Below, piece by piece: positions 1 to 64,000 of a stretch of DNA of 64,000 nucleotides (position 1 is its first letter; every line of letters begins with the position of its first letter). The notes below the pieces were generated by a model. That model was given only the letters and a program-made list of their open reading frames with translations, searched no databases and was not told the DNA's origin. Origin of the DNA: Prauserella cavernicola (GTDB lineage: Bacteria > Actinomycetota > Actinomycetes > Mycobacteriales > Pseudonocardiaceae); NCBI RefSeq assembly GCF_016595675.1, contig NZ_JAENJH010000007.1:248001-312000 (forward strand). Reading direction: 5' to 3'. A program made the position numbers and the translations under genes.

Positions 1-46
1 CGCCGGGGATCAGCGCGATCTCGTACGGGGTCGGGGTGGTGGTCAT
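1..46 (-). CDS. Isocitrate/isopropylmalate dehydrogenase family protein, N-terminus only
   Basis: Only the first 15 codons lie in the window, on the minus strand, reading MTTTPTPYEIALIPG. The run IALIPG matches the first beta strand and start of the IxxIPGDGIG nucleotide-binding motif of the isocitrate, isopropylmalate and tartrate dehydrogenase family. An AGGAG ribosome site lies 5 bases before the ATG. The gene is divergent from the HTH-citrate synthase gene, with a shared operator between them. The exact substrate (isopropylmalate, tartrate, D-malate) cannot be told from this stub. The family call rests on a short motif. Confidence 0.5.
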   Translation of the reverse strand, partial: MTTTPTPYEIALIPG

Positions 47-138
47 CGGCGCTCCTCATCCGAAGCCGTCATGCGTCAGGAGTCCCGGGCCGGCTTCCTC
101 GCCCGCGAAGCGCTCAGCGTGGACCAGCGCGAACAACA

Positions 139-167
139 TTGTCAACATAGCCGATCAATGTTGACAA
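139..167. promoter_or_regulatory. Perfect 10-bp inverted repeat, divergent operator
   Basis: TTGTCAACAT at 139-148 and its exact reverse complement ATGTTGACAA at 158-167 flank a 9-base spacer. Each arm carries a TTGACA element, one pointing each way, so a bound protein would cover the -35 boxes of both divergent genes. The shape suits a GntR-type or similar dimeric repressor. The likely binder is the adjacent HTH-citrate synthase protein or a regulator outside the window. Confidence 0.75.
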
Positions 168-190
168 CCTCGCGAGTGGCCCCCTACGGT
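161..190 (+). promoter_or_regulatory. Probable sigma-70-type promoter for the HTH-citrate synthase gene
   Basis: A consensus -35 TTGACA (161-166), an 18-base spacer and a -10-like TACGGT (185-190) lie about 33 bases before the ATG at 223. The -35 is embedded in the right arm of the palindrome, which implies repression by occlusion. Confidence 0.5.
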
Positions 191-222
191 GACCGCCATC
201 GCCGAGCGAGGAGGCTGATGCG

Positions 223-1395
223 ATGGCGGAGCAGACGGCAGAGGCCGACGGTGAGCTACTGACGGCCGACGAAGCCGCGGACCTGCTCGGGGTGCGACGG
301 CAGACCGTGTACGCCTACGTGAGCCGGGGGCAGCTGACCCGCGACTCCAAGCCGGGCAGCAGGCAGAGCTGGTTCCGGCGCACCGACGTCGAGGCGATGG
401 CGCGCGGCGATCGTGCCCAGCAGGCGGGACGCAAGGCGCCGACCAACCGCACCGAGGTCACCTCCATCGTCGACGACCAGCTGCTCTACCGCGGCCGCGA
501 CGCCGTGGAGCTGGCCCGCACAGCGACCTTCGAGCAGGCCGTGGAGTGGCTCTGGCGGGGTGCCGAGGACGACGTCCCCGCGTGGCGTGAGCTCGCGGAC
601 CTGCCCGCCGAGGTGGCGGCGCTGCCGCTGCCCGCCCAGTGTCTTCCGCTCGACCGGCTCAAGCTCGCCACCGCGGGTATCGCCACCGTCGACGGCCTGC
701 GCTACGACCTCTCGACACCCGCGGTGCTGGCCGTCGCCCGGTCACTGCTGGCCGCGCTGGTGCGCAGCCTCCCGCCGCGAGGCGAGACCGGTGATCCCGG
801 CTCACTCGCCGCACAGCTGTGGCCCCGGCTCACCGCGGCTCCGGCCCGTCCCCGAGGTGTCCGGCTGCTCGACCAGGCACTGGTGCTCGTCGCCGATCAC
901 GGGCTCGCGCCGTCCACCAGGGCGGTGCGGCTGGCCGCCTCGGTCGACGCCGACCCGTACTCGGTGGTGCTGACCGGGATGAGCGTGGCCAGCGGGCTGC
1001 GGCACGGCGGATCCTCCATCGCCGTGCACGGCCTGCTGGATGACATCGGCGAACCCGGCCAGGTGGCCGCGGTCGTCGCCGAGCACCTGCGCCGGGGCGG
1101 CCCGCTGCCCGGTTTCGGCCAGCCCCGCTACGTGCGCGCCGACCCGAGGGCGGCGTTCCTGCTCGGCGAACTGCTCGCCGACTCCACTGTGGACCCGAAT
1201 CGCCTGCGCGTGGTGCGCGAGGTGATCGAGCTGGTCGAGAACCGCAGCGACGAGCACCCCAACGTGGAGTTCGCCCTCGGCGCCCTGTGCTTCGCCCACG
1301 ACATGGTGCGCGGCGCGGGGGAGGCCGTCTTCGTCCTCGGCCGCGTCGCGGGCTGGATCGCCCACGCGCTCGAGGAGCACACCGGCAGGCACTGA
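223..1395 (+). CDS. Helix-turn-helix / citrate synthase-like fusion protein
   Basis: The protein has 390 residues. Residues about 14-62 form an excisionase/MerR-like HTH (LLTADEAADLLGVRRQTVYA). Residues about 80-385 form a citrate synthase fold with the recognisable motifs SGLRHGG (His261), PGFGQPRY and NVEFALG. In citrate synthases the catalytic triad is His, His, Asp; here the second His of GFGH is Gln300 and the Asp of NVDF is Glu349. I infer weak or absent synthase activity and a possible role as a citrate or acyl-CoA sensing regulator, which fits the operator upstream and the citrate carrier 116 bases downstream. HTH-bearing citrate synthase homologues are known in actinobacteria, so catalysis cannot be excluded. 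The ATG at 223 follows GAGGAGGCTGATGCG. Confidence 0.85.
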   Translation: MAEQTAEADGELLTADEAADLLGVRRQTVYAYVSRGQLTRDSKPGSRQSWFRRTDVEAMARGDRAQQAGRKAPTNRTEVTSIVDDQLLYRGRDAVELARTATFEQAVEWLWRGAEDDVPAWRELADLPAEVAALPLPAQCLPLDRLKLATAGIATVDGLRYDLSTPAVLAVARSLLAALVRSLPPRGETGDPGSLAAQLWPRLTAAPARPRGVRLLDQALVLVADHGLAPSTRAVRLAASVDADPYSVVLTGMSVASGLRHGGSSIAVHGLLDDIGEPGQVAAVVAEHLRRGGPLPGFGQPRYVRADPRAAFLLGELLADSTVDPNRLRVVREVIELVENRSDEHPNVEFALGALCFAHDMVRGAGEAVFVLGRVAGWIAHALEEHTGRH

Positions 1396-1465
1396 CCCCT
1401 CCGCCCGCCTTTCCAGCACCAGCACCGCGCCGCGGGATACCCGCGCGCGCTCTTCTCCCTACCCA

Positions 1466-1483
1466 GCCCCGGTCCGCCGGGGC
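1466..1483. other. Short intergenic hairpin before citM-like gene
   Basis: GCCCCGG (1466-1472) pairs with CCGGGGC (1477-1483) around a TCCG loop, 28 bases before the carrier start codon. There is no T run, so it is more likely an intercistronic RNA structure than a terminator. Confidence 0.35.
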
Positions 1484-1511
1484 CCCGACCCGTGCCCGTG
1501 GAGACGCAACG

Positions 1512-2804
1512 ATGCTCGCCGTACTCGGTTTTCTGACCCTGGGTGCCTTCATGGTGCTGGTGATGCGGAAGTACGCGACGGCCTTCGTCGCGATCATCGC
1601 CGCACCCGTGGTGGCGGCCATCATCGCCGGCCGCGGCGGCGATCTCGGTGACATGGCGCTCGCCGGCATCGAGACCGTCGCACCCACCGGCATCCTGCTG
1701 TTGTTCGCGGTTCTCTACTTCGGCGTGATGATGGACGCCAAGCTGTTCGACCCGATCTCCAACGGGATCATCCGGCTGTCCAAAGGGGACCCGGTGCGCA
1801 TCTGTGTGGGCACCGCGGTGCTCTCGCTGCTGGTGGCACTGGACGGCGACGGCACCACGAGCTACATGATCATCTGCTCGGCGTTCTTGCCGATCTACCG
1901 CCGCATCGGCATGAACCCGCTCGTGATCGCGGCCATCGCGACGATGAGCCTCGGCGCCATCTCCGGCTCGACCCCGTGGGGCGGCGCGGCGACTCGTGCG
2001 ATCTCGGTCCTGCACCTCGACGCCACCGAGTACTTCGTGCCGATCATCCCGTCGCTGGCCCTGACGTCGCTGTTCATCATCGGGATCGCCTACCTGCTCG
2101 GCCGCGGGCAGCGCAAGCGGATCGACCGCGCCGTGATCGAGGAGGTCGCGGCCGAGATCGCGCAGCGGGCCCCCGACCGCGCCGCCGCGCGCAACTGGCG
2201 CCTGTGGTTCAACGCCGGGCTCACCGTGCTGCTGCTCGTCCTGCTGATCACCGGCGTCGCGCCGCTGGTCACGCTGTTCATGGGCGGCTTCGTGATCGCG
2301 CTGCTCGTCAACCACCCGAAGCTCGCCGACCAGGGCGAGGTGATCCGGCGGCACGCGGCGTCGGCGGTGCCCGTGGTGATGCTCGTGCTCGGTGCCGGGA
2401 TCTTCACCGGGATCCTGTCCGAGACCGGCATGGTCGACGCGATGGCGCAGGCGCTGCTGGCCGCCGTGCCGGACTCGCTGGGCAATCTCATCCCGGTGTT
2501 CACCGCGCTGATCGGCCTGCCGTTGAGCTTCTTCATGTCCAATGACGCGTACTTCTTCGGCGTGCTGCCGGTGCTCGCCGAATCGGCGGGGCAGTACGGC
2601 ATCGAGGCCTACGACATCGCCAGGGCCGGCGTCATCGGCCAGATGCTGCACTCGGTCGGCCCCGCCTCGGCTCCGCTGTGGGTGCTGCTCGGGCTCATCA
2701 AGAAGGACCTCGGCGAGTTCCAGCGCTTCGCCCTGCTGTGGGTGATCCTGGCCTCGCTCGCGTGGATCGGCTTCGCGGTGCTGACCGGGGCGATCAGCGT
2801 CTGA
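1512..2804 (+). CDS. CitMHS-family citrate/metal:proton symporter
   Basis: This 430-residue polytopic inner-membrane protein has about 12 hydrophobic segments. It matches the CitMHS family, which imports citrate as a metal complex with protons. Typical landmarks are the FGVMMDAKLFDP stretch, the SLLVALDGDGTTSYM loop and the SGSTPWGGAATRA motif in the first half. The ATG at 1512 has a GGAG site 8 bases ahead. It lies in the same direction as the HTH-citrate synthase gene, which suggests a two-gene transport/regulation unit. A GC-rich hairpin (1466-1483) sits between the two genes. The metal preference cannot be read from the sequence. Confidence 0.9.
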   Translation: MLAVLGFLTLGAFMVLVMRKYATAFVAIIAAPVVAAIIAGRGGDLGDMALAGIETVAPTGILLLFAVLYFGVMMDAKLFDPISNGIIRLSKGDPVRICVGTAVLSLLVALDGDGTTSYMIICSAFLPIYRRIGMNPLVIAAIATMSLGAISGSTPWGGAATRAISVLHLDATEYFVPIIPSLALTSLFIIGIAYLLGRGQRKRIDRAVIEEVAAEIAQRAPDRAAARNWRLWFNAGLTVLLLVLLITGVAPLVTLFMGGFVIALLVNHPKLADQGEVIRRHAASAVPVVMLVLGAGIFTGILSETGMVDAMAQALLAAVPDSLGNLIPVFTALIGLPLSFFMSNDAYFFGVLPVLAESAGQYGIEAYDIARAGVIGQMLHSVGPASAPLWVLLGLIKKDLGEFQRFALLWVILASLAWIGFAVLTGAISV

Positions 2805-5025
2805 CGTCCGAGGTGAGCTCGAGATCGAGGGTCACGTGCTGCTCGGTGCTGAGCGTGACCTCGTGGGCCGAGGGCCGGTACAGGCTCGTCACCACCGTGT
2901 AGTCGCCGGGCTTGAGACCGGGCAGCTCGTAACGGCCCTCGGCGTCGGTGACGACGCTGGCCACCTGGCCGCCGCCCGCCCCGGTGACGGTCACGATCGC
3001 ACCCGCGAGACCGCCGCCACCGGGCGCGGTCACCGTGCCACGAAGCCGTCCGGCGGCGGCGACCACGAGCTCGAGCTCGACGGGCCGCTGCGGCGTCAGG
3101 GTGACCGTGACCGCGCAGGGGCGGTGGTGCTCGAGCTGCGCGGTGACGGTGGCCTCCCCGGTGGGCAGCCCGTCGAGCGCGAACGCGCCGTCGGCCGCGG
3201 ACACGGTGCTGCCGAGCACCTGGCCGAGCGTGCCGGTGACGGTCACCGCCGCGCCGTCGACGGGGGCTCCGGCCGCGGCGCGGCGCACGACACCGGTGAC
3301 GACGCCGTGGCCCGCCAGTGTCACGTCGTGCACGGCACCGGAACCGTTGAGCGCCACCGAGGTCGCGTCGGGGTGGAACCCCTCGGCGGTGACGATCACC
3401 GTGTAGCTGCCGGAGGCCAGACCGGTCACGGCGTACTCGCCGTCGACACCGGAGCGGGCCCGGCTGACCTGACGGCCGTCGGGCCCGGTCACCGTCACCA
3501 CGCCGCCGGTCAGCACGCTGCCGCCGTTGACGCGCAGCACGCCCGTGATCTCGCCCGCGGGCGAGATCACGGGCTCCGGAGCGGGTTCCGGGCCGGGTGC
3601 GGGCTTGGCCGCGCGCCTGCCCGGCAGGAAGGACGCCACCACGAGCGCGGCGAGGGCGGCGATCGCGCCGATGGCCAGCACCACGCGGAACCCGTCCTGC
3701 GAGGGCACCGGCGTGCCGCCGAGGTCGATCGTCAGGTTCGCGAGGATCACGCCCGCCACGGCGCTGGAGATCGACGTGCCGATGGAGCGCATCAGCGTGT
3801 TGAGGCTGTTGGCGGCGGCGGTCTCGGAGACCGGCACGGCGCCCATGACGAGCGCGGGCATCGCTCCGTAGGCCAGCCCGATCCCGGCGCCGACGACGCT
3901 GGAGGCGATCACCAGCTGCCAGATCTCGCCCATCATCACGATGGTCAGGCCGTAGCCCGCGGCCACCACGACCGCGCCGAGCATCAACGTCACCTTCGGG
4001 CCCATGGTGCGCGAGACGCGGGCCGACAACGGCGCCATCGCCATCATCACCAGACCGTTGGGTGCCATCACCAGACCGGCGACAAGGATCGTCTGGCCGA
4101 GCCCGTAGCCGGTGGCCTCCGGCAGCTGCAGCAGCTGCGGCACCACCAGTGACATCGCGAACATCGCGAACCCGAACACCACGGACGCGCAGTTGGTGAG
4201 CAGCACCTGACGCCGGGCGGAGGTGCGCAGATCGACCAGCGGCTGCCGCGTGCGCAGCTCCCAGAAGCCCCATGCGAGCAGCACGACGACGGCGGCGCCG
4301 AGCAGGCCCAGGGTCGTCGAGCTGCCCCAGCCCCAGTCCGCGCCCTTCGAGATGGCCAGCAGCAGGCAGAACAGCGCGACCGACAGGCCGACCGCGCCGG
4401 GCAGGTCGAAGCGGCCTCCGGTGCGGACGCTGGACTCGGGCACGATCGCGAGCACGAGCGCCCCGGCGACCACGCCGAGTGCCGCGGCGGTCCAGAACAG
4501 CACGTGCCAGTCGGCCTGTTCAGCGATGAACGCCGCCGTGGGCAAGCCCAGCGCACCGCCGACGCCGAGCGAGGCGCTCATCAGCGCGGTCGCCCCGCCG
4601 AGCCGCTCGGCGGGCAGCTCGTCGCGCATGATGCTGATGCCGAGCGGGATCACACCCGCGGACAGTCCCTGCAGCGCCCTGCCGACGATCATCGGCGCCA
4701 GGCTCTCGGACAGTCCGCAGATGACCGATCCGACGATGAGCATGCCGATGCTGAACAGCAGCATGCGCCGCTTGCCGTACATGTCGCCGAGCCTGCCGAC
4801 GGTGGGCGTGGCCACGGCGGCGGCGAGCAGCGTCGCGGTGATCGCCCACGTGGTGTCCGCGGCGGATGCGCCCAGCAGCGACGGCAGCAGCGGCACGAGC
4901 GGGATCACGAGGGTCTGCATGAGCGAGACGACGATGCCGCCGAACGCGAGCGCAGCGACCACGGCGTTCGGGCGCACCTGCGGAGGCGCTGGTGTCTCTG
5001 GGGGCCTGCTGAGGGCGTGGGTCAT
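2794..5025 (-). CDS. DHA2-type MFS exporter with three C-terminal Ig-like (carboxypeptidase regulatory-like) repeats
   Basis: The protein has 743 residues. Residues about 20-475 form a 14-helix MFS drug-exporter core, with DMYGKRRMLL between the first helices and GRALQGLSAGVIPLGISI in helix 4/5. After a proline-rich linker, three repeats of about 83 residues (about 488-570, 571-655, 656-740) each contain a G-V-V-T-V-T-G strand, a G-x-Y/F-x-L-x-G-L turn and a G-x-Y/A-T-V strand. This is the CarboxypepD_reg/Ig-like fold, probably outside the membrane. The ATG at 5025 is chosen because GGGAG lies 9 bases upstream; a GTG 24 bases earlier is the alternative. It is divergent from a TetR gene with a palindrome between them, so substrate-induced derepression is likely. 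Its 3' end overlaps the CitMHS gene by 11 bases. Confidence 0.88.
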   Translation of the reverse strand: MTHALSRPPETPAPPQVRPNAVVAALAFGGIVVSLMQTLVIPLVPLLPSLLGASAADTTWAITATLLAAAVATPTVGRLGDMYGKRRMLLFSIGMLIVGSVICGLSESLAPMIVGRALQGLSAGVIPLGISIMRDELPAERLGGATALMSASLGVGGALGLPTAAFIAEQADWHVLFWTAAALGVVAGALVLAIVPESSVRTGGRFDLPGAVGLSVALFCLLLAISKGADWGWGSSTTLGLLGAAVVVLLAWGFWELRTRQPLVDLRTSARRQVLLTNCASVVFGFAMFAMSLVVPQLLQLPEATGYGLGQTILVAGLVMAPNGLVMMAMAPLSARVSRTMGPKVTLMLGAVVVAAGYGLTIVMMGEIWQLVIASSVVGAGIGLAYGAMPALVMGAVPVSETAAANSLNTLMRSIGTSISSAVAGVILANLTIDLGGTPVPSQDGFRVVLAIGAIAALAALVVASFLPGRRAAKPAPGPEPAPEPVISPAGEITGVLRVNGGSVLTGGVVTVTGPDGRQVSRARSGVDGEYAVTGLASGSYTVIVTAEGFHPDATSVALNGSGAVHDVTLAGHGVVTGVVRRAAAGAPVDGAAVTVTGTLGQVLGSTVSAADGAFALDGLPTGEATVTAQLEHHRPCAVTVTLTPQRPVELELVVAAAGRLRGTVTAPGGGGLAGAIVTVTGAGGGQVASVVTDAEGRYELPGLKPGDYTVVTSLYRPSAHEVTLSTEQHVTLDLELTSDVRR
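3541..3574. repeat. 34-bp perfect DNA palindrome inside the MFS gene
   Basis: Arms of 17 bases (GCCCGTGATCTCGCCCG and its exact reverse complement) meet with no spacer. The palindrome encodes part of the linker between the transporter core and the first Ig-like repeat. Confidence 0.9.
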
Positions 5026-5054
5026 GAAGGGCGGCTCCCGTCGTGCCACTGGAA

Positions 5055-5078
5055 CTTAAATCAACTGATTGAATTAAG
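5055..5078. promoter_or_regulatory. TetR-type operator between MFS exporter and TetR genes
   Basis: A 24-bp near-perfect palindrome lies in an AT-rich island: CTTAA-A-TCAA, four central bases, TTGA-A-TTAAG. Only the central four bases and one symmetric pair break the symmetry. It lies 30 bases from the exporter ATG and before the regulator start, the usual place for an autoregulated TetR/exporter pair. Confidence 0.8.
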
Positions 5079-5163
5079 ATAGCACTCCGAGGTGACCGGC
5101 CACCGCCCGGTGGGGTGGGTCGATGAGGAAGAGTGGTGCGATGCGACACGGACTTCGGCACGG

Positions 5164-5826
5164 ATGTCAGGCGCGGTGATGACGATGACGGGCACGACGA
5201 GGTCCGCCAAGGTCGCCGCGACCCGCGAGCTGATCCTCGCCGCCGCCGAGCGGCTCTTCGCCGAGCACGGCGTGAACTCGGTGTCCAACCGCCAGGTCGG
5301 CGAGGCCGCCGGGCAGGGCAACACCACCGCTGTCAGCTATCACTTCGGCACCAAGGCCGATCTGGTCCGCGCGATCGTGCGCAAGCACAGCGGCCGGGTC
5401 GAGGTGCTGCGCAGGGAGCTGGTCGAGGAGGTCGCCGGGTCCACCGACGTACGCGCCTGGATGGCCTGCCTCGTGGTGCCGCCGGCCCGGCATCTCGCCG
5501 AGCTCGGCAGCCCCACCTGGTACGGGCGGTTCGGCGCCCAGATCACGACCGATCCCGTGTACCGGCGGATCATGGCCGAGGAGTCGCTCGGGTCGCCGTC
5601 GCTCGTGCGGGCCGCCGAAGGGCTCGGCCGGTGCCTTCCCGATCTGCCCGCCGAGGTCAGGGCGGAGCGCCGGGACATGGCGCGGGTGCTGATGACGCAC
5701 ATGCTCGCCGAACGCGAGCGCGCGCTGGCCGACGGCGAGCCGACCTCGCGCGCGACGTGGGAGGACGCCGCGGCCGGGCTCACCGACGCGCTCGTCGGGC
5801 TCTGGCTCGCACCTGCGTCCGGCTAG
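5164..5826 (+). CDS. TetR/AcrR family transcriptional regulator
   Basis: About 220 residues. The N-terminal HTH runs through RELILAAAERLFAEHG, NSVSNRQVGEAAGQGN and AVSYHFGTKADLVRAIV, the standard TetR three-helix DNA-binding region ending in YHFG. The C-terminal ligand domain is variable, with the YsiA/TetR_C-like pattern of a drug or metabolite sensor. It probably represses itself and the divergent MFS exporter through the palindrome at 5055-5078. The start is uncertain: ATGs lie at 5164 and 5179 and a GTG at 5092. None has a strong Shine-Dalgarno site, and 5164 is a compromise. Confidence 0.85.
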   Translation: MSGAVMTMTGTTRSAKVAATRELILAAAERLFAEHGVNSVSNRQVGEAAGQGNTTAVSYHFGTKADLVRAIVRKHSGRVEVLRRELVEEVAGSTDVRAWMACLVVPPARHLAELGSPTWYGRFGAQITTDPVYRRIMAEESLGSPSLVRAAEGLGRCLPDLPAEVRAERRDMARVLMTHMLAERERALADGEPTSRATWEDAAAGLTDALVGLWLAPASG

Positions 5827-5834
5827 CCGGAGCC

Positions 5835-7037
5835 TCAGCCGCCGCGCACGGCCCGGCGGGTGCTCTCGCCGAACATCGCCAGTGCGCGCAGTGCCGTGCC
5901 GAGCTCCGCGATGTCGGCGGGGTCGCCGAGCGAGCGGCCCAGTACGTCGGTGATCCGCTTGAGCCGGTGGCGCACCGTGTTGGGGTGACAGAACACGCGC
6001 TCGGCCGTGAGCTTGGTGGAGCCCTGGCTCTCGAACCACGCCCGCAGCGTCAGCAGCAGCACGTTGCTTTCCTCGCCGGGGAGTTCGAGGATCGGCCGCA
6101 GCACCTGACCGGCCAGTTGTGCCGATGCCTCGGGGTCGCTCGCGACGAGGCCGGCCAGCGGCGACTCGTGGAACTGCACCACCTCCCTGGCTCCCGGGTC
6201 CACGCTGGACAGTGCGACGCGCGCGAGGTGCAGTGCCCGCGCCGTCTCGCCGAGGCCCGTGAACACGGGGCTCACGCCGACGCGCCCGCGTGGTTGCTCG
6301 CGCAGCAGCGCCAGCACCGGCTCGGGTTCGCGCAACGACACCACGCCCACCTGCAGCTCGGGCGTCAGCCGCCAGGCCGAGGCGTGGTGCTGGCGGAGCA
6401 GCCGGTGCTCGATCAGCGGCAGCGACTCCTGGCCCAGCCCCGGGGTTTCGGCGGCCACGACCACGAACGTGCCGTCCAGCGGCAGGTCGAGCATCCGCGC
6501 GATGTCCCACAGGGTGCCCTCGGTCGCGGTGCGGCCCGCGAACAGTGCCTCGACGAGCGCGAGCCTGCGATTCTGCTGGGTCCGGCTGATCTCGGCCATC
6601 GTCTCGCGGTAGGTGGTGGTGAGCTCCTCGAGGTAGTCGTCCATCAGGGTCCAGATCGACGTCGTGACGGACACGAGCGTGGCGAGGTCCTGTGCCGGTG
6701 CGGTGAGTTCGACGCAGCACCGCCACACACCGGTGAACCCGATCCGGAACGCCGTCAGCAGTTCCGGCAGCGGAGCGCCGAGCAGCGCGCGCTGCCTGCC
6801 GGTGGCGCGCGCCTTCGACAGGTCGGGCGCGCCGGTCTCCTGCAGGGAACGGACGAGGAACTGGAGGTTGTCGCGGCACGAGGCGAGCAGTTGTTCGTGC
6901 GTGACGAATCGCTGCTCGCGATACACCGGCATGTCGTCGAGGATCAGCTCGTAGGTGGTTCTGGTCAGCTCCGGCAACCGCGACCACACCCGGGCGGCCA
7001 GTTCCGCCACCTCCGGTTCGGCGCCCGTGTAGCGCAT
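5835..7037 (-). CDS. PucR/CdaR-type helix-turn-helix regulator
   Basis: A 400-residue cytoplasmic regulator. The last 60 residues hold the PucR C-terminal HTH, with LRAWFESQGSTKLTAERVF followed by CHPNTVRHRLKRITDVLGR. The central GGDEF-like CdaR region (about 160-290) precedes it, and the N-terminal 150 residues are a helical RsbRD-like domain. Members regulate catabolic genes in response to metabolites. The ATG at 7037 has GGGGAGG about 11 bases upstream; an ATG at 7079 would add 14 residues. It ends 8 bases from the TetR stop (convergent), and its neighbour upstream is the molybdenum hydroxylase operon, its possible target. Confidence 0.88.
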   Translation of the reverse strand: MRYTGAEPEVAELAARVWSRLPELTRTTYELILDDMPVYREQRFVTHEQLLASCRDNLQFLVRSLQETGAPDLSKARATGRQRALLGAPLPELLTAFRIGFTGVWRCCVELTAPAQDLATLVSVTTSIWTLMDDYLEELTTTYRETMAEISRTQQNRRLALVEALFAGRTATEGTLWDIARMLDLPLDGTFVVVAAETPGLGQESLPLIEHRLLRQHHASAWRLTPELQVGVVSLREPEPVLALLREQPRGRVGVSPVFTGLGETARALHLARVALSSVDPGAREVVQFHESPLAGLVASDPEASAQLAGQVLRPILELPGEESNVLLLTLRAWFESQGSTKLTAERVFCHPNTVRHRLKRITDVLGRSLGDPADIAELGTALRALAMFGESTRRAVRGG

Positions 7038-7114
7038 CAGATGTCCGCCCTCCCCGTCGAGGATGCCGCGAGCAGACATCTAACACGACCGGGCGGCACC
7101 GTGCCCGCCTCAGG

Positions 7115-7152
7115 AAAAACGCCCCGCAACCGCGGAGGTTGCGGGGCGTTTT
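7115..7152 (-). terminator. Rho-independent terminator of the molybdenum hydroxylase operon
   Basis: CGCCCCGCAACC (7120-7131) pairs with GGTTGCGGGGCG (7137-7148) around a 5-base loop. A runs and T runs flank the stem, so it reads as a terminator on both strands. It lies just past the stop of the 2Fe-2S subunit gene. Confidence 0.9.
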
Positions 7153-7165
7153 CGCCGCAGCTGCG

Positions 7166-7642
7166 CTACATCTTCGCCGCCGCGGTCTTCACCGCGTCGC
7201 GGATGCGCGAGTACGTGCCGCACCGGCAGATGTTGCGGATCTCGTCGAGGTCGGTGTCGCTGATCTCCCTGCCCTGCGCGTGGGCCTGGTTGACCTTCGC
7301 GATGGCGGCCATGATCTGGCCCGGCTGGCAGTAGCCGCACTGCGCGACGTCGTGGGCGAGCCATTCCTCCTGCATCGGGTGCAAAGTGCCGGACTCGGCG
7401 TCGGCGATCCCTTCGATCGTGGTGATCTCGTCGTCGGGCCCGACCGCCGAGACCGGCACCGAGCACGGGTTGAACGCCTTGCCGTTGAGGTGGCTGGTGC
7501 ACGCCTTGCAGACGTTGATGCCGCAGCCGTACTTGGGGCCGGTGATGCCGAGCAGGTCGCGCAGCACCCACAGCAGCCGGACCTTGTCGTCGGTGTCGAC
7601 GGTGACCCGAGTGCCGTTGACCAAGAAAGTGTGTGGGGACAA
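7166..7642 (-). CDS. (2Fe-2S)-binding small subunit of a xanthine-dehydrogenase-family hydroxylase (isoquinoline 1-oxidoreductase alpha type)
   Basis: A 158-residue electron-transfer subunit. The N-terminal plant-type ferredoxin cluster shows CGINVCKACTSHLNGK. The second cluster domain shows CGYCQPGQIMA and the closing CRCGTYSRIR. Two [2Fe-2S] centres would carry electrons from the molybdenum subunit encoded just upstream. A TTG start at 7642 is preferred because GAGGAG lies 6 bases before it and no in-frame ATG exists near the N-terminus. A strong terminator follows. No FAD (medium) subunit gene is nearby, as in the isoquinoline/aldehyde oxidoreductase subgroup that passes electrons to a cytochrome or other periplasmic acceptor. 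Confidence 0.92.
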   Translation of the reverse strand: MSPHTFLVNGTRVTVDTDDKVRLLWVLRDLLGITGPKYGCGINVCKACTSHLNGKAFNPCSVPVSAVGPDDEITTIEGIADAESGTLHPMQEEWLAHDVAQCGYCQPGQIMAAIAKVNQAHAQGREISDTDLDEIRNICRCGTYSRIRDAVKTAAAKM

Positions 7643-7652
7643 CGAAGACTCC

Positions 7653-9974
7653 TCAGAACGTGTGGGCCAGGCCGTCGACCGGCGAGTCGGGAATCGGCGG
7701 CACCGTGGGCTTCGGCTCGAAGCTCAGCGTGCCGTGGTTGATGGGGAAGCGGGTCGGCATGGTGCCGGTGGCCCTGCCGTAGGCGGCCGCGGTGGCGGCG
7801 AACGCGCTGGCGACGGCCAGCTCGCCCGCGCCGCCGGGCTCGCCCGTGGTGGCGGGCAGCACCACCACCTCCAGTTCCGGCGGCGTGTTCCACTGTCGCG
7901 TGTAGAAGTAGTTGTCCCAGCTGGCTTCCAGCGGCAGTCCGTTGTCCATGTGCAGGCTCGAGGTCAGCGCCAGCGCGATGCCGTCGTTGACGCAGCCGAT
8001 GGTCTGGGCCTCCAGGCCCTTCGGGTTGATGGGCAGCCCCGCGTCCACCACGGCGGCCACCCTGGTCACGCGCGGTCCGCCCACGCCGTCGCGGATCGGG
8101 CGCTCGACGGTCTCGGGCCTGCAGTCGATCTCCACGAGCACGGCGCTGGCGCTCTTGTACTCGCAGTGGAACGCGATGCCCTGCGCCATGCCGTCGGGCA
8201 GCTCGCGGCCCCACTGGCCGACCTCGGCGGCCTTGTCCAGCGCGGTGCGGAAGCGCTCGTCCTTGAGGAAGCCGCGGCGGAACGTCAGCGGGTCCTGGCC
8301 CATCGCCGAGGCCAGCTGGTCGACCACCAGCTCGCGCGCGCACACGACGTTGGGGGAGTAGACGTTGCGCATGCTGGCCGTATGGAACTTCAGCGGCACC
8401 TCGTTGAGCAGGTTGGTGACCACCCCGAAGTTGTACGGATTGGACTGCGAGAGCAGGAACACCGTCTGCGAGAACCCGACGTCGCCCACGGGCAGCTTGG
8501 CCGCGACGGCGGTGAGGATCTCGCCGAGGCCGTGCCCGAAGTCGGTGGTGACACTGGTGTGCCGCTGCTCGTAGCTCACCACGTTTCCCAGCGCGTGGTT
8601 GACGCGGATCCGGGAGATCGACATCGGGTGGGTGCGGCCGTGGCGGGAGTCGTCGGCCCGGTGCCACATGAGCTTCACCGGCTTGCCCATCGCCTGGGAG
8701 ACCTCGGCGGCCTCCAGCGCGGCGTCGCCGAACAGCTTGCGCCCGAACGAACCGCCGCCCGTCACGACGTGCACCGTGACCGCCGGGATGGGCAGGCCGA
8801 GCATCGCCGCGATCTGTTCCTGCGCCACGATCGGCGACTTCAGTCCCGACCAGATCTCCGCGCGGTCGGCGCGGACGTCGGCGATCGCGCAGTTGGTCTC
8901 CAGCGCGCTGTTGCTGGCGAAGTTGAACACGAACTCGGCGTCGATGGTCTTGGTCAGCACGGGCGGCACCGCCATCGGCAGGGTCGCCGCGCGGAGCTTG
9001 TCCTCGACGCTGGCGTCCGACTCGCCGTCCACCGGTCCGGGTCCCCAGTCGACCCGCAATGCCCGGACGGCGTCGATGCACTGGCCGAAGGTCTCGGCCC
9101 GCACGGCCACGCCCGAGGACACCTCGACCACGTCGGTGACCCCCGGCATCGCCGCCACGGCGCCGAGGTTGGCCACCGAGCGCACGGTGCCGCTCGTGGT
9201 GGGAGGGCGGCAGATCATGGTCGGCTTCGCGTCCGGCACCGCCAGGTCCATCGTGAACTGCTTGCGCCCGGTGACGGCGTCGAGCGCGTCGATCCGCGTC
9301 GTCGGCGTGCCGATGATCCGGAACTCCTCGGCCGCCTTCAGCGTCGTGCTGACCTCCTCGGTGCGCGGGCTGGCCGCGGCCTCGGCCAGCGAGCCGTAGC
9401 TCGCGGAGTGGCCCGCGCTCGAGCGGATCATGCCGTCGCGCGCGGTGAGCGTGGCCGGGTCGAGCTTCCACTGCTCGGCGGCGGTGGTCAGCAGGCGGCG
9501 GCGAGCGACGGCGGCCGCGGTGCGCACCGGAGTGTAGAGCGAGCGCACCGAGTTGGAACCGCCGGTGAGCTGGTTGAAGACGAGCTCCGGCCTGGCGTCG
9601 GCGAGGTTCACGCCCACCTTCTCCAGCGGCAGGTCCATCTCCTCGGCGATGAGCATCGCGACGGTGGTGGTGATGCCCTGGCCGACCTCGGCCCTCGGGA
9701 CCGCGAACGACACGGTGCCGTCCCGGTTCAGCTGGATGCCGATGAGCCCGGACGTCGGCGCGGCCGCGAGCGTCAGCGCGTCGCCGAGGTCGAGCAGGTC
9801 GGCGGGCCCCGGCAGGCTGGGGATCGCGGCCTCGGCCGGGGTGTCCGAGCTCAGGTCGGCGCCGAGCCGCGCCGCGACCGCCAGGGTCGGTGCCGCGAGC
9901 AGGTAGCCGAGGAACCGGCGCCGTTCGAGGGCCGGAGCCCCGTCGCGCCGGGGCGATCGCCGTTGATGCGCCAT
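7653..9974 (-). CDS. Tat-exported molybdopterin-binding large subunit (isoquinoline 1-oxidoreductase beta type)
   Basis: A 773-residue catalytic subunit of the xanthine oxidase family. A twin-arginine leader (RRRFLGYLLAAPTLAVAARL, residues about 18-37) indicates export of the folded cofactor-loaded enzyme. Recognisable pieces are EVGQGITTTVAMLIAEEM, GGSFGRKLFGDAALEAA and the C-terminal GEPGGAGELAVASAFA, the loop with the Glu that serves as catalytic base in this family. The ATG at 9974 has AAGGA 6 bases upstream. It is co-transcribed with the 2Fe-2S subunit, 10 bases apart. The substrate is unknown; relatives hydroxylate N-heterocycles or oxidise aldehydes. XdhC-like maturation factors are not in the window. 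Confidence 0.92.
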   Translation of the reverse strand: MAHQRRSPRRDGAPALERRRFLGYLLAAPTLAVAARLGADLSSDTPAEAAIPSLPGPADLLDLGDALTLAAAPTSGLIGIQLNRDGTVSFAVPRAEVGQGITTTVAMLIAEEMDLPLEKVGVNLADARPELVFNQLTGGSNSVRSLYTPVRTAAAVARRRLLTTAAEQWKLDPATLTARDGMIRSSAGHSASYGSLAEAAASPRTEEVSTTLKAAEEFRIIGTPTTRIDALDAVTGRKQFTMDLAVPDAKPTMICRPPTTSGTVRSVANLGAVAAMPGVTDVVEVSSGVAVRAETFGQCIDAVRALRVDWGPGPVDGESDASVEDKLRAATLPMAVPPVLTKTIDAEFVFNFASNSALETNCAIADVRADRAEIWSGLKSPIVAQEQIAAMLGLPIPAVTVHVVTGGGSFGRKLFGDAALEAAEVSQAMGKPVKLMWHRADDSRHGRTHPMSISRIRVNHALGNVVSYEQRHTSVTTDFGHGLGEILTAVAAKLPVGDVGFSQTVFLLSQSNPYNFGVVTNLLNEVPLKFHTASMRNVYSPNVVCARELVVDQLASAMGQDPLTFRRGFLKDERFRTALDKAAEVGQWGRELPDGMAQGIAFHCEYKSASAVLVEIDCRPETVERPIRDGVGGPRVTRVAAVVDAGLPINPKGLEAQTIGCVNDGIALALTSSLHMDNGLPLEASWDNYFYTRQWNTPPELEVVVLPATTGEPGGAGELAVASAFAATAAAYGRATGTMPTRFPINHGTLSFEPKPTVPPIPDSPVDGLAHTF

Positions 9975-10130
9975 CACAAGTCCTTCCGGGATCCGCAGTG
10001 ATCGCGGCCACGATAGGAACGGGCGCGGGGGCGGGGCAACGATACGTAGCGGTGCGCCCTCATCTCTGTGACGGGATGACAGTCTCGTGCCACAGAACTG
10101 TGACGCGGGCACACCCGAACGTCGCATCCG

Positions 10131-10142
10131 GTTGCGCGCAAC
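10131..10142. promoter_or_regulatory. 12-bp perfect palindrome in the hydroxylase/MarR divergent region
   Basis: GTTGCGCGCAAC is self-complementary. It overlaps a possible marR -35 (TTGCGC, 10132-10137), with a TAAAGA -10 at 10154-10159. Binder unknown; it could serve either divergent gene. Confidence 0.4.
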
Positions 10143-10155
10143 GGAGCAACGGTAA

Positions 10156-10177
10156 AGATGACACGTCAACTAGTGAG
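10156..10177. promoter_or_regulatory. MarR operator, copy 1 (marR promoter)
   Basis: This 22-base stretch recurs identically at 12324-12345. Its core, read on the minus strand, is TAGTTGACGTGTCA, also present at 12291-12304. It lies over the expected marR transcription start, which indicates autorepression. Confidence 0.8.
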
Positions 10178-10191
10178 CTAGGCTCGGGCAC

Positions 10192-10647
10192 GTGACCCGC
10201 TGGCTCGACGACACCGAACAACGCGCGTGGCGCGGCTACCTCGACATGAACGCCGAGCTGACCGCGCGCCTGCACCGCAGGCTCCAGGCCGACTCCGGCC
10301 TCTCGCTCGCCGACTTCGACGTGCTGGTCAAGCTCACCGACCAGCCGCAGCCGCGGCTGCGCGCGGGAGAGCTCGCCGAGGCGCTGCAGTGGGAGAAGAG
10401 CAGGCTCTCGCACCACCTCGCCCGCATGCAGAAGCGTGGCCTCGTCGCCAGGCAGGACTGTCCCGACGACGGCCGCGGCGCGTTCGTCGTGCTCACCGAT
10501 CAGGGCAGGGCCGCGATCGACCAGGCCGCGCCCGCCCACGTCGAGACCGTCCGCGACCTCGTGTTCGACCAGCTCACGACCGAAGAGGTCGCGGCGCTGA
10601 CCTCGATCACCGACCGCGTCAGGGCCCGGCTCGACGCCACCGCCTGA
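10192..10647 (+). CDS. MarR family transcriptional regulator
   Basis: A 151-residue winged-helix regulator. The recognition region reads RAGELAEALQWEKSRLSHHL, followed by the wing RMQKRGLVARQDCPDDGRGAFVVLT with the conserved D-x-R. The C-terminal helices form the dimer interface. The GTG start at 10192 lies only 14 bases past the operator repeat. Members sense phenolics or oxidants and release DNA. Identical operator copies in front of the exporter and the luciferase-like gene show that these form its regulon. Confidence 0.92.
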   Translation: MTRWLDDTEQRAWRGYLDMNAELTARLHRRLQADSGLSLADFDVLVKLTDQPQPRLRAGELAEALQWEKSRLSHHLARMQKRGLVARQDCPDDGRGAFVVLTDQGRAAIDQAAPAHVETVRDLVFDQLTTEEVAALTSITDRVRARLDATA

Positions 10648-10657
10648 CGCGCGCTCG

Positions 10658-12175
10658 TTACGCGCGCGCCCCGCTCACGGCCTTCTCGGTGCCCGTGCCG
10701 TCGGTGTCATCCGTGTCGGTACCGCTGTCGGTGCCGGTCTGCTGCGCGGCGCCGGGGGCGCGGCGGACGAACAGCGCGGCCACGAGTGCGAGCAGGCCGA
10801 TGCACCCGGCGACGATGAACGACGTGTGCAGGCCGTCGGCGTCGGGGCTGGCCGCACCCGCGGCGCTGCCGAGAGCGGCGACGGTGATGAACACCGCCGT
10901 GCCGAGCGCGCCCGCCACCTGCTGCAGCGTGGCGAGGATGGCGCTGCCGTGCGAGTACAGGTGATCGGGCAGCGAGCCGAGCGCCTCGGTCATCAGCGGC
11001 GTCATCATCAGGCCGAGTCCGCTCATCAGCAGGACGTGGATGGCGATCACCGTGCCCAGTGACGAGTCGGGGCCGAGCGTGGTGAACAGCCACAGCGAAC
11101 CCGCCATCGCGGTCGCGCCGGGGATCACCAGCGGCCGGGCGCCGTAGCGGTCGAACAGTGCGCCGACGGGACGGCCGAGCACCCCGAGCACGAGCCCGCC
11201 CGGCAGCACGGCCAGGCCGCTGACGAACGTCGTGGTGTTGAGCACGGTCTGCAGGTACAGCGGCAGCAGGATCGCCGCGACGCCGAGCAGGCACATGAAC
11301 AGCAGGGCCGACAGCGTCAGCGCCACCACGAAGCTGCGCTGGGTGAACGGCCGGAGGTCGAGCAGGGCCTTGTCCTCGCGCTGCAGGCGGGTCTGGCGCC
11401 AGCCGAACACCGCGAGTGCCAGCACACCAGCGACCAGCGGCAGCCACGGCGGCACGGGGTGCTCGCCACCGCCGCCCTCACCGACAGAGGACAGGCCATA
11501 GAGCAGGCCGCTGAATCCGACCGCGGACAGCAGCACCGACGGCAGGTCGAGCGGCTTGGAGCGGGTCTCGCTGTCGAGGCGCAGCCAGACCGCGCCGATC
11601 ACCAAAGCGGCGATCGACAGCGGCAGCACGATCAGGAACATCCAGCGCCAGCCCAGCGACGACAGGATCGCGCCGCCGATGGTGGGGCCGAGCGCCGGGG
11701 CGACCGCGATGACGATGGTGATCGTGCCCATCGTCGCGCCGCGCCGGTGCGGCGGCACCAGGCGCATCACGGTGGTCATCAGCAGCGGCAACATCACCGC
11801 GGTACCGCACGCCTGCACCACGCGGCCCGCCAGCAGTACAGCGAAGCCGGGCGCGAGCGCGCTGATGAGCGTGCCGATGCTGAACAGCGTCAGCGAGGTC
11901 AAAAACACCTGGCGTGGTGTGAACCGCTCGAGCAGGAACCCCGTTGTCGGGATGACCACGGCCATCGTGAGCAGGAAGCCACTGGTCAGCCACTGCACGG
12001 TGGTGGTGGAGACGCCGAGGTCGACGGTCAGGTCGCGCAGGGCGACGCTGAGGATCGTCTCGTTGAGGATCATGACGAACGCCGAGACGACCAGCACCCC
12101 GATCAGCAGGGTGGCCCGTGGTGCGGCGGGTCTCTCGTCAGAGGCCGCGGCCGTACTGTGGGCAGAGTCGATCAT
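10658..12175 (-). CDS. DHA2-family MFS drug exporter
   Basis: A 505-residue, 14-helix proton-driven exporter. Landmarks are LNETILSVALRDLTVDLGVS in helix 1, WLTSGFLLTMAVVIPTTGFL in helix 2, and GPTIGGAILSSLGWRWMFLI, the motif-C antiporter signature. A Thr/Asp-rich tail (residues about 480-500) is disordered. The ATG at 12175 follows GAGGTGCACCC. It is convergent with marR (10 bases apart) and divergent from the luciferase-like gene, with two MarR operator copies between, so it is likely induced together with them. Confidence 0.92.
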   Translation of the reverse strand: MIDSAHSTAAASDERPAAPRATLLIGVLVVSAFVMILNETILSVALRDLTVDLGVSTTTVQWLTSGFLLTMAVVIPTTGFLLERFTPRQVFLTSLTLFSIGTLISALAPGFAVLLAGRVVQACGTAVMLPLLMTTVMRLVPPHRRGATMGTITIVIAVAPALGPTIGGAILSSLGWRWMFLIVLPLSIAALVIGAVWLRLDSETRSKPLDLPSVLLSAVGFSGLLYGLSSVGEGGGGEHPVPPWLPLVAGVLALAVFGWRQTRLQREDKALLDLRPFTQRSFVVALTLSALLFMCLLGVAAILLPLYLQTVLNTTTFVSGLAVLPGGLVLGVLGRPVGALFDRYGARPLVIPGATAMAGSLWLFTTLGPDSSLGTVIAIHVLLMSGLGLMMTPLMTEALGSLPDHLYSHGSAILATLQQVAGALGTAVFITVAALGSAAGAASPDADGLHTSFIVAGCIGLLALVAALFVRRAPGAAQQTGTDSGTDTDDTDGTGTEKAVSGARA

Positions 12176-12291
12176 GGGTGCACCTCGGGTGAGAGAAGAA
12201 GTCGATCAGGGGCCGCAGCGTCGAAGTCCCGCTGACCAGACTGTCACAACCCGCCCCCCTCCCGGCAATCGGATTTCCCTCGCGGCGGAAT

Positions 12292-12307
12292 AGTTGACGT
12301 GTCAACT
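12292..12307. promoter_or_regulatory. MarR operator, palindromic copy
   Basis: AGTTGAC-GT-GTCAACT is a 7+7 perfect inverted repeat. It embeds the -35 (TTGACG, 12294-12299) of a promoter whose -10 is TAAGAT (12316-12321, 16-base spacer), reading toward the luciferase-like gene. Confidence 0.8.
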
Positions 12308-12323
12308 GGGTTCCCTAAGATGT

Positions 12324-12345
12324 AGATGACACGTCAACTAGTGAG
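12324..12345. promoter_or_regulatory. MarR operator, copy 2
   Basis: This stretch is identical over 22 bases to 10156-10177. It sits 3-25 bases after the -10 of the luciferase-like gene promoter, the same layout as in front of marR. Confidence 0.8.
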
Positions 12346-12420
12346 GTTGTCGAGGGCGCCTCACGGCCACCGCGAACCGGCGGACACTGACGGCAGGCCC
12401 TCGATCGACGGAGGAATGCC

Positions 12421-13518
12421 ATGCAGTTCGGGATCTTCTCGGTCAGTGACATCACGACCGACCCCACCACCGGCCGCGCACCCACCGAGGCGGAGCGCAT
12501 CAAGGCCGTGGTCACCATCGCGCGGAAGGCCGAGGAGGTCGGGCTCGACGTGTTCGCTCTGGGCGAGCACCACAACCCGCCGTTCTTCTCGTCCTCACCC
12601 ACCACGACTCTCGGCTACCTCGCGGCCAGGACCGAGCGCCTGCAGCTGTCGACGGCGACCACGTTGATCACCACCAACGACCCGGTGAAGATCGCCGAGG
12701 ACTACGCGATGCTGCAGCACCTGGCCGACGGCCGCGTCGACCTGATGCTGGGCCGGGGCAACACCGGCCCGGTGTATCCGTGGTTCGGCCAGGACATCCG
12801 CCAGGGCATTCCGCTGGCGATCGAGAACTACGCGCTGCTGCGCCGCCTCTGGGACGAGGAGGTGGTGGACTGGGAGGGCAAGTTCCGCACCCCGCTGCAG
12901 GGCTTCACCTCCACGCCCCGCCCGCTCGACGGCGTCGCTCCGTTCGTCTGGCACGGCTCCATCCGCAGTCCCGAGATCGCTGAGCAGGCCGCGTACTACG
13001 GCGACGGCTTCTTCCACAACCACATCTTCTGGCCCGCCTCGCACACCAAGCGCATGGTCGAGTTCTACCGCCGCCGCTTCGAGCAGTACGGCCACGGCAG
13101 CGCCGAGCAGGCCATCGTCGGGCTGGGCGGGCACGTCTTCATGCGCCCCAACAGCCAGGACGCCGTGCGCGAGTTCCGGCCCTACTTCGACAACGCGCCC
13201 GTCTACGGCCACGGTCCGTCTCTCGAGGACTTCAGTGAGCAGACCCCGCTGACCGTCGGCAGCCCCCAGCAGGTCATCGACCGCACGCTCGGGTTCCGCG
13301 ACTACGTGGGTGACTACCAGCGCCAGCTGTTCCTCATCGACCACGCCGGACTGCCGCTCAAGACGGTCCTCGAGCAGCTCGACCTCCTCGGCGAGCACGT
13401 TGTTCCGGTGCTCCGCAAGGAGTTCGCGGCCCAGCGTCCAGCCGGAGTGCCCGACGCACCCACCCACGCCTCGCGGGTGGCCGCCCGCGAGGCCGAGACC
13501 GCGCAGCCGGTGGCCTGA
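12421..13518 (+). CDS. LLM-class flavin-dependent monooxygenase
   Basis: A 365-residue TIM-barrel luciferase-like protein using reduced FMN (or F420 in some members). Visible pieces are DVFALGEHHNPPFFSSSP, the LSTATTLITTNDPVKIAEDY stretch, and GRVDLMLGRGNTGPVYPWFG around the flavin phosphate site. The ATG follows GGAGGAATGCC. It is in a MarR-controlled unit with the VOC protein that follows 33 bases later and with the divergent exporter. I infer a detoxification role in modifying an aromatic or halogenated compound, with the exporter as second defence. Substrate unknown. Confidence 0.9.
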   Translation: MQFGIFSVSDITTDPTTGRAPTEAERIKAVVTIARKAEEVGLDVFALGEHHNPPFFSSSPTTTLGYLAARTERLQLSTATTLITTNDPVKIAEDYAMLQHLADGRVDLMLGRGNTGPVYPWFGQDIRQGIPLAIENYALLRRLWDEEVVDWEGKFRTPLQGFTSTPRPLDGVAPFVWHGSIRSPEIAEQAAYYGDGFFHNHIFWPASHTKRMVEFYRRRFEQYGHGSAEQAIVGLGGHVFMRPNSQDAVREFRPYFDNAPVYGHGPSLEDFSEQTPLTVGSPQQVIDRTLGFRDYVGDYQRQLFLIDHAGLPLKTVLEQLDLLGEHVVPVLRKEFAAQRPAGVPDAPTHASRVAAREAETAQPVA

Positions 13519-13551
13519 CGCACCGTTCGCGTAGCAGAGAGGACAGCTCCG

Positions 13552-14061
13552 ATGACAACTTCGCGATCGACACCCGACCGCGCCGCGCACGAGGCCGAGC
13601 GCGCCCGGATCCGCGACGCGCATCTGAGGCCGGCGGGACAGCGCCCGGCCTCCACGGCACGCGGCATTCACCACACCGCTCTGATCAGCAGTGACGTCGA
13701 GCGGACCGTCCGGTTCTATCAGGACGTGCTCGGATTCCCGCTGACCGAGCTGATCGAGAACCGGGACTACCCGGGCTCGTCGCACTTCTTCTTCGACATC
13801 GGCAATGGCAACCTGCTCGCGTTCTTCGACTTCCCCGGACTGGACGTCGGGCCGTACGCGGAGGTGCTCGGCGGGTTGCACCACCTCGCCATCAGCGTCG
13901 AGCCGGACCGGTGGGAGGAGCTGGTGCGCCGGCTGACCGACGCCGGTGTGGAGCACGAGGTCCACAGTGGGGTTTCGGTGTACTTCCGCGACCCCGATGG
14001 CGCCCGGGTGGAGCTGATCGCCGACCCGCTCGGCGAGATGTACGGCAGCCAGGTGCTCTGA
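13552..14061 (+). CDS. VOC (glyoxalase/dioxygenase-fold) protein
   Basis: 169 residues. Residues about 38-168 form a single VOC domain with two beta-alpha-beta-beta-beta modules: GIHHTALISSDVERTVRFYQ, HFFFDIGNGNLLAFF, LHHLAISVEP and VYFRDPDGARVELIADP. The conserved His and Glu at the module starts and ends suggest a metal site. The N-terminal 37 residues are charged and probably flexible. It is co-directional with the luciferase-like gene and shares its operator. It may be an extradiol-type dioxygenase, a lyase or a small-molecule-binding resistance protein; the sequence does not decide. Confidence 0.85.
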   Translation: MTTSRSTPDRAAHEAERARIRDAHLRPAGQRPASTARGIHHTALISSDVERTVRFYQDVLGFPLTELIENRDYPGSSHFFFDIGNGNLLAFFDFPGLDVGPYAEVLGGLHHLAISVEPDRWEELVRRLTDAGVEHEVHSGVSVYFRDPDGARVELIADPLGEMYGSQVL

Positions 14062-14069
14062 CGACGAGT

Positions 14070-14106
14070 CTCGCCGGTGACCGGAGCGATTCCGGTCACC
14101 GGCGAG
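14070..14106. terminator. Bidirectional terminator between convergent units
   Basis: A 16-bp perfect stem (CTCGCCGGTGACCGGA with its complement) around a 5-base loop lies between the stop of the VOC gene and the stop of the siderophore-binding gene. T-rich bases follow on the plus strand. Confidence 0.8.
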
Positions 14107-14109
14107 TTG

Positions 14110-15150
14110 TCACGGGGTGGTGGCCGGGTCTCCGTCGATCGCGGCCTCGAGCTGGGGCACGAGCTCGTCGAGGAGGTAGGGGATGCTCAGCGCCGACGCG
14201 AACGAGAACGCGTTGCCGTAGTCGCTGGACTCGTCGATCCGCAGGTCACGGCCTTCCTTCGCGACGCGCAGCCGGTTGTAGAGCGGATCCTTCTCGAGCT
14301 GTTCGCCGCCGTCGCCGACGAACCAGATGAGCACGTCGGTGTCCAGCAGGTCGGCGCGTTCCCTGCTGACGTTGGCGCCGAACTGGTTGCCGATCACCTG
14401 GTCGAGCTCCTCGGGCAGCGTGAAGCCGAGCGCGCTCAGCAGGCGGGAGCGCGGGTCCTGGCTGCCGAAGACGAAGTATCCGTCATAGGTCGTGGCGAGC
14501 AGCCCGCTCGCCTCGGCGAACTCGGGGTGCTCCTGCTTGACCGACTCGATGCGGCCTTCGACGTCGTCGACGAGCTGGTCGGCCTGGTCGGCCTTGCCGA
14601 CCGCCTTGCCGACCGTGCGCGTCTGCTCCTGCCACGGGATGCCGAAGTCGGCGTGCTGCTCGGGCTGCGCGATCGTGGGCGCCAACTGCGAGAGCGTGTC
14701 GTAGTCCTCTTGGGACATCCCGGCGTACAGGCCGACGATGAGGTCGGGCTGCTGCTCGGCGATGCGCTCGAACTGCAGGCCGTTGGAGTCGTCGAGGACC
14801 ACGGGGGTCTCGGCGTCGCCGAGCTTGTCCTCTGCCCAGGGGCCGACCGCGCCCGGGTAGTCCGTGACGAGCCACTTCGTGCTGGCGACGGGCACCACGT
14901 CCAGTGCCAGCAGGGCGTCCTGGTCGGTGAGGCCGACGGCCACGACGCGCTCCGGCCGCTCCTCGATCGTCGTGGAGCCGTACTTGTGCTCGATGGTCAC
15001 GGGAAACGCTCCGTCGGAAGCGTTGCCGGACGCGGAGTCCGACTCGGACTGTTCTGAGCCGCCGCACGCGCTCGCGAGCAGCATCGTGGCGAGGGCGAGG
15101 GCACCGAGGCCGGTTCGCCGGGCTCGCCGGGAGGAAAGAAGCGCAACCAT
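14110..15150 (-). CDS. Iron-siderophore ABC transporter substrate-binding lipoprotein
   Basis: 346 residues. The N-terminus is a lipoprotein signal with lipobox LASAC (Cys about 29), so the mature protein is membrane-anchored outside the cell. The FepB/FecB class III binding fold shows EERPERVVAVGLTDQDALLAL, FERIAEQQPDLIVGLYAGM and DLLDTDVLIWF. No permease genes are adjacent, so it may feed the FecCD permeases at 30-32 kb or others elsewhere. An IdeR-type iron box overlaps its promoter 6 bases before the ATG, so it should be repressed by iron. Confidence 0.92.
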   Translation of the reverse strand: MVALLSSRRARRTGLGALALATMLLASACGGSEQSESDSASGNASDGAFPVTIEHKYGSTTIEERPERVVAVGLTDQDALLALDVVPVASTKWLVTDYPGAVGPWAEDKLGDAETPVVLDDSNGLQFERIAEQQPDLIVGLYAGMSQEDYDTLSQLAPTIAQPEQHADFGIPWQEQTRTVGKAVGKADQADQLVDDVEGRIESVKQEHPEFAEASGLLATTYDGYFVFGSQDPRSRLLSALGFTLPEELDQVIGNQFGANVSRERADLLDTDVLIWFVGDGGEQLEKDPLYNRLRVAKEGRDLRIDESSDYGNAFSFASALSIPYLLDELVPQLEAAIDGDPATTP

Positions 15151-15155
15151 GCGGT

Positions 15156-15174
15156 GAAGGTTTGCCTATCCTAA
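15156..15174 (-). promoter_or_regulatory. IdeR/DtxR iron box
   Basis: On the minus strand, TTAGGATAGGCAAACCTTC matches 15 of 19 positions of the DtxR/IdeR consensus TTAGGTTAGGCTAACCTAA. It contains a -10-like TAGGAT, giving a very short leader before the binding-protein ATG at 15150. Confidence 0.8.
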
Positions 15175-15300
15175 TCGCCGCGTCAAGCCTCTGTGCCCAA
15201 GGCCGCCTCGCCGATCACGCGACGATAACGCGCGGGTCGGCGCCGGGCACGGGCGAGAGCGGTGCGGCGGCCCCGAATCCACCGCACCGCCGTCGTCTCC

Positions 15301-17601
15301 CTACTCCGCCCGCAGACCGTCCAACCTGGTCACCTGCCGCAGCAGTGGCAGGGTGACCGCGGTGGCCGCGAGCACGGCGAGCACCGCCGCACCGCACACC
15401 ACGCCGATGAGCCCGGCGTCGACGCTGAACTCCAGCCCGCCGTAGCGCAGCGTCGGCAGCGTGATCCCGATGCCGGCCGCGACGGCGAGCACCACCCCCA
15501 CGGTCACCGGGATCGCGTTCTGCCACAACGAGGCGCGGGCCAGCACCGGCAGTGGGACTCCGGCCGCGGACAGCGCGGCCAGCGGACGGCGCCGTTCGGT
15601 GGTCTGTTCCACCGAGAGCAGCAGCAGCGACAGTGCCGCCACGGCCAGCACGAACAGCGACGCGGTGAGCATGATGCCCCGCATGGCGGCCGTCGACTCG
15701 TCGATGCGCACCGAGTCGAACAGTCCCATCGGCGGCCGGATGTCGGCCTCCCAGCCCAGCGGGCTCAGTGCCGTCGCCGCCGATACGAACGCCGCCTTCG
15801 GATCACCGGTGGTGGTGGCGAAGTACGCGCGCTCGGAGGCCTCGGGTGGTGTGGCCCCGCCCAGCGTCTCCAGCGCGCCCGGAGTGACGAGCAGCGTCGA
15901 GCTCGCGAGGCTTGAGGCGCTCTCGGCGGGGATGTGCCGGAGCTCGTCCGGAACCGTCCACTCCGGACCGAAGACGGGTCCGCTGTCGGAGTAGGAGACG
16001 AAGCGCCCCGTGTCGCCGCCCGTGGCGGCGCTGGTTCCGACGGCGAACACGTCTCCGTCGGCGCAGTCGCCGACCTCGGCCTGTGTGGCCAGCGCCGCGC
16101 AGTCGCCGGTGACCAGGCCCACCGTGGCACTGGATTGGTAGGCGCCCACGTTCAGCGGCGACATGGTGATCTCGTGCACCGCCGCCACGTCGGGCTCGGC
16201 CTCGAGCAGCGGCAGCGCCTCGTCGGCGCGTTCACCCGAGACCTCGGCCACGACCGGGGTCTGCGAGCGCCAGGTTCCGCCCGGTGGCTCGGTCAAGCCG
16301 ATGGCGCCGACCAGGGTCTGGATCAGGATCGAGCCTGCCAGCACCACGACGAGCCCAGAGACGACCCGGCTGGCCGTCCCGCTCTCCAGTTGCAGCCTGC
16401 GCACGGCGAACTGCCACGACGGCGACCCGCCCCGCAGGCGGGCGACCGTCTTCTCCACCGCCCACGGCAGCAGCGCCGCGACACCGATCAGCAGCAGGGC
16501 GCTGCCCGCGGCCAGCGCCACGCCGACCTCCGGACCACCGGAGCGTTCCTCGGTGAAGAGCGTGCTGCCCAGCAGCAGCGCGCCCACGCCGGTGATGGCC
16601 CAGCGCCACCACATGCGCCTGCGGGTCGGTTTGCCGTGCCGGACCACGCCGAGTGGCTCGACGATGGTGCGGCGCAGACCGAAGATCGCTGCCCCGACGG
16701 CGAGGCCGGGCACGACCAGGACGATGAGCGCGACCAGCGGCCAGGCGGGCACGAAGTCCTCGGCGAAGAACCGCACGCCGAACAGGTCCAGGTCGGCGAT
16801 CAGGGGCCGCAGTGCCACGAACAGCCCGCCGCCCAGCGCCAGTCCGGCCAGCGCGCCGACCAGTGACTCGGCCGCGGCGATGCGGCGGACCTGCCGCGCG
16901 CTCACGCCCAGCAGCCGCAGTGCGGCGAGCCTGCGTTCCCGTTGCGCCGCACCCATGCGCGACGCCGAGGTGACGAAGATCAGCAGGGGCAGCAACAGGA
17001 TTACCGCGACTGTCGAGACGAGCGCCACCATGGTGACGTCGCGAAGTCCTCCGCTCGGCGGGACACCGAACGAGTAGACCTCCTGGACACGTTCCTCGCC
17101 CGCCAGCCGTTCGGGCTCGGCGCCGACGAAGACCACCTGGTCGTTGGCCATGCCCAGGCCCGGTTTGGTGACCTCGCCGACGACCTCGCCCCCGATGCGC
17201 GCCCTGGCCGTGGAGCCCTCGGGCGTGTCGAAGAAGTCGAGAGCGCCAGGGGAGGCGACGACCTCACCGGGGGAGGGGATGCGGTCGAGACCGGGTGGGA
17301 TCGGCGTGTCCGGCCCGCTCGGTGCGACGACGACGGCCTGGAGGTACCGGTCGCCGGTCTCGATGAACCAGTCCAGCTGGTACAGCGGGTCGACCCCGGA
17401 GACCGGCTCGGTCAGCGGAGTCTGCCCCGCGGACCTGGCCGACTGCTCGTTGGCGATGGTGGTCGCGGAGGCGGCGGGGAGCAGGATCGCGACGGCGAGG
17501 CCGACACCGAGCGTGGTCATGCACAGCCGCAGCAGTGCCTGCCCTGACATCCGGCCGCCCCCGACGGCCAGCCGGAGGCCCAGCAGGAGATCGCGGATCA
17601 T
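15301..17601 (-). CDS. FtsX-like ABC exporter permease
   Basis: 766 residues. The N-terminal helix is followed by a large extracellular loop, three central helices with an FtsX/MacB-type pattern (ERRLAALRLLGVSARQVRRI), a second extracellular domain and three final helices with ERRRPLAALSAAGVPLPVLA. The two repeated coupling motifs (R-R-L-A-A-L-R-L-L-G and R-R-P-L-A-A-L-S-A-A-G) mark an 8-10 helix duplicated FtsX permease. It overlaps the ATPase gene by ATGA. Such systems export or expel membrane-active antibiotics or lipids; the substrate is unknown. Confidence 0.9.
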   Translation of the reverse strand: MIRDLLLGLRLAVGGGRMSGQALLRLCMTTLGVGLAVAILLPAASATTIANEQSARSAGQTPLTEPVSGVDPLYQLDWFIETGDRYLQAVVVAPSGPDTPIPPGLDRIPSPGEVVASPGALDFFDTPEGSTARARIGGEVVGEVTKPGLGMANDQVVFVGAEPERLAGEERVQEVYSFGVPPSGGLRDVTMVALVSTVAVILLLPLLIFVTSASRMGAAQRERRLAALRLLGVSARQVRRIAAAESLVGALAGLALGGGLFVALRPLIADLDLFGVRFFAEDFVPAWPLVALIVLVVPGLAVGAAIFGLRRTIVEPLGVVRHGKPTRRRMWWRWAITGVGALLLGSTLFTEERSGGPEVGVALAAGSALLLIGVAALLPWAVEKTVARLRGGSPSWQFAVRRLQLESGTASRVVSGLVVVLAGSILIQTLVGAIGLTEPPGGTWRSQTPVVAEVSGERADEALPLLEAEPDVAAVHEITMSPLNVGAYQSSATVGLVTGDCAALATQAEVGDCADGDVFAVGTSAATGGDTGRFVSYSDSGPVFGPEWTVPDELRHIPAESASSLASSTLLVTPGALETLGGATPPEASERAYFATTTGDPKAAFVSAATALSPLGWEADIRPPMGLFDSVRIDESTAAMRGIMLTASLFVLAVAALSLLLLSVEQTTERRRPLAALSAAGVPLPVLARASLWQNAIPVTVGVVLAVAAGIGITLPTLRYGGLEFSVDAGLIGVVCGAAVLAVLAATAVTLPLLRQVTRLDGLRAE

Positions 17602-18278
17602 GACACCAGCTCCCGGTCGGTGGCCGTGCCGTCGCGGACCACGATCTCGCGGTCGGAGTGGGCGGCCACGCGGGCCTCATGGGTCACCAGCACGACCGCG
17701 GCGTTGGCGCTGCGGGCCGCCTCGGTCAGCAGCTGCATCACCGTCTCGCCGTTGAGCGAGTCCAGCGCGCCGGTGGGTTCGTCGGCGAACACCACCTGCG
17801 GATCGCCCACCAGCGCCCTGGCCACGGCCACGCGCTGGCCCTGCCCGCCGGAGACGTCACCGGGCCTGCGGGCACCGAGCTCGCCGACCTCGACGCGCTC
17901 CAGCCACTGCCGGGCCTTGGCCTCGGCGACCTTGCGCTTGACTCCGCCGAGCCGCAGCGGCAGCGCCACGTTCTCCAGGCACGTCAGCTCCGGCACCAGC
18001 TGGCCGAACTGGAACACGAACCCGAAGTCGGTGCGCCGCAACGCGCTGCGCTCGGCGTCGCTCATCGCGACCAGGTCCCGGCCCTGGTACTCGATCGAGC
18101 CCGAGTCCGGGGTGACGATGCCGGCGAGGCAGTGCAGCAACGTGGACTTGCCCGAGCCCGAGGGCCCCATGACCGCGAGCACCTCACCGGCGCGCACGCT
18201 CACGTCGGCCCCGCGCAGCGCCTGGGTGGCGCCGAACGTCTTGTGCAGGTCCCGCCCGACGAGCAACGGTCCGGTCAT
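17598..18278 (-). CDS. ABC transporter ATP-binding protein (MacB/LolD type)
   Basis: 226 residues. Walker A is GPSGSGKST, the Q loop lies in FGFVFQFGQLVPELT, the signature is VSGGQGQRVAVARAL, Walker B is VVFADEPTGALD and the switch His is in LVTHEARV. It energises the downstream FtsX permease. The start ATG at 18278 overlaps the padR stop (ATGA), and its own stop overlaps the permease start the same way, so all three genes form one translationally coupled operon. Confidence 0.95.
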   Translation of the reverse strand: MTGPLLVGRDLHKTFGATQALRGADVSVRAGEVLAVMGPSGSGKSTLLHCLAGIVTPDSGSIEYQGRDLVAMSDAERSALRRTDFGFVFQFGQLVPELTCLENVALPLRLGGVKRKVAEAKARQWLERVEVGELGARRPGDVSGGQGQRVAVARALVGDPQVVFADEPTGALDSLNGETVMQLLTEAARSANAAVVLVTHEARVAAHSDREIVVRDGTATDRELVS

Positions 18279-18799
18279 GGGCGCACCACCTCCGCGAGCG
18301 CGTCGAGCCTGGCCGCGGTCAGCTCCAGCCACCGCAGGTCGGCCTCCAGGTGGAACAGGGCGTGGTCGCAGATCAGCTGGTCTGCCAGATCGCCGCCGGT
18401 CTTGCGCCGGGTCAGCTCGCGCATGACCTTCAGGTGCGCCGAGCGCTGGGTGTCGAGCACCTCGGTGGCGCTCCGGCCGGACAGCAGAGCCAGCACCACC
18501 TTGGTATAGAGCGTGTTCTGGAGGTACGGCTCCGGGTTCTCGGCCGTACCCAGCCACGTCTCGACGTCGGTGACCCCGGCGTCGGTGATCGTGTACCGCT
18601 TGCGATCCGGCCCGGCGCCGTGCTCGACACCCGCCTCCTCGACCAGACCATTGCGCAGCAGCCGCGACAACGTCGAGTACACCTGTCCGTAGGCGAGCTG
18701 CCTGCCCTGCGCGAACTGCTCGTCGTAGGCGCGCTTGAGGTCGTAGCCGTGCCGCGGCCCCGGTTCGAGCAGCGCCAGCAAGGTGCGTGACACCGACAT
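18275..18799 (-). CDS. PadR family transcriptional regulator
   Basis: 174 residues. The N-terminal winged helix runs LLALLEPGPRHGYDLKRAYD, then GQVYSTLSRLLRNGLVEEAG, the standard PadR DNA-binding domain. The C-terminal Vir_act_alpha_C helices form the dimer. The ATG at 18799 has AAGGAG 5 bases before it. As first gene of the operon with an ABC exporter it is most likely an autorepressor that responds to the exported compound, through the palindrome at 18842-18871. Confidence 0.92.
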   Translation of the reverse strand: MSVSRTLLALLEPGPRHGYDLKRAYDEQFAQGRQLAYGQVYSTLSRLLRNGLVEEAGVEHGAGPDRKRYTITDAGVTDVETWLGTAENPEPYLQNTLYTKVVLALLSGRSATEVLDTQRSAHLKVMRELTRRKTGGDLADQLICDHALFHLEADLRWLELTAARLDALAEVVRP

Positions 18800-18841
18800 G
18801 GCTTCTCCTTCCCTGTGGATCGAGCCCCCGCTGAGCGGAAC

Positions 18842-18871
18842 TATACACACGAAGTATTCATCATGTGTATA
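18842..18871. promoter_or_regulatory. PadR operator and promoter region
   Basis: TATACACA (18842-18849) and its exact complement TGTGTATA (18864-18871) are separated by 14 bases in an AT-rich patch. A minus-strand -10-like TATAGT (18840-18845) abuts the proximal arm, so binding would block the operon promoter. The rest of the 18800-19087 gap shows nothing else distinct. Confidence 0.75.
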
Positions 18872-19087
18872 CCCTTGTCGGATAGTGATCTCCGCAGGTC
18901 AGCGGCAGTGTCGGTTTTTCAAGTGGGCGGTGTTGTCGTTGTCGCCCCATCCCGTCCGGCGGTAGCGTTCGTCCCGCTGCGGCGCCCGCGGGGGCACCGC
19001 GCCGCGGCGAGTGTTCCGGCCCGCGCGAGGGGCGCCACCGCCCGCTGTCGAACGGGCCCGCTGGGACCTGGTGGGAGGGAGGCCGCG

Positions 19088-19372
19088 ATGGTGACGTATC
19101 GGTACCGGTGCGAGCGCGACGGCGGATTCGACGTTCGGTTGCCGATCGGCACGGCGGAGCCCAGTGCCCGCTGCCCGGTCTGCGACGGCGCATCCGTGAG
19201 GGTCTTCACCGCGCCCGCGTTGTCACTGGGCTCCCGGAGCCTGATCGCGGCCATCGACGAGACCCAGAAGTCCCGCGACGAGCCCGCCGTCGTGGCCGCC
19301 CCGCCCGCACGCCGCCGCCGCGCGTCAGCGCAGGTTCCGAACCCCGCGCTGCGGCACCTGCCGAGGCCCTAG
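19088..19372 (+). CDS. fmdB: FmdB-family zinc-ribbon protein
   Basis: 94 residues. The N-terminal 40 residues carry an FmdB-type ribbon, with TYRYRCERDGGFDVRLP and then RCPVCDGAS. The first metal knuckle is C-x2-D rather than C-x2-C, so the metal site has an Asp or is incomplete. The tail is basic and disordered (PPARRRRAS). FmdB was named for its place beside the formamidase gene fmdA of methylotrophs, where it is a putative regulator; the same order holds here. The ATG follows GGGAGGGAGG. Confidence 0.85.
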   Translation: MVTYRYRCERDGGFDVRLPIGTAEPSARCPVCDGASVRVFTAPALSLGSRSLIAAIDETQKSRDEPAVVAAPPARRRRASAQVPNPALRHLPRP

Positions 19373-19398
19373 CCCCGCGCCGGACCTCGGGTCGTCGC

Positions 19399-19421
19399 CG
19401 GAAGGCCGGCCTGGCCTTCCG
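19399..19421 (+). other. Hairpin between fmdB and fmdA
   Basis: CGGAAGGCC pairs perfectly with GGCCTTCCG around a 5-base loop and is followed by CTTTCGG. It sits 20 bases before the fmdA ATG and could act as an intercistronic stabiliser or a weak attenuator. Confidence 0.5.
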
Positions 19422-19440
19422 CTTTCGGTCAGGAGATGCC

Positions 19441-20694
19441 ATGCCGCCAGTTGTGTTTCCCCTCGACTCGACGAAGAAGTTCACCGACCAGCGGATCGTC
19501 GGCCACAACCGTTGGCACGGCGAGATTCCGGCCCAGGTGCACGTGAGCCCGGGCGACGTGTTCCGCGTCGACTGCCGCGAGTGGTTCGACGGCGCCATCC
19601 ACAATGACGACTCCGCCGAGGACGTGCTGCACGCACCGCTGCCGGGCGTGCACGTGCTCAGCGGGCCGATCGCGGTCGAGGGCGCGAAGCCCGGCGACCT
19701 GCTGATCGTCGACATCCTCGATGTCGGCCCCATTCCGCAGGAGGACTCGGGCCCGCTCGCGGGACAGGGCTGGGGCTACACCGGAGTGTTCGCGACGCAG
19801 AACGGGGGAGGGTTTCTCACCGAGTGGTTCCCCGACGCCTACAAGGTGATCTGGGACTTCCGGGGCGGCACGGCCACGTCCCGGCACATCCCCGGCGTGT
19901 CCTACACCGGGATCGTGCACCCCGGCCTGATGGGCACCGCTCCGTCGGCGGCTCTGCTGGCGAAGTGGAACGCGCGCGAACAGGCGCTCATCGACACCGA
20001 TCCCGGCCGGGTGCCGCCACTGGCCCTGCCACCGCTCGCGGACTCGGCGATCCTCGGCACTCTCACCGGGGCGGACTTCGACCGGGTGGCCGCCGAAGCC
20101 GCTCGCACCGCGCCGCCGAGAGAGAACGGCGGCAACCAGGACATCAAGAACTTCACCAAGGGAACGCGGGTGTTCTACCCCGTCTTCGTCGACGGCGCGA
20201 ACCTGTCGATGGGGGACCTGCACTTCTCCCAGGGTGACGGCGAGATCACCTTCTGCGGCGCCATCGAGATGGGCGGGTTCCTCGACCTGCACGTCGACCT
20301 GATCAAGGGCGGGATGGACACCTACGGCGTGTCCGAGAACGCGATCTTCCTGCCCGGCAACACCGATCCGCAGTACAGCGAGTGGCTCGCGTTCTCCGGA
20401 ACGTCGGTGACGCTCGACGGTCAGCAGCACTACCTCGACTCGCACCTGTCGTACCAGCGGGCGTGCCTGCACGCGATCGACTACCTCACCAAGTTCGGCT
20501 ACAGCCGCATCCAGGCCTACATGATCCTGGGCTCGGCGCCGATCGAGGGCAGGCTCTCCGGAGTCGTGGACATTCCGAACTCGTGCTCCACGGTGTATCT
20601 GCCCACCGCGATCTTCGACGTCGACGTGCGTCCGTCGGCCTCGGGGCCGGAGCAGGTCGCCCCAGGGCCGAGCGTGCCGACGGCCTCGTTCTGA
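19441..20694 (+). CDS. fmdA: Formamidase (FmdA/AmdA acetamidase-formamidase family)
   Basis: 417 residues, the usual length of FmdA, which hydrolyses formamide to formate and ammonia in the cytoplasm. Visible family landmarks are VGHNRWHGEIPAQVHV at the N-terminus, EWFDGAIHNDD, HVLSGPIAVEGAKPGDLL, FPDAYKVIWDF and GGNQDIKNFTKGT, then GDLHFSQGDGEITFCGAIEM near the catalytic Glu region. The ATG at 19441 follows AGGAGATGCC. Its neighbours, a urea-type channel and NAD-dependent formate dehydrogenase, cover uptake and use of the formate, which supports formamide over acetamide as substrate. Confidence 0.95.
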   Translation: MPPVVFPLDSTKKFTDQRIVGHNRWHGEIPAQVHVSPGDVFRVDCREWFDGAIHNDDSAEDVLHAPLPGVHVLSGPIAVEGAKPGDLLIVDILDVGPIPQEDSGPLAGQGWGYTGVFATQNGGGFLTEWFPDAYKVIWDFRGGTATSRHIPGVSYTGIVHPGLMGTAPSAALLAKWNAREQALIDTDPGRVPPLALPPLADSAILGTLTGADFDRVAAEAARTAPPRENGGNQDIKNFTKGTRVFYPVFVDGANLSMGDLHFSQGDGEITFCGAIEMGGFLDLHVDLIKGGMDTYGVSENAIFLPGNTDPQYSEWLAFSGTSVTLDGQQHYLDSHLSYQRACLHAIDYLTKFGYSRIQAYMILGSAPIEGRLSGVVDIPNSCSTVYLPTAIFDVDVRPSASGPEQVAPGPSVPTASF

Positions 20695-20724
20695 GCCGCC
20701 GGTCCGCCGCCGGAGGAGACGGTC

Positions 20725-21858
20725 ATGACAACAGCGCAACCGGCACACGGCCCGCTGCACTGGGTGGACGGCACGATGCCCGAGTTCGACCAGGCGGTGC
20801 TCCGGATCCCCATCGTCGGGTTCCTGGAGTACTGCCTGCGGGGCATCGGGCAGGTCGTGTTCATGAACAGCCCGATCACCGGCGCGTTCATCCTCGCGGC
20901 CGCGTGGACCCACGAGCCGTACCTCGGGTTCTCGGGCACCATCGGGGTGCTCGCCTCGACGCTCACCGCGCTGGTGCTCGGATTCGACCGCGGCGCGATC
21001 CACGCGGGGCTGTTCGGGTTCAACGGTGTGCTCGTGGGACTCGCGCTGGGCCTGTTCCTGTCGCCGCAGTGGGACGTGCTGGTGATCGTGTGGACCGTGG
21101 TGCTGAGCGCGGCGTCGTCGATACTGATGGCCGCGCTCGGCTCGGTGTTCGGCGGTGCGTGGGGTGTGCCGCCGCTGACGCTGCCGTTCAACTTCGTCAC
21201 CTTGCTGTTCCTGGTCAGCGCGTTGCAGCTGAGCCGGGGACACCTGGGGGACCTGGTCGAGCCGGGAGCACCCGCGGTGACCGGGCCCGAGGTGCAGACG
21301 GCGCTGCGCGAGAGCGCGAGCGCCGTGGGCGACACCGACGCCGTGGCGGTGATCAACGCGATCTTCCGCGGCATCGGCCAGCTGTTCTTCCTCAACAGCC
21401 TCCTCGCCGGGGTGCTCATCATCGTCGGAATCGCGTTCTGCTCGCGGATCGCGGCCGGCTTCGCACTGGTCGGCTCCGCGGTCGGCATGCTCACGGGCAT
21501 GGCGCTGGGCGCCGACGGGGTGCAGATCTACAACGGACTGTGGGGCTTCAACTCGTTCGACGCGGCGCTGGCGATCGCGGGTGTGTTCTTCGTGCTCACC
21601 TGGCGTTCGGCGTTGCTCGGGGTGTTGTGCGCGATCTTCACCGCGGTGTTGTTCGGCGCGATCGCGTCGATCTTCGTGCCGTGGGGCCTGCCCGCGCTGA
21701 CCCTGCCGTTCTGCTTCGGCACCCTCACGTTCCTGTTGCTGAAGGGCGCGTCGAAGTACTTCACATTCGTGCCTCCCGCCGACGTCGTCACTCCCGAAGA
21801 ACACCTGCGGCGGGCCCGCAGGGAACGCGAGGCCTTGTCGGCCGAGGGGCAGTCGTGA
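20725..21858 (+). CDS. Urea transporter (UT) family channel, likely formamide/urea uptake
   Basis: 377 residues with about 10 membrane helices in two homologous halves. Each half begins with LRGIGQVVFMNSPITGAFI or FRGIGQLFFLNSLLAGVLI and ends in a TLPFNFVTLLF or TLPFCFGTLTF motif, the duplicated selectivity-filter signature of UT channels. It lies between formamidase and formate dehydrogenase with a gap of about 30 bases on each side and no urease genes nearby. I infer that the true solute is formamide or another small amide that resembles urea; urea itself remains possible. Confidence 0.88.
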   Translation: MTTAQPAHGPLHWVDGTMPEFDQAVLRIPIVGFLEYCLRGIGQVVFMNSPITGAFILAAAWTHEPYLGFSGTIGVLASTLTALVLGFDRGAIHAGLFGFNGVLVGLALGLFLSPQWDVLVIVWTVVLSAASSILMAALGSVFGGAWGVPPLTLPFNFVTLLFLVSALQLSRGHLGDLVEPGAPAVTGPEVQTALRESASAVGDTDAVAVINAIFRGIGQLFFLNSLLAGVLIIVGIAFCSRIAAGFALVGSAVGMLTGMALGADGVQIYNGLWGFNSFDAALAIAGVFFVLTWRSALLGVLCAIFTAVLFGAIASIFVPWGLPALTLPFCFGTLTFLLLKGASKYFTFVPPADVVTPEEHLRRARREREALSAEGQS

Positions 21859-21892
21859 TCCAGCGACAACATCCGATCGGAGGTCCGCCATC

Positions 21893-23050
21893 ATGGTCAA
21901 AGTCCTGTGCGTGCTCTACGACGACCCCGTGAGCGGGTATCCGCCCGCCTATGCCCGCGACGGCATCCCCGCCGTGGACCACTATCCCGGCGGCCAGACC
22001 GTGCCCAGCCCGGAGGCCGTCGACTTCGTGCCCGGTGAGCTGCTCGGCAGCGTGTCGGGCGAGCTGGGCCTGCGCCGGTTCCTCGAGTCAGGAGGTCACC
22101 AGCTGGTCGTGACGTCGGACAAGGACGGCGAGAACTCCGTGTTCGACCGGGAGCTGCCCGACACCGACGTGGTGATCTCCCAGCCGTTCTGGCCCGCCTA
22201 CCTCACCGCGGAACGGATCGCCACGGCTCCGAAGCTGAAACTCGCGATCACGGCGGGGATAGGCTCGGACCACGTCGACCTGTCCGCCGCGATCGAGCAC
22301 GGCGTCACCGTGGCCGAGGTGACCTACTCCAACAGCATCAGCGTCGCCGAGCACGTGGTGATGATGATCCTGTCGCTCGTGCGCAACTACCTGCCCTCGC
22401 ACCAGTGGGTGCTCGACGGCGGCTGGAACATCGCCGACTGCGTGTCCCGCTCCTACGACGTCGAGGGCATGCACATCGGCACCGTCGCCGCGGGCCGCAT
22501 CGGGTCGGCGGTGCTGCGCAGGCTCAAGCCGTTCGACGTGCACCTGCACTACACCGACCGGCACCGGCTGCCCGAGGAGACCGAGCGGGAACTCGGCGTC
22601 ACCTATCACCCCGACGTCGCGTCGATGGTGAGCGTGTGCGACGTCGTCACCATCAACTGCCCGCTGCATCCGGAGACGGAGCACATGTTCGACGACGCGA
22701 TGATCGGCCGGATGAAGCGCGGCGCCTACATCGTCAACACCGCGCGCGGCAAGATCTGCGACCGCGACGCGGTGGTGCGGGCGCTGCGCTCGGGTCAGCT
22801 GGCGGGCTACGCGGGCGACGTGTGGTTCCCGCAGCCGGCGCCGGCCGACCATCCGTGGCGGACGATGCCGCACCACGGCATGACGCCGCACATCTCGGGC
22901 AGCTCGCTGTCGGCTCAGGCCCGCTACGCCGCGGGCACGCGCGAGATCCTCGAGTGCTTCCTGGGCGGCAGGCCCATCAGGGAGGAGTACCTGATCGTCG
23001 ACGGCGGCAAGCTCGCCGGCGCGGGCGCGCACTCCTACAGCGCGCGCTGA
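21893..23050 (+). CDS. fdh: NAD-dependent formate dehydrogenase
   Basis: 385 residues, soluble and cofactor-only (no metal), of the D-2-hydroxyacid dehydrogenase superfamily. Family-specific pieces are VLYDDPVSGYPPAYARD at the N-terminus, VISQPFWPAYLTAERI, and LAITAGIGSDHVDL followed by TYSNSISVAEHVVMMIL. The Rossmann loop is GTVAAGRIGSAVLRRL, and the catalytic Arg and His lie in NTARGKICDRDAV and GMTPHISGSSLSAQARYA. It oxidises formate from FmdA to CO2 and gives NADH. The ATG follows GGAGGTCCGCCATC. The last 16 bases overlap the opposing NADAR gene. Confidence 0.96.
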   Translation: MVKVLCVLYDDPVSGYPPAYARDGIPAVDHYPGGQTVPSPEAVDFVPGELLGSVSGELGLRRFLESGGHQLVVTSDKDGENSVFDRELPDTDVVISQPFWPAYLTAERIATAPKLKLAITAGIGSDHVDLSAAIEHGVTVAEVTYSNSISVAEHVVMMILSLVRNYLPSHQWVLDGGWNIADCVSRSYDVEGMHIGTVAAGRIGSAVLRRLKPFDVHLHYTDRHRLPEETERELGVTYHPDVASMVSVCDVVTINCPLHPETEHMFDDAMIGRMKRGAYIVNTARGKICDRDAVVRALRSGQLAGYAGDVWFPQPAPADHPWRTMPHHGMTPHISGSSLSAQARYAAGTREILECFLGGRPIREEYLIVDGGKLAGAGAHSYSAR

Positions 23051-23625
23051 ACGCCGGGGGAGCAGTCCTGTTCGGACAGTAGCGAGCGCGCGTGGCACAG
23101 GGCGAAGCCCAGCAGGTTCAGCCCGCGCCAGCGCGCGGGGTCGCCTGCGCGGGGATCGTCGGGGGCCAGACCGATGCCCCACACCCGGTCGACCGGGCTG
23201 GCCTCGACCAGTACCCGGTCGCCGGTGCCCAGCAGGAAGTCGCGCAGCTCCGGGTCCGCGCCGAACTTCGCGACGTTCGCGGCCACCACGATCGCGAACC
23301 GGTCGCGGTGCCAGCGCTGCTGCTCGAACCCGGCCACCGCGCGGCCCAGCCGCTGCGCCTCTCCCGGGTCCGGACCGTCCAGGATCGCCGCCGCGGAGAC
23401 GTCGTCGCCGAACAGCCTCGCCTTGCGCCACATCATGTAGTGCTCGGCGGTGGCGAACCGCTGCCCGTCCACGGCGAAGGGAGCGGGCCACCACTGGCTC
23501 AGGCAGCCGGGGCCGATCCGCCCGTCGGGCTCGGGACGGTGTCCCCGGAAGAGCAGGAGCTCGACCGGCTCACCGGCGCGCAGCCGCGCGGCGAGAGCAT
23601 CGGCGTCCCACGGCGGATGGCTCAC
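23035..23625 (-). CDS. NADAR domain protein (YbiA/COG3236 type)
   Basis: 196 residues. The NADAR (NAD and ADP-ribose) fold is seen in CLSQWWPAPFAVDGQRFATAEHYMMWRKARLF and in the later HRDRFAIVVAANVAKFGADPELRDFLLGTGDRVLVEASPVDRVWGIGL. YbiA-like members hydrolyse the N-glycosidic bond of reactive riboflavin-pathway intermediates, and others remove ADP-ribose from nucleic acids. No riboflavin genes are nearby, so housekeeping damage control is the likely role. It is convergent with fdh and shares 16 bases with it. Confidence 0.88.
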   Translation of the reverse strand: MSHPPWDADALAARLRAGEPVELLLFRGHRPEPDGRIGPGCLSQWWPAPFAVDGQRFATAEHYMMWRKARLFGDDVSAAAILDGPDPGEAQRLGRAVAGFEQQRWHRDRFAIVVAANVAKFGADPELRDFLLGTGDRVLVEASPVDRVWGIGLAPDDPRAGDPARWRGLNLLGFALCHARSLLSEQDCSPGVQRAL

Positions 23626-23642
23626 GGGCGACAGTATGCCGA

Positions 23643-23673
23643 CGGGGCGGGTGCCCCCTCGGCACCCGCCCCG
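23643..23673 (-). terminator. Terminator after the M15 peptidase gene
   Basis: A 13-bp perfect stem (CGGGGCGGGTGCC and complement) with a CCCTC loop lies just past the peptidase stop. There is no U run, typical of GC-rich actinobacterial terminators. Confidence 0.7.
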
Positions 23674-23688
23674 CTCGCCGGTCCTGTG

Positions 23689-24504
23689 TCAGCCGCGCTG
23701 GAACTCCTCCCAGGTCACCTTCGTCACCTGGGGGCCGTCGTCCTTGCCGTTGTTGGCGAGCCCGTTGCGGCCCTCGAAGTAGTCGCCCGCCTGAGCCTGT
23801 GCCTCGGGCGACATGTCGGTGTCGCTGATCGCGATCGCGTGGATGTGCGCGGCCCAGTCGCCCTGGCTCTCGGTGCGGTGCCAGGCGGCGAAGCCGACCT
23901 CGCGCAGGGCCTTCACGGCCGCGTCGGTGTCGGAGAGCCCCCGCACGGAGAGGTCCACCGCGCCGCCGCCGTCGTGCGTGCCGCCGGAGGCTCCGACGCC
24001 GCCCGCGTTGTAGGAGCCCTGGGTGACGGTGAAGTCCTCGCCGGAGCGCCGCTCCGCGGCCTTGACCATGTCGGCGGTGCGGGTGTTCACGGTCTTGCCG
24101 TCCATCGTGGTCTTCGAACCGACCGTGATCGCCGCGCTGAGCGTGTAGCTGCCCGTGCCCAGTTCGGTCAGCGATCCCTTGCCCGGCAGTCCGCTGGCGG
24201 CGAGCCCGGTGTGGCCGAGCGACTCCTGGTACTCCTGGTAGGCGGTCACGGTGGTGGTGCCGAAGTGCCCGTCGACGTACTTGCCGTCCAGCAGGTCCTT
24301 GTCGGCGAGCGCCTGCTCGACGAGCTTCACACTGTCGCCGGAGCCGGGCGTCACGGACTGGTCGCTCTTGTACGGGTCCCACATCGCGGCCTTGACCACG
24401 GCTTCCATGTTCACCGTGGGTGCGGCCTCGGCGGGGCTCGCGGCCCCGGTGAGTGCGGCGCCGGTCAACGCGGTGATCGCCGCGGCGACGGTCAGCGTGC
24501 GCAT
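23689..24504 (-). CDS. Secreted peptidoglycan-binding M15-type D,D-peptidase
   Basis: 271 residues. The Sec signal peptide ends near ASPAEAA (residue about 28). Residues about 30-110 form a helical peptidoglycan-binding-like domain (VDGHFGTTTVTAYQEYQESLG). Residues about 140-265 carry the M15/VanX-like metal pattern: GTHDGGGAVDL (His and Asp ligands in the x-H-x2-G-x-A-x-D arrangement) and the later WAAHIHAI for the third ligand. It would cut D-Ala cross-links or stem peptides outside the cell. The gene follows the M23 peptidase gene by 30 bases, so the two form a cell-wall hydrolase operon. Confidence 0.85.
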   Translation of the reverse strand: MRTLTVAAAITALTGAALTGAASPAEAAPTVNMEAVVKAAMWDPYKSDQSVTPGSGDSVKLVEQALADKDLLDGKYVDGHFGTTTVTAYQEYQESLGHTGLAASGLPGKGSLTELGTGSYTLSAAITVGSKTTMDGKTVNTRTADMVKAAERRSGEDFTVTQGSYNAGGVGASGGTHDGGGAVDLSVRGLSDTDAAVKALREVGFAAWHRTESQGDWAAHIHAIAISDTDMSPEAQAQAGDYFEGRNGLANNGKDDGPQVTKVTWEEFQRG

Positions 24505-24534
24505 GAGAGTTCCTCCTCGGTGTCGGCGGCCTGG

Positions 24535-25395
24535 TCAGTCGCAGTGCTCGAACGGGCTGGTGAACTTCTCCGAGCCGACGGAGCCGCCCCACTTCACGCA
24601 TTGGCCGGCGGCGGCCTTGCTCACCGGGCCCGCGTAGTAGGTGAAGTCGCCGGAGTCGGTGGCGCGGGTGGATCCCTCGACCTCGAGGAACGCCGAGGCC
24701 GGGCTCTTCTTGTCGAGCGAGCTCTGCTTGAGCGTGGTGACGCAGTTCTTGCCGTTGCCCGCGTTGTAGAGCAGGTAGACGGTGCCCGCCTTACCGAGCG
24801 CGTGCTTGTTGATCACGGAGTAGCCGGACCCGCAGACCTCCTGCGGGGTGTGCGGGTTGCCGCTGCCGCCGTCGCAGGAGTTCTTGCTCGTGAACTCGGT
24901 CTTGCCGGGGTAGGTCACGGCCTTGCCGTCGAGCGTGACGCGCGTGGCCGTGCCGCTCTGGCGCTGCTCGTAGTGCAGGTGCGGCCCGGTGACGCCGCCC
25001 GTGGCGCCCGCCTTGCCGATCCGCGTGCCGAGCGAGACCTTCTGGCCCTTCGACACCTCCTGCGCGGACAGGTGCGCGTAGCGGGTGGTGTGGCCGCCGC
25101 CGTGGTCGATCTCGATCCACTTGCCGTAGCTGGTGCCGCCCTCGTCGCCGACGACCGAGACGGTGCCCCCCGCGGAGGCGAGCACCGGGTCACCGGTGAT
25201 GCCGCTCTTCTGGAAGTCGACCGAGTTGGCCGGGTTGTGGCCGTCGAAGGTGGCGGCGGTCGCGGTGTAGCCGCAGGTGAACGGCATCTGGTAGTTGGGC
25301 GCCGCCGAGGCGGGGGCCGCGCCCGTGGTCAGCATCGTGGCGAGGGTGGTGGCGGCGACGGCGCCCGCCGCGGTGACGGATCGGACGAGGGGCAT
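24535..25395 (-). CDS. Secreted M23 (LytM-type) zinc metallopeptidase
   Basis: 286 residues. The signal peptide ends at APASAAPN (about residue 32). The LytM core has HNPANSVDF (H-x-D-type zinc ligands), the GKWIEIDHGGGHTTRYAHLS motif and GPHLHYEQRQ with the H-x-H ligand pair. A C-terminal beta-rich domain of about 100 residues (GYSVINKHALGKAGTVYLLY to the end), with paired cysteines, resembles a secreted binding module. M23 enzymes cut interpeptide bridges. It is first in the operon with the M15 peptidase. Confidence 0.92.
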   Translation of the reverse strand: MPLVRSVTAAGAVAATTLATMLTTGAAPASAAPNYQMPFTCGYTATAATFDGHNPANSVDFQKSGITGDPVLASAGGTVSVVGDEGGTSYGKWIEIDHGGGHTTRYAHLSAQEVSKGQKVSLGTRIGKAGATGGVTGPHLHYEQRQSGTATRVTLDGKAVTYPGKTEFTSKNSCDGGSGNPHTPQEVCGSGYSVINKHALGKAGTVYLLYNAGNGKNCVTTLKQSSLDKKSPASAFLEVEGSTRATDSGDFTYYAGPVSKAAAGQCVKWGGSVGSEKFTSPFEHCD

Positions 25396-25444
25396 GGGTT
25401 CCTCCAGGACTGTCGTGCCGGAACGTGGCCGGAAAACGCGCTCA

Positions 25445-25525
25445 CTACGGGTGGCGGTATCCCTCCCCGGTGCGGATCGGGGCCGGCGCGACCGCGATGG
25501 CGAGCCGGGAGCGGAGCGTGGTCAT
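25445..25525 (-). CDS. Possible 26-residue leader peptide upstream of the M23 gene
   Basis: The frame begins MTTLRSRLAIAVAPAPIR, ends GYRHP, and has GGGAAGGA 8 bases before its ATG at 25525. It stops 49 bases before the M23 start. It may be a translated upstream ORF controlling the hydrolase operon, or a chance frame in GC-rich DNA; conservation is needed to decide. Confidence 0.3.
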   Translation of the reverse strand: MTTLRSRLAIAVAPAPIRTGEGYRHP

Positions 25526-25693
25526 CGGGCCGGTCCTTCCCGTCGGGTGGAGGCGGTGGGTACAACCATGACCAGGCCCGAGCGGCGTCCGATACCCCGC
25601 ATTCGATCTTCTTGACGTCAGATCGTGGCCGTCTGACAGCGGCCCCACCTGGGTTGACACCGCTGTTTTGCCTGTTCAGGGCACCGACTGTCG

Positions 25694-25709
25694 TCCTATC
25701 GTGTTAGGA
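25694..25709. promoter_or_regulatory. Palindromic operator candidate over a -10 element
   Basis: The perfect inverted repeat TCCTA-TCGTGT-TAGGA overlaps TAGGAT (25705-25710), a likely -10 for the HTH-NBR1 gene. It could be that protein's own binding site. Confidence 0.45.
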
Positions 25710-25809
25710 TCCAACCCGACACGGAAAGTGACGATCCGGCCGTGTCAACCCGACGGATCCGCGGCGCGTTCGCGTGGTCGCCAGCACTGGTACGCCCGGG
25801 GAGGACAGC

Positions 25810-26748
25810 GTGCCCAGCCCGAAGATGGTGGAGCGGCCGGCGGCCCTCGAGGAGTTCGTGGCTTCGCTGCGGCGGCTACGCGAGCGGGCGGGCGATCCGT
25901 CGTTTCGCCGCATGGCGTCGAAGTCCGGAGCCGTCTCACACGCGACCCTGCACCTCACCGTCACCGGTCACCGGCTGCAGCCGTGGGAGACCGTGCGGGA
26001 GTTCGTGCGGGCCTGCGACGGGGACGAGGACGAGTGGCACGCCCGCTGGCAGCGCACCCGGGACGCCCTCGCCGACGGCGCCGGCACCTGCGGTTCGGCC
26101 GACAGTGGTGACATCGGCGAGCCCCGGACGGCCGATGACCCGGAACCGGCGGAACCGGCGGCAGCGGTGCGGGCCGCCCCGCTGCCCGCACCAAGGGACG
26201 CTGTCGGCGTGCCCGTCCCGGCCGCCGGGACTCCGGAGCGGCCGCGTCCGTGGTGGCGTTCGGCTCCGGTGACCGCGGGTCTGGTGGCCGTGGTCGTCGC
26301 GTTGGTGGCCGTGGTCGTGGTCCTGGTGGCGAACCCGGGTGATCAGCCACCCTCCGAGCAGTCGGTCGCCGCCGCGAGCGGCTCGCTGCATCCCGGCGAC
26401 GCGACGCGGTTCGTCGGCGACGTGACCATTCCCGACGGCACCGAGGTCCGTCCCGGTTCACAGTTCGTCAAGGTGTGGGAGCTCCAGAACACCGGTTCGG
26501 TGGAGTGGCGGCAGCGCCATCTCCAGCGCATCGACCTGCCGATCGGCCAGGACGACTGCCGCACGCCGGAACGCATCCCGGTCACCGACACGGCCCCGCG
26601 GGAGCACGTGCAGATCACCGTCACCGTGCGCGCGCCCGCCACCGCGCCCGCCGACTGCAAGGTGCGCTGGAAGATGGTCGACGACTCGGGTCGCGAGCTG
26701 CTGCCCGGCTACCGGCCGATCTTCTTCGAGGTGCGCGTGCGGTCCTGA
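25810..26748 (+). CDS. HTH - transmembrane - NBR1-Ig-like domain protein
   Basis: 312 residues. Residues about 8-85 are an XRE-like helical domain of the actinobacterial kind (SLRRLRERAGDPSFRRMASKS, then SHATLHLTVTGHRLQPWETV). Then come an acidic, proline-rich linker and one membrane helix (residues about 158-178, AGLVAVVVALVAVVVVLVA). The outside C-terminal domain (about 195-312) matches the NBR1/FW Ig-like fold, with GSQFVKVWELQNTGSVEW and CKVRWKMVDDSGRELLPGYRPIFF. The DNA-binding-like part faces the cytoplasm and the Ig domain the wall, like a membrane-tethered sensor. The GTG at 25810 has GGGAGGACA just ahead. Function is not known. Confidence 0.8.
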   Translation: MPSPKMVERPAALEEFVASLRRLRERAGDPSFRRMASKSGAVSHATLHLTVTGHRLQPWETVREFVRACDGDEDEWHARWQRTRDALADGAGTCGSADSGDIGEPRTADDPEPAEPAAAVRAAPLPAPRDAVGVPVPAAGTPERPRPWWRSAPVTAGLVAVVVALVAVVVVLVANPGDQPPSEQSVAAASGSLHPGDATRFVGDVTIPDGTEVRPGSQFVKVWELQNTGSVEWRQRHLQRIDLPIGQDDCRTPERIPVTDTAPREHVQITVTVRAPATAPADCKVRWKMVDDSGRELLPGYRPIFFEVRVRS

Positions 26749-26927
26749 CCGGAGGGTGTTCCCCGAGACTCCGGCCCCCTTTCCGGTGCTGTGCTTCGAA
26801 TGTCCGGTTCCCGGCTCGTCCGTGGCCGGAGGATCAGCCGGACGGCCGGTGGCGCGTGGCGGCGTGGTGACACCATGATCGTCCGATGCCCGCGCTCCCG
26901 CGGGCCCGTGGGGAGGATGGGACGCGA

Positions 26928-27734
26928 ATGTACGAAGCTCCGGGCACGCCGTGCTGGGTCGAGCTCGCGACACCGGATCTGGACCGGTCGATGCGGTTCT
27001 TCCAGGACGTCTACGGCTGGCAGTTCACCCAGGCCGCGCCCGGCAGCGACTACTGGATCGCGCTGCTGTTCGGCGAGCCCGTCGCCGGGTTCCGCAGGCA
27101 CACCACGTCGGTGATCGACTGGACCGTGTACCTCGCGACCGACGACGTGGTGGCGACGGCGGGCCACGCCCAGCAGCTCGGCGGAACGCTGCTGCAGAGC
27201 CAGACCGAGGTCGTGCCGGGTGTCGGCTCGAAGGTGCTCGTCGACGACCCGTCCGGGGCCACGTTCGGGCTGTTGCAGCCCGTGGGCGCGCGGCCGTTCA
27301 CCGCGGGTGTGCCGGGCGCGCTGATCTGGCTGGAGTTCGTCACGCGCAGCGCCACGCTGGCCGACCGGTTCTTCGGCAGCCTGTTCGGCTACGAGCAGAC
27401 CCAGTTCGGCGACGCCAGGACGCTCGACTACGTCGTCTACTCCAGCGGCGAGCACTCGGTGGTGGGCCGCGTGCGCATGGCCAGGGACACCCCGGCCGAC
27501 GTGCCGCCTCGCTGGATCGCGCACTTCGCCGTGGACCCCGACATCGGCTTCGACCGCACCCTGCACGCCGCGCGCACCGCGGGAGCGCGCCTGCGCTTTC
27601 GCCCCTACACCAACGCGCTCGGCAAGGTCGCCGTGCTGTCCGACCCGCTCGGCACCCGGTTCGCGATCATCGACCCCGCGCTGGCGTCGAGCTGGGACCA
27701 CCACTCGGCCGCCGACGACCCCTACGGCGACTGA
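26928..27734 (+). CDS. Two-domain VOC (glyoxalase-like) protein
   Basis: 268 residues. Two tandem VOC domains (about 8-125 and 138-265) start with GTPCWVELATPDLDRSMRFF and GALIWLEFVTRSATLADRFF, the latter followed by GSLFGYEQTQFGD. This layout resembles the mycobacterial CFP30B/hydroxylase-type proteins. The ATG at 26928 is preceded by GGGAGGATGGG. It is probably monocistronic. The biochemical role is unknown; a small-molecule binding or isomerase/dioxygenase activity is typical of the fold. Confidence 0.85.
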   Translation: MYEAPGTPCWVELATPDLDRSMRFFQDVYGWQFTQAAPGSDYWIALLFGEPVAGFRRHTTSVIDWTVYLATDDVVATAGHAQQLGGTLLQSQTEVVPGVGSKVLVDDPSGATFGLLQPVGARPFTAGVPGALIWLEFVTRSATLADRFFGSLFGYEQTQFGDARTLDYVVYSSGEHSVVGRVRMARDTPADVPPRWIAHFAVDPDIGFDRTLHAARTAGARLRFRPYTNALGKVAVLSDPLGTRFAIIDPALASSWDHHSAADDPYGD

Positions 27735-27858
27735 GCGTTCCGGCCCCTGCGTATTGTGGTCGCGATGTCCGGTTTTCGCGCGCGCAGGCGGAACCGGAGC
27801 GTGACGGTGGACGTCCGATGAGGACGGTCGGTGGACAGGGCATGAGGAGATCGGGGCC

Positions 27859-28479
27859 ATGAGCGGAATCGTCGCGGGGCCGCCCCCGCTCGTGGAGATC
27901 ACGCCGTCGCGCAGCAGCATGGTGCGGACCGTGGCGGTCATGGGTCTGGCGGTGGGCGTCCTCGGCATCGCGGCCGTGGGGTCCAGCGCGCCGGGGGTGA
28001 TGGCGGGCGTCGCGGGACTGCTGGCGCCCTTCTTCGCTCTCGTCGTGCTGTACCAGAAGCGGGCGCGGGTGACGCTGACCCACACGGAGTTCGGTACGAC
28101 GGCGCTGTTCGGGACCCGGCGTACCTCCCGCGCGGAGATCGGCGCCGTGGTGCGGGCGACCCTGCCCCCGCCTCCGCGTGGTGGCAGCGGCCCGATTCAC
28201 AACGTGTTCGTCGTCGACCGGAGCGGGAACAAGGTGGCGCGCCTCTACGACACGCTCTACGCGCGCGCCGACCTGGACCGGCTGGTCGCCGAGCTCCGCG
28301 TGCCCGTGTACGGCCCCGACCCGGGCCACGTCGTCACCGCGAAACAGCTCGGCGAGCAGTTCCCCGGGCTGGTGCCGTGGATCGAGCGCAGGGTGTTCCT
28401 GGCCGCGGCGCTGATCTCGGTCGGCGTTCTCGTGTTCGCGATCGTGCTGGCCGTGATCATCTACGAGCTCTACTACTGA
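27859..28479 (+). CDS. Membrane protein with PH-like domain, function unknown
   Basis: 206 residues. Two hydrophobic helices near the start (about 22-62) are followed by a soluble segment of about 110 residues (RARVTLTHTEFGTTALFGTRRTSRAEIG and on) with the strand pattern of bacterial PH-like/DUF domains, and one C-terminal helix (about 172-203). The ATG follows a weak GAGATCGGGGCC. It stands alone between a VOC gene and an aldehyde dehydrogenase gene. I do not recognise a specific family. Confidence 0.7.
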   Translation: MSGIVAGPPPLVEITPSRSSMVRTVAVMGLAVGVLGIAAVGSSAPGVMAGVAGLLAPFFALVVLYQKRARVTLTHTEFGTTALFGTRRTSRAEIGAVVRATLPPPPRGGSGPIHNVFVVDRSGNKVARLYDTLYARADLDRLVAELRVPVYGPDPGHVVTAKQLGEQFPGLVPWIERRVFLAAALISVGVLVFAIVLAVIIYELYY

Positions 28480-28585
28480 GTCGCGCTCGAGCACCCGGGA
28501 CACCTGGCGGGGTAGCGTGCGGTGACGGGTGCGTGCGCGGGTGCCACCGGCCGCGCGCCGCGGTGACCACGCGCAGGAGGGCGAC

Positions 28586-30058
28586 ATGGCCGAGCTCGAA
28601 CGCTTCCACCTCACGATCGGCGGCGAACCGGCGCAGGCGCGTTCGGGAGCGACGTTCGAGTCGCAGAACCCCTACACCGGGCGGCCGTGGGCGATGGTGC
28701 CCGACGGCGGTCCCGAGGACGTGGACGCCGCGGTCGAGGCGGCCCGCGCCGCGCTGACCGGCGAGTGGGCGTCGCTGACCGGCTTCGCCAGAGCCGCCCT
28801 GCTGCGGCGCCTCGGCGACCTCGTGACCCGCGACGCCGAACGCCTCGCCACGCTGGAGGTGTACGACTCCGGCAAGCTCTACCGCGAGATGCTGGGGCAG
28901 CTGCGCGGGCTGGGCACGTGGTTCCACTACTTCGCCGGCCTCGCCGACAAGCTCGAGGGCAGGCAGATCCCGTCGCCCAATCCCGACTACCTCGTCTACA
29001 CGCGCAAGGAGCCCGTGGGCGTGGTCGCCGCGATCACGCCGTGGAACTCGCCGCTGCTGCTGATGACCTGGAAACTCGCACCCGCATTGGCGGCGGGCTG
29101 CACCGTGGTGGTGAAACCCTCCGAGCACTCCCCGGCGGCGACGCTGGCGTTCGGCGACCTGGTGGCCGAGGCCGGGTTCCCTCCCGGAGTGGTCAACGTG
29201 GTGGCGGGGCTGTCTCGTGAGACCGGCGCGCGGCTCGCGTCGCACCCCGGGGTGGACAAGGTCGCGTTCACCGGTTCGACGGCCACCGGCAGGGCCGTGG
29301 CGAGGGCCGCCGCCGACAACCTCAGCGCGGTGACGCTGGAGCTGGGCGGCAAGTCGCCGCAGGTGGTGTTTCCCGACGCGGACCTGAAAGCCGCGGCCAA
29401 CGGGGTGATCGCGGGGGTTTTCGCGGCCACCGGGCAGACGTGCATGGCGGGTTCCCGGCTGATCGTGCACGCCGACGTCCACGACGAGCTGGTCCGGCTC
29501 GTGGCCGAGCGTGCCTCGGCGATCCGGCTCGGCGACCCGTTCGACCCGGAGACCGAGATGGGCCCGGTCGCCAACGCGCCGCAGTACGAGAAGGTGCTCG
29601 GCTACCTCGACACCGCGCGCGACGAGGGCGCCACGGTGGCCTGCGGGGGCGGCGCGGCGGAACTGGGCGGGCTGTTCGTGCGGCCGACCGTGCTCACCGG
29701 GGTCGGACCCGGGTCGACGATCGTGCGCGAGGAGGTCTTCGGGCCGGTGCTGTCGGCGTTGACGTTCTCCGGCGAGGACGAGGCGATCGCGCTGGCCAAC
29801 GACACCCGGTTCGGGCTCGCGGGCGCGGTGTGGACCAAGGACGTGCACCGGGCGCACCGGGTCGCGGCCAGGATCAGGGCGGGCAGCGTGTGGATCAACG
29901 CCTACCGCGTGGTGGCGCCGAGCGTGCCGTTCGGCGGGTTCCAGTCCTCGGGCCTGGGCAGGGAGAACGGCATCGACGCGATCAACGCCTACACCGAGGA
30001 CAAGGCCGTGTGGGTGGAGCTCACCGGCGGTACCCGCGACCCGTTCACCCTCGGCTGA
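28586..30058 (+). CDS. NAD(P)-dependent aldehyde dehydrogenase
   Basis: 490 residues, the full class length. Landmarks are PVGVVAAITPWNSPLLLMTW, KPSEHSPAATLAFGDL, the nucleotide loop FTGSTATGRAVARAAADN, the catalytic Glu in VTLELGGKSPQVVF and the nucleophile Cys in GQTCMAGSRL, and the late EEVFGPVLSALTF. The ATG at 28586 has AGGAGGGCGAC directly before it; 19 extra residues from an upstream start are unlikely. It oxidises an aldehyde to its acid in the cytoplasm; the closest families are betaine/aminomuconic-semialdehyde type. No pathway partner is adjacent. Confidence 0.92.
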   Translation: MAELERFHLTIGGEPAQARSGATFESQNPYTGRPWAMVPDGGPEDVDAAVEAARAALTGEWASLTGFARAALLRRLGDLVTRDAERLATLEVYDSGKLYREMLGQLRGLGTWFHYFAGLADKLEGRQIPSPNPDYLVYTRKEPVGVVAAITPWNSPLLLMTWKLAPALAAGCTVVVKPSEHSPAATLAFGDLVAEAGFPPGVVNVVAGLSRETGARLASHPGVDKVAFTGSTATGRAVARAAADNLSAVTLELGGKSPQVVFPDADLKAAANGVIAGVFAATGQTCMAGSRLIVHADVHDELVRLVAERASAIRLGDPFDPETEMGPVANAPQYEKVLGYLDTARDEGATVACGGGAAELGGLFVRPTVLTGVGPGSTIVREEVFGPVLSALTFSGEDEAIALANDTRFGLAGAVWTKDVHRAHRVAARIRAGSVWINAYRVVAPSVPFGGFQSSGLGRENGIDAINAYTEDKAVWVELTGGTRDPFTLG

Positions 30059-30122
30059 GCGGCCGGTGCGTCCACGTAGGACGGTGAGCGGGTGCGGCGC
30101 GAACCGCCGTCGCGGGAGGTTG

Positions 30123-30141
30123 CCAGGGTGGCCTAACCTTC
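30123..30141 (+). promoter_or_regulatory. Probable IdeR iron box before the FecCD permeases
   Basis: 12 of 19 positions match the IdeR consensus, with the right half GGCCTAACCT strongest. It ends 4 bases before the GTG start of the first permease, the same tight spacing as the other two boxes in the window. Confidence 0.55.
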
Positions 30142-30145
30142 AGGT

Positions 30146-31192
30146 GTGACGGTGGGGATCGGGGGCGCCCGGAGCGATCGGGTGCGACGGGCGCGGTCCC
30201 GGCCCGTGCGACTGGCCATCGGGTTACTCGCGGCCGTGGCGCTGCTGCTGGGCTGCGGGGTGCTGAGCCTGCTGACCGGATCGGAACCGGTGGCCTTCGG
30301 CGACGTGCTGCGGGTACTGGTCGCCGACGACCGTAGCGAACCGGCGATCATCGTGCACGACCTGCGGATGCCACGCACCGTGGTGGGGATCTGCGTCGGG
30401 ATCGCGCTCGGGCTCGCCGGCGCGCTGATGCAGTCACTGACGCGCAACCCGATCGCCGACCCCGGCGTGCTCGGCATCAATGCGGGCGCCGCGTTCGGCG
30501 TGCTGGTCGCCATCGTGGGCCTGGGCATCGGGAGCTTCACCGGCTACGTGTGGTTCGCCTTCCTCGGGGCCACCCTCAGCACCACCCTGGTCTACGCGAT
30601 CGGAGGCAGGGGCGACGACAGCGGTGCGCCGGTGCGCCTCGCGCTCGCCGGCACCGCCATCGGCGCGGCGCTGGTCTCGGCCACCGAGGCGATGGTCTTT
30701 CTCGACCCCAAGGCGTTCGACGAGTACCGCTTCTGGATCGTCGGCGACATCGCCAAACCCGAGCTGGGCGTGGTCTGGCAGCTGCTGCCGTTCCTGCTCG
30801 CCGGGACCGTCCTGGCGCTCTCGCTGGGCCCGCGGCTCAACGCGATCGCGCTGGGGGAGGAGCTGGGCACGGCACTCGGTGTCGGGCTGCTGCGTACCCG
30901 GGTGCTGGTGGGTGTTTCGGTGCTGGTGCTGGCCGGTCTGGCCACGGCGGCGGCGGGACCGATCGGGTTCGTCGGGCTGGCCGCGCCGCACCTGGCGCGC
31001 GCGGTGACCGGACCGGACCAGCGCTGGGTCCTGCCCTACGCCGGAGTGTTCGGCGCGGTGCTGGTGCTGCTCGCCGACGTGGTGGGCCGCGTGGTGCTGC
31101 CTTCCGGCGAGCTGCGGGTGGCCATCCTGACCGCGATCGTCGGAGCGCCACTGTTCGTCGCGCTGGTCCGGCGCCGGAGGGCAGCCGCATGA
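30146..31192 (+). CDS. Iron-siderophore ABC transporter permease, FecCD family (first)
   Basis: 348 residues with about 9-10 membrane helices. FecCD landmarks are RMPRTVVGICVGIALGLAGA, MQSLTRNPIADPGVLGINAGAAFGV, LGVGLLRTRVLVGVSVLVL and GPIGFVGLAAPHLARAVTG, the last being the coupling region for the ATPase. GTG start. It overlaps the second permease gene by ATGA and would form a heterodimer with it. No ATP-binding protein gene follows, so the ATPase must be shared or lie elsewhere. Confidence 0.94.
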   Translation: MTVGIGGARSDRVRRARSRPVRLAIGLLAAVALLLGCGVLSLLTGSEPVAFGDVLRVLVADDRSEPAIIVHDLRMPRTVVGICVGIALGLAGALMQSLTRNPIADPGVLGINAGAAFGVLVAIVGLGIGSFTGYVWFAFLGATLSTTLVYAIGGRGDDSGAPVRLALAGTAIGAALVSATEAMVFLDPKAFDEYRFWIVGDIAKPELGVVWQLLPFLLAGTVLALSLGPRLNAIALGEELGTALGVGLLRTRVLVGVSVLVLAGLATAAAGPIGFVGLAAPHLARAVTGPDQRWVLPYAGVFGAVLVLLADVVGRVVLPSGELRVAILTAIVGAPLFVALVRRRRAAA

Positions 31193-32232
31193 GCACCAGA
31201 ACCGTGCGCGCGGCGGGACTGTCGGCGCGTTACGCGACCCGGCCCGCCACGGCGAGCGGGCTGCTCGCGCTCCTGCTGCTGGCCCTGACGGGGTACGCGC
31301 TGACGGTGGGCGAGCTGCCGATCTCGCTCGGCGAGGCGCTCGGGATGCTCGCCGGTGAGCCCGGTCCGTCCGGAGTGGACTACGTCTTCTGGACGGTGCG
31401 GCTGCCGAGGGTGCTCACGGCCCTGCTGGTCGGTGCCGCGCTGGGGGTGAGCGGCGCGATCCTGCAGAGCCTGTCCCGCAACCCGCTCGGCAGCCCCGAC
31501 GTGCTCGGCTTCGCGGGCGGTGCCGCGACCGGTGCGCTGGTGCAGATCCTGGTGCTCGGTGGTGGCGCGCTCGCCGTCGCGCTGAGCGCGCTCGCGGGTG
31601 CGTTCGTCACCGCGGCGCTCGTCTACCTGCTCGCCTACCGCAGGGGAGTGCCGGGACACCGGCTGGTATTGGTCGGAATCGGCATCGGCGCGCTGCTGAT
31701 GTCGCTCAACCGTTATCTGCTGGTCTCGGCCGAGGTCGACGACGCGTTCCGCGCCGCGGTGTGGCTGACCGGCAGCCTGCTCGACCGCACCTGGGACCAC
31801 GTCACCATCGGCACGATCGCGGTCGCGGTGCTGGTTCCCGTGGCGGTACTGCTGCTGCGCAGGCTCTCGCTGCTCGAACTGGGCGACGAGCTCAGCACCG
31901 GTCTCGGCGTCCCGGTAGGACAGACGCGGCTGCAGCTGTTCGCCGTGTCCGTGGGCCTCGCCGGCGCGGCCACCGCGGCGGCGGGTCCGGTCGCGTTCGT
32001 CGCGCTGGCCGCGCCACACCTCGCCCGGCGGCTGCTGCGCTCCGCGGGCCCGAGCCTGGTCGGGTCCGGACTCGTCGGCGCCGTGCTGCTGCTCGGCTCC
32101 GATGTGGCCGCACAGCAGCTGTTCCCGACCGGGGAGCTGCCCGTCGGCGTCGCCACGGGCGTGCTCGGCGGCGTGTACCTGGCGACGCTGCTCGGACGGC
32201 ACTGGAGCCGGCGCCCGGCGGCGAGCGGGTGA
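31189..32232 (+). CDS. Iron-siderophore ABC transporter permease, FecCD family (second)
   Basis: 347 residues. Same fold as its neighbour: RLPRVLTALLVGAALGVSGA, LQSLSRNPLGSPDVLGFAGG, LGVPVGQTRLQLFAVSVGLA and GPVAFVALAAPHLARRLL. The ATG at 31189 overlaps the previous stop, so translation is coupled. A 16-bp terminator stem straddles its stop codon. Confidence 0.94.
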   Translation: MSTRTVRAAGLSARYATRPATASGLLALLLLALTGYALTVGELPISLGEALGMLAGEPGPSGVDYVFWTVRLPRVLTALLVGAALGVSGAILQSLSRNPLGSPDVLGFAGGAATGALVQILVLGGGALAVALSALAGAFVTAALVYLLAYRRGVPGHRLVLVGIGIGALLMSLNRYLLVSAEVDDAFRAAVWLTGSLLDRTWDHVTIGTIAVAVLVPVAVLLLRRLSLLELGDELSTGLGVPVGQTRLQLFAVSVGLAGAATAAAGPVAFVALAAPHLARRLLRSAGPSLVGSGLVGAVLLLGSDVAAQQLFPTGELPVGVATGVLGGVYLATLLGRHWSRRPAASG

Positions 32233-32261
32233 GCGGCCGGAGTCGCGGCCGCTCACCCGCT
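32224..32261. terminator. Bidirectional terminator between convergent siderophore operons
   Basis: A 16-bp perfect stem (AGCGGGTGAGCGGCCG with its complement) and a 6-base loop overlap the permease stop and end 3 bases before the binding-protein stop. Confidence 0.8.
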
Positions 32262-32263
32262 GT

Positions 32264-33262
32264 TCATGCGAACCGGGGGACCAGCCGCTCCAGGTCGTCG
32301 AGCAGCGCGCCCGCCGCGGACGCCGAGGCGCCGTCCCACCAGGACACCCGCGGCACCTCGAAGACCTTGCCCGCGCGCACTGCCGGCAGCCGCCGCCACA
32401 GTTCGCCCTCGGTGTAGCGGCGGAACGTGCTGGAGACCTGGCCGCCCTCGAACGCGCCGCCACCGCTGAAGTGGATGAGCACGTCGGCGTCGGCGAGCCT
32501 GCTCACCTGTTCCGGGGACAGACTGGTGTAGGTGTCCTCGGCTTGCTCGGGCGCGCTGGACTCGGTGCGCCGGACCCCGGCGTCGGTGAGGATCCGGGAC
32601 GGGAAGATGATCGAGTCGGTGACGATGCGCAGCTCGTCGGTGGTGAACCGGAGCAGCGCGACCTTCTTGTCCGCCAGCAGCTCCGCGTTGTCGTTCTTGA
32701 ACCGCTCGGCCCGATCGCGGTACTCGTCCAGTTTCCGTTGCTGTGCCTCGCGGACGCCGTAGATCCCGGCCACCGTGAGCGCGGACTCGTGCCATTCCAC
32801 GGCGTCGCGGGTGTTGGCGTAGGCGACGGTGCTCGCCAGTCCGGCCACCGCGTCGTAGTTGTCCTGCAGCGAGGCGGTGTTGCCGACCACGAGGTCGGCA
32901 TCGAACCCGGCGAGCCGTTCCACGTCGACCTGGCCGAAGCCGAGGTGCTCGAACTCCCGCTTCCCTCCGGGAAGGTAGCCCGGCACCGGTGGTTCCGCGT
33001 CGAGCGTGGCCGAGGCCACCAGCGGGATGCCGTGCTCCAGTGCCACCTGCATCGCCTGGCCGGGATCGAGCGCGATGACCCGCCGAGGTGAGCGCGGCAC
33101 ATCGGCCTCGCCGTAGGGATGCGTCACGGCCTTGGTGTCCGTTGTGGACTGTTCACGTGGCGTGTCGCGCGGGCCGCAGGCGCTCAGTCCCAGCGTCGCC
33201 AGGCCGGCACCGAGGCCGGTCAGTACCGTGCGTCTTCCCAGTGGGGAAGCGGGTGTTCTCAC
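32264..33262 (-). CDS. Siderophore-binding lipoprotein (Tat-type signal)
   Basis: 332 residues. GTG start at 33262 with GGAGGA ahead. The N-terminus reads PLGRRTVLTGLGAGLATLGL and then SAC, a twin-arginine motif plus lipobox, so it is probably a Tat-exported lipoprotein. The class III binding fold shows RSPRRVIALDPGQAMQVALEHGI, VERLAGFDADLVVGNTAS and VSRLADADVLIHFSGGG. It is encoded opposite the FecCD permeases and just after the FhuF-type reductase gene; together they make a complete import set except for the ATPase. Confidence 0.92.
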   Translation of the reverse strand: MRTPASPLGRRTVLTGLGAGLATLGLSACGPRDTPREQSTTDTKAVTHPYGEADVPRSPRRVIALDPGQAMQVALEHGIPLVASATLDAEPPVPGYLPGGKREFEHLGFGQVDVERLAGFDADLVVGNTASLQDNYDAVAGLASTVAYANTRDAVEWHESALTVAGIYGVREAQQRKLDEYRDRAERFKNDNAELLADKKVALLRFTTDELRIVTDSIIFPSRILTDAGVRRTESSAPEQAEDTYTSLSPEQVSRLADADVLIHFSGGGAFEGGQVSSTFRRYTEGELWRRLPAVRAGKVFEVPRVSWWDGASASAAGALLDDLERLVPRFA

Positions 33263-33294
33263 AGAGGTCCTCCCAGAGCGGGGTGCGGCAGGAC

Positions 33295-34128
33295 TCAGTC
33301 GCTGAAGGCCTCGGCGAACTTGGTCCTGCGCACGGTGTCGTCTTCCAGTGGGCAGGTGATGCAGTAGCCGTGCTCGGGGTCGGCACGGAAGTCCAGGCAG
33401 CAGGTGCCTCGCACCGCCCAGGCGCCGCGCGGCCGTTCGGGTTCGAACCAGAACAGCCGTGGTCCCGTGCGGATGGGGGCGCCCGCGGCGAGCAACGCGG
33501 TGGTGAGCCGTTCGCTCCTCCTCCATGCCTTGTCCAGGTCGTCGCCGCGTTTGCGCGCCGGGTTCAGCATGTAGAAGTTGAGCATGTCCACGACGTATCC
33601 CCACAGCGTGCGGCGTCCGACCCGGGTGTGCGCACTGAGCGCGTCGATCACCGGTCCGAACAGATTCAGCATAAGTACGCTTGTCCACTCGTCGAGCTCG
33701 TGCTCGTCCGAGACGGGGACGGTGCCCGGTTCGGCGTGGGCGTCGCGCACGGCCACGCGCGGGCTGACGACGTGCACCTCGCCGAGCAGGTTCCGCTCGT
33801 CGGCGGGCAGCCAGACGACGTCGGGGCGCAGCTCGGCGGAGCGTTCGGAGAGGTAGGTACCCGCCGCGGCGAGGAAGATCAGCTCGCGGGCGAGGCTCTT
33901 GAGGAAGTGCACGGCGGCGGCGCTGATCTGCTGGGGGCCCCGCAGTTCGCGGAAGGCGTCGAAGGCGGGGCCGATCATGCCGTCGTCGACCAGGTGGTCC
34001 AGCCGCCACCAGCGGGTGCCGGGAGAGTCGGCAGGCGGTTCGTCGAGCAGCACCGGAAGCGGTGCGAACGTGAGCTCGGCACACGCCTGGACGACGGGGG
34101 CCAGGGGGCCGCGATACCTCGCCTGCAT
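33295..34128 (-). CDS. FhuF-type (2Fe-2S) siderophore ferric reductase
   Basis: 277 residues. The C-terminal motif is GTCCLDFRADPEHGYCITCP, with four cysteines arranged CC-x11-C-x2-C, close to the unusual CC-x10-C-x2-C cluster of FhuF reductases. These reduce and release iron from imported ferric siderophores in the cytoplasm. The N-terminal FhuF/IucA-like domain includes TRWWRLDHLVDDGMIGPAFD. An iron box begins at the base of the ATG itself, giving a leaderless iron-repressed transcript. The binding-protein gene follows 32 bases downstream. Confidence 0.9.
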   Translation of the reverse strand: MQARYRGPLAPVVQACAELTFAPLPVLLDEPPADSPGTRWWRLDHLVDDGMIGPAFDAFRELRGPQQISAAAVHFLKSLARELIFLAAAGTYLSERSAELRPDVVWLPADERNLLGEVHVVSPRVAVRDAHAEPGTVPVSDEHELDEWTSVLMLNLFGPVIDALSAHTRVGRRTLWGYVVDMLNFYMLNPARKRGDDLDKAWRRSERLTTALLAAGAPIRTGPRLFWFEPERPRGAWAVRGTCCLDFRADPEHGYCITCPLEDDTVRRTKFAEAFSD

Positions 34129-34146
34129 TAGGTAAGGCTACACAAA
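34128..34146 (-). promoter_or_regulatory. IdeR iron box overlapping the start of the fhuF-like gene
   Basis: Plus-strand TTAGGTAAGGCTACACAAA matches 15 of 19 consensus positions. On the minus strand a -10-like TAGCCT lies 6 bases before the ATG, so the transcript probably starts at the A of the ATG. Confidence 0.8.
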
Positions 34147-34166
34147 CAGTTACGAAACGGACGAGC

Positions 34167-34202
34167 CCTCCCTCGGGCTCGCCGGTGCGAGCCCGAGGGA
34201 GG
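34167..34202 (-). terminator. Terminator after the deazaflavin oxidoreductase gene
   Basis: A 16-bp perfect stem (CCTCCCTCGGGCTCGC and complement) with a CGGT loop, just past the gene stop at 34212. Confidence 0.8.
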
Positions 34203-34211
34203 CCGGGTGAG

Positions 34212-34658
34212 TCAGTGCGGGGCGGGCGCGTCCTCCAGCACCAGCACGGGAATCGTGCGGTCGGTCTTGCGCTGGTACTCGGCGTACTGGGGGAAGGCCT
34301 CGACCGCGAGGTCCCACCACCGCTGCCGCTCCTCGCCGGTGACCTCCCTGGCGACCATGTCGCGCACCTCGGTGCCGTCGCGCAGCTCGACCCGGGGGTC
34401 GGCCAGCGCGTTGTGGTACCAGAGCGGGTTCTTCGGCGCGCCGCCGAGCGACGCCACCGCGGCGTAGACGCCGTCGCGCTCCACCTTCATCAGCGGCGAT
34501 TTGCGCAGCTTGCCCGACTTCTTGCCCACGGTGGTCAGGACGATGACCGGTAACCCGTTCTGAGTGACGCCCTTCGTCCCGCCGGAGTTCTCGTAGACGG
34601 CCACCTGGTCGGCGGCGAACGCCAGCGAGCCCGGTTCGTAGACACCCTCGAGCGGCAT
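34212..34658 (-). CDS. Deazaflavin (F420)-dependent nitroreductase-family oxidoreductase
   Basis: 148 residues, a split beta-barrel of the Ddn family. Typical pieces are [20 protein letters not shown], the following [20 protein letters not shown], and [19 protein letters not shown]. Members use F420H2 to reduce nitroimidazoles, quinones or other acceptors; some actinobacterial members bind other cofactors. The ATG at 34658 has AAAGGAA 7 bases before it. Single gene, flanked by a strong terminator. Confidence 0.92.
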
Positions 34659-34735
34659 GGAACGGTTCCTTTCGTCACGGCCGGTGTTGCTGTGGAGTAC
34701 CAACCCGCGACGGCCTCCGGTGATTCCCGCCCGGC

Positions 34736-35557
34736 TCAGTCCCCGGTGAACGGGCGCGTCGGCTCGCCGGTGTAGCCGGCCAGCAGCGGCGGCGGCAACG
34801 GGCCCTTCACTCTGCGGCCCGAGCGGCTCTCCTCCCAGGCGTGGGCGAGGATGCCCACCGAGCGGGCCAGCACGAAGAAGCCGCGTGCCAGCTCCGGCTC
34901 CACGCCCAGCTCGCCGTAGACGATGGCGGTGACGCCGTCGATGTTCATCGGCACCGCCCGCCTGCCCTTCGCGAGCGCGCTCTCGACGGCGAGTCCCGCG
35001 CGCAGGTAGTCGCCGGAGACCTCACCGGCTTCGACGGCCTCCTCCACGAGCCCCAGCAGCACGTCGCGCCGCGGGTCGCGCGGGTGGAAGCGGTGTCCGA
35101 ACCCGGGAACGAAGGCCTTGCGGGCGCGGTAGCCGGCCACGGCCTCGTCGGCCACCTCACCGAGGTCGCGCCCCTGCGCGGCCGTCGCGACGAGCTCGGA
35201 GAGCAGGGTGACGCACTGCTGTCCCGCTCCGCCGTGGGTGTCGCCGAGGACGTTGACCCCGTTGGCGACGGCCGAGTTGAGCCCCACCCCGCAGGTGGCG
35301 GCCATCCGCGCGCTGGCGATGGACGGTGCCTGCGGGCCGTGGTCGACGCTGGCGACCAGCGCGGCCTCCAGCAGCCGCGACTGCGTGGCCGTGGGCAGCC
35401 CGCCCGTGGTCAGCAGCCACACGGTGCTCACGAAGTCGAGCTTGCCGATGAGCTGCTCGATCGGGTAGCCGCGCAGCTCGATCTCGCCCGGCGCGATACG
35501 GGTGATCGCGGTGGACCACCACGCGGTGGTGTCGTCGACGGTGGGACCCTCGCTCAT
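34736..35557 (-). CDS. Citrate synthase-fold citryl-CoA lyase
   Basis: 273 residues, shorter than citrate synthase and matching the citryl-CoA lyase/ATP-citrate lyase C-domain type. Catalytic motifs are intact: [10 protein letters not shown] (His), [17 protein letters not shown] (His) and PMNIDGVTA (Asp), followed by the lyase-type tail [20 protein letters not shown]. It would split citryl-CoA (or methylcitryl/citramalyl-CoA) to acetyl-CoA and an oxoacid. It is translationally coupled (ATGA) to the CaiB-type CoA transferase that would supply the CoA ester, and lies at the end of the tctCBA operon. Confidence 0.85.
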
Positions 35558-36777
35558 ACGGCCTTCTCCTCGTGCAGTCGGGCGATCTCGTCGGCGCCGT
35601 AGCCGAGCTCGGCGAGCACGTCGTCGGTGTGCTGGCCCAGGATCGGTGGTGACAGCCGCGGCCTGCTCGGCTCGCCGTCGAGGCGGATGCCGTTGCCGAG
35701 CACCCGCAGCGGCTCCGCGTCCTCGTGTCCGGGGAAGGGCAGCTCGTGCACCAGCTCGCGGGCGCGGATCTGAGCGCTCGCCAGCATCTCCGGCACGCTG
35801 AGCACCGCCGCGGCTGGTACGCCCGCGCTGCTCAGCTCCTCTTCCCAGTGCGCCGCGTCGCGCGTGGTGAGCGCGACCTCGAGCTCCGCGGTGAGCTGCG
35901 CGCGATGCGTCTTGCGTGCCTCGCGCTCGGCGAAGCGCGGGTCGCTCACCAGCTCGGGACGGCCGATGATCCGGCACAGCAGCTCGAACTGCTCCTGTTT
36001 GTTGGCGGCGATGTTGAGCTCGCCGTCAGCGGTGCGGAAGGTACCCGACGGTGCCGCGGTGCCGTTGTCGTTGCCGAGCGCGCGTGGCTGCTGGCCCGCG
36101 ATGAGGTGGTTGGAGACCACCCAGCCCATCGCGGTCACCGCCGTCTCCAGCATGGAGACGTCGATCATGCTGCCCTCGCCCGAACGTTCCCTGCCGAGCA
36201 ACGCCGACGAGATCGCGAACGCCGCCGCGAGCCCGCCGAGCGTGTCCGCGATGGGGTAGCCGGCCCGCAACGGCGCCGTCTCCGCCGTGCCGGTCACGCT
36301 CATCATCCCCGAGCTGCCCTGGATGATCTGGTCGTAGGCGGGTTTCGCGCGCAGTGGGCCGGTCTGCCCGAAGCCCGAGATCGCGCAGTAGACCAGGCGC
36401 GGGTTGAGGCGCTTGAGCTCGTCCCAGCCGAAACCGAGCCGCTCGAGCACCCCGGGCCGGAAGTTCTCGCACAGGACGTCCGCGCTCGCGACCAGCCTGC
36501 GCAGCACCTCCTTGCCCTGATCGGACTTGAGGTTGAGCGTGAGCGAGCGCTTCTGCGCGTTCTGCGCCAGGAACGACGCGCCCAGCTCCCGCCGGTTCAG
36601 CTCGGCCGAGGAGCCCAGCTTGCGGGCGAGGTCGCCGCCGTGCGGGACCTCGACCTTGATGACGTCCGCGCCGAGCAGCGCCAGCTGGTAGCCGGCGTAG
36701 GGCCCGGCGAGGACGTTGGTCAGGTCGAGCACCCGGACCCCCGCGAGGGGGCCCGGGGTGGCCGAGTTCGCTGTCAT
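35554..36777 (-). CDS. CaiB/BaiF (class III) CoA-transferase
   Basis: 407 residues. Family landmarks are LAGVRVLDLTNVLAGPYAG, GADVIKVEVPHGGDLAR, NAQKRSLTLNLKSDQGKEVL, the ADVLCENFRPGVLERLGFG loop, and AKPAYDQIIQGSSGMMSVTG, where the Asp forms the acyl-CoA aspartyl intermediate. It would move CoA to the imported tricarboxylate so that the downstream lyase can cleave it. Both ends overlap neighbours by ATGA. A second paralogue lies at 50776-51951. Confidence 0.92.
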   Translation of the reverse strand: MTANSATPGPLAGVRVLDLTNVLAGPYAGYQLALLGADVIKVEVPHGGDLARKLGSSAELNRRELGASFLAQNAQKRSLTLNLKSDQGKEVLRRLVASADVLCENFRPGVLERLGFGWDELKRLNPRLVYCAISGFGQTGPLRAKPAYDQIIQGSSGMMSVTGTAETAPLRAGYPIADTLGGLAAAFAISSALLGRERSGEGSMIDVSMLETAVTAMGWVVSNHLIAGQQPRALGNDNGTAAPSGTFRTADGELNIAANKQEQFELLCRIIGRPELVSDPRFAEREARKTHRAQLTAELEVALTTRDAAHWEEELSSAGVPAAAVLSVPEMLASAQIRARELVHELPFPGHEDAEPLRVLGNGIRLDGEPSRPRLSPPILGQHTDDVLAELGYGADEIARLHEEKAV

Positions 36778-38285
36778 ACCAACGCTTTCTGTCGACGACG
36801 GGTGCGCACGCGCTGGAAGAGCAGTCCGGCGACGGTGAGCAGGAGCACGCTGTAGAGCGTGATCGAGATCGGGCTGGACACGAGTGCGGAGGGGTCGCCC
36901 TCGCTGACGGCCATGGCGCGGCGGTACTCGGTCTCGGCGAGCGGGCCGAGGATGACGGCGATGAGCACGGGCGCGACGGGGATGCCGTAGCGGCGCATGC
37001 CGAAGCCGAGCAGGCCGATGGCCAGCACCAGCACGAGGTCGAGGATCTTGGAGCTGGTGGCGTAGACGCCGAGCATCGCGAAGACGGTGATGCCGGCGTA
37101 GAGGTAGTGCCGGGGGACCTTGAGCAGCTTGGCCCACAGGGGCGCGAAAGGCAGGTTCAGGATCAGTAGCACGACCATGCCGATGAAGAAGCTGGCCAGC
37201 AGCGCCCACACGAGCTCGCTGGCGCGTTCGAACAGCAGCGGTCCGGGTTGCAGGCCGTACTGGCGGAAGGCCGCCAGCAGGATCGCGGCGGTGGCCGAGG
37301 TGGGCAGGCCCAGTGCCAGCAGGGCGCCCATGGCGGTGCCGGCGGTGGCGTTGCCGGAGGCCTCGGGACCCGCGACACCCTGGATGGCGCCCTTGCCGAA
37401 CATCGGCTTGCGCCTGCGGGCGTCGAGCCTGCGCTCGGTGCCGTAGGCCAGGAACGTGGGGACCTCGGAGCCGCCGACGGGGATGATGCCGAACGGGACA
37501 CCGATGGCGGTGCCGCGCAGCCAGGCGGGCAGCGCGAGACGGAACTCCGTGCGCGACAACCACAAGCGGCCGGTGGAGGGGAGAATGCCGGTGTCCTCGG
37601 GGGTGCCGCGGCGGGCGGCGATGGCCAGTACCTCGCCCAGCGCCAGCAGGCCGACGGTGATCACGACGATGTCGACGCCGTCGAACAGTTCGGGCAGCCC
37701 GCCGGTGAAGCGTGCCGCGCCGGAGGCGCCGTCGATGCCGACGAGCGAGATCGCGAGACCGATCACCAGCGCGGCGAGCCCGCGGATGACGGAGTCGCTG
37801 ACCACCGCCGAGATCGCGACGAACGCGAAGATGGCCAGCGCCAGGTACTCGGCGGGGCCGAATAGGGTGGCCAGCTCCGCCAGTGACGGCGCGAAGAACA
37901 CCACGAGGGTGGCGGCGATGATGCCACCGATGAACGCGCCGATGGCCGAGGTCGCCAGTGCTTGGGCGGCGCGTCCGCTCTTGGCCATGCGATGGCCCTC
38001 GATGGATCCGGCGATGGCGGTGCTGTTGCCGGGGGTGTTCATCAGGATGCCGGCGATCGAGTCACCGAAGAGGCCACCGAAGAGCACCCCGGCGAACATG
38101 ATGAACGCGCCGATGGGGTCGAGCGAGAAGGTGACGGGCAGCAGCAGTGCCACCGCCATCGCCGAGCCGAGGCCGGGCAGCACGCCCACGGCGGTGCCGA
38201 GCAGGGCGCCGATGAACACCCAGAGCATGTTCATCGGGGTGAGGACGGTCGCGAAACCGTCCATGAGGTTGGACAGTGACTCCAT
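36774..38285 (-). CDS. tctA: Tripartite tricarboxylate transporter large permease TctA
   Basis: 503 residues with about 12 helices. The TctA core shows [60 protein letters not shown], and [20 protein letters not shown] in the second half. It forms the sodium- or proton-driven pore with TctB, fed by the TctC binding protein. It overlaps the tctB stop by one base and the CoA-transferase start by ATGA. Confidence 0.95.
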
Positions 38286-38899
38286 CAGAACACTCCCGCC
38301 AGGATGCCGGGGGGCAGGTTGAGGCCCAGTCCCGCCGAGAAGGCCAGCTGCACGATCGAGGAGATCGCCACGGCCAGGAACAGGTCGAACACCACGCGAC
38401 GGCTGCCGAGCGCGCGGGCGATGCCCCAGAACAGCCAGGCGCCGGAGATCAGCCAGCCCAGCGGGTTGAGCACCGCGATGAACACCACGATCGTGCCCAC
38501 CACCCCGAACAACGCGCGGTAGTTGCTCCGCGGGCGCGTCGCAGGCGGTTCCTCGACGGGGGTGTCGTCGCTGTCCTCAGCGGTGGGGGTGTCGGTGTCG
38601 GTGGCGGTCGGCGTGGTGTCCGTTGTGGACCCCGGCGTCGCGACGAGCGCGGGTTCGGGGCGCCGCAGGACGTCCACGGCCAGCAGCACGGCGAACACCA
38701 CGCACGCGATGGCGATGATCGTCGGGAACAGCTGCGGTCCCGGGGAGGCGGTGTTGTCGGGCACCTCCATGGTGAGGGTGCCGATGCCCAGCGCGATCCC
38801 GGTGATCAGCAGCAGCAGCGGGAACACGAGTCCCGTGCGGCGGCGCAGGAAACCGTCGGCGGTCGCGGTCCGCTCGGGCCTGGTGTCGGTGACGGTCAC
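38285..38899 (-). CDS. tctB: Tripartite tricarboxylate transporter small permease TctB
   Basis: 204 residues. Four helices in two pairs flank a Thr/Asp-rich hydrophilic loop of about 40 residues (residues about 90-135, TTDTTPTATDTDTPTAEDSD). The loop is longer than usual for TctB. The GTG start at 38899 overlaps the tctC stop by GTGA. It stabilises TctA in the membrane. Confidence 0.88.
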   Translation of the reverse strand: MTVTDTRPERTATADGFLRRRTGLVFPLLLLITGIALGIGTLTMEVPDNTASPGPQLFPTIIAIACVVFAVLLAVDVLRRPEPALVATPGSTTDTTPTATDTDTPTAEDSDDTPVEEPPATRPRSNYRALFGVVGTIVVFIAVLNPLGWLISGAWLFWGIARALGSRRVVFDLFLAVAISSIVQLAFSAGLGLNLPPGILAGVF

Positions 38900-39882
38900 A
38901 GTCCCAGCTCCTCGATGATCGCGTCGACCCTGGCCTGGTCTTCCTTGATGAACCGGGTGAAGTCGTCTCCGGCGAGGAAGCTGTCGACCCACTTGTTGCG
39001 GTTCAGCGCGTCGGCCCACTCCGGGGTGCGCACCATCTCGCCGACGATGTCGATCAGCTCCTGGCGCTGTCCGTCGCTGATGCCCGGCGGGGCGACCACG
39101 CCACGCCAGTTCGGCAGCGCGACGTCGACGCCCTGCTCGATCAGCGTCGGGGTGTCGATGCCCGGCACCGGCTCCTCGGCCGACACCGCCAGCGCGCGGA
39201 GATTGCCGGCCTCGATCTGGTCGCGGAAGTCGTTGTAGCCGCTGACGCCCACCTCGACCGTCCTCGACAGCAGCGACGTGAGCACCTCACCGCCGCCGGC
39301 GAAGGAGACGTAGTTGAGCTGGCCGAGGTCGATCCCGGCCTCACGGGCGACCAGCCCGGTCAGCAGGTGGTCGGTGCCACCGAGCGCACCGCCGCCGATG
39401 GCGTGGCCGTGCGGGTTCTCCCGCCACACCTCGAGGAAGTCCTCGAGCGTCTTGTACGGCGAGTCGGCGGGGACGATCAGCACCTCGTAGTCGTCGGCCA
39501 GGCGCGCGATCGGCGTGGTGTCGAGCAGATCCACCGGCGAGCGGTTCGCCGTGATCGCACCCTCCATCACGGTGCCGGTCGTCATCAGCTGCGTCGGGTC
39601 GGCGCCGATCTCGGTGAACTGCCCGAGACCGATCGTGCCTCCCGCGCCAGGCACGTTGACCACCTGGACGTTGTTGACGATCGACGCACTGCGCAGCGCC
39701 TGCTGGGACTCGCGTGACGCGAGGTCCCAGCCGCCGCCGGGCGCGGCGGGCGCCATGATCGTGAGTTTCGATCTCGGCGTAGCACCCGAGGTCGACTCGC
39801 TCGCGTCGACGGCGGCGAACCCCGCGAGCACCAGTGTGCTCACGGCCCCGAGGACCCCGAGAGCGACACGTTTTCTCTGCAC
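38896..39882 (-). CDS. tctC: Tripartite tricarboxylate transporter binding protein TctC
   Basis: 328 residues. The signal peptide [20 protein letters not shown] has no lipobox Cys, so the mature protein is secreted or anchored by its leader. The Bug/TctC fold shows [52 protein letters not shown] and [18 protein letters not shown]. The ligand is a tricarboxylate or dicarboxylate. The GTG start at 39882 has AAGGGAG 6 bases ahead. First gene of a five-gene operon, divergent from the IclR gene. Confidence 0.93.
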
Positions 39883-39919
39883 GATCACTCCCTTGTGACC
39901 AGGTTGAACAATCGGTGAC

Positions 39920-39936
39920 TGTCCATCTAGCGGACA
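39920..39936. promoter_or_regulatory. Candidate IclR operator between tctC and iclR
   Basis: TGTCC (39920-39924) and GGACA (39932-39936) form an inverted repeat with a 7-base spacer in the 126-base divergent region. A -10-like TATAGT for the IclR gene lies at 39955-39960. A binder here would control both operons. Confidence 0.45.
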
Positions 39937-40008
39937 TGAATGACCGCCTGATGGTATAGTTACCGTAGGCGGGACGCAAACATCGCGCTTCGACGAGGAG
40001 GGCCGGGG

Positions 40009-40806
40009 ATGAAGTCCACCGCCGCGGACGGTGACAGCGGGGGAATCCGCGCCGTCAGTCGCGCTTTCCGGGTGCTGCAGGCGTTCTCGCCCGAACGCAT
40101 GTCGCTCGGTGTGGCCGAGCTCGTGCGCGAGACGGGCCTGCCGAGGACGACCGTACTTCGGCTGGTCGAGACACTCGCCGCCGAGGGCGTCCTGGAGTCC
40201 GGCCCCGACGGGCAGGTCCGGGTCGGCACCCGGCTCATCGGCCTGGCGGCCTTCTCGGCGGCGGCGTGGACGGTTCCCGAGCCGTCGCTGGCCCGGATGC
40301 GGGCGCTCGCCGCCGAGACCGGCGAGACCGTGAGCCTGTACGTGCGCAAGGGACTCTGCCGTGTCGTGGTGGGTCAGGCGCCCAGCCCCAACACGCTGCG
40401 CCACGTGGTGCGCCCCGGCGACGAACTGCCCCTGTCGGTCGGTTCCGCGGCCTACGTGCTGCTCGGCCTCGAGGCCCCCGACGAGCGCGACGTCCTGATC
40501 GACCGGGTCGCCGCCCACTCGGGTACGCCCGGCGCCGCCGCGCCGCTGCGCCGCGGGGTCGCCGCCGCCATCGCCGACGGCTGGGCCATCTCCCACGGGC
40601 AGCGCGAACCCGGCAACACCGGCCTGGCGGTGCCCATCCGGCCGGACGACAGCGACGGCACCCGCGTGCCCGCCCGCCCCGTGGTGCTCGCGATCGGCGG
40701 GCCCACCGTGCGCTTCACCGACGACAAGATCCCCGGATTCGTCACCGCCGTGCGCCGCTGTGCCGAGGACATCGCGCGCACCGGCCTGCCGCCCGCTCTC
40801 TACTGA
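40009..40806 (+). CDS. IclR family transcriptional regulator
   Basis: 265 residues. The N-terminal winged HTH reads RAFRVLQAFSPERMSLGVAE, then TGLPRTTVLRLVETLAAEGV. The C-terminal effector domain runs from about residue 85 and includes GETVSLYVRKGLCRVVVGQA, VGSAAYVLLGLEAPDERDVL and ADGWAISHGQREPGNTGLAV. Divergent from tctCBA and first of a unit with the RraA and 2-hydroxyacid dehydrogenase genes, it most likely controls the tricarboxylate module with a pathway acid as effector. Confidence 0.9.
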   Translation: MKSTAADGDSGGIRAVSRAFRVLQAFSPERMSLGVAELVRETGLPRTTVLRLVETLAAEGVLESGPDGQVRVGTRLIGLAAFSAAAWTVPEPSLARMRALAAETGETVSLYVRKGLCRVVVGQAPSPNTLRHVVRPGDELPLSVGSAAYVLLGLEAPDERDVLIDRVAAHSGTPGAAAPLRRGVAAAIADGWAISHGQREPGNTGLAVPIRPDDSDGTRVPARPVVLAIGGPTVRFTDDKIPGFVTAVRRCAEDIARTGLPPALY

Positions 40807-40840
40807 CGCACCATCCACCGCACGACAACCGAGGAGAATC

Positions 40841-41431
40841 GTGGATTCGCTCACCGGCTATCCGCCCCCGGCGGCGCTGCCCGTCGCGACCGTGTCCGAC
40901 GCCATGGACCGGTTCGGCGTCGCCGACGGCATCCGTCCACTGTGGCCTGGCGCCGTCCTGTCGGGACCCGCGTTCACCGTGTGGACGAGGCCCGGCGACA
41001 ACAAGGGCCTGCACGCGGCGTTCGAGACCATCCGGCGCGGTGAGGTGCTCGTCGTCAACGGTGGCGGGGACGAGACCCGCGCGCTGATCGGCGAGCTGGT
41101 GGTGCAGAAGGCCCGTGCGCTGGAGATCGGCGGCATCGTGCTCGACGGCGCGGCGAGGGACGTGACCGAGCTGGCCGGGCTCGGCGTGCCGGTGTTCGCC
41201 CGCGCGGTCACCCCCGCGGGACCGTGGAAGACGGGGCCCTACCGTATCGGCGGCACCATCGCCGTCGGTGGCGTCCCCGTGAACCAGGGCGACTGGGTGC
41301 TCGGTGACGACGACGGCGTCGCGATCGTGCCCGCAGACCAGGTCGACCACGTGGTGCAGACCGCGAACGAGCTCATCGAGGGTGAGGCGCAGCGCCGCGC
41401 CGCCAACCAGAAGCTCGTGCCCCGTGGCTGA
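40841..41431 (+). CDS. RraA-family aldolase/oxaloacetate decarboxylase
   Basis: 196 residues. The fold motifs are VATVSDAMDRFGVADGIRPL, GDNKGLHAAFETIRRGEVLV, VVNGGGDETRALIGELVVQKA and IVLDGAARDVTEL, the last containing the metal-binding Asp and substrate Arg. Bacterial members cleave 4-hydroxy-4-methyl/carboxy-2-oxoacids to pyruvate or decarboxylate oxaloacetate with a divalent metal. Here it could take the oxaloacetate released from citryl-CoA to pyruvate. GTG start after GAGGAGAATC. It overlaps the next gene by 8 bases. Confidence 0.88.
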   Translation: MDSLTGYPPPAALPVATVSDAMDRFGVADGIRPLWPGAVLSGPAFTVWTRPGDNKGLHAAFETIRRGEVLVVNGGGDETRALIGELVVQKARALEIGGIVLDGAARDVTELAGLGVPVFARAVTPAGPWKTGPYRIGGTIAVGGVPVNQGDWVLGDDDGVAIVPADQVDHVVQTANELIEGEAQRRAANQKLVPRG

Positions 41432-42347
41432 GCCGCCCGTCGTCTGGATCCCCAGGCCCGTCCACGACGACGCGCTGGTGCTGCTGCGCGAGCACGCCGA
41501 CGTCCGGCTCGGCTACGGCGACGAGGCCGTCGACTTCGACGCCGTGGCACCCGAGGTCGCCGCGATCCTGCTGCGCACCGCGAGGGTCGACGGCGACATG
41601 ATGCGCCGCGCGACCGCACTGCGCATCGTCGCCCGGCACGGCGTCGGCCTCGACACCGTCGATCTGGACACCGCGCGCGAGCGCGGGATCGCCGTCACCA
41701 CCACGCCCACGGCCAACACCCAGTCCGTCGCCGAGCACACGATCGCGCTGCTGCTCGCCGTGCGCCGAGGGCTCGGCATCGCCGCGCGCGACGGCGGCGA
41801 GGACGGTGCCGCCACCCGGGCGGCGATCCGCGGCCGCGAGCTGTCGGGTTCGACGCTCGGGCTCATCGGGTTCGGCCGCATCGCCTCGCGGGTCGCGCAC
41901 ATCGCGACGCACGGCTTCGGCATGCGCGTGCTCGCCCACGACCCGCTGCTCTCCGGCGCGGAGATCACCGAGCGCGGTGCCGAGGCGGCGCCATTGGACC
42001 GGCTGCTGGCGAGCTCCGACGCGGTGAGCCTGCACGTGCCCCTCGTGCCGCAGACGCGCGACCTGCTCGGCCTGGCCGAGTTGCTGTCGATGCCGGAGGG
42101 CGGCGTGGTGCTCAACACCGCGCGCGGCGGGACGCTCGACGAGGACGCACTGCTGACCGCGCTGCGGCGCGGCCACCTGGCGGGCGCGGGTCTCGACGTG
42201 ACGGTGGTGGAGCCACTGCCCGCCGACCATCCACTGCGGAACGAGCCGTCGGTGCTCATCACCCCGCACATCGGGGCACAGACCGCCGAGGCGATGCGCC
42301 GCATGGCCACCGACGCCGCGACGAGCATCCTGGAACACCTGCGCTGA
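41424..42347 (+). CDS. D-2-hydroxyacid dehydrogenase (NAD-binding)
   Basis: 307 residues. Landmarks are IVARHGVGLDTVDLDTARER, NTQSVAEHTIALLLAVRRGL, the Rossmann loop GSTLGLIGFGRIASRVA, the catalytic Arg in NTARGGTLDEDAL, the Glu in DVTVVEPLPADHP and the His in LITPHIGAQTAEA. GTG start within the RraA gene end, so the two are coupled. It may interconvert a 2-oxoacid such as pyruvate or hydroxypyruvate and its D-hydroxyacid; substrate not decidable. Confidence 0.9.
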   Translation: MAEPPVVWIPRPVHDDALVLLREHADVRLGYGDEAVDFDAVAPEVAAILLRTARVDGDMMRRATALRIVARHGVGLDTVDLDTARERGIAVTTTPTANTQSVAEHTIALLLAVRRGLGIAARDGGEDGAATRAAIRGRELSGSTLGLIGFGRIASRVAHIATHGFGMRVLAHDPLLSGAEITERGAEAAPLDRLLASSDAVSLHVPLVPQTRDLLGLAELLSMPEGGVVLNTARGGTLDEDALLTALRRGHLAGAGLDVTVVEPLPADHPLRNEPSVLITPHIGAQTAEAMRRMATDAATSILEHLR

Positions 42348-42351
42348 CCGC

Positions 42352-42367
42352 GTGACCGGCCGGTCAC
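42352..42367. terminator. 16-bp palindrome after the hydroxyacid dehydrogenase gene
   Basis: GTGACCGGCCGGTCAC is fully self-complementary and lies 5 bases past the stop, a plausible terminator element without a T run. Confidence 0.45.
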
Positions 42368-42384
42368 CCCGTGCTGAGAACCGG

Positions 42385-42431
42385 GGGCCGGAAAGCCCCG
42401 TCACCGCACGGTGATTGGGGACTTCCGGCCC
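42385..42431 (+). other. Long interrupted hairpin upstream of the MmpL gene
   Basis: Three nested stems are separated by 2-3 base internal loops: GGGCCGGAA/TTCCGGCCC (outer), CCCC/GGGG (middle) and CACC/GGTG (tip, loop GCAC). It ends 54 bases before the mmpL ATG. It could be a terminator for the upstream operon or a leader structure of the mmpL transcript. Confidence 0.6.
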
Positions 42432-42485
42432 GCGTCCCGGCGCGACCCGATGGGCTAGCTTCGGGTTGCGGACGGGGGTGGAGCC

Positions 42486-44633
42486 ATGGACGCGGTCCCC
42501 AGCGGAGCGGGCAGGGCGGCGCGCCTTCCCGGCGGCAGGCGGTTCAAGTGGGTCGTGCTCGTGCTCTGGCTCGGCGCACTCGTGGTGCTCGGCCCGCTGG
42601 CGGGCAAGCTCTCCAGCGTCCAGGACAACCAGGCCTCCTCGTGGCTGCCCGCGAGCGCCGAGTCCACCGAGGTCCTGCGCATCACCCAGGGTTTCCGCTC
42701 CAGCAACGAGTTGCCCGCCATCGTGGTCTACGACCGGCCCGGCGGGCTGCGGCCCGCCGACCTCGCGCGGATCACCGAGGACGCGAGGCGCTTCAACACG
42801 CTGGACACCGTCGACCGCCGCGTCGTCGGCCCGATCCCGTCGGCGGAGCGGCCCCCGCAGGCGGCGCAGGTGGTGGTGCCGCTCAACATCGGCGAGGACG
42901 GCTGGAACCAGCTGCCCGGGCTCACCGACCAGATCCGCGGCATCGCCGAGAACGGCGCGAACGGCGTGTCGGTGCACGTCACCGGACCCGCGGGGGTGGG
43001 AGCCGACAGCGCGGAGGCGTTCTCCGGCATCGACTCCACGTTGCTCTACGCCGCGGTGTCGGTGGTGGTCGTGATCCTGCTGCTGACCTACCGCAGCCCG
43101 TCGCTGTGGGTGCTGCCCGTGCTGGCCTCGGGCTCGGCGCTGGCCGCCGCGCAGGGCGTGGTGTACCTGCTCGCCCGCTACGCGAACCTCACCGTCAACG
43201 GCCAGAGCGCCGGGATCCTGCTCGTGCTCGTGTTCGGCGCGGGCACCGACTACGCGCTGCTGCTCGTCGCGCGCTACCGGGAGGAGCTGCGCAGGCATTC
43301 CGACCGGCACGAGGCGATGGCGTTCGCGCTGCACCGCGCCGGACCCGCGATCTGGGCCAGCGGCGGCACCGTCGCGATCGGGATGCTGTGCCTGCTCTTC
43401 GCCGACCTCAACTCCACGGCGGGGCTCGGCCCGGTGGCCGCCATCGGCATCGGCATCGCGCTGCTGGCGATGATCACGCTGCTGCCCGCGTTGCTGACGA
43501 TCACAGGCCGCTGGGTGTTCTGGCCGGTGAGGCCGGTGTTCGGCTCCGCCGACCCGGTCGAGCGCGGTCTGTGGGCCCGGGTCGGCACGAAGGTCGGGCG
43601 GGCGCCGAGGCTGGCGTGGGCCGTCACGGCCGTCGTGCTGGGTGTGCTCGCGCTCAACACCCTGACGCTCAAGGCCGACGGGCTCACCAACGCACAGTCG
43701 TTCACGCACACCCCGGACTCGGTCGTGGGGGAGCGGGTGCTGGCCGAGCACTTCCCCGCCGGCGCGGGCCAGCCCATCCAGGTCGTGGCCAACGCCGGGC
43801 AGGCGCAGCAGGTGCGCACCGTGTTCGAAGGCGTGCCGGGGGTGAGCGCGGTCAGCAGGCCCGTGGTGCGCGGCGACATCGCGTACCTGGAGGGCACCGA
43901 GGACGCCGCGCCCGACAGCGAGCAGGGGCAGGCGACGCTGGTGCGGGTGCGCGACGCCATCCACGCCGTGCCCGACGCCGACGCGCTCGCCGGGGGCCAG
44001 GCCGCGATCCTGCACGACACGGCGGTGGCCAACACTCACGACCGCGACCTGGTCATCCCGCTCGTGCTGGTGGTGGTGTTCTGCATCCTGGCCGTGCTGT
44101 TGCGCTCGCTGCTGGCGCCGCTGATGCTCATCGCGACGGTGGTGCTCTCGTTCCTCGCGACACTGGGCATCAGCGCGTTCTTCTTCAACCACGTCTTCGG
44201 CTACGACGCGGCGGACGCGTCGTTCCCGCTGTTCGTGTTCGTGTTCCTGGTGGCGCTCGGGATCGACTACAACATCTTCCTGATGACGCGCGTGCGGGAG
44301 GAGGCGCAGCGGTGGGGGACCCGGCGCGGCATGCTCACGGGCCTGGCCACCACCGGCGGGGTGATCACCTCGGCCGGCCTGGTGCTCGCCGGGACGTTCG
44401 CCGTGCTGGGCACGCTTCCGCTCACGTTCCTCGCCGAACTCGGCTTCGCGGTGGCGGTGGGCGTGCTGATCGACACCATCATCGTGCGCGGTGTGCTGGT
44501 GACCGCGCTGACCCTCGACATCGGCCGGTGGATCTGGTGGCCGGACAAGCTCATGGACAAGCGCGACACCGGAACCCGGCCCGAGAGCCGGGCCCCGGCA
44601 CCGAGTGCTCAGTCACCCCAGGGCGAGCCGTAG
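42486..44633 (+). CDS. MmpL-family RND transporter
   Basis: 715 residues. An N-terminal helix (about 20-40) is followed by an outside domain, five helices, a second outside domain and a final helix bundle, the duplicated RND layout of MmpL/YdfJ proteins. Motifs include VFGAGTDYALLLVARYREEL in the first half and VALGIDYNIFLMTRVREEAQ in the second, the Asp-Tyr pairs of the proton relay. Such proteins export lipids or hydrophobic compounds. No regulator is adjacent. The ATG follows GGGGTGGAGCC; the 3' end overlaps the aldolase gene by 25 bases. Confidence 0.93.
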   Translation: MDAVPSGAGRAARLPGGRRFKWVVLVLWLGALVVLGPLAGKLSSVQDNQASSWLPASAESTEVLRITQGFRSSNELPAIVVYDRPGGLRPADLARITEDARRFNTLDTVDRRVVGPIPSAERPPQAAQVVVPLNIGEDGWNQLPGLTDQIRGIAENGANGVSVHVTGPAGVGADSAEAFSGIDSTLLYAAVSVVVVILLLTYRSPSLWVLPVLASGSALAAAQGVVYLLARYANLTVNGQSAGILLVLVFGAGTDYALLLVARYREELRRHSDRHEAMAFALHRAGPAIWASGGTVAIGMLCLLFADLNSTAGLGPVAAIGIGIALLAMITLLPALLTITGRWVFWPVRPVFGSADPVERGLWARVGTKVGRAPRLAWAVTAVVLGVLALNTLTLKADGLTNAQSFTHTPDSVVGERVLAEHFPAGAGQPIQVVANAGQAQQVRTVFEGVPGVSAVSRPVVRGDIAYLEGTEDAAPDSEQGQATLVRVRDAIHAVPDADALAGGQAAILHDTAVANTHDRDLVIPLVLVVVFCILAVLLRSLLAPLMLIATVVLSFLATLGISAFFFNHVFGYDAADASFPLFVFVFLVALGIDYNIFLMTRVREEAQRWGTRRGMLTGLATTGGVITSAGLVLAGTFAVLGTLPLTFLAELGFAVAVGVLIDTIIVRGVLVTALTLDIGRWIWWPDKLMDKRDTGTRPESRAPAPSAQSPQGEP

Positions 44634-45247
44634 CGCTCGGCGAGGCGCAGGGCGTCGCTTTCGCCCAGTGTCCTGATCGGACGGTCACCGAGCAGTAGCA
44701 GCAGCTTGCACGCCTCTTCGAGCTCGATCGCGGCGTCCAGCGCCTCCGCCACCGTGCGGCCCGCGACCACGAGACCGTGATTGGCCAGTAGCGCGGCGCG
44801 AAACGGCAACGCGAGCGCTTCGAGCTGGCCGGCCTGTGCCGGGTCGCCCGGGTCGGCGTAGGGCACGAGCGGCGTCTGGCCCACGCGCATCACGAAGTAC
44901 GGCGTGATCGGTGGCAGTGCGCTGCGCGGCGACCACGCCTCGAGGCACGACACGGCAGAGGCGTGCGCCGAGTGCAGGTGGACGATCGCGGCGAACTCCG
45001 GGTCGCGCCGGTAGAACGCCCGGTGCAGCGGGAACTCCTTCGACGCACGGGGTCCGTCGAGCAGCGTGCCGTCGTCGTCGAGCACGGACAGCCGCGCGGG
45101 ATCGAGCGCGGCGAGATCGGCTCCGGTGGGGGACATGGCGATCGTGTCGCCCTCGCGCAGGCTCACGTTGCCGGACGAGCCGGGACTCAGGCCCAGCGCG
45201 GCCAGCCGGGCGGCGGCCTCGACGAGCTCGGTGCGGGTCGCGGTCAT
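44609..45247 (-). CDS. otnC: Class II aldolase/adducin family, 3-oxo-tetronate 4-phosphate decarboxylase type
   Basis: 212 residues. Zinc-site pieces are IVHLHSAHASAVSC (H-x-H) and LLANHGLVVAGRTVAEALDA (third His), with SPGSSGNVSLREGDTIAMSP at the phosphate pocket. OtnC enzymes decarboxylate 3-oxo-tetronate 4-phosphate to a triose phosphate. Coupling by ATGA to the OtnK-type kinase gene supports that assignment over fuculose-phosphate aldolase. Confidence 0.85.
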   Translation of the reverse strand: MTATRTELVEAAARLAALGLSPGSSGNVSLREGDTIAMSPTGADLAALDPARLSVLDDDGTLLDGPRASKEFPLHRAFYRRDPEFAAIVHLHSAHASAVSCLEAWSPRSALPPITPYFVMRVGQTPLVPYADPGDPAQAGQLEALALPFRAALLANHGLVVAGRTVAEALDAAIELEEACKLLLLLGDRPIRTLGESDALRLAERYGSPWGD

Positions 45248-46572
45248 CGGGCGGTCTCCTCGAGGGCGGCGAGCGTGTCCCAGGCGCGGGTGAACATGTC
45301 GGTGCCGCCGAAGTTCCCTGACTTCAGCGCGAGGTTGAGCGGCGTTCCGGCGGCGGTCTCGCCGTCGCTCCACGCGACCCCGGGCGCGACCTCGGGACCG
45401 ATGCGCAGTGCCCGGATGCCGAGCTCGGCCAGGACCCGGCCCGAGCTCTCGCCGCCCGCCACCACGAGCTGACGCGCGCCGAGGCCGACGAGACCGCCCG
45501 CGATCGCGGCGAGCGCGCGTTCCACCAGCTCGCTCGCCGACTCGGCGCCGTCGGCGCTGTCGGCGCTGTCTGCGCCGTCGCTACTGTCGGAACCCAGGTC
45601 GGCCAGCGAGTCCACGGAGTACACCAGCGGCCGTGCACCGGCGTCGGCGGCGTACACCTGCCGGGCCCACGTGACGATGCCGTCGACGTGGCCGTCGAAG
45701 TCCGAGCGCAGCGCGGCGAGGTCCAGCTTGCGCCAGGGCACGTGGTTCTTGGCGTGCGCGACCTGTGCCCGGGTGGTCTCCGAGGCGCTACCGCACAGCG
45801 ACGCGCGCAGTCCCTCACGCACGGGAATTCCGCGCGCCACCGCGGTCTCGCCCGCGCGGGGCAGCCCGAGCGCGAGGCCCGAGCCGCCGGTCACCACGGC
45901 GAGGTCCAGGGTGGCCTCGGCGATCACGGCCAGGTCCTCGACGGTGAGCGCGTCCACGACGGTCTGCACGCGCCGTCCCGGGATCCGGGCCCGCTCGAGC
46001 GCGGCACGCAGGGCGGCCGCGCCCTCGCGCACGACCGGCAGGGAGACCTGCGCGACGGCGCTCGTCGTCTGCGGCGCGAGCAGCCTCGGCACGCTGGAGT
46101 CCAGCATCGGCGTGAGCGGGTGGTGGCGCATCGAGCTCTCGCTCAGCAGCTGGTCGCCGACGAACAGGTGCCCGCGGTAGACGGTGCGCCCGGTGGCCGG
46201 GAACGAGGGCACCACCACCGTGAGCTCGCTGTCCCGCGCGTCGAGCACGGCGTCGACCACGGGCCCGATGTTGCCCCGCGCCGTCGAGTCGAAGGTGGAG
46301 CAGTACTTGACGTAGGTCCGTTCGGTGCCCGCGGCCACCAGCAGGCGCAGCGCGGCGAGACTCTCGGCCACGGCCTCGCCGACGGGCGCGGTGCGGGTCT
46401 TGAGCGCCACGACCACGGCGTCGACGTCGGCGAAGACCTCGGCGGCACCGGCGATCGCGGACTCGTCCGGTGCGCCGAGGACGACCGTCGTGCGCAGGCC
46501 GCGCGAGACCAGGTTGGTCGCCAGGTCGGTCGCGCCGGTCACGTCGTCGGCGATACAGCCCCACTGCGGCAT
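45244..46572 (-). CDS. otnK: Four-carbon acid-sugar kinase (OtnK/DUF1537 family)
   Basis: 442 residues. The N-terminal substrate domain begins GCIADDVTGATDLATNLVSR and continues with YVKYCSTFDSTARGNIGPVV. The C-terminal nucleotide domain ends ESSGRVLAELGIRALRIGPE and then LNLALKSGNFGGTDMFTRA. It phosphorylates 3-oxo-tetronate (or a related C4 acid sugar) for OtnC. An acidic low-complexity insert rich in Asp, Ser and Ala (DSSDGADSADSADGAES, about residues 330-346) lies between the domains and is not usual for the family. The dehydrogenase and isomerase normally found with this pair are absent nearby. Confidence 0.9.
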   Translation of the reverse strand: MPQWGCIADDVTGATDLATNLVSRGLRTTVVLGAPDESAIAGAAEVFADVDAVVVALKTRTAPVGEAVAESLAALRLLVAAGTERTYVKYCSTFDSTARGNIGPVVDAVLDARDSELTVVVPSFPATGRTVYRGHLFVGDQLLSESSMRHHPLTPMLDSSVPRLLAPQTTSAVAQVSLPVVREGAAALRAALERARIPGRRVQTVVDALTVEDLAVIAEATLDLAVVTGGSGLALGLPRAGETAVARGIPVREGLRASLCGSASETTRAQVAHAKNHVPWRKLDLAALRSDFDGHVDGIVTWARQVYAADAGARPLVYSVDSLADLGSDSSDGADSADSADGAESASELVERALAAIAGGLVGLGARQLVVAGGESSGRVLAELGIRALRIGPEVAPGVAWSDGETAAGTPLNLALKSGNFGGTDMFTRAWDTLAALEETAR

Positions 46573-46592
46573 GGGCCGTCCTCTCCTCGTCC

Positions 46593-46616
46593 TCACAGTC
46601 CTGTGATTATCTGTGA
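46593..46616. promoter_or_regulatory. Candidate operator of the otnK-otnC operon
   Basis: TCACAG-TC-CTGTGA (46593-46606) is a perfect inverted repeat, and CTGTGA recurs at 46611-46616, giving three half-sites 8-10 bases apart, 21-44 bases upstream of the kinase ATG. No regulator gene is adjacent. Confidence 0.55.
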
Positions 46617-46653
46617 AAGGATGTTATCAGAGTGGACGCCGCGCCGGGCTGGG

Positions 46654-47493
46654 CTAGTCGCGCCGAGCGTGCACCAGCGACCTGGTGATCTCGGCGAGCC
46701 GATCGGCGTCGCCGGGGTCGAGTGTGGCCAGGGTGAGCGGGAGTTGCTTGCCGCGGTCGATCGCGGTGAGCGGCGCGCCGGGCGGCTGGTCGATGAAATC
46801 GTGGATGGGCGCGACGGCCTGCTCGATGGGCCGGGCGGCCAGTCGAGCGGCCGCCCGCAGCAGCACGCGGGTCGGCGCGGACAACGGGCTCAGATCGCCA
46901 CTCCTGGTGAAGCCGGGGTGGTAGAGCACGTAGCGGATCGGGTTGTCGGGCTGCGCCGCGAACGCGACGCCGAGCAGATCGTTGGCGCGGCCTGCCTGGA
47001 GCTGGGCCGCGATCGTGCTGTACCGGCGCCGCAGGGTCGGGTCGTCCCAGCGGATGCCGCCCTTGGTGGTGCCCGTGCCCGCGACATTGATGATCACCGG
47101 CGTGGCGCTGCGGCGCAGCAGCGGCGCGAGGCCGTGCCCGAGCAGGTAGCGGCTGACGTAGTACAGCGCGAAGGTCTTCTCGAGCCCGTCCTCGGTCACG
47201 ACGCGCTGGGGCGACTGCCGGTTGGCGAACAGGCCCAGCGCGTCGACGACCTCGTGGCGCTCGGTGATCTCCTCGATCGCGGCGCGGGTCTCGCGGATGC
47301 TGGACAGGTCGGCGCGGATGAAGCCGACCCGGCCCTCGGTCTCGGTAACGAGCCGTCGTCCCTTGGTCTCGTTGCTGCCGAGCACGACGACGGTGTCGCC
47401 GCGGTCGGCGCGGGCCAGGGCCACGGCTCGGCCCATGCCGTCGGTGCCGCCGCTGAGGACGACGACTCGTGGGTGTGCGGGGTGTGGGGGCAT
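46654..47493 (-). CDS. Short-chain dehydrogenase-like protein with atypical active site
   Basis: 279 residues. The Rossmann motif is VVVLSGGTDGMGRAVALARA, with NVAG at strand 5 and FANRQS after strand 4. At the position of the usual Y-x3-K-x-A-N, the segment reads QLQAGRANDLLGVAF, so the Tyr and Lys appear replaced. This suggests a cofactor-binding protein with altered chemistry or a sensor, or a variant catalytic set. The ATG at 47493 has AAGGA 5 bases upstream. Divergent from an HxlR gene, which likely controls it. Confidence 0.8.
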   Translation of the reverse strand: MPPHPAHPRVVVLSGGTDGMGRAVALARADRGDTVVVLGSNETKGRRLVTETEGRVGFIRADLSSIRETRAAIEEITERHEVVDALGLFANRQSPQRVVTEDGLEKTFALYYVSRYLLGHGLAPLLRRSATPVIINVAGTGTTKGGIRWDDPTLRRRYSTIAAQLQAGRANDLLGVAFAAQPDNPIRYVLYHPGFTRSGDLSPLSAPTRVLLRAAARLAARPIEQAVAPIHDFIDQPPGAPLTAIDRGKQLPLTLATLDPGDADRLAEITRSLVHARRD

Positions 47494-47503
47494 GTCCGTC
47501 CTT

Positions 47504-47545
47504 GGTGGTTACTGTCAGTACGCATTAGCATCATCGGTAACCACC
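47504..47545. promoter_or_regulatory. HxlR operator region
   Basis: GGTGGTTAC (47504-47512) and GTAACCACC (47537-47545) form a perfect inverted repeat. An inner odd palindrome TACTG-T-CAGTA (47510-47520) matches the TACT-N-AGTA form of sites bound by the HxlR-family regulator YodB. Both divergent start codons lie within 26 bases. Confidence 0.7.
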
Positions 47546-47570
47546 CGGCCTCGCGGAAGAAGGCAGTTCC

Positions 47571-47981
47571 ATGTCCGGTACGCACACGGATGTGCCCTCC
47601 ATGATCAGCGCGCCGCTGCCGAGCCCGGTGCCCGCGGACGAGCACGAGCGCTGCCCGGTCACCGACGTGCTGCGCAGGGTCGGGGACAAGTGGTCGATCC
47701 TGGTGATCGTGCTGCTCGGCAGGCGTCCGTACCGGTTCAACGAGCTGCACCGCGGGATCGAGGCCATCAGTCAGCGGATGCTGACCAGGACCCTGCGCGC
47801 GCTGGAGACCGACGGGCTGGTGCACCGCGAGGTCTTTCCCACCGTGCCACCGAGTGTCGAGTACAGCCTCACGCCGCTGGGCCGCTCACTGCTGGTGCCG
47901 CTCTCGGCGCTGGCCGACTGGGCGGTGGAGCACCGGGGTGACATCGCTGCGGCGCGGCAGGCGTCCACATCGGACACATGA
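47571..47981 (+). CDS. HxlR family transcriptional regulator
   Basis: 136 residues. The winged HTH begins CPVTDVLRRVGDKWSILVIV and continues FNELHRGIEAISQRMLTRTL, then REVFPTVPPSVEYSLTPLGR, the HxlR signature with the single Cys (about residue 28) that senses quinones or aldehydes in several members. Likely partner: the divergent SDR-like gene through the operator between them. The ATG at 47571 is preceded by GGAAGAAGGCAGTTCC. Confidence 0.92.
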   Translation: MSGTHTDVPSMISAPLPSPVPADEHERCPVTDVLRRVGDKWSILVIVLLGRRPYRFNELHRGIEAISQRMLTRTLRALETDGLVHREVFPTVPPSVEYSLTPLGRSLLVPLSALADWAVEHRGDIAAARQASTSDT

Positions 47982-47985
47982 GTCG

Positions 47986-48762
47986 CTAGCCCCACGTCAG
48001 CGGATCCAGGTGGAGGTAGAACCGGAGCCGCCCGGGATCGGGGACTCCGTCGTAGTGGGCGGCGAAACGGTGCTGTTCGACGTCGGCGCGGTCCTCGGGC
48101 CACGTCTCGCGCGCCGTCGCGAACAGCAGGGCGAGGTCGGCGTGCCGGTCTGCGCGGCCCAGCCTGCCGAGGTCGATCACCCCCGTGACGTCGAGGGTGT
48201 CCGGGTCGAGCAGGATGTTGGGCAGGCACAGATCGCCGTGGCACACCACGGTGTCCGCGCGTTCGTCGGCGAGCCGGCGGTCCCGCTGTGGCTCCAGCCG
48301 TGCGAGCAGCTCGGCCGGCGGCGTGCCCTGCTGGTCCACGGGCAGGAAGGCGGGTTCCACCGCGTCGCGCGCCACGACGTCGGCCGCCATGGCCAGCATG
48401 CGGGTCAGGTCGCGGTCGAACGGGCAATCCGGGGCGGGCAGCGCGTGCAGCGCTCGCACGATGTCCGCGATGGACGGCCACGCCCGCGCGAGGTCGGCCG
48501 CGGGCACGGTGTCGGCGGGCACGCCGGGCACCGCCGTGGTGATCAGGTAGGCGCCGTCAGGTCCGGTATCCCAGTCCAGCACCCGCGGTCCCGCGATCCC
48601 GGTGCCGGACAGCCACGCCACGCGGTCGCGTTCCTGGGACAGCTGCCCGTGCTGCCGCGAGCTGACACATTTCGCGTACGTGGTGCCGTCGGCACTGCGC
48701 AGGACGGTGGCGCCGGACTCGCCGCCCCGCACCGGCTCCCACGAACCGGGGGGCTCGAGCAT
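47986..48762 (-). CDS. APH(3'')-type aminoglycoside O-phosphotransferase
   Basis: 258 residues, close to the 267 of StrA/APH(3'')-Ib. The N-terminal WEPVRGGESGATVLRSADG, the WLSGTGIAGPRVLDW stretch, VVCHGDLCLPN (catalytic Asp177, Asn182), GVIDLGRLGRADRHADLALL (metal Asp) and the C-terminal FYLHLDPLTWG all match the StrA pattern as I recall it. It would phosphorylate streptomycin at the 3'' hydroxyl. The ATG at 48762 fits family length; a GTG at 48870, overlapping the upstream stop by GTGA, would add 36 residues. It lies in ordinary chromosome with no transposon remnants, which suggests an intrinsic or ancestral gene. Confidence 0.85.
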   Translation of the reverse strand: MLEPPGSWEPVRGGESGATVLRSADGTTYAKCVSSRQHGQLSQERDRVAWLSGTGIAGPRVLDWDTGPDGAYLITTAVPGVPADTVPAADLARAWPSIADIVRALHALPAPDCPFDRDLTRMLAMAADVVARDAVEPAFLPVDQQGTPPAELLARLEPQRDRRLADERADTVVCHGDLCLPNILLDPDTLDVTGVIDLGRLGRADRHADLALLFATARETWPEDRADVEQHRFAAHYDGVPDPGRLRFYLHLDPLTWG

Positions 48763-48866
48763 CCGGTGATCGTACTTGCCGGGTCGGTGAAACGGCCCCA
48801 CGGCACGGATGTCGCTGGTGACTGTCGCGCACCAGGCATCAGCGGTCCCCGCCACGTCGACGGGGC

Positions 48867-49601
48867 TCACGGCCGGTCCGGCTTGCCGCCGAGCAGGTCC
48901 AGGAACCGGTTGTGCCGGCGCTGGTACGCGGCGTCGAACCGGCGGCCCGCGCGTGCGAGCTTCGCGGCACGGTACCGGCGGCGCGCCCAGATCGACGTCG
49001 GCTTGGCCAGCCGGATCGCGCCCACGGTGGCCACGATGGGCACCACCACGCCGATGATGCCCGTGGCGAGTTTGCCCTTGAGCACACAGATCCCCGCGGT
49101 GACGAAGTGCAGCACCACCGTCCCGGCGTAGGCCAGTGCGGTGCTGCTGTCGGCGGGATCGTCGCCGATGGGGGAGGCCTGCAACAGCAGGGCCACCCCG
49201 ACGGCGCCGCCGACGAGGATCGCGTCGAGCGACGTGCGGCCCTCCGCCGACCAGTAGACGTCGTTGAGGTAGAACCACAACGCGAACTCGTCGAGCGTAA
49301 GGGCCGCTCCCGCGCCGAACACCGCCGCGAGCAGTTCGGCCCACGGTGGCTGCGGGTCGTAGCGGAACGCGAGCATTCCGCTGGCGAGGATCAACAGGAT
49401 TCCCCACACCTGGTGGTGGATGTGCACGCCGCCGATGTGGACGTCGCGCAAGACGCCCTGCTGCTGCTCGGGCTCCTGCTCCTTCGCGTGGATGCGCCGC
49501 GTGATCGTGCGGACGATCACGAAGGTGATCAGAAACCCCAGCAGCGCGCACAGCGCGGCGGAGCGGCCCGTGTCGATGAAGGTGCGCTGGTACCAGTCCA
49601 C
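48867..49601 (-). CDS. Integral membrane protein, function unknown
   Basis: 244 residues with about six helices. A conserved-looking loop, LRDVHIGGVHIHHQVWGIL, is His-rich and could bind a metal. A later LTLDEFALWFYLNDVYWSAE segment is acidic and faces the membrane. The C-terminus (after about 200) is strongly basic. It is conserved-looking in actinobacteria but I know no function. Upstream of the phosphotransferase gene, with a possible GTGA overlap. Confidence 0.75.
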   Translation of the reverse strand: MDWYQRTFIDTGRSAALCALLGFLITFVIVRTITRRIHAKEQEPEQQQGVLRDVHIGGVHIHHQVWGILLILASGMLAFRYDPQPPWAELLAAVFGAGAALTLDEFALWFYLNDVYWSAEGRTSLDAILVGGAVGVALLLQASPIGDDPADSSTALAYAGTVVLHFVTAGICVLKGKLATGIIGVVVPIVATVGAIRLAKPTSIWARRRYRAAKLARAGRRFDAAYQRRHNRFLDLLGGKPDRP

Positions 49602-49781
49602 GTCACCCTCCCGGTCAGAGGCAGCGTGCGGACGGACTGCGAACGGCCCTCCATCATACGGCGCCGACCAGGGGCCCCGGGCGCGTCTGACAATTCCGCT
49701 CCCGGCCGCGCGGGGCCGGCGCGCCTCGGTGTCGGACAGTCCGAGTACGCCGCTCGCTCGGCAGGGAATCGGCGGACACGC

Positions 49782-50717
49782 CTAGCTCTCGGCGAGCCGG
49801 ATTCCCTTCCAGCGGTCCTCGGTGGCCAGCCGCGTGGTGACCTCGACGATGCCCTGACGCACGGCGACCACCGCGTCTCGCGGCTCGTAGAACTCGGTGG
49901 CGGTACGGATGGCGACGTGGCGCGTCAGAACGGGATCGACGATCCGGCGGGTGCCGAGCCCGCGCGGGTCGCGGTGCGCGGCGAACACCGACAGCGGCAG
50001 GATCGTGCACGCCTCGCCACTCTCGGCGATCCGGATCATCGTGCCGAGCGACTCGACGTCGGCCACCACCGTCGGCACGAGGCCGTGCCCGGCGAACGCG
50101 CGGTCGACGAGTGTGCGCAGGTTGCTGCGCCCGCCGGGGATCACCAGCGGCACCTCACGCAGCTCCAGCAGGCCCACCTCGTGCTCCGAGGACGGCGCGG
50201 GCTCCGGCCTGCCGATGAGGTACAGGTCCTCCGAGTACAGCGGCACCTCGGCGGGCCGGGGCGCGTCGTCCTCGCGGTAGACGGCGGCGAGGTCGAGCCT
50301 GCCGCCCAGCAGGAGCTCGTGGATGTAGCCGCTCATCGACTCGAACAGCCGCAGATGCACGCCGGGGTAGTGCGTGTTGGTCCACGAGAACAACGCGGGG
50401 GCCAGATGCGCGGCGACCGTGGTGGGCAGGCCGATCGCCACCGGGCCGTGCACGCGGCCGCGGTCGTGGGTGATGTCGTCCGCGAGCCGGTCGAACCGAC
50501 GCACCAGCTGCTGCGCGTCCCGGTACAGCGCCCGGCCCGCGGACGTGGGACGGACGCCGCGCGGCCCCCGCTCCAGCAGGCGCACCCCGAGCTGGTGTTC
50601 GAGCTGCGCCATGCGCTGGCTCAGCGCGGGCTGCGAGACGTGCAGTTCGGCCGCGGCCCTCGTGAGGCTGCCGGAGTCCAGCACGGCGATGAAGTCCCGC
50701 AGGTGTGCGATGTCCAC
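49782..50717 (-). CDS. LysR family transcriptional regulator
   Basis: 311 residues. The HTH runs LRDFIAVLDSGSLTRAAAEL, then HVSQPALSQRMAQLEHQLGV. The effector-binding domain begins near residue 90 (GPVAIGLPTTVAAHLAPALF) and resembles the Nac/CysB-like group that senses small acids. The GTG at 50717 has GGAGGAAGG upstream; an ATG at 50762 is the alternative. It lies 58 bases after the CaiB-type gene. The LysR box at 53483-53497, before the GntP gene, is its probable target. Confidence 0.92.
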   Translation of the reverse strand: MDIAHLRDFIAVLDSGSLTRAAAELHVSQPALSQRMAQLEHQLGVRLLERGPRGVRPTSAGRALYRDAQQLVRRFDRLADDITHDRGRVHGPVAIGLPTTVAAHLAPALFSWTNTHYPGVHLRLFESMSGYIHELLLGGRLDLAAVYREDDAPRPAEVPLYSEDLYLIGRPEPAPSSEHEVGLLELREVPLVIPGGRSNLRTLVDRAFAGHGLVPTVVADVESLGTMIRIAESGEACTILPLSVFAAHRDPRGLGTRRIVDPVLTRHVAIRTATEFYEPRDAVVAVRQGIVEVTTRLATEDRWKGIRLAES

Positions 50718-50775
50718 CGGTGCGCCTTCCTCCCGTGCCTGCCGGAAGGCCGATTCTCCCATCCCGGCGCGGGAT

Positions 50776-51951
50776 TCAGGCCACGCCCTCCGCGAGCAGC
50801 GCCTCCACGTCGCCCTGCGCCAGCCCGAGCTCGCCGAGGATCGCGCGGGTGTGCTCCCCGAGTGCCGGCACCGGGTCCATGCGCGGCTCGCCGGTGACCA
50901 GGCCGGGAAGCGCGGGCGAGGGCACCGGGCCCGCCGGGGTGGCCACCTCGTGCCAGCGCCCGCGTGCCGCGAGCTGCGGGTGCCGCCACACCTCGGCCAG
51001 CGTGTTGACTCTCGCGTGCGCGACGGGAACCGAGGCCAGTAGCTCCATCGCCGCGTCGCTGGTCAGCTCCGCGAAGCGAGCTCGCAGGATGGCGCCGAGC
51101 GCCTCCCGGTTGCGGTTGCGGTCGGCGTTGGCCGCGTAGTCGGGATCGGTGGCGAGCTCGGGCCGGGCCAGGAACCGCTCGCAGAACGCGCGCCACTCGC
51201 GCTCGTTCTGGATGGCCATCATCACCACCTTGCCGTCGCCCGCGGTGTACGGGCCGTACGGGTAGATCGTGGCGTGCGCGGCGCCCGCCCTCGGCGGTGG
51301 CTCCGCGCCGTCGTAGGCGTAGTAGAGCGGGAAGCCCATCCACTCCACCGTCGCCTCGAGCATCGAGACGTCCACATGCGACCCCTCGCCGGTGCGGCCG
51401 CGCTCCAGCAGCGCGGCCAGGATCGAGCTGTAGGCGTACATCCCGGCCGCGATGTCGGAGACGGAGATGCCGACCTTCGCCAGCTCCTCGTCCGAGCCGG
51501 TGACCGACAGCAGCCCCGCCTCGCTCTGCACCATCAGGTCGTAGGCCTTCATCGACTCGTACGGCCCCGGCGAGCCGTACCCCGAGATGTCGCAGACGAT
51601 CAGCCGCGGGTTGGCCGCGCGCAGTTCGTCGGCGCCCAGCCCGGCTCGGGATGCCGCGCCGGGCGCCAGGTTCTGGATGAACACGTCGGCCTCGGCCAGC
51701 AGCGTCCGCAGCACCTCGCGGCCACGCGGGTCCTTGAAGTCGAGCGTCAGCGACTCCTTGTTGCGGTTGACCCACACGAAGTGCGAGCTCAGCCCCCGCA
51801 CGCGCGTGTCGTAGGCGCGGGCGAAGTCGCCGGTGCCGGGACGCTCGACCTTGATGACGCGCGCGCCGAGGTCGGCGAGGTGCCTGCTCGCGTACGGCGC
51901 CGCGATGGCCTGCTCGAGCGACACGACGGTCACTCCACGAAGGGGCTGCAT
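50776..51951 (-). CDS. CaiB/BaiF (class III) CoA-transferase, second copy
   Basis: 391 residues. Motifs are LRGVTVVSLEQAIAAPYASR, GARVIKVERPGTGDFARAYD, NRNKESLTLDFKDPRGREVL and SMKAYDLMVQSEAGLLSVTG with the catalytic Asp. It sits between a GntP-type carrier and a LysR regulator, so it probably activates the imported acid to a CoA ester. Compared with the copy at 35554 it has no lyase partner here. Members act on carboxylates such as succinate, mesaconate or hydroxy acids. Confidence 0.92.
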   Translation of the reverse strand: MQPLRGVTVVSLEQAIAAPYASRHLADLGARVIKVERPGTGDFARAYDTRVRGLSSHFVWVNRNKESLTLDFKDPRGREVLRTLLAEADVFIQNLAPGAASRAGLGADELRAANPRLIVCDISGYGSPGPYESMKAYDLMVQSEAGLLSVTGSDEELAKVGISVSDIAAGMYAYSSILAALLERGRTGEGSHVDVSMLEATVEWMGFPLYYAYDGAEPPPRAGAAHATIYPYGPYTAGDGKVVMMAIQNEREWRAFCERFLARPELATDPDYAANADRNRNREALGAILRARFAELTSDAAMELLASVPVAHARVNTLAEVWRHPQLAARGRWHEVATPAGPVPSPALPGLVTGEPRMDPVPALGEHTRAILGELGLAQGDVEALLAEGVA

Positions 51952-51974
51952 GGTCTTCTTTCTCTCCCGGTGGG

Positions 51975-53378
51975 CTACAACACGACACTGACCGCCGCGA
52001 CGATCACCAGCGAGACCACCGAGGCGAGGGCGGTCACGAACGTGAGCGCCTTGAGCGCGCCCCGGGTGGTGACGCCGAGCAGCGTCTGGAACATCCAGAA
52101 GAAGTTGCTGTTGACGTGCAGGGCGAACAGGGCGCCGGAGCCGATCGCGAGCCCGAGCACCTCGGCGGGGATGTCGAGCCCGCCCATGATCGGTGCCAGG
52201 ATGCCCGCCGCGGTGATGGCGGCGACCGAGATCGACCCGATGGCCAGGTGCAGCACGGCCGCCACGAGCCACGCCAGCAGCACCGTCACCACCGCGGGCA
52301 CGCCCGCCTCGGCCGAGAAGAACCCGCCGAGCACGTTCTCCAGGTCGGTCTCGCCGATGACGGCGCCCAGCGACCCGCCGATACCGGTGATCAGCAGGAT
52401 CTGACCGGTGGCGTTGAAGCCCTTGGTCATCGCCTCGCCCAGTTGCTCGCCGCCCAGCGTCCGCTTGGCCAGCGCATAGGCGCCCAGCAGGCCGACGAAC
52501 AACGCGAACACCGGGTCTCCGAGGAACGCGAGCACGCTCGACTCGACACCGGCGGCCTCGGTGATGGCGCCGGTCGCGATGAGCAGCAGCGGCACGATGA
52601 TCGGCAGCAGCGAGATCGCCAGCGGGGGAGTGCGCACGGCCGTCCGCTCGGACACCGCGACTCCGCCGTCCGGATCGTGCGGTGCGGGGCCGGTGGCCGC
52701 GGGGTCGGCGCCGCCGGAGGTGTTCTCGGTGTCTCCCGCGTCCTCGGCGATCTCGTCCTTGTCCTTGTTCCAGAACCCCCGCTTCACGAGCGCGCTGTAG
52801 AGCAGGACCGTGAGCGCCGCGGTGGCCGGGCCGATGAGGAAGCCGTAGATCAGCATCGTCCCGAGTGGAACGTCGAGCAGGCCGGCGATCGCGATGGTGC
52901 CGAGTCCCGGCACGACGAACACGTAACCCACGAGGATGCCCGCGGTGAGCGCGCCGCCCATCGTCGCGAGGCCGTAGCGGCCCATCCGCGGTGCCGCGGA
53001 CTTGGCCAGTGGTGCGGCGAGGACGAGCTGAACGTCCACATAGATCGACGGGAACACCGTGCTGAGCGCGACCGCGAGCGCGTAGGGGAGCCGGCGCGGC
53101 CCGAGGGCGCGCAGCAGCTTCTCGACGAGCTTTTGCAGTGCTCCCATGGAGAACAGCAGTGAACCCAGTAGTACGCCGAAGCCGATCAGCAACCCGACCT
53201 CGGCCATGATCGAACCGAAGCCCTCGGCGATCGCCGTGATGGTGCCGTCGAAACCGAGTCCCGCCGTCAGCCCCAGGTAGATCGAGCCGATGACCAACGC
53301 GATCACGGGGTCCACGCGGATCACCAGGATGAGCAGGACGACCGCGAGAATCGCGATCGTCGTGTGCAGCACAACCAT
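51975..53378 (-). CDS. GntP-family organic acid permease
   Basis: 467 residues with 12-14 helices. The family pattern is seen in EVGLLIGFGVLLGSLLFSMG, LSTVFPSIYVDVQLVLAAPL, and LALHVNSNFFWMF-like FALHVNSNFFWMFQTLLGVT near the end. A charged loop of about 50 residues (about 205-255, ending before PPLAISLLPIIVPLLLIATG) joins the halves. It imports gluconate-like or other hydroxy acids by proton symport. First gene of a unit with the CaiB-type CoA transferase (23 bases on), which suggests uptake followed by CoA activation. Confidence 0.9.
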   Translation of the reverse strand: MVVLHTTIAILAVVLLILVIRVDPVIALVIGSIYLGLTAGLGFDGTITAIAEGFGSIMAEVGLLIGFGVLLGSLLFSMGALQKLVEKLLRALGPRRLPYALAVALSTVFPSIYVDVQLVLAAPLAKSAAPRMGRYGLATMGGALTAGILVGYVFVVPGLGTIAIAGLLDVPLGTMLIYGFLIGPATAALTVLLYSALVKRGFWNKDKDEIAEDAGDTENTSGGADPAATGPAPHDPDGGVAVSERTAVRTPPLAISLLPIIVPLLLIATGAITEAAGVESSVLAFLGDPVFALFVGLLGAYALAKRTLGGEQLGEAMTKGFNATGQILLITGIGGSLGAVIGETDLENVLGGFFSAEAGVPAVVTVLLAWLVAAVLHLAIGSISVAAITAAGILAPIMGGLDIPAEVLGLAIGSGALFALHVNSNFFWMFQTLLGVTTRGALKALTFVTALASVVSLVIVAAVSVVL

Positions 53379-53482
53379 TGTGCCAAGTCCTTCCAGCCGA
53401 ACCCGAAGCTCCGCCCGTTACGGGCCGTGCGATCGAAACACACGGGTGGCGGGCTCGGTAGGCGGCAATCCCGAAGATCACC

Positions 53483-53497
53483 ATAAGGAAGGCTTAT
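53483..53497. promoter_or_regulatory. LysR-type box upstream of the GntP gene
   Basis: ATAAG-GAAGG-CTTAT is a perfect 15-bp inverted repeat with the T-N11-A form of LysR sites, 105 bases upstream of the permease ATG in a 202-base gap. Confidence 0.75.
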
Positions 53498-53580
53498 AGC
53501 GGCCGAGGCTCACACGAACGCGGCGGGCGCGGTGCCGGACGTGGGTGTGCCCGGCCGCCGCACCGTGAGGCGCTGAGCGC

Positions 53581-53976
53581 TCAGACGGGCGCGTTCAGCT
53601 GCCACGACACCCCGAAGCGGTCGTTGACCCAGGCGAAGGGCCCGAAGCCGTAGTCGTCGAGCGGCATGAGGGCCTGGCCGCCCTCGCCGAGCGCGGCGTA
53701 GACCCGCTTGAGGTCGTCGGTCGAGTCGCACGTGACGAAGGTGGACATCGACGGCGTGAAGTCGAACTCGTGGCGGACGTGGCTGTCGCTGCACCGGAAC
53801 TTCTGGCCCGCCAGCGTGAACTCGGCCATCACGATGGTGCCGTCCTTGCCGGGGCCGTCGGGTCCGTACCGCTGCTCGGAGAGCACGGCGCTGTCGGGGA
53901 AGAGTGAGAGGTAGAAGCTCATCGCCTCGGCGGCGTCGTCGTTCTGGAACATCAGGAAGGGAACGAGCTCGGGCAT
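53581..53976 (-). CDS. VOC protein, PhnB type
   Basis: 131 residues. The PhnB/3-demethylubiquinone-type VOC fold shows PFLMFQNDDAAEAMSFYLSL, GTIVMAEFTLAGQKFRCSDS and FGPFAWVNDRFGVSWQLNAP. These small proteins are widespread and mostly uncharacterised. Single gene. Confidence 0.88.
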   Translation of the reverse strand: MPELVPFLMFQNDDAAEAMSFYLSLFPDSAVLSEQRYGPDGPGKDGTIVMAEFTLAGQKFRCSDSHVRHEFDFTPSMSTFVTCDSTDDLKRVYAALGEGGQALMPLDDYGFGPFAWVNDRFGVSWQLNAPV

Positions 53977-54147
53977 GGTCGGGTGCCTTTCCGGTCGAGT
54001 CGCACGGCGCTGTGCCGTGCCTGTGCGCCCACCGTCTCACCGAAAATAGTAGTTGTCAAGAAAGCTAAGTTTGTCGGTGCGGCGTGTCCGTGGCGCGGCC
54101 CCGGTACCCATGCCCTACCGTCGAGGAGTCAGACGAGTGGGGGATTC

Positions 54148-54309
54148 ATGAACGACACCAAGGAAACCGCAATCGACGTCGGCTGGCTCGACGAGTACGC
54201 GGGGGAGGCGCTGGCGGTCATCGCGGCGCTGCACGAGGATGCGACCAAGGCGTTGCAGGACGACGAACGGGCCGATGGAGAACCGCCGGCCCGCTCAGTG
54301 TCCGAATAG
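54148..54309 (+). CDS. Small acidic protein, function unknown
   Basis: 53 residues, beginning MNDTKETAIDVGWLDEYAGE and then ALAVIAALHEDATKALQDDE, an amphipathic acidic helix pattern. The ATG at 54148 is preceded by a GGGGATTC site. An AT-richer patch with TTGTCA lies about 90 bases upstream. No family recognised; real coding is likely but not certain. Confidence 0.5.
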   Translation: MNDTKETAIDVGWLDEYAGEALAVIAALHEDATKALQDDERADGEPPARSVSE

Positions 54310-54331
54310 GAGTGGTGTCCCGCTGCCGCCG

Positions 54332-55219
54332 TCAGCCGGCGGCGGCAGCGGCAGGGCGCGCGGTCCGCGCGAGCCGGACGAGCAGCGCGCCCACCAGCAC
54401 CGCGGCGGCGAGACCGCCGACCACCGACACCGCCGCGGCCGGTGTCGCGACGGCGATCCACGCGATCGCCCAGGCCACGGCGAGCGTGAACCCGGCCACG
54501 GCCCGCGCCTGACCGCGCAGGATCACCCAGAGCGTGGCGGCCGTCGTCGCGGCCACGGCCAGCGCCGCGAGCACCGTCGCGACCTGGCCGGAGGGGGCCA
54601 GTCCCTCGGCGGCGGCGGTGGTGGCCGCGCCCGCCACCGCGGCGGCGAGCACCCAGCCCGTGTAGATCGTCACCGGGGTGTACACGAACAGCCGGTCGGC
54701 CCAGCCCTGCGCCGGAATCCGGCTCAGCCTGGTCCAGGTAAGGGCGAGCACCGCGAGCAGCGCCACGATCACGACCTCGGCCGCGAGGTACTGCCGTTGG
54801 GTGAACAGTGCGATCCAGCCCGCGTTCAGCAGACCCGCGACCGCCAGCGGCCAGCCGCTGGCGCGATGCAGGTCGCGGCCCCGCTGCGCGGGCAGCACCT
54901 GCCGCACGGCGAGCGCGAACGTGGCGACGTAGATCAACGACCAGATGAGAAACGCCGTGCCCGCGGGCAGCAGCAGAGTCGGGTAGGCGCGGGCGACCTC
55001 GCCGACGGGCTCGCCGAGCGCACCGCTGCCGCCGAGGGCTCCCGCCACGATCTGGAGCAGCATCGCGAGCAGGACGGCGCCGGACCTGACGAGGTCCGAC
55101 CTCGTGCCGACGGGGCGCGAGAGCCCACGGGGGTGGTCGTGCACTGCGGTCTTTTCCGGGACGCGGGCACCCGCCAGCGGGCGCCCGCGAGGATCGTGCT
55201 GACGAACGGGATCGCTCAC
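54332..55219 (-). CDS. TspO/MBR-related multi-helix membrane protein
   Basis: 295 residues. About eight helices follow a 48-residue hydrophilic N-terminal part. WSLIYVATFALAVRQVLPAQ and the next helix AGLLNAGWIALFTQRQYLAA follow the tryptophan-bearing pattern of TspO-like proteins, which bind tetrapyrroles, but the protein is longer than the usual five-helix TspO. The GTG start overlaps the upstream anti-sigma-like gene stop by GTGA. TspO identity is probable, not certain. Confidence 0.65.
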   Translation of the reverse strand: MSDPVRQHDPRGRPLAGARVPEKTAVHDHPRGLSRPVGTRSDLVRSGAVLLAMLLQIVAGALGGSGALGEPVGEVARAYPTLLLPAGTAFLIWSLIYVATFALAVRQVLPAQRGRDLHRASGWPLAVAGLLNAGWIALFTQRQYLAAEVVIVALLAVLALTWTRLSRIPAQGWADRLFVYTPVTIYTGWVLAAAVAGAATTAAAEGLAPSGQVATVLAALAVAATTAATLWVILRGQARAVAGFTLAVAWAIAWIAVATPAAAVSVVGGLAAAVLVGALLVRLARTARPAAAAAG

Positions 55220-55641
55220 GATGGGGAAGGCGGGGCCGCCGCCCTCGGCCGGGGCGGGGCGGCCTCGCGGGGGTGTGCCCCCTGGACCACGGTGACGTCG
55301 GCCCACAGGGTCACGCACTCCCGACGTTCGATGCCCCAGGCCCGGGCGACCTTGTCGAGCAACTCTCCGGCTCGGCCGAGGTCAGTGGTGGGGAACGAGG
55401 CGGTTTCCACCTCGGTGCGCAACGTGTGGCCGTCGGGACTGATCAGGCGAACCATGAACGGCTGACCCGCCTGCAGCCAGGCGATCGTGGCGAGTTCGTT
55501 GGACACCAGCAGCGCATCGATCACCTGCGCTTCCGGGGTGTCGGTCAGCATCGCGCGGACCCGTCGCCGCAGTGTGGCGAGGTCTTTGGGGCCGTCGATG
55601 ACTCTGATCGGTGCCTGGTCGGGAATTCCGGCTCCGGGCAT
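55216..55641 (-). CDS. Anti-sigma/histidine-kinase-like ATPase-fold protein, degenerate
   Basis: 141 residues. VIDALLVSNELATIAWLQAG resembles the N-box helix of RsbW/SpoIIAB-type ATPases (E-L-x-x-N-A), but the Asn is absent, and the G1 box D-x-G-x-G is not seen. The tail is Pro/Ala-rich. It may bind a partner without ATP. The ATG at 55641 has GGAGG 10 bases before it. Coupled to the TspO-like gene, next to STAS and SpoIIE genes. Confidence 0.6.
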   Translation of the reverse strand: MPGAGIPDQAPIRVIDGPKDLATLRRRVRAMLTDTPEAQVIDALLVSNELATIAWLQAGQPFMVRLISPDGHTLRTEVETASFPTTDLGRAGELLDKVARAWGIERRECVTLWADVTVVQGAHPREAAPPRPRAAAPPSPS

Positions 55642-55740
55642 GGTCACGCTCCCTCCGCTGGTGGCTCAACGTCGGACACGCGGTCAAATACCCGGAACGA
55701 CCGGTTGTGAAACGTGTTTCCGGTTTTTGTTGACGGCGCG

Positions 55741-56151
55741 TCAGGAAGACGCGGGCGCGGCGCCGACCGACGCGAGGGCGGCCGCACGGCTGGTGAAGGT
55801 CGGGAAGTGGCCGGCGAGGCCGAGGATGGCCAGCGGGCGCAGCACCGGCGCCGAGTCGGCGACCAGTGCCAGTGGCGCGCCGCGGCTGTTGGTGAGCTCG
55901 AGCAGGTCGAGCAGGGTCGAGACACCCGCGGCCGCGCAGAACCCCACGCGGGTCAGGTCGAGGACGAGGGCGGAGGTGGTCTCGTCCGGCAGCGCGCGGA
56001 TCTCGGCGTCGAGCGCGGGCGCCGTCGCGGCGTCGAGTTCGCCCACGACGGTGGCGAGCAGACAGCCGTTGCCGCTGCTGGTGATCGTCACGGAGAGCAG
56101 ACCGGGATCGCGCGGCGGTCCCAGCGACGATCTACGGGGTATCTGTTTCAC
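55741..56151 (-). CDS. STAS domain protein lacking the phospho-serine
   Basis: 136 residues. The STAS strand-helix pattern is clear (LLATVVGELDAATAPALDAE, SALVLDLTRVGFCAAAGVST). Where RsbV-type proteins have D-S-T/S-G, this one has A73-A74-A75-G76, so kinase control by phosphorylation at this site should be lost. GTG start at 56151 after GGGAGCGCAC. It could be a constitutive binder or a non-phospho sensor. Confidence 0.82.
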   Translation of the reverse strand: MKQIPRRSSLGPPRDPGLLSVTITSSGNGCLLATVVGELDAATAPALDAEIRALPDETTSALVLDLTRVGFCAAAGVSTLLDLLELTNSRGAPLALVADSAPVLRPLAILGLAGHFPTFTSRAAALASVGAAPASS

Positions 56152-56389
56152 GTGCGCTCCCGTCCGGTACCGCTCATCCGGGTCGCCATGCACAAAGCGC
56201 GCCGCCGAATGAGCGGCAGTGAGTCGAGGTCGACCGGCGAAAACGGTCGGTGCACCGCAGAGAACAGCCGGTGCTCGTCCGACGGTACGCGCCACCCCCC
56301 GCCCAAGGTCAACCCCGGCCGCTGCCGCACGATCACGCCCGTCGGCGTTAGAGTCGGCAGGTCACCCGCATCGTCACGAGGAGTGCGCC

Positions 56390-57700
56390 ATGGACGCGGC
56401 GCTCGATCGCCAGCCAGGGGACTCGTCGGCGCAGGCCAGGGCGTCCGCGGACGTCGCGTGGCGGCATGTCGCGTTCCTGTTGGAGGCCTCGCGTCAGCTG
56501 GCCGGGTCACTCAACGTGCGCAGGACGGTTCTGCGCTCGCTGCGCCTGGCCGTGCCGTATCTCGGCGAATGGGTGATGCTCGCGATCTTCGAGGGCAGAG
56601 GGGCCACGTTCTACGCCTGCGGTGGAGACGGCGTGATGTCCGAGCCGGTGACCGTCGACCGCGTCCCCGAGGACTCCGCGCTCTGGCGCATCGGCAGGGT
56701 GGGCAGGACCGAACTGCTGCACGTCGCGCTCGAGCGCGACCCCGAGGACGGGCTCGGCAGCCTCATCCCGGACGAGGGCCTGCGTGCCGCCGCGGCGACG
56801 CTGCGCCCCGCCGACGTACTGGGTGTCGGACTCAACGCGCGGGGCTCCACGGCGGGCGCGCTGGTCGCGGTCCGCGCCGCCGGAGCGGGCTACGACGAGC
56901 CCGACGTGGAGATCGCGGAGGAGTTCGCCCGCCACGCGGCGATGGCGCTCGACAGCGCCCGGCTCTACGAGGAGCGCGTGCACACGTCGGCGACCCTGCA
57001 GGCGAGCCTGCGCCCGCCCGAGCTGCCCGTGGTGCCGGGTGCACGGATCGCGGCCCGGTATCGCGCCGCGCACGCACAGCTGGACATCGGTGGCGACTTC
57101 TACGACGTCCACGGCGAGCCCGGGGACACCTCGGTGGTGGTCGGCGACGTCTGCGGCAAGGGCGTCGAGGCCGCCGTGCTCACCGGCAAGGCCCGCCAGA
57201 CCATCAAGACCGCCGCGCGGTTCGACCGCTCGCCCGCCTCGATCCTGGCCGCGCTCAACGATGTGCTTTACGCCGATCACTCCGACCGCTTCGTCACGGT
57301 CGCGTGCGTGCGCGTGCGACCCGGCTCCGGGGGCGCGGGAGCGGTCGCGACGGTCGCCGTGGCCGGGCACCCGCCGCCGCTCGTGCTGCGGCGCGACGGA
57401 ACGGTCGAGGAACCCGACGTCAGCGGCACGCTCTCGGGCGTGCTGCCCGACCTGAGCTATCGCGAGACCGAGGTGTGGCTCGCGCCCGGCGACGCGATGC
57501 TGCTCTACACCGACGGTGTGTACGAGGCGCGCGGCCGCGACGACTTCTTCGGACAGGAACGGTTGCGCGAGCTGCTGCCCGGCTATGCGGGCGCGAACCC
57601 CGAGACGCTGTGCGAGGTGGTCGAGCAGCGCGTGGTCGAGCACCTCGACGGCGCCGAGCACGACGACATCGCCCTGCTGGCACTGAGGATCGGAGACTGA
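56390..57700 (+). CDS. GAF-SpoIIE (PP2C) serine phosphatase
   Basis: 436 residues. A GAF-like sensor spans about 25-185. The PP2C/SpoIIE domain spans about 215-432, with HAQLDIGGDFYDVHGEPGDT, VVVGDVCGKGVEAAVLTGKA (metal Asp residues), MLLYTDGVYEARGRDDF and EHDDIALLAL. It would dephosphorylate a STAS anti-anti-sigma factor; the intact one is encoded two genes downstream. The ATG follows ACGAGGAGTGCGCC. First gene of a three-gene operon. Confidence 0.93.
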   Translation: MDAALDRQPGDSSAQARASADVAWRHVAFLLEASRQLAGSLNVRRTVLRSLRLAVPYLGEWVMLAIFEGRGATFYACGGDGVMSEPVTVDRVPEDSALWRIGRVGRTELLHVALERDPEDGLGSLIPDEGLRAAAATLRPADVLGVGLNARGSTAGALVAVRAAGAGYDEPDVEIAEEFARHAAMALDSARLYEERVHTSATLQASLRPPELPVVPGARIAARYRAAHAQLDIGGDFYDVHGEPGDTSVVVGDVCGKGVEAAVLTGKARQTIKTAARFDRSPASILAALNDVLYADHSDRFVTVACVRVRPGSGGAGAVATVAVAGHPPPLVLRRDGTVEEPDVSGTLSGVLPDLSYRETEVWLAPGDAMLLYTDGVYEARGRDDFFGQERLRELLPGYAGANPETLCEVVEQRVVEHLDGAEHDDIALLALRIGD

Positions 57701-57705
57701 CACCC

Positions 57706-58734
57706 ATGCCGACCACGACGGAGCCGGTCGTCCGGCAGCTGCCCCAGTTCGAGCGTGCGCTCGCCGAGGGCGATGCCGGGACGGCCGTCGGCATCGTGGA
57801 CGAGCTGCTCGACAGCGGCGTCGAGCCGGCGATGGTCATGATCGAGTTGATCAGCGAGGCGCAGCGGCGCATCGGCGACCGCTGGCAGCGTGGCGAGTGG
57901 TCGGTGGCGCAGGAGCACACGGCGACCGGCGTCTCGGTGGCGGCGACCGAGGCGATCGCCCGCCGGGTGCGCGCGACGCCGGTGAGCCGCGGCCGGATCG
58001 TGATCGGCTGCGCCGAGCGCGAGTGGCACGCGCTGCCCGCGCTCGTGATCGCCACCGGGCTGCGCGAACGGGGCTGGAACGTCACCTTCCTCGGCGCGTC
58101 CACACCCGCGGACCGGCTCTCGGCCTACCTGCACGACCTCGGTCCCGATGCCGCCGCGGTCAGCTGCTCCATCGTGGGCGCGCTGCCGAGCACGCGACAG
58201 TTCATCGAGGCGAGCACCGGCGCGGGGATCCCCGTCGTCGCGGGCGGCGCGGCGTTCGGGCCCGACGACCGCAGGGCACGGGCACTCGGCGCCACGGCGT
58301 GGGCGCCGGGGCTGCGGGAGGCCGTCGAGATCGTCGACACCCTGCCCGCCGTGGTGGCGCCCGCCGAACCGCTGCCCGCCGCGGCGCTGGCCGAGCAGCA
58401 GGGCCTGGAGCTGGCCCACCGCACGGTGGGAGAGACCTTGCGCGAGCGCTGGCGCCCGCAGGACGCGTTCGCGCCGGGCACGGCGAAGCACGCGGACCTG
58501 GTGACGGTGGCGCGCGACTGCGTCGACCAGTCGCTCTACACCCTGCAGGGGGCGTTGCTGACCGGTGACGGCCGGATCGTGCGCGACACTGCCGGCTGGG
58601 TGGCGGCGCTGCTCGCGGCCAGGGCCGTGCCCGGTGACTCGGCGCCGGAGCTGGCCGGTGAGCTCGCGCGTGTGCTGCGCGACTACCCGCGCGCGGTCGA
58701 GCTGCTGCGCGCGCACTGGCCGGAGCGGTCATGA
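57706..58734 (+). CDS. Stand-alone cobalamin-binding CarH-like photosensor domain protein
   Basis: 342 residues. The helical bundle (about 15-90) carries W60-x9-E70-H71 (RWQRGEWSVAQEH), the hallmark of CarH/LitR adenosylcobalamin light sensors. The Rossmann-like B12 domain (about 92-215) has E106-W-H108-A-L-P, the cobalt-ligand His region. A C-terminal helical domain of about 110 residues (HADLVTVARDCVDQSLYTLQ onward) replaces any DNA-binding part; there is no HTH. It lies 5 bases after the phosphatase gene and overlaps the STAS gene by ATGA, so it likely modulates partner switching. Light sensing is inference; other B12 roles remain possible. Confidence 0.85.
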   Translation: MPTTTEPVVRQLPQFERALAEGDAGTAVGIVDELLDSGVEPAMVMIELISEAQRRIGDRWQRGEWSVAQEHTATGVSVAATEAIARRVRATPVSRGRIVIGCAEREWHALPALVIATGLRERGWNVTFLGASTPADRLSAYLHDLGPDAAAVSCSIVGALPSTRQFIEASTGAGIPVVAGGAAFGPDDRRARALGATAWAPGLREAVEIVDTLPAVVAPAEPLPAAALAEQQGLELAHRTVGETLRERWRPQDAFAPGTAKHADLVTVARDCVDQSLYTLQGALLTGDGRIVRDTAGWVAALLAARAVPGDSAPELAGELARVLRDYPRAVELLRAHWPERS

Positions 58735-59051
58735 CCCTGCGGGTCACGGTCAGCGAGACGGTGGAGGGCCCCGAGGTCGCGCTCGCGGGCGACCTTGCGC
58801 TGGACACCGTCGGCCGGCTGCGCGGCGAGCTGATCAAACTGGTGGGCTCCGCGGAGCCCGGCACCAGGGTGCGGGTGGATCTCTCGGGGCTCACGCTGCT
58901 GGACTCCAGCGGACTGAGCGTGCTGATCACCGCCCACAAGATCGCGGTGGAGCGCGGCGCTTCAGTGGTGCTGGCCAGCCCTCCGGATCACGTCGAGCGC
59001 ACCCTGCGGATCACCGGCCTGCACGAGGTCCTCGACATCGCCGTGTCGTGA
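58731..59051 (+). CDS. STAS anti-anti-sigma factor
   Basis: 106 residues. RVRVDLSGLTLLDSSGLSVL has the phosphorylatable Ser59 in D58-S59-S60-G61. In partner switching the unphosphorylated form binds the anti-sigma kinase and frees a sigma factor. Coupled to the cobalamin-domain gene by ATGA. The cognate anti-sigma and sigma are not adjacent; the ATPase-like protein at 55216 is a weak candidate. Confidence 0.92.
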   Translation: MTLRVTVSETVEGPEVALAGDLALDTVGRLRGELIKLVGSAEPGTRVRVDLSGLTLLDSSGLSVLITAHKIAVERGASVVLASPPDHVERTLRITGLHEVLDIAVS

Positions 59052-59143
59052 TCCACGCCACTTTCAGGTGTAGTCCTCGATGTGCGGGGTAGTTGATCTC
59101 CGGCCCGTGTCGGGGCGGGCCCTTCGACCGCTCGCACAGAGAG

Positions 59144-59172
59144 GCGCCGGTGATCTCAGAGGTCACCGGCGC
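59144..59172. terminator. Terminator between the STAS and MerR-B12 genes
   Basis: A 10-bp perfect stem GCGCCGGTGA/TCACCGGCGC with a 9-base loop, overlapping the MerR-B12 stop codon, serves two convergent genes. Confidence 0.65.
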
Positions 59173-60037
59173 TTCGGTCGTTCAGGGGCAGGACGTCCAG
59201 CGCCGAGTCCAGGTCGTTGACCACCGTGAGCTCCGTGGTGGCGGGGTTCCAGCCGGGCCCGGCGAGATACACGGTCCGCCCGCGCGCGGCGAGTGTCCCG
59301 GCGAGGCCGGTGTCGGCGGTCGCGGTCGTCATCGCCCACAGCAGCACCGCGGCAGGGTCCAGCCGGTCCGCCAGGTCCAGCGTCATCACCCGGCCGGCGG
59401 GCGCACCGGTGAAGACGGCGGCCACGCCCCGTTCGGCCAGCGCCGCCCTGAGCACCTCCAGCGGTAGCACGTGGTGCTCGCCGGGGCACGGGGCGAGCAG
59501 CACGGACCCGACCGTGCGCGCGGGTCCGCGGGCATACGTGTGGCGGTTGAGCGCGGCCGAAATCTCGGCGGCGAGGCCCCATTCGATGGCGAAGCACTCC
59601 TCGCCGCGCTCCCAGCGCGTGCCGAGGCTGCGCAGTACCGGCGCCGCCACGTTCTGCCAGGTGCTCGCGGCGCCTTCGGCGGCCAGCGACTCGTCGAGGG
59701 CGGTCGCCATCGTGGCCAGCCGCAGTTCCTCCGTGGCCTCCTCGAGTTCGAGCCCAGAGCCGGGGGCGAGCGCGCCGCCGGCGCTGCCGCGCACGGCCAG
59801 CGCCGCCTCCCGGGTGCGCACGCCCTCGTCGATGAGCTGGCGCATGCGCCGCAGCCGGGCGACGTCGGAGTCGGAGTAGCGCCGCTGCCTGCCCTGCACC
59901 CGCACCGACGGCCCGATGCCGTAGCGCGCGTCCCAGCTGCGAAGGGTGATCGGCGAGACACCGAGAAGTCGTGCGACCCGGCCCGGCGTCCACAACGCCG
60001 GCTGCCGCGTCTCCGTGCCGCCTGCCCCGGAGTTCAT
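59156..60037 (-). CDS. MerR-family regulator with cobalamin-binding domain (CarH/LitR-like)
   Basis: 293 residues. The MerR HTH is LWTPGRVARLLGVSPITLRS followed by WDARYGIGPSVRVQGRQRRY. A helical bundle has W142-x9-E152-W153: the His of the W-x9-EH light-sensor motif is Trp here. The B12 domain has CPGEHHVLPLEVLRAALAER, with E187 and H189 in the cobalt-ligand region. CarH binds DNA as an adenosylcobalamin tetramer in the dark. The lost His suggests altered light response or different ligand use. The ATG at 60037 is chosen; upstream context is weak. Divergent from an NmrA-like gene, its likely target. Confidence 0.88.
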   Translation of the reverse strand: MNSGAGGTETRQPALWTPGRVARLLGVSPITLRSWDARYGIGPSVRVQGRQRRYSDSDVARLRRMRQLIDEGVRTREAALAVRGSAGGALAPGSGLELEEATEELRLATMATALDESLAAEGAASTWQNVAAPVLRSLGTRWERGEECFAIEWGLAAEISAALNRHTYARGPARTVGSVLLAPCPGEHHVLPLEVLRAALAERGVAAVFTGAPAGRVMTLDLADRLDPAAVLLWAMTTATADTGLAGTLAARGRTVYLAGPGWNPATTELTVVNDLDSALDVLPLNDRSAGDL

Positions 60038-60087
60038 CGCCCACCACCATCTCACAGCGAGGATGCGACGGCTGTGCTCGTACTGCA

Positions 60088-60112
60088 ACGGTTTCGTCCG
60101 TCTACTACGGTT
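60088..60112. promoter_or_regulatory. Direct ACGGTT repeats in the MerR-B12 divergent promoter
   Basis: ACGGTT occurs at 60088-60093 and 60107-60112, 19 bases apart (two helical turns), with a CCGT between. A -35-like TTGAAA (60111-60116) overlaps the second. Possible binding site for the regulator. Confidence 0.4.
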
Positions 60113-60161
60113 GAAAGTGCATCGTTTGAGTATCGATTCACCGACCTTCACGGGAGCTGGC

Positions 60162-61070
60162 ATGCGTGTTCTGGTCGCCGGTGCGTCCGGATTCGTCGGC
60201 AGCCGGGTGTGCCCGGCGCTGGTGCGGGCGGGACACGATGTCGCCGCCATGACCCGCAAGCCGGGTGACTACGCGGGCGCGGGAGACGCCGTCTATGGCG
60301 ACGTGGCCGACGAGGCCTCGCTCGACGACGCGCTCGAGGGCGCCGAGGCCGCCTACTACCTGGTGCATTCGCTGCAGGACAACGACTTCGAGCAGCGCGA
60401 CGCCGACGCGGCCCGCGCGTTCGGTGCGGCGGCCGCACGCGCCGGGGTGGGCCGCATCGTCTACCTCGGCGGGCTCGGTGACGACAACGACGAGCTCTCG
60501 GCCCACCTGCGCAGCAGGCGCGAGGTGGAGAGCCTGCTCGGTGAGGCGGGCGTGCCGGTCACGGCGTTGCGCGCCGGGATCGTCGTCGGCCACGGCGGCA
60601 TCTCGTGGGAGATCACCCGGCAGCTCGTGGAACATCTGCCCGCGATGGTGACGCCCCGGTGGGCGCAGACCAGGACCCAGCCCATCGCCGTCTCCGACGT
60701 GGTGCGGTACCTCGTCGGGGTGCTGGAGTCGCCGGAGACGACGGGGCGCGCGTTCGAACTGGGCGGCGCCGACGTGCTCACCTACGTCGAGATGATGCGC
60801 GGGCTCGCGCGGATCGAGGGCCGCAGCCCGGTGATCGTGCCGGTGCCGCTGCTCACGGCCCGGCTGTCGTCGCTGTGGCTCTCACTGGTCACCGACGTGG
60901 ACGTGGCGACGGGGCGCACGCTCATCGACTCGATGGCCAACGAGGTGGTGGTGCGCGACGACGCCATCACCACGCTCGTCCCGTTCGAGCCGCTGGGCTA
61001 CGACGACGCCGTGCTGGAGGCGCTGGGGGACCGGGCCAGGGCGGGCCGCCGGTCCGGGGCGGTCGCGTGA
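60162..61070 (+). CDS. NmrA/NDUFA9-like NAD(P)-binding protein
   Basis: 302 residues. The atypical SDR motif MRVLVAGASGFVGSRVCPAL is followed by GDVADEASLDDALEGAEAAY and YLVHSL, and by RIVYLGGLGDDNDELSAHLR with SRREVESLLGEAGVPVTALR. The classical Y-x3-K is not evident, as in regulatory or lipid-linked members. The ATG at 60162 has GGGAG 5 bases before it. First of a unit with CPBP and SRPBCC genes and divergent from the MerR-B12 gene. Confidence 0.85.
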   Translation: MRVLVAGASGFVGSRVCPALVRAGHDVAAMTRKPGDYAGAGDAVYGDVADEASLDDALEGAEAAYYLVHSLQDNDFEQRDADAARAFGAAAARAGVGRIVYLGGLGDDNDELSAHLRSRREVESLLGEAGVPVTALRAGIVVGHGGISWEITRQLVEHLPAMVTPRWAQTRTQPIAVSDVVRYLVGVLESPETTGRAFELGGADVLTYVEMMRGLARIEGRSPVIVPVPLLTARLSSLWLSLVTDVDVATGRTLIDSMANEVVVRDDAITTLVPFEPLGYDDAVLEALGDRARAGRRSGAVA

Positions 61071-61669
61071 GGGCGCTGCGCCGCGGGCTCGCGACAGCGG
61101 GCGCCGCTGGAGCCGGGCTGCTCGGCCGCTCGTTCGCGGAGAAGCCCGGTTCGCGCCGGTTCTACGGACTCACCGGTGGCTCCGCCGTCGTGCTGCTGAC
61201 GGCGGGAGTGCTCGGCCGGGACCGGACCGTGACCGCCTCGCGAGCGTCGTCTCCCGTGGCCGCCGTCGCGCTCGGCGCCGCCGCCTTCGGCGTCTTCCGC
61301 GTCGCGTTGCCGCTCGCGGAGCGGGTGCCCGGTTTTTCAGGCCCGCTGGCGAGGATCCGGTCCTACGCCACCGAGGGCCCGGCGAGCGCCACCGTGGTGA
61401 CGACGCTGGCCAACGGGGTGGCCGAGGAGGTGTTCTTCCGGGGCGCGGTGTTCGCCGCAGCCGGGCGGACACCGGTGGTCACCAGCACGCTGCTCTACAT
61501 GCTGTCCACGTCGGCGACGCGCAATCCCGCGCTCGTCGGCGCCTCCGCCGTGATGGGTGTCCTTTTCGGACTGCAGCGGCAGAGTACCGGGGGAGTGCGG
61601 GAACCGGTGCTGACGCACCTGGTGTGGTCCGCGCTGATGTTGCGTCATCTGACTCGCGTGAAGGAGTGA
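61067..61669 (+). CDS. CPBP-family intramembrane protease-like protein
   Basis: 200 residues, about five helices. VAEEVFFRGAVFAAAGR contains the E-E-x3-R motif of CPBP (Rce1-like) glutamate proteases. The second catalytic motif (F-x3-H) is not obvious. GTG start overlapping the previous stop by GTGA. Probable membrane maturation or immunity role; target unknown. Confidence 0.8.
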   Translation: MRALRRGLATAGAAGAGLLGRSFAEKPGSRRFYGLTGGSAVVLLTAGVLGRDRTVTASRASSPVAAVALGAAAFGVFRVALPLAERVPGFSGPLARIRSYATEGPASATVVTTLANGVAEEVFFRGAVFAAAGRTPVVTSTLLYMLSTSATRNPALVGASAVMGVLFGLQRQSTGGVREPVLTHLVWSALMLRHLTRVKE

Positions 61670-61674
61670 TCACC

Positions 61675-62112
61675 ATGGTCGACGTCCGGCGCACGTTCAC
61701 CGTGCGCGCCCCGCTCGACACCGTCGTGGACTACCTGTCCGACTTCGCCAACGCCGAGAGCTGGGACCCCGGCACGGTGTCGTGCGCCCGCCTCGGCACC
61801 GGCCCGGTCGAGGTCGGGTCCCGCTGGCGCAACGTCTCCGAGTTCCGGGGCAAGGAGACCGAACTGGTGTACCGCCTCACCCGCAGGGAACGGGAGCGGC
61901 TGACGTTCGTGGGCGAGAACAAGACCGCGACGTCCACCGACGACGTGGCCTTCGCCGAGGTGGACGGGGGAACGCGCATCGACTACCGGGCGAGCATCCG
62001 GTTTCACGGTCTGGCGAAGCTCGCGGACCCCTTCCTGCGCCGCGAGTTCGAACGGCTCGGTGACGAACTGGTCCCCACGATGACGGCCGCGGTCGAGCGG
62101 CTCGGTAGCTGA
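61675..62112 (+). CDS. SRPBCC (START-like) ligand-binding protein
   Basis: 145 residues. The helix-grip fold begins VRRTFTVRAPLDTVVDYLSD, then FANAESWDPGTVSCARLGTG, and ends with a long helix (LRREFERLGDELVPTMTAAV). It binds a lipid-like or aromatic ligand, or acts as a cyclase. It lies 5 bases after the CPBP gene, in the same unit. Confidence 0.88.
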   Translation: MVDVRRTFTVRAPLDTVVDYLSDFANAESWDPGTVSCARLGTGPVEVGSRWRNVSEFRGKETELVYRLTRRERERLTFVGENKTATSTDDVAFAEVDGGTRIDYRASIRFHGLAKLADPFLRREFERLGDELVPTMTAAVERLGS

Positions 62113-62181
62113 GCGCGCCCGGCCGACGGGGTCACGGACATGCCACACGAACATCGTCTTGGCGTCGGGCAGAATGCACCT

Positions 62182-62973
62182 ATGGTCAGTGAGCAGGAAT
62201 GGGTGAAGGAGCGGCAGCTCTTCGCCGGTGTCGCGCCGTCGGCCGACCAGGCCGCGGCGGAACCGTGGACGGGCCCGCTGGCCCACGAGTTCGCGAAGGT
62301 GGCGCATCTGCTCCTCGACAGTCCCACCGTGGCGGGTGTGCTCGACCGGGTCGTGGGGGCGGTGAAGGCGCTGGTCCCGGAGGCCGACTTCGTCAGCATC
62401 ACCTTGCGCACCAAGGAGGGCCGCTACACCACGCCGGTGCGCACCGACGAGCTGGCCGACCGGCTCGACGAGCTGCAGTACACCTTCGACGAGGGTCCGT
62501 GCGTGCACGCCACCCGAACGTCGGGTGAGGGCATCGTCGACGTGCCCGACGTGTCGGCGGGCCCGTGGCCGCGCTGGGCGAGTGAGGCGGCCGCGCTCGG
62601 GGTCGGCAGCGTGTTCGCGGTGGGCCTCGTGCCCGCCGACGACCCGCCGCGCCTCGGTGCACTGAACCTGTACTCCCGCCAGTCCCACGCGCTGGACAAG
62701 GTCGACCGCGATCTGTCGATCGTGCTCGCCAGCCACGCGACGGTGGCACTGGCGGCGACCACGGCGATGACGTCGGCCGAGTTCGAGCACGCCCAGCTGC
62801 GTGCCGCGCTGGAGAGCAGGGACGTGATCGGTCAGGCGAAGGGCATCCTGATGCAGCGGCGCGGGCTCTCCGCCGAGGGGGCGTTCGACCTGCTGCGCCG
62901 CACGTCGCAAGACCTCAACATCAAGCTCGCGAAGGTCGCGGAGCTGTTCGTGAACAGCAGGCACGACATCTGA
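62182..62973 (+). CDS. GAF-ANTAR transcription antiterminator
   Basis: 263 residues. The GAF domain (about 35-180) includes ADFVSITLRTKEGRYTTPVR, and the ANTAR domain (about 195-260) begins LRAALESRDVIGQAKGILMQ and has RRGLSAEGAFDLLRRTSQDL. ANTAR proteins bind tandem hairpins in nascent RNA and let transcription pass a terminator. The start is uncertain: ATG at 62140 or 62182, the latter with only a weak GGGCAG. A hydroxylase or ligand is sensed by the GAF part; not known. Confidence 0.9.
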   Translation: MVSEQEWVKERQLFAGVAPSADQAAAEPWTGPLAHEFAKVAHLLLDSPTVAGVLDRVVGAVKALVPEADFVSITLRTKEGRYTTPVRTDELADRLDELQYTFDEGPCVHATRTSGEGIVDVPDVSAGPWPRWASEAAALGVGSVFAVGLVPADDPPRLGALNLYSRQSHALDKVDRDLSIVLASHATVALAATTAMTSAEFEHAQLRAALESRDVIGQAKGILMQRRGLSAEGAFDLLRRTSQDLNIKLAKVAELFVNSRHDI

Positions 62974-62997
62974 GCCCTCGGCGCCCGCCGGCCCCGC

Positions 62998-63789
62998 TCA
63001 GGCGCGTAGCGACAGCGACATGAGCGGGTCGGTGGTCGGCTGCGGCGAGCCGCCGTCGGGTTCCACGGTGACGCCGAGCACGTCGGTGCCGTCGGGCAGG
63101 GCGGCGACCAGCGGCTGGCGGTCACCTCCGCCGGCGTCGGGCATCAGCGCCATGGACCTGGCGCCGCCGGGCCCGATCGCCCACAGCTGGTGCACGTGAC
63201 CCGACGGTGCCTCGGGCATCCGCTCGGGCATGAGCACCGCCCTGCCCTCGCTGCGCGACACCACGGCGGTCATCGCCGCGCCGTCCGCGGAGCCGTGCAC
63301 GACGTGCGCGTCGGGGGCGTAGAGCACGCTCGCCATGGCGGCGCCGCGCTCACTCGCCTGCTCGAGCCGCTGTTCGGCCTGGTCCAGCTGCTGGTTCGTC
63401 CGTACCGTCACCACACCGAGGCCGGTCGCGAGAGCGAGCGCCGCCACCGCGGCCGCCACGGCGATCCGGGTGACGAGGCGGCTCCGGTCCCGGCGCGCGG
63501 GGAACGGCACGACGGTCGTCTCGGGCGGATCCTGCCGGGTGCGCGCGATCTCGTCGAGCACCCGCTGCCGCAACGCCGGAGGCGGTTCCGCCGCGGCGGC
63601 CTCGCCGAGCCGGGCCGCGGTCGCGGTGAGCTCGCGCACCTCCTGAGCGCACGCCTCGCAGCCGGCGAGGTGCTCCTCGAAGGCGGTGCGTTCGGCCTCG
63701 CCGAGCGCGTGCACCGCGTACGCGCCGGTCAGCGTCGCCATCTCGCCGTCGGCACCGTCCATGCCTTCCACGCCGTCCACGTCACTCAT
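62998..63789 (-). CDS. rskA: Anti-sigma-K factor RskA
   Basis: 263 residues. The N-terminal zinc-type anti-sigma region has H40-x3-C44-x2-C47 (HLAGCEAC). One membrane helix lies at about 112-130 (AVAAAVAALALATGLGVVTV). The outside RskA domain contains GHVHQLWAIGPGGARSMALM. It holds the sigma factor at the membrane until regulated proteolysis. The ATG overlaps the sigK stop by one base (TGATG), so the pair is co-translated. Confidence 0.92.
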   Translation of the reverse strand: MSDVDGVEGMDGADGEMATLTGAYAVHALGEAERTAFEEHLAGCEACAQEVRELTATAARLGEAAAAEPPPALRQRVLDEIARTRQDPPETTVVPFPARRDRSRLVTRIAVAAAVAALALATGLGVVTVRTNQQLDQAEQRLEQASERGAAMASVLYAPDAHVVHGSADGAAMTAVVSRSEGRAVLMPERMPEAPSGHVHQLWAIGPGGARSMALMPDAGGGDRQPLVAALPDGTDVLGVTVEPDGGSPQPTTDPLMSLSLRA

Positions 63790-64000
63790 CAGCTCGTCCC
63801 CAGGCAGTCGCGGAGCCGGATCAGCCCGTCCCGCAGCCGCGTCTTCACCGTCGAGGCGGGAGAGCTCAGCAGCTCGGCCGCCTCCTGGTACGTGTGGCCC
63901 CGGTAGTAGGTCAGCAGGACCGACTCCCGTTGCAACTCGGTCAGCGTGCTCAGGCAGCGGCGGACCGCCCGCTGCTCGAGCCTGCCCAGCACCGACTCGG
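63789..64000 (-). CDS. sigK: ECF sigma factor SigK, C-terminal part only
   Basis: Only the last 70 codons are in the window. The sigma region 4 is visible: LTELQRESVLLTYYRGHTYQ, then EAAELLSSPASTVKTRLRDG, an HTH that reads the -35. The pairing with RskA downstream identifies it as SigK-like. The N-terminus lies beyond base 64000. Confidence 0.88.
   Translation of the reverse strand, partial: ESVLGRLEQRAVRRCLSTLTELQRESVLLTYYRGHTYQEAAELLSSPASTVKTRLRDGLIRLRDCLGTS

Follow-up and report, generated by a model that had tools for sequence, protein, structure and literature searches.

The operon and its B12-domain protein

The window, a stretch of 64,000 nucleotides from a Prauserella cavernicola contig (NZ_JAENJH010000007.1), includes a compact operon on the forward strand encoding a serine phosphatase, a B12-domain protein and a STAS protein. 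According to the list of open reading frames and the sequence, the phosphatase gene (56390..57700, +) runs from an ATG at 56390 to a stop codon ending at 57700 and encodes 436 residues, the B12-protein gene (57706..58734, +) starts with an ATG at 57706 after a gap of five bases and encodes 342 residues, and the STAS gene (58731..59051, +), with its ATG at 58731 and 106 residues, overlaps the preceding gene in an ATGA. A MerR-B12 gene of 293 residues (59156..60037, -) converges on the operon, 104 bases from the STAS stop codon. This tight arrangement had been recognised in a preliminary description of the DNA, together with W60-x9-E70-H71 and E106-x-H108 in the B12 protein and Ser59 in the STAS protein, and all of these features are present in the sequence.

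The phosphatase, of the GAF-SpoIIE (PPM/PP2C) type and the probable output of the sensor, matches SpoIIE in Pfam at 8.5e-47 and GAF weakly at 0.003, below the cut-off. Its model (pLDDT 92.5) resembles the PP2C domain of SiaA and the RsbU-RsbW domains of Rv1364c, and among 42 sequences D236, D253 and D426 are invariant and D375 and D425 are kept in at least 90%; Pfam match, fold and conserved residues together give the PPM fold and metal-binding aspartates of SpoIIE/RsbU-type partner-switching phosphatases. The source genome has only five SpoIIE matches. The STAS anti-anti-sigma protein exceeds the TIGR00377 cut-off (58.1 against 53.45 bits), matches STAS_2 in Pfam at 5.9e-18 and carries the phosphorylatable serine of SpoIIAA/RsbV-type proteins within D58-S59-S60-G61. 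In both sister genomes, P. flavalba and a third genome of the genus, the operon STAS gene is broken.

The 342-residue protein had been described as an odd stand-alone relative of the CarH/LitR light receptors, a reading that gives way to a different one. It matches PDB entry 8j2w in phmmer at 2.1e-57 over residues 16-330, and Pfam assigns it B12-binding (4.1e-16) and B12-binding_2 (4.4e-13) domains. Its model (pLDDT 95.6) matches 8J2W, 8J2X and 8J2Y over the whole length, with five photocobilin chains at TM 0.80-0.82 by query length and the next chain at 0.53. The predicted fold comprises a B12 helix-bundle and Rossmann part (about residues 14-210) and a C-terminal globin-like domain (about 225-338), which the preliminary description had missed, having proposed a fold prediction of this region as a check. 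The globin-like domain emerges from sequence match, model and whole-length fold alike, the B12-binding domain holds the W-x9-EH and E/D-x-H pattern of photocobilins (W60, E70, H71, E106, H108), and no HTH family in Pfam matches the protein, whereas CarH/LitR have an N-terminal MerR domain. Sequence and model thus identify it as a photocobilin, with a B12 domain and a predicted globin-like bilin domain.

Like SasPcob of Saccharothrix syringae (PDB 8J2W/8J2X), the protein is a stand-alone combination of B12 and globin domains, with 37-38% identity in the fold alignment and with W-x9-EH, E-x-H and Trp296 in common, but the bilin-anchoring Asp270 and the trans-contact His137 of SasPcob correspond to Cys272 and Arg137. 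AbDPcob of Acidimicrobiaceae (PDB 8J2Y; E 4.4e-45) shares the two-domain sensor and also lacks the Asp, having a His there, whereas its output is a fused GGDEF cyclase and that of the operon a separate phosphatase. CarH/LitR (PDB 5C8A, 5C8D, 3WHP) share the B12 domains and the light motif at 5.8e-9 to 1.8e-8; in CarH a MerR DNA-binding domain is present and a globin domain absent, the reverse of the window protein. AerR/PpaA, stand-alone B12 regulators that lack a DNA-binding domain and act on CrtJ, have no globin domain, and the sequence match of the window protein to PDB 7TE2 is weak (0.0034).

In the alignments, E70, H71 and H108 occur in 119 of 119 distinct near sequences, W60 and hence W-x9-EH in 118, and W298, the equivalent of SasPcob Trp296, in all 118 with a letter there; the W/E/H/H set is also kept in 17 of 20 more distant loci. 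Alignments A2 and A3 comprised the window's own sequence plus 48 and 41 relatives. An Asp at position 272 is found in 61 of 118 near sequences, the incomplete L153, with no letter there, being scored as having none. In a quick-search tree of 73 of the 119 sequences, built with the positions of residues 137 and 272 included, it is found in none of the 32 rows of the clade containing the window protein; this clade keeps the residues for cobalamin photochemistry. The Asp does not strictly define photocobilins, as AbPcob, which bears that name, has His there; poor biliverdin binding by AbPcob is reported in a passage of PMC10979010. The alignments indicate the loss, in this branch, of a residue that is key to the bilin as second pigment, and since the Asp is absent throughout the clade, B12 is probably the receptor's only sensing pigment.

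Conservation of gene order and links to sigma factors

Gene order was compared in 120 close loci (20 of the 21 non-own matches below 1e-35, 20 mostly strong matches and the best 80 of 549) and in 20 more distant loci drawn from weaker matches. SpoIIE lies directly upstream of the photocobilin on the same strand in 118 of the 120 close loci sampled, or in 114 of 116 with four duplicate loci left out, at a median gap of -4; at greater distance the pair occurs in 10 of 20 loci and is missing in the 10 most distant. A STAS gene follows directly in 55 of the 120 close loci, with a 4-base overlap in 33 of these 55, and in 13 of 52 distinct loci of the window's residue type, a count that omits L049 and L110, both outside the clade. 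The conserved triad anticipated in the preliminary description therefore holds for the pair and falls short for its STAS part: the triad is weaker than the SpoIIE-sensor pair. Conserved gene order speaks for co-inheritance, not for contact, and no natural SpoIIE-photocobilin or photocobilin-STAS fusion was found among the scanned ORFs, the 13 mixed-domain ORFs being SpoIIE with HATPase, one of them also with STAS. A SpoIIE tree from a quick search places the photocobilin-linked SpoIIEs apart from the others, with a split that parallels the photocobilin types. One genome of the same genus has no match to the 342-residue protein.

A SigB-type sigma factor and an ATPase are encoded nearby on the same strand, within about 4.6 kb, in eight Actinokineospora/Amycolatopsis loci, 8 of the 52 distinct loci of the window's residue type. 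Next to the operon, the window yielded neither a sigma factor nor an RsbW-type kinase in intact form; elsewhere in the source genome two SigBFG proteins exceed the cut-off and another scores 214 bits. Assigning the target by likeness to the cluster sigma factors of relatives failed, two of the genome's own sigma factors being about equally near (50-55%).

A proposed route from light to a sigma factor

We lean, with some reserve, towards a light-to-sigma-factor switch in which a photocobilin-type receptor acts on a partner switch. In the dark, AdoCbl would be bound via His108 in a head-to-tail dimer, with Trp60, Glu70 and His71 at the adenosyl pocket, and in the light the Co-C bond would be broken and the dimer would open, both as known for SasPcob. 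The light form would contact the co-made GAF-SpoIIE phosphatase and alter its activity, most likely raising it, by analogy with diguanylate cyclase activity, which light-state photocobilins increase; the phosphatase would take the phosphate off Ser59 of the STAS protein, which would then bind an RsbW-type kinase encoded elsewhere in the genome and so free a SigB/SigF-type sigma factor. We infer every binding and signalling step, as well as the sign of the effect. Passages of PMC10979010 report that light-state SasPcob activates an enzyme in trans and that AbDPcob remains dimeric in the light; opening into monomers is therefore not a general feature. More tentatively, and with rather less than even confidence, the Asp-less, B12-only branch may constitute a dedicated SpoIIE-STAS input through which actinomycetes use light caught by AdoCbl to control a SigB-type sigma factor.

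The kept cobalamin-binding residues and the lost bilin anchor would also suit a protein that senses AdoCbl supply or redox state, with the phosphatase relaying B12 status; against this, the photolabile adenosyl group is held by W-x9-EH, a motif present in 118 of 119 near sequences, and the closest characterised relative is a photoreceptor, and we regard such a role as improbable. There is likewise little likelihood of a two-pigment photocobilin resembling SasPcob, in which an altered pocket would still take up a bilin through Cys272 or different contacts, with Arg137 contacting the propionate. The globin fold and Trp298 are kept, Arg may stand in for His137 as a cation and the genome has one heme oxygenase gene, but the 32-row clade is devoid of Asp at 272, AbPcob with its His binds biliverdin poorly (PMC10979010, same passage), and strong heme oxygenase matches, present in 13 of 20 Asp-type genomes and in 3 of 9 that have the Asp-less type only, lean the same way on numbers too small for a verdict.

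Alternatively, SpoIIE and photocobilin could form the working unit and act on a different STAS protein or target, with the STAS gene downstream on its way out in the genus. The pair is conserved much more steadily than STAS (118 and 55 of 120 close loci, respectively) and STAS is broken in P. flavalba and the third genus genome, yet the window STAS is intact with Ser59 and, where STAS follows, the 4-base overlap is frequent (33 of 55); we consider this version unlikely, though it deserves some weight beside the light-to-sigma-factor switch through the operon's own STAS protein.

The preliminary description had proposed that light or cobalamin state passes through the phosphatase and STAS protein to a sigma factor, by a route not yet described. 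The genomic context favours the route (the pair in 118 of 120 loci, sigma factor and ATPase in eight), but its novelty does not stand: one sentence in Zhang et al. 2024 (PMC10979010), drawn from STRING networks, suggests SpoIIE and STAS proteins as interaction partners of SasPcob, and thus anticipates the route without showing it there. Among the papers listed by our literature search we saw no further link between photocobilins and partner switching, a 2022 photoglobin paper may already show the gene context, and STAS, SpoIIE and sigma factor do not occur in PMC11796333. Added here are the conservation of the SpoIIE pair, the nearby sigma-factor and ATPase loci and the Asp-less clade. A passage of PMC10979010 says of stand-alone photocobilins that their function "is less clear". 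The SpoIIE partner, near-constant in close relatives, the sigma and kinase loci and the Asp-less sub-branch offer a testable proposal for it, namely control of a stress or development sigma factor by light or B12, with bilin dispensable in one lineage. YtvA and the RsbP/RsbU inputs to SigB carry light or stress signals via STAS or PP2C proteins and use flavin or PAS sensors, unlike the cobalamin of the window protein. If true, the proposal would provide a cobalamin counterpart of the flavin-based light input to SigB, as well as a light-driven, soluble phosphatase switch.

Flanking genes and a promoter-like element

Divergent from the operon lies a second STAS gene (55744..56154, -; start uncertain; Pfam STAS 8.5e-14), whose product has CAAAG in place of LDSSG in the alignment, the Asp-Ser of the phosphate site being lost. 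The ATPase-like protein, also divergent (55219..55647, -), is missing the N-box Asn and G1 Asp in the alignment, has no Pfam or NCBIfam match and reaches 9e-5 in phmmer to a HATPase-type ORF in L048; it is perhaps a degenerate RsbW kinase, a weak family assignment. Ahead of the ATPase-like gene is a promoter-like element of SigB/SigF type, GTTT-N16-GGGTAT (55688..55713, -), the one exact match in the window against 0.01 expected from shuffles; the consensus follows passages of PMC8346170. P. flavalba has an element with the same hexamers, spacing and place and a different spacer. The strict SigB-type pattern precedes SpoIIE in 0 of 117 loci, and most of the 18 SigB-type sites across all loci are uninformative, given 5 in one random draw.

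The convergent MerR-B12 protein matches MerR_1 in Pfam at 1.9e-14, with its B12 domains under the cut-off, and CarH 5c8d at 1.9e-13, and scores 70.9 bits with the NCBIfam CarH model against a cut-off of 400. In the alignment its motif reads W-x9-E-W, the Trp having escaped the preliminary description, and it therefore lacks the EH histidine; E-x-H is kept. Among the 120 close loci sampled, which were searched with a mixed B12 profile and extend no further than about 8 kb from the gene, its occurrence next to the operon is confined to the two other genomes of the genus, one of which was sampled twice (L031 and L112). We rejected it as a component of the system on this genus-only occurrence and the missing histidine, against the membership first assumed. 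L036 has a further MerR-B12-type match at a distance of about 5 kb.

Photocobilin identity of the B12 protein

Open reading frames and sequence bear out the gene order and motifs of the preliminary description, with a SpoIIE phosphatase gene (56390-57700), the gene of the B12 protein (57706-58734) and a STAS gene (58731-59051) on the forward strand, and a MerR-B12 gene on the opposite strand (60037-59156). The tight spacing of the first three (a 5-base gap, then an ATGA overlap) speaks for a single transcript. In phmmer searches against the PDB, photocobilins ranked first for the B12 protein, namely the stand-alone SasPcob of Saccharothrix syringae (8j2w, 2.1e-57; 8j2x, 2.5e-57) and the cyclase-fused AbDPcob (8j2y, 4.4e-45), followed by a Chloracidobacterium B12 protein (8jbs, 1.7e-18); CarH matched at 5.8e-9. 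Five photocobilin chains matched the AlphaFold model (49 sequences, mean pLDDT 95.6, pTM 0.91) over its whole length, with TM scores of 0.80-0.82 by query and 0.83-0.86 by target length, the next-best chain being a lone B12 domain (0.53 by query length). Based on this whole-length match, residues from about 225 onward are predicted to be a globin-like domain, which neither the preliminary description nor Pfam had recognised. The absence of a DNA-binding domain stands, but not as a peculiarity, as SasPcob equally lacks one. Overall, a sensor of a known kind stands here in a conserved gene arrangement, carries a variant residue and has a putative function.

Conservation of the sensor-phosphatase pair

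Profiles built on the proteins of the window and on related sequences served to scan 120 loci of near relatives, chosen by likeness to the window protein and including the best 80 of 549 matches. SpoIIE was counted if it lay on the same strand and ended no more than 400 bases before the photocobilin gene; this held in 118 of the 120 (114/116 without duplicates; median gap -4), the exceptions being L038 and L050. STAS followed in 55 (53/116 without duplicates), 33 of these with a 4-base overlap, and two loci additional to the 55 (L103 and L104, about 6977-9173) carry SpoIIE, two tandem photocobilin genes and STAS. Of the proposed triad, the SpoIIE-photocobilin pair is well conserved and STAS less so. 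Genera among the best 80 of 549 matches include Prauserella, Saccharomonospora, Amycolatopsis, Actinokineospora, Umezawaea, Pseudonocardia, Kribbella, Mycobacterium/Mycolicibacterium, Nocardia, Micromonospora, Actinoplanes and Streptomyces. Matches to the B12 protein were found in 37 of 60 genomes, own included, at 1e-3 (17 of them below 1e-35) and in 65 of 394 genomes of the class at 1e-20. Another 20 loci were taken from among the weaker matches of the class search; SpoIIE preceded the photocobilin-like gene in 10 of them and STAS followed it in three, and the 10 with the weakest matches had no SpoIIE beside it. Being near-constant in close loci and absent from these 10, the pair marks a large actinobacterial subgroup and not every photocobilin-like protein.

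Within the genus, three-frame translations inspected by eye indicate that the STAS gene, intact in the window, is damaged in both operon-bearing sister genomes, with a frame change past the conserved core in one (L031, the same locus as L112) and heavier loss in the other (L032); a further genome (G003) had no match to the B12 protein. These observations count against the STAS step in the genus and leave the pair of sensor and phosphatase untouched. In L032 the MerR-B12 gene, too, appears eroded.

Residues at the cobalamin and bilin sites

Numbering of SasPcob follows its paper (8j2w chain position + 6, counted by hand in the phmmer alignment, with W61, E71, H72, H108, H137 and W296 as fixed points). 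The 119 distinct near sequences (counting the window's own) show no variation at E70, H71 or H108; W60 is present in 118, and W298 in every one of the 118 that can be read at that position. Opposite Asp270 of SasPcob, which touches biliverdin rings A-C according to PMC10979010, the window protein has Cys272. Position 272 is Asp in 61/118 near sequences, and position 137, said in the same source to contact a biliverdin propionate from the opposite monomer, is His in 61/119 and Arg in 55/119. The two covary, with His plus Asp in 58 sequences, Arg without Asp in 54 (including a gap in L153) and other combinations in seven. In a 73-row photocobilin tree, from a quick search with columns 137 and 272 left in, the window protein falls within a 32-row Asp-less clade (support 98) and the Asp label changes three times. 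Among 20 more distant sequences, 17 retain all of W60, E70, H71 and H108, while position 272 is Asp in 10, another residue in nine and a gap in one, suggesting that Asp was lost, or never there, in lineages besides the window clade.

The window clade probably relies on B12 alone or binds bilin weakly. In full-length AbDPcob, which carries His where SasPcob has Asp270, biliverdin occupancy was about 20% (PMC10979010). The own genome has one heme oxygenase gene, and 20 of 33 genomes searched had a match; strong matches (<1e-30) occurred in 13/20 Asp-type versus 3/9 Asp-less-only genomes, the remaining four being of mixed or atypical types, and these counts do not settle bilin use. No description of the Asp-less variant was found in the literature searched.

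SpoIIE accompanies 59/59 Asp-type and 55/57 no-Asp loci, and STAS 39/59 and 14/57, respectively. When the window type is restricted to loci with Arg or Lys at 137 and lacking Asp at 272 (L049 and L110 left out), the counts are 51/52 for SpoIIE, 13/52 for STAS and 8/52 for a nearby sigma factor. A tree was built of 65 SpoIIE proteins, 49 of them photocobilin-linked and 16 others. The linked proteins group together, bar one intruding partial, very long-branched sequence of the own genome, and split along photocobilin types, the 3 groups requiring 4 changes against a mean of 30 after shuffling. The atypical no-Asp L049 falls among Asp rows in both trees. This pattern fits modules inherited as units, although co-inheritance is no proof of contact.

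Some relatives deviate. L050, without SpoIIE directly upstream, has Ala in place of the adenosine-stacking Trp; the distant photocobilin-like proteins of L206, L209 and L212 lack at least one Trp/His light-motif or cobalt-ligand residue, L206 retaining its upstream SpoIIE. One genome (G024; L034, L035, L038) encodes three Asp-less photocobilins, one of which has no partner SpoIIE.

Possible link to a sigma factor, and neighbouring genes

A clearer genomic link of the photocobilin operon to a sigma factor comes from relatives. Loci of Actinokineospora (L117, L118, L119, L123, L092=L142, L151) and Amycolatopsis antarctica (L113) carry, on the same strand and in this order, ATPase, SigB-type sigma factor, STAS, ATPase, SpoIIE, photocobilin, STAS, and Amycolatopsis palatopharyngis (L120) has ATPase, sigma, SpoIIE, photocobilin. 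The window itself has neither a kinase nor a sigma factor of this sort next to the operon. Two proteins of the own genome exceed the curated SigBFG cut-off and one more falls short of it (214 bits against 234); HATPase_c_2 has 22 matches above its cut-off, and these are not necessarily anti-sigma kinases. Assigning the target by orthology fails, as the sigma factor found beside the pair in relatives shares 50-55% identity with each of the two SigBFG proteins.

With moderate confidence, we favour a photocobilin light receptor that would act through SpoIIE and STAS on a SigB/SigF-type sigma factor. On the basis of STRING networks, PMC10979010 already proposes an interaction of SasPcob with SpoIIE and STAS proteins. 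In PMC10979010, light-state photocobilins also activate a cyclase in trans, and our literature search found no experiment on the phosphatase. Our confidence is lowered because STAS is rarer in the window type than in the whole set and because AbDPcob remains dimeric in light (PMC10979010).

Divergent from the operon, a STAS protein without its phosphate site and an ATPase-like protein without the N-box Asn or G1 Asp (55219-56154, reverse strand) may be a partner-switch pair that has decayed or been put to another use; in some Mycobacterium and Streptomyces loci, STAS/HATPase genes diverge at a similar place. Upstream of the ATPase-like gene lies a SigB/SigF-type promoter-like element, GTTT-N16-GGGTAT (55713-55688, reverse strand), the single exact match to GTTT-N(13-18)-GGGTAT in the window (0.01 expected). 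In Prauserella flavalba both hexamers recur at the same place and spacing, with another spacer sequence between them; upstream of SpoIIE, no exact element occurred in 117 loci. As the element resembles Streptomyces SigB-type promoters of GTTT/GGGTAT form tabulated in PMC8346170, part of the locus may in turn be controlled by a SigB-type factor. Farther along, a GAF-ANTAR protein gene (62140-62973, forward; ANTAR 2.2e-22) adjoins that of an RskA-type anti-sigma protein (62998-63789, reverse; 8.4e-28).
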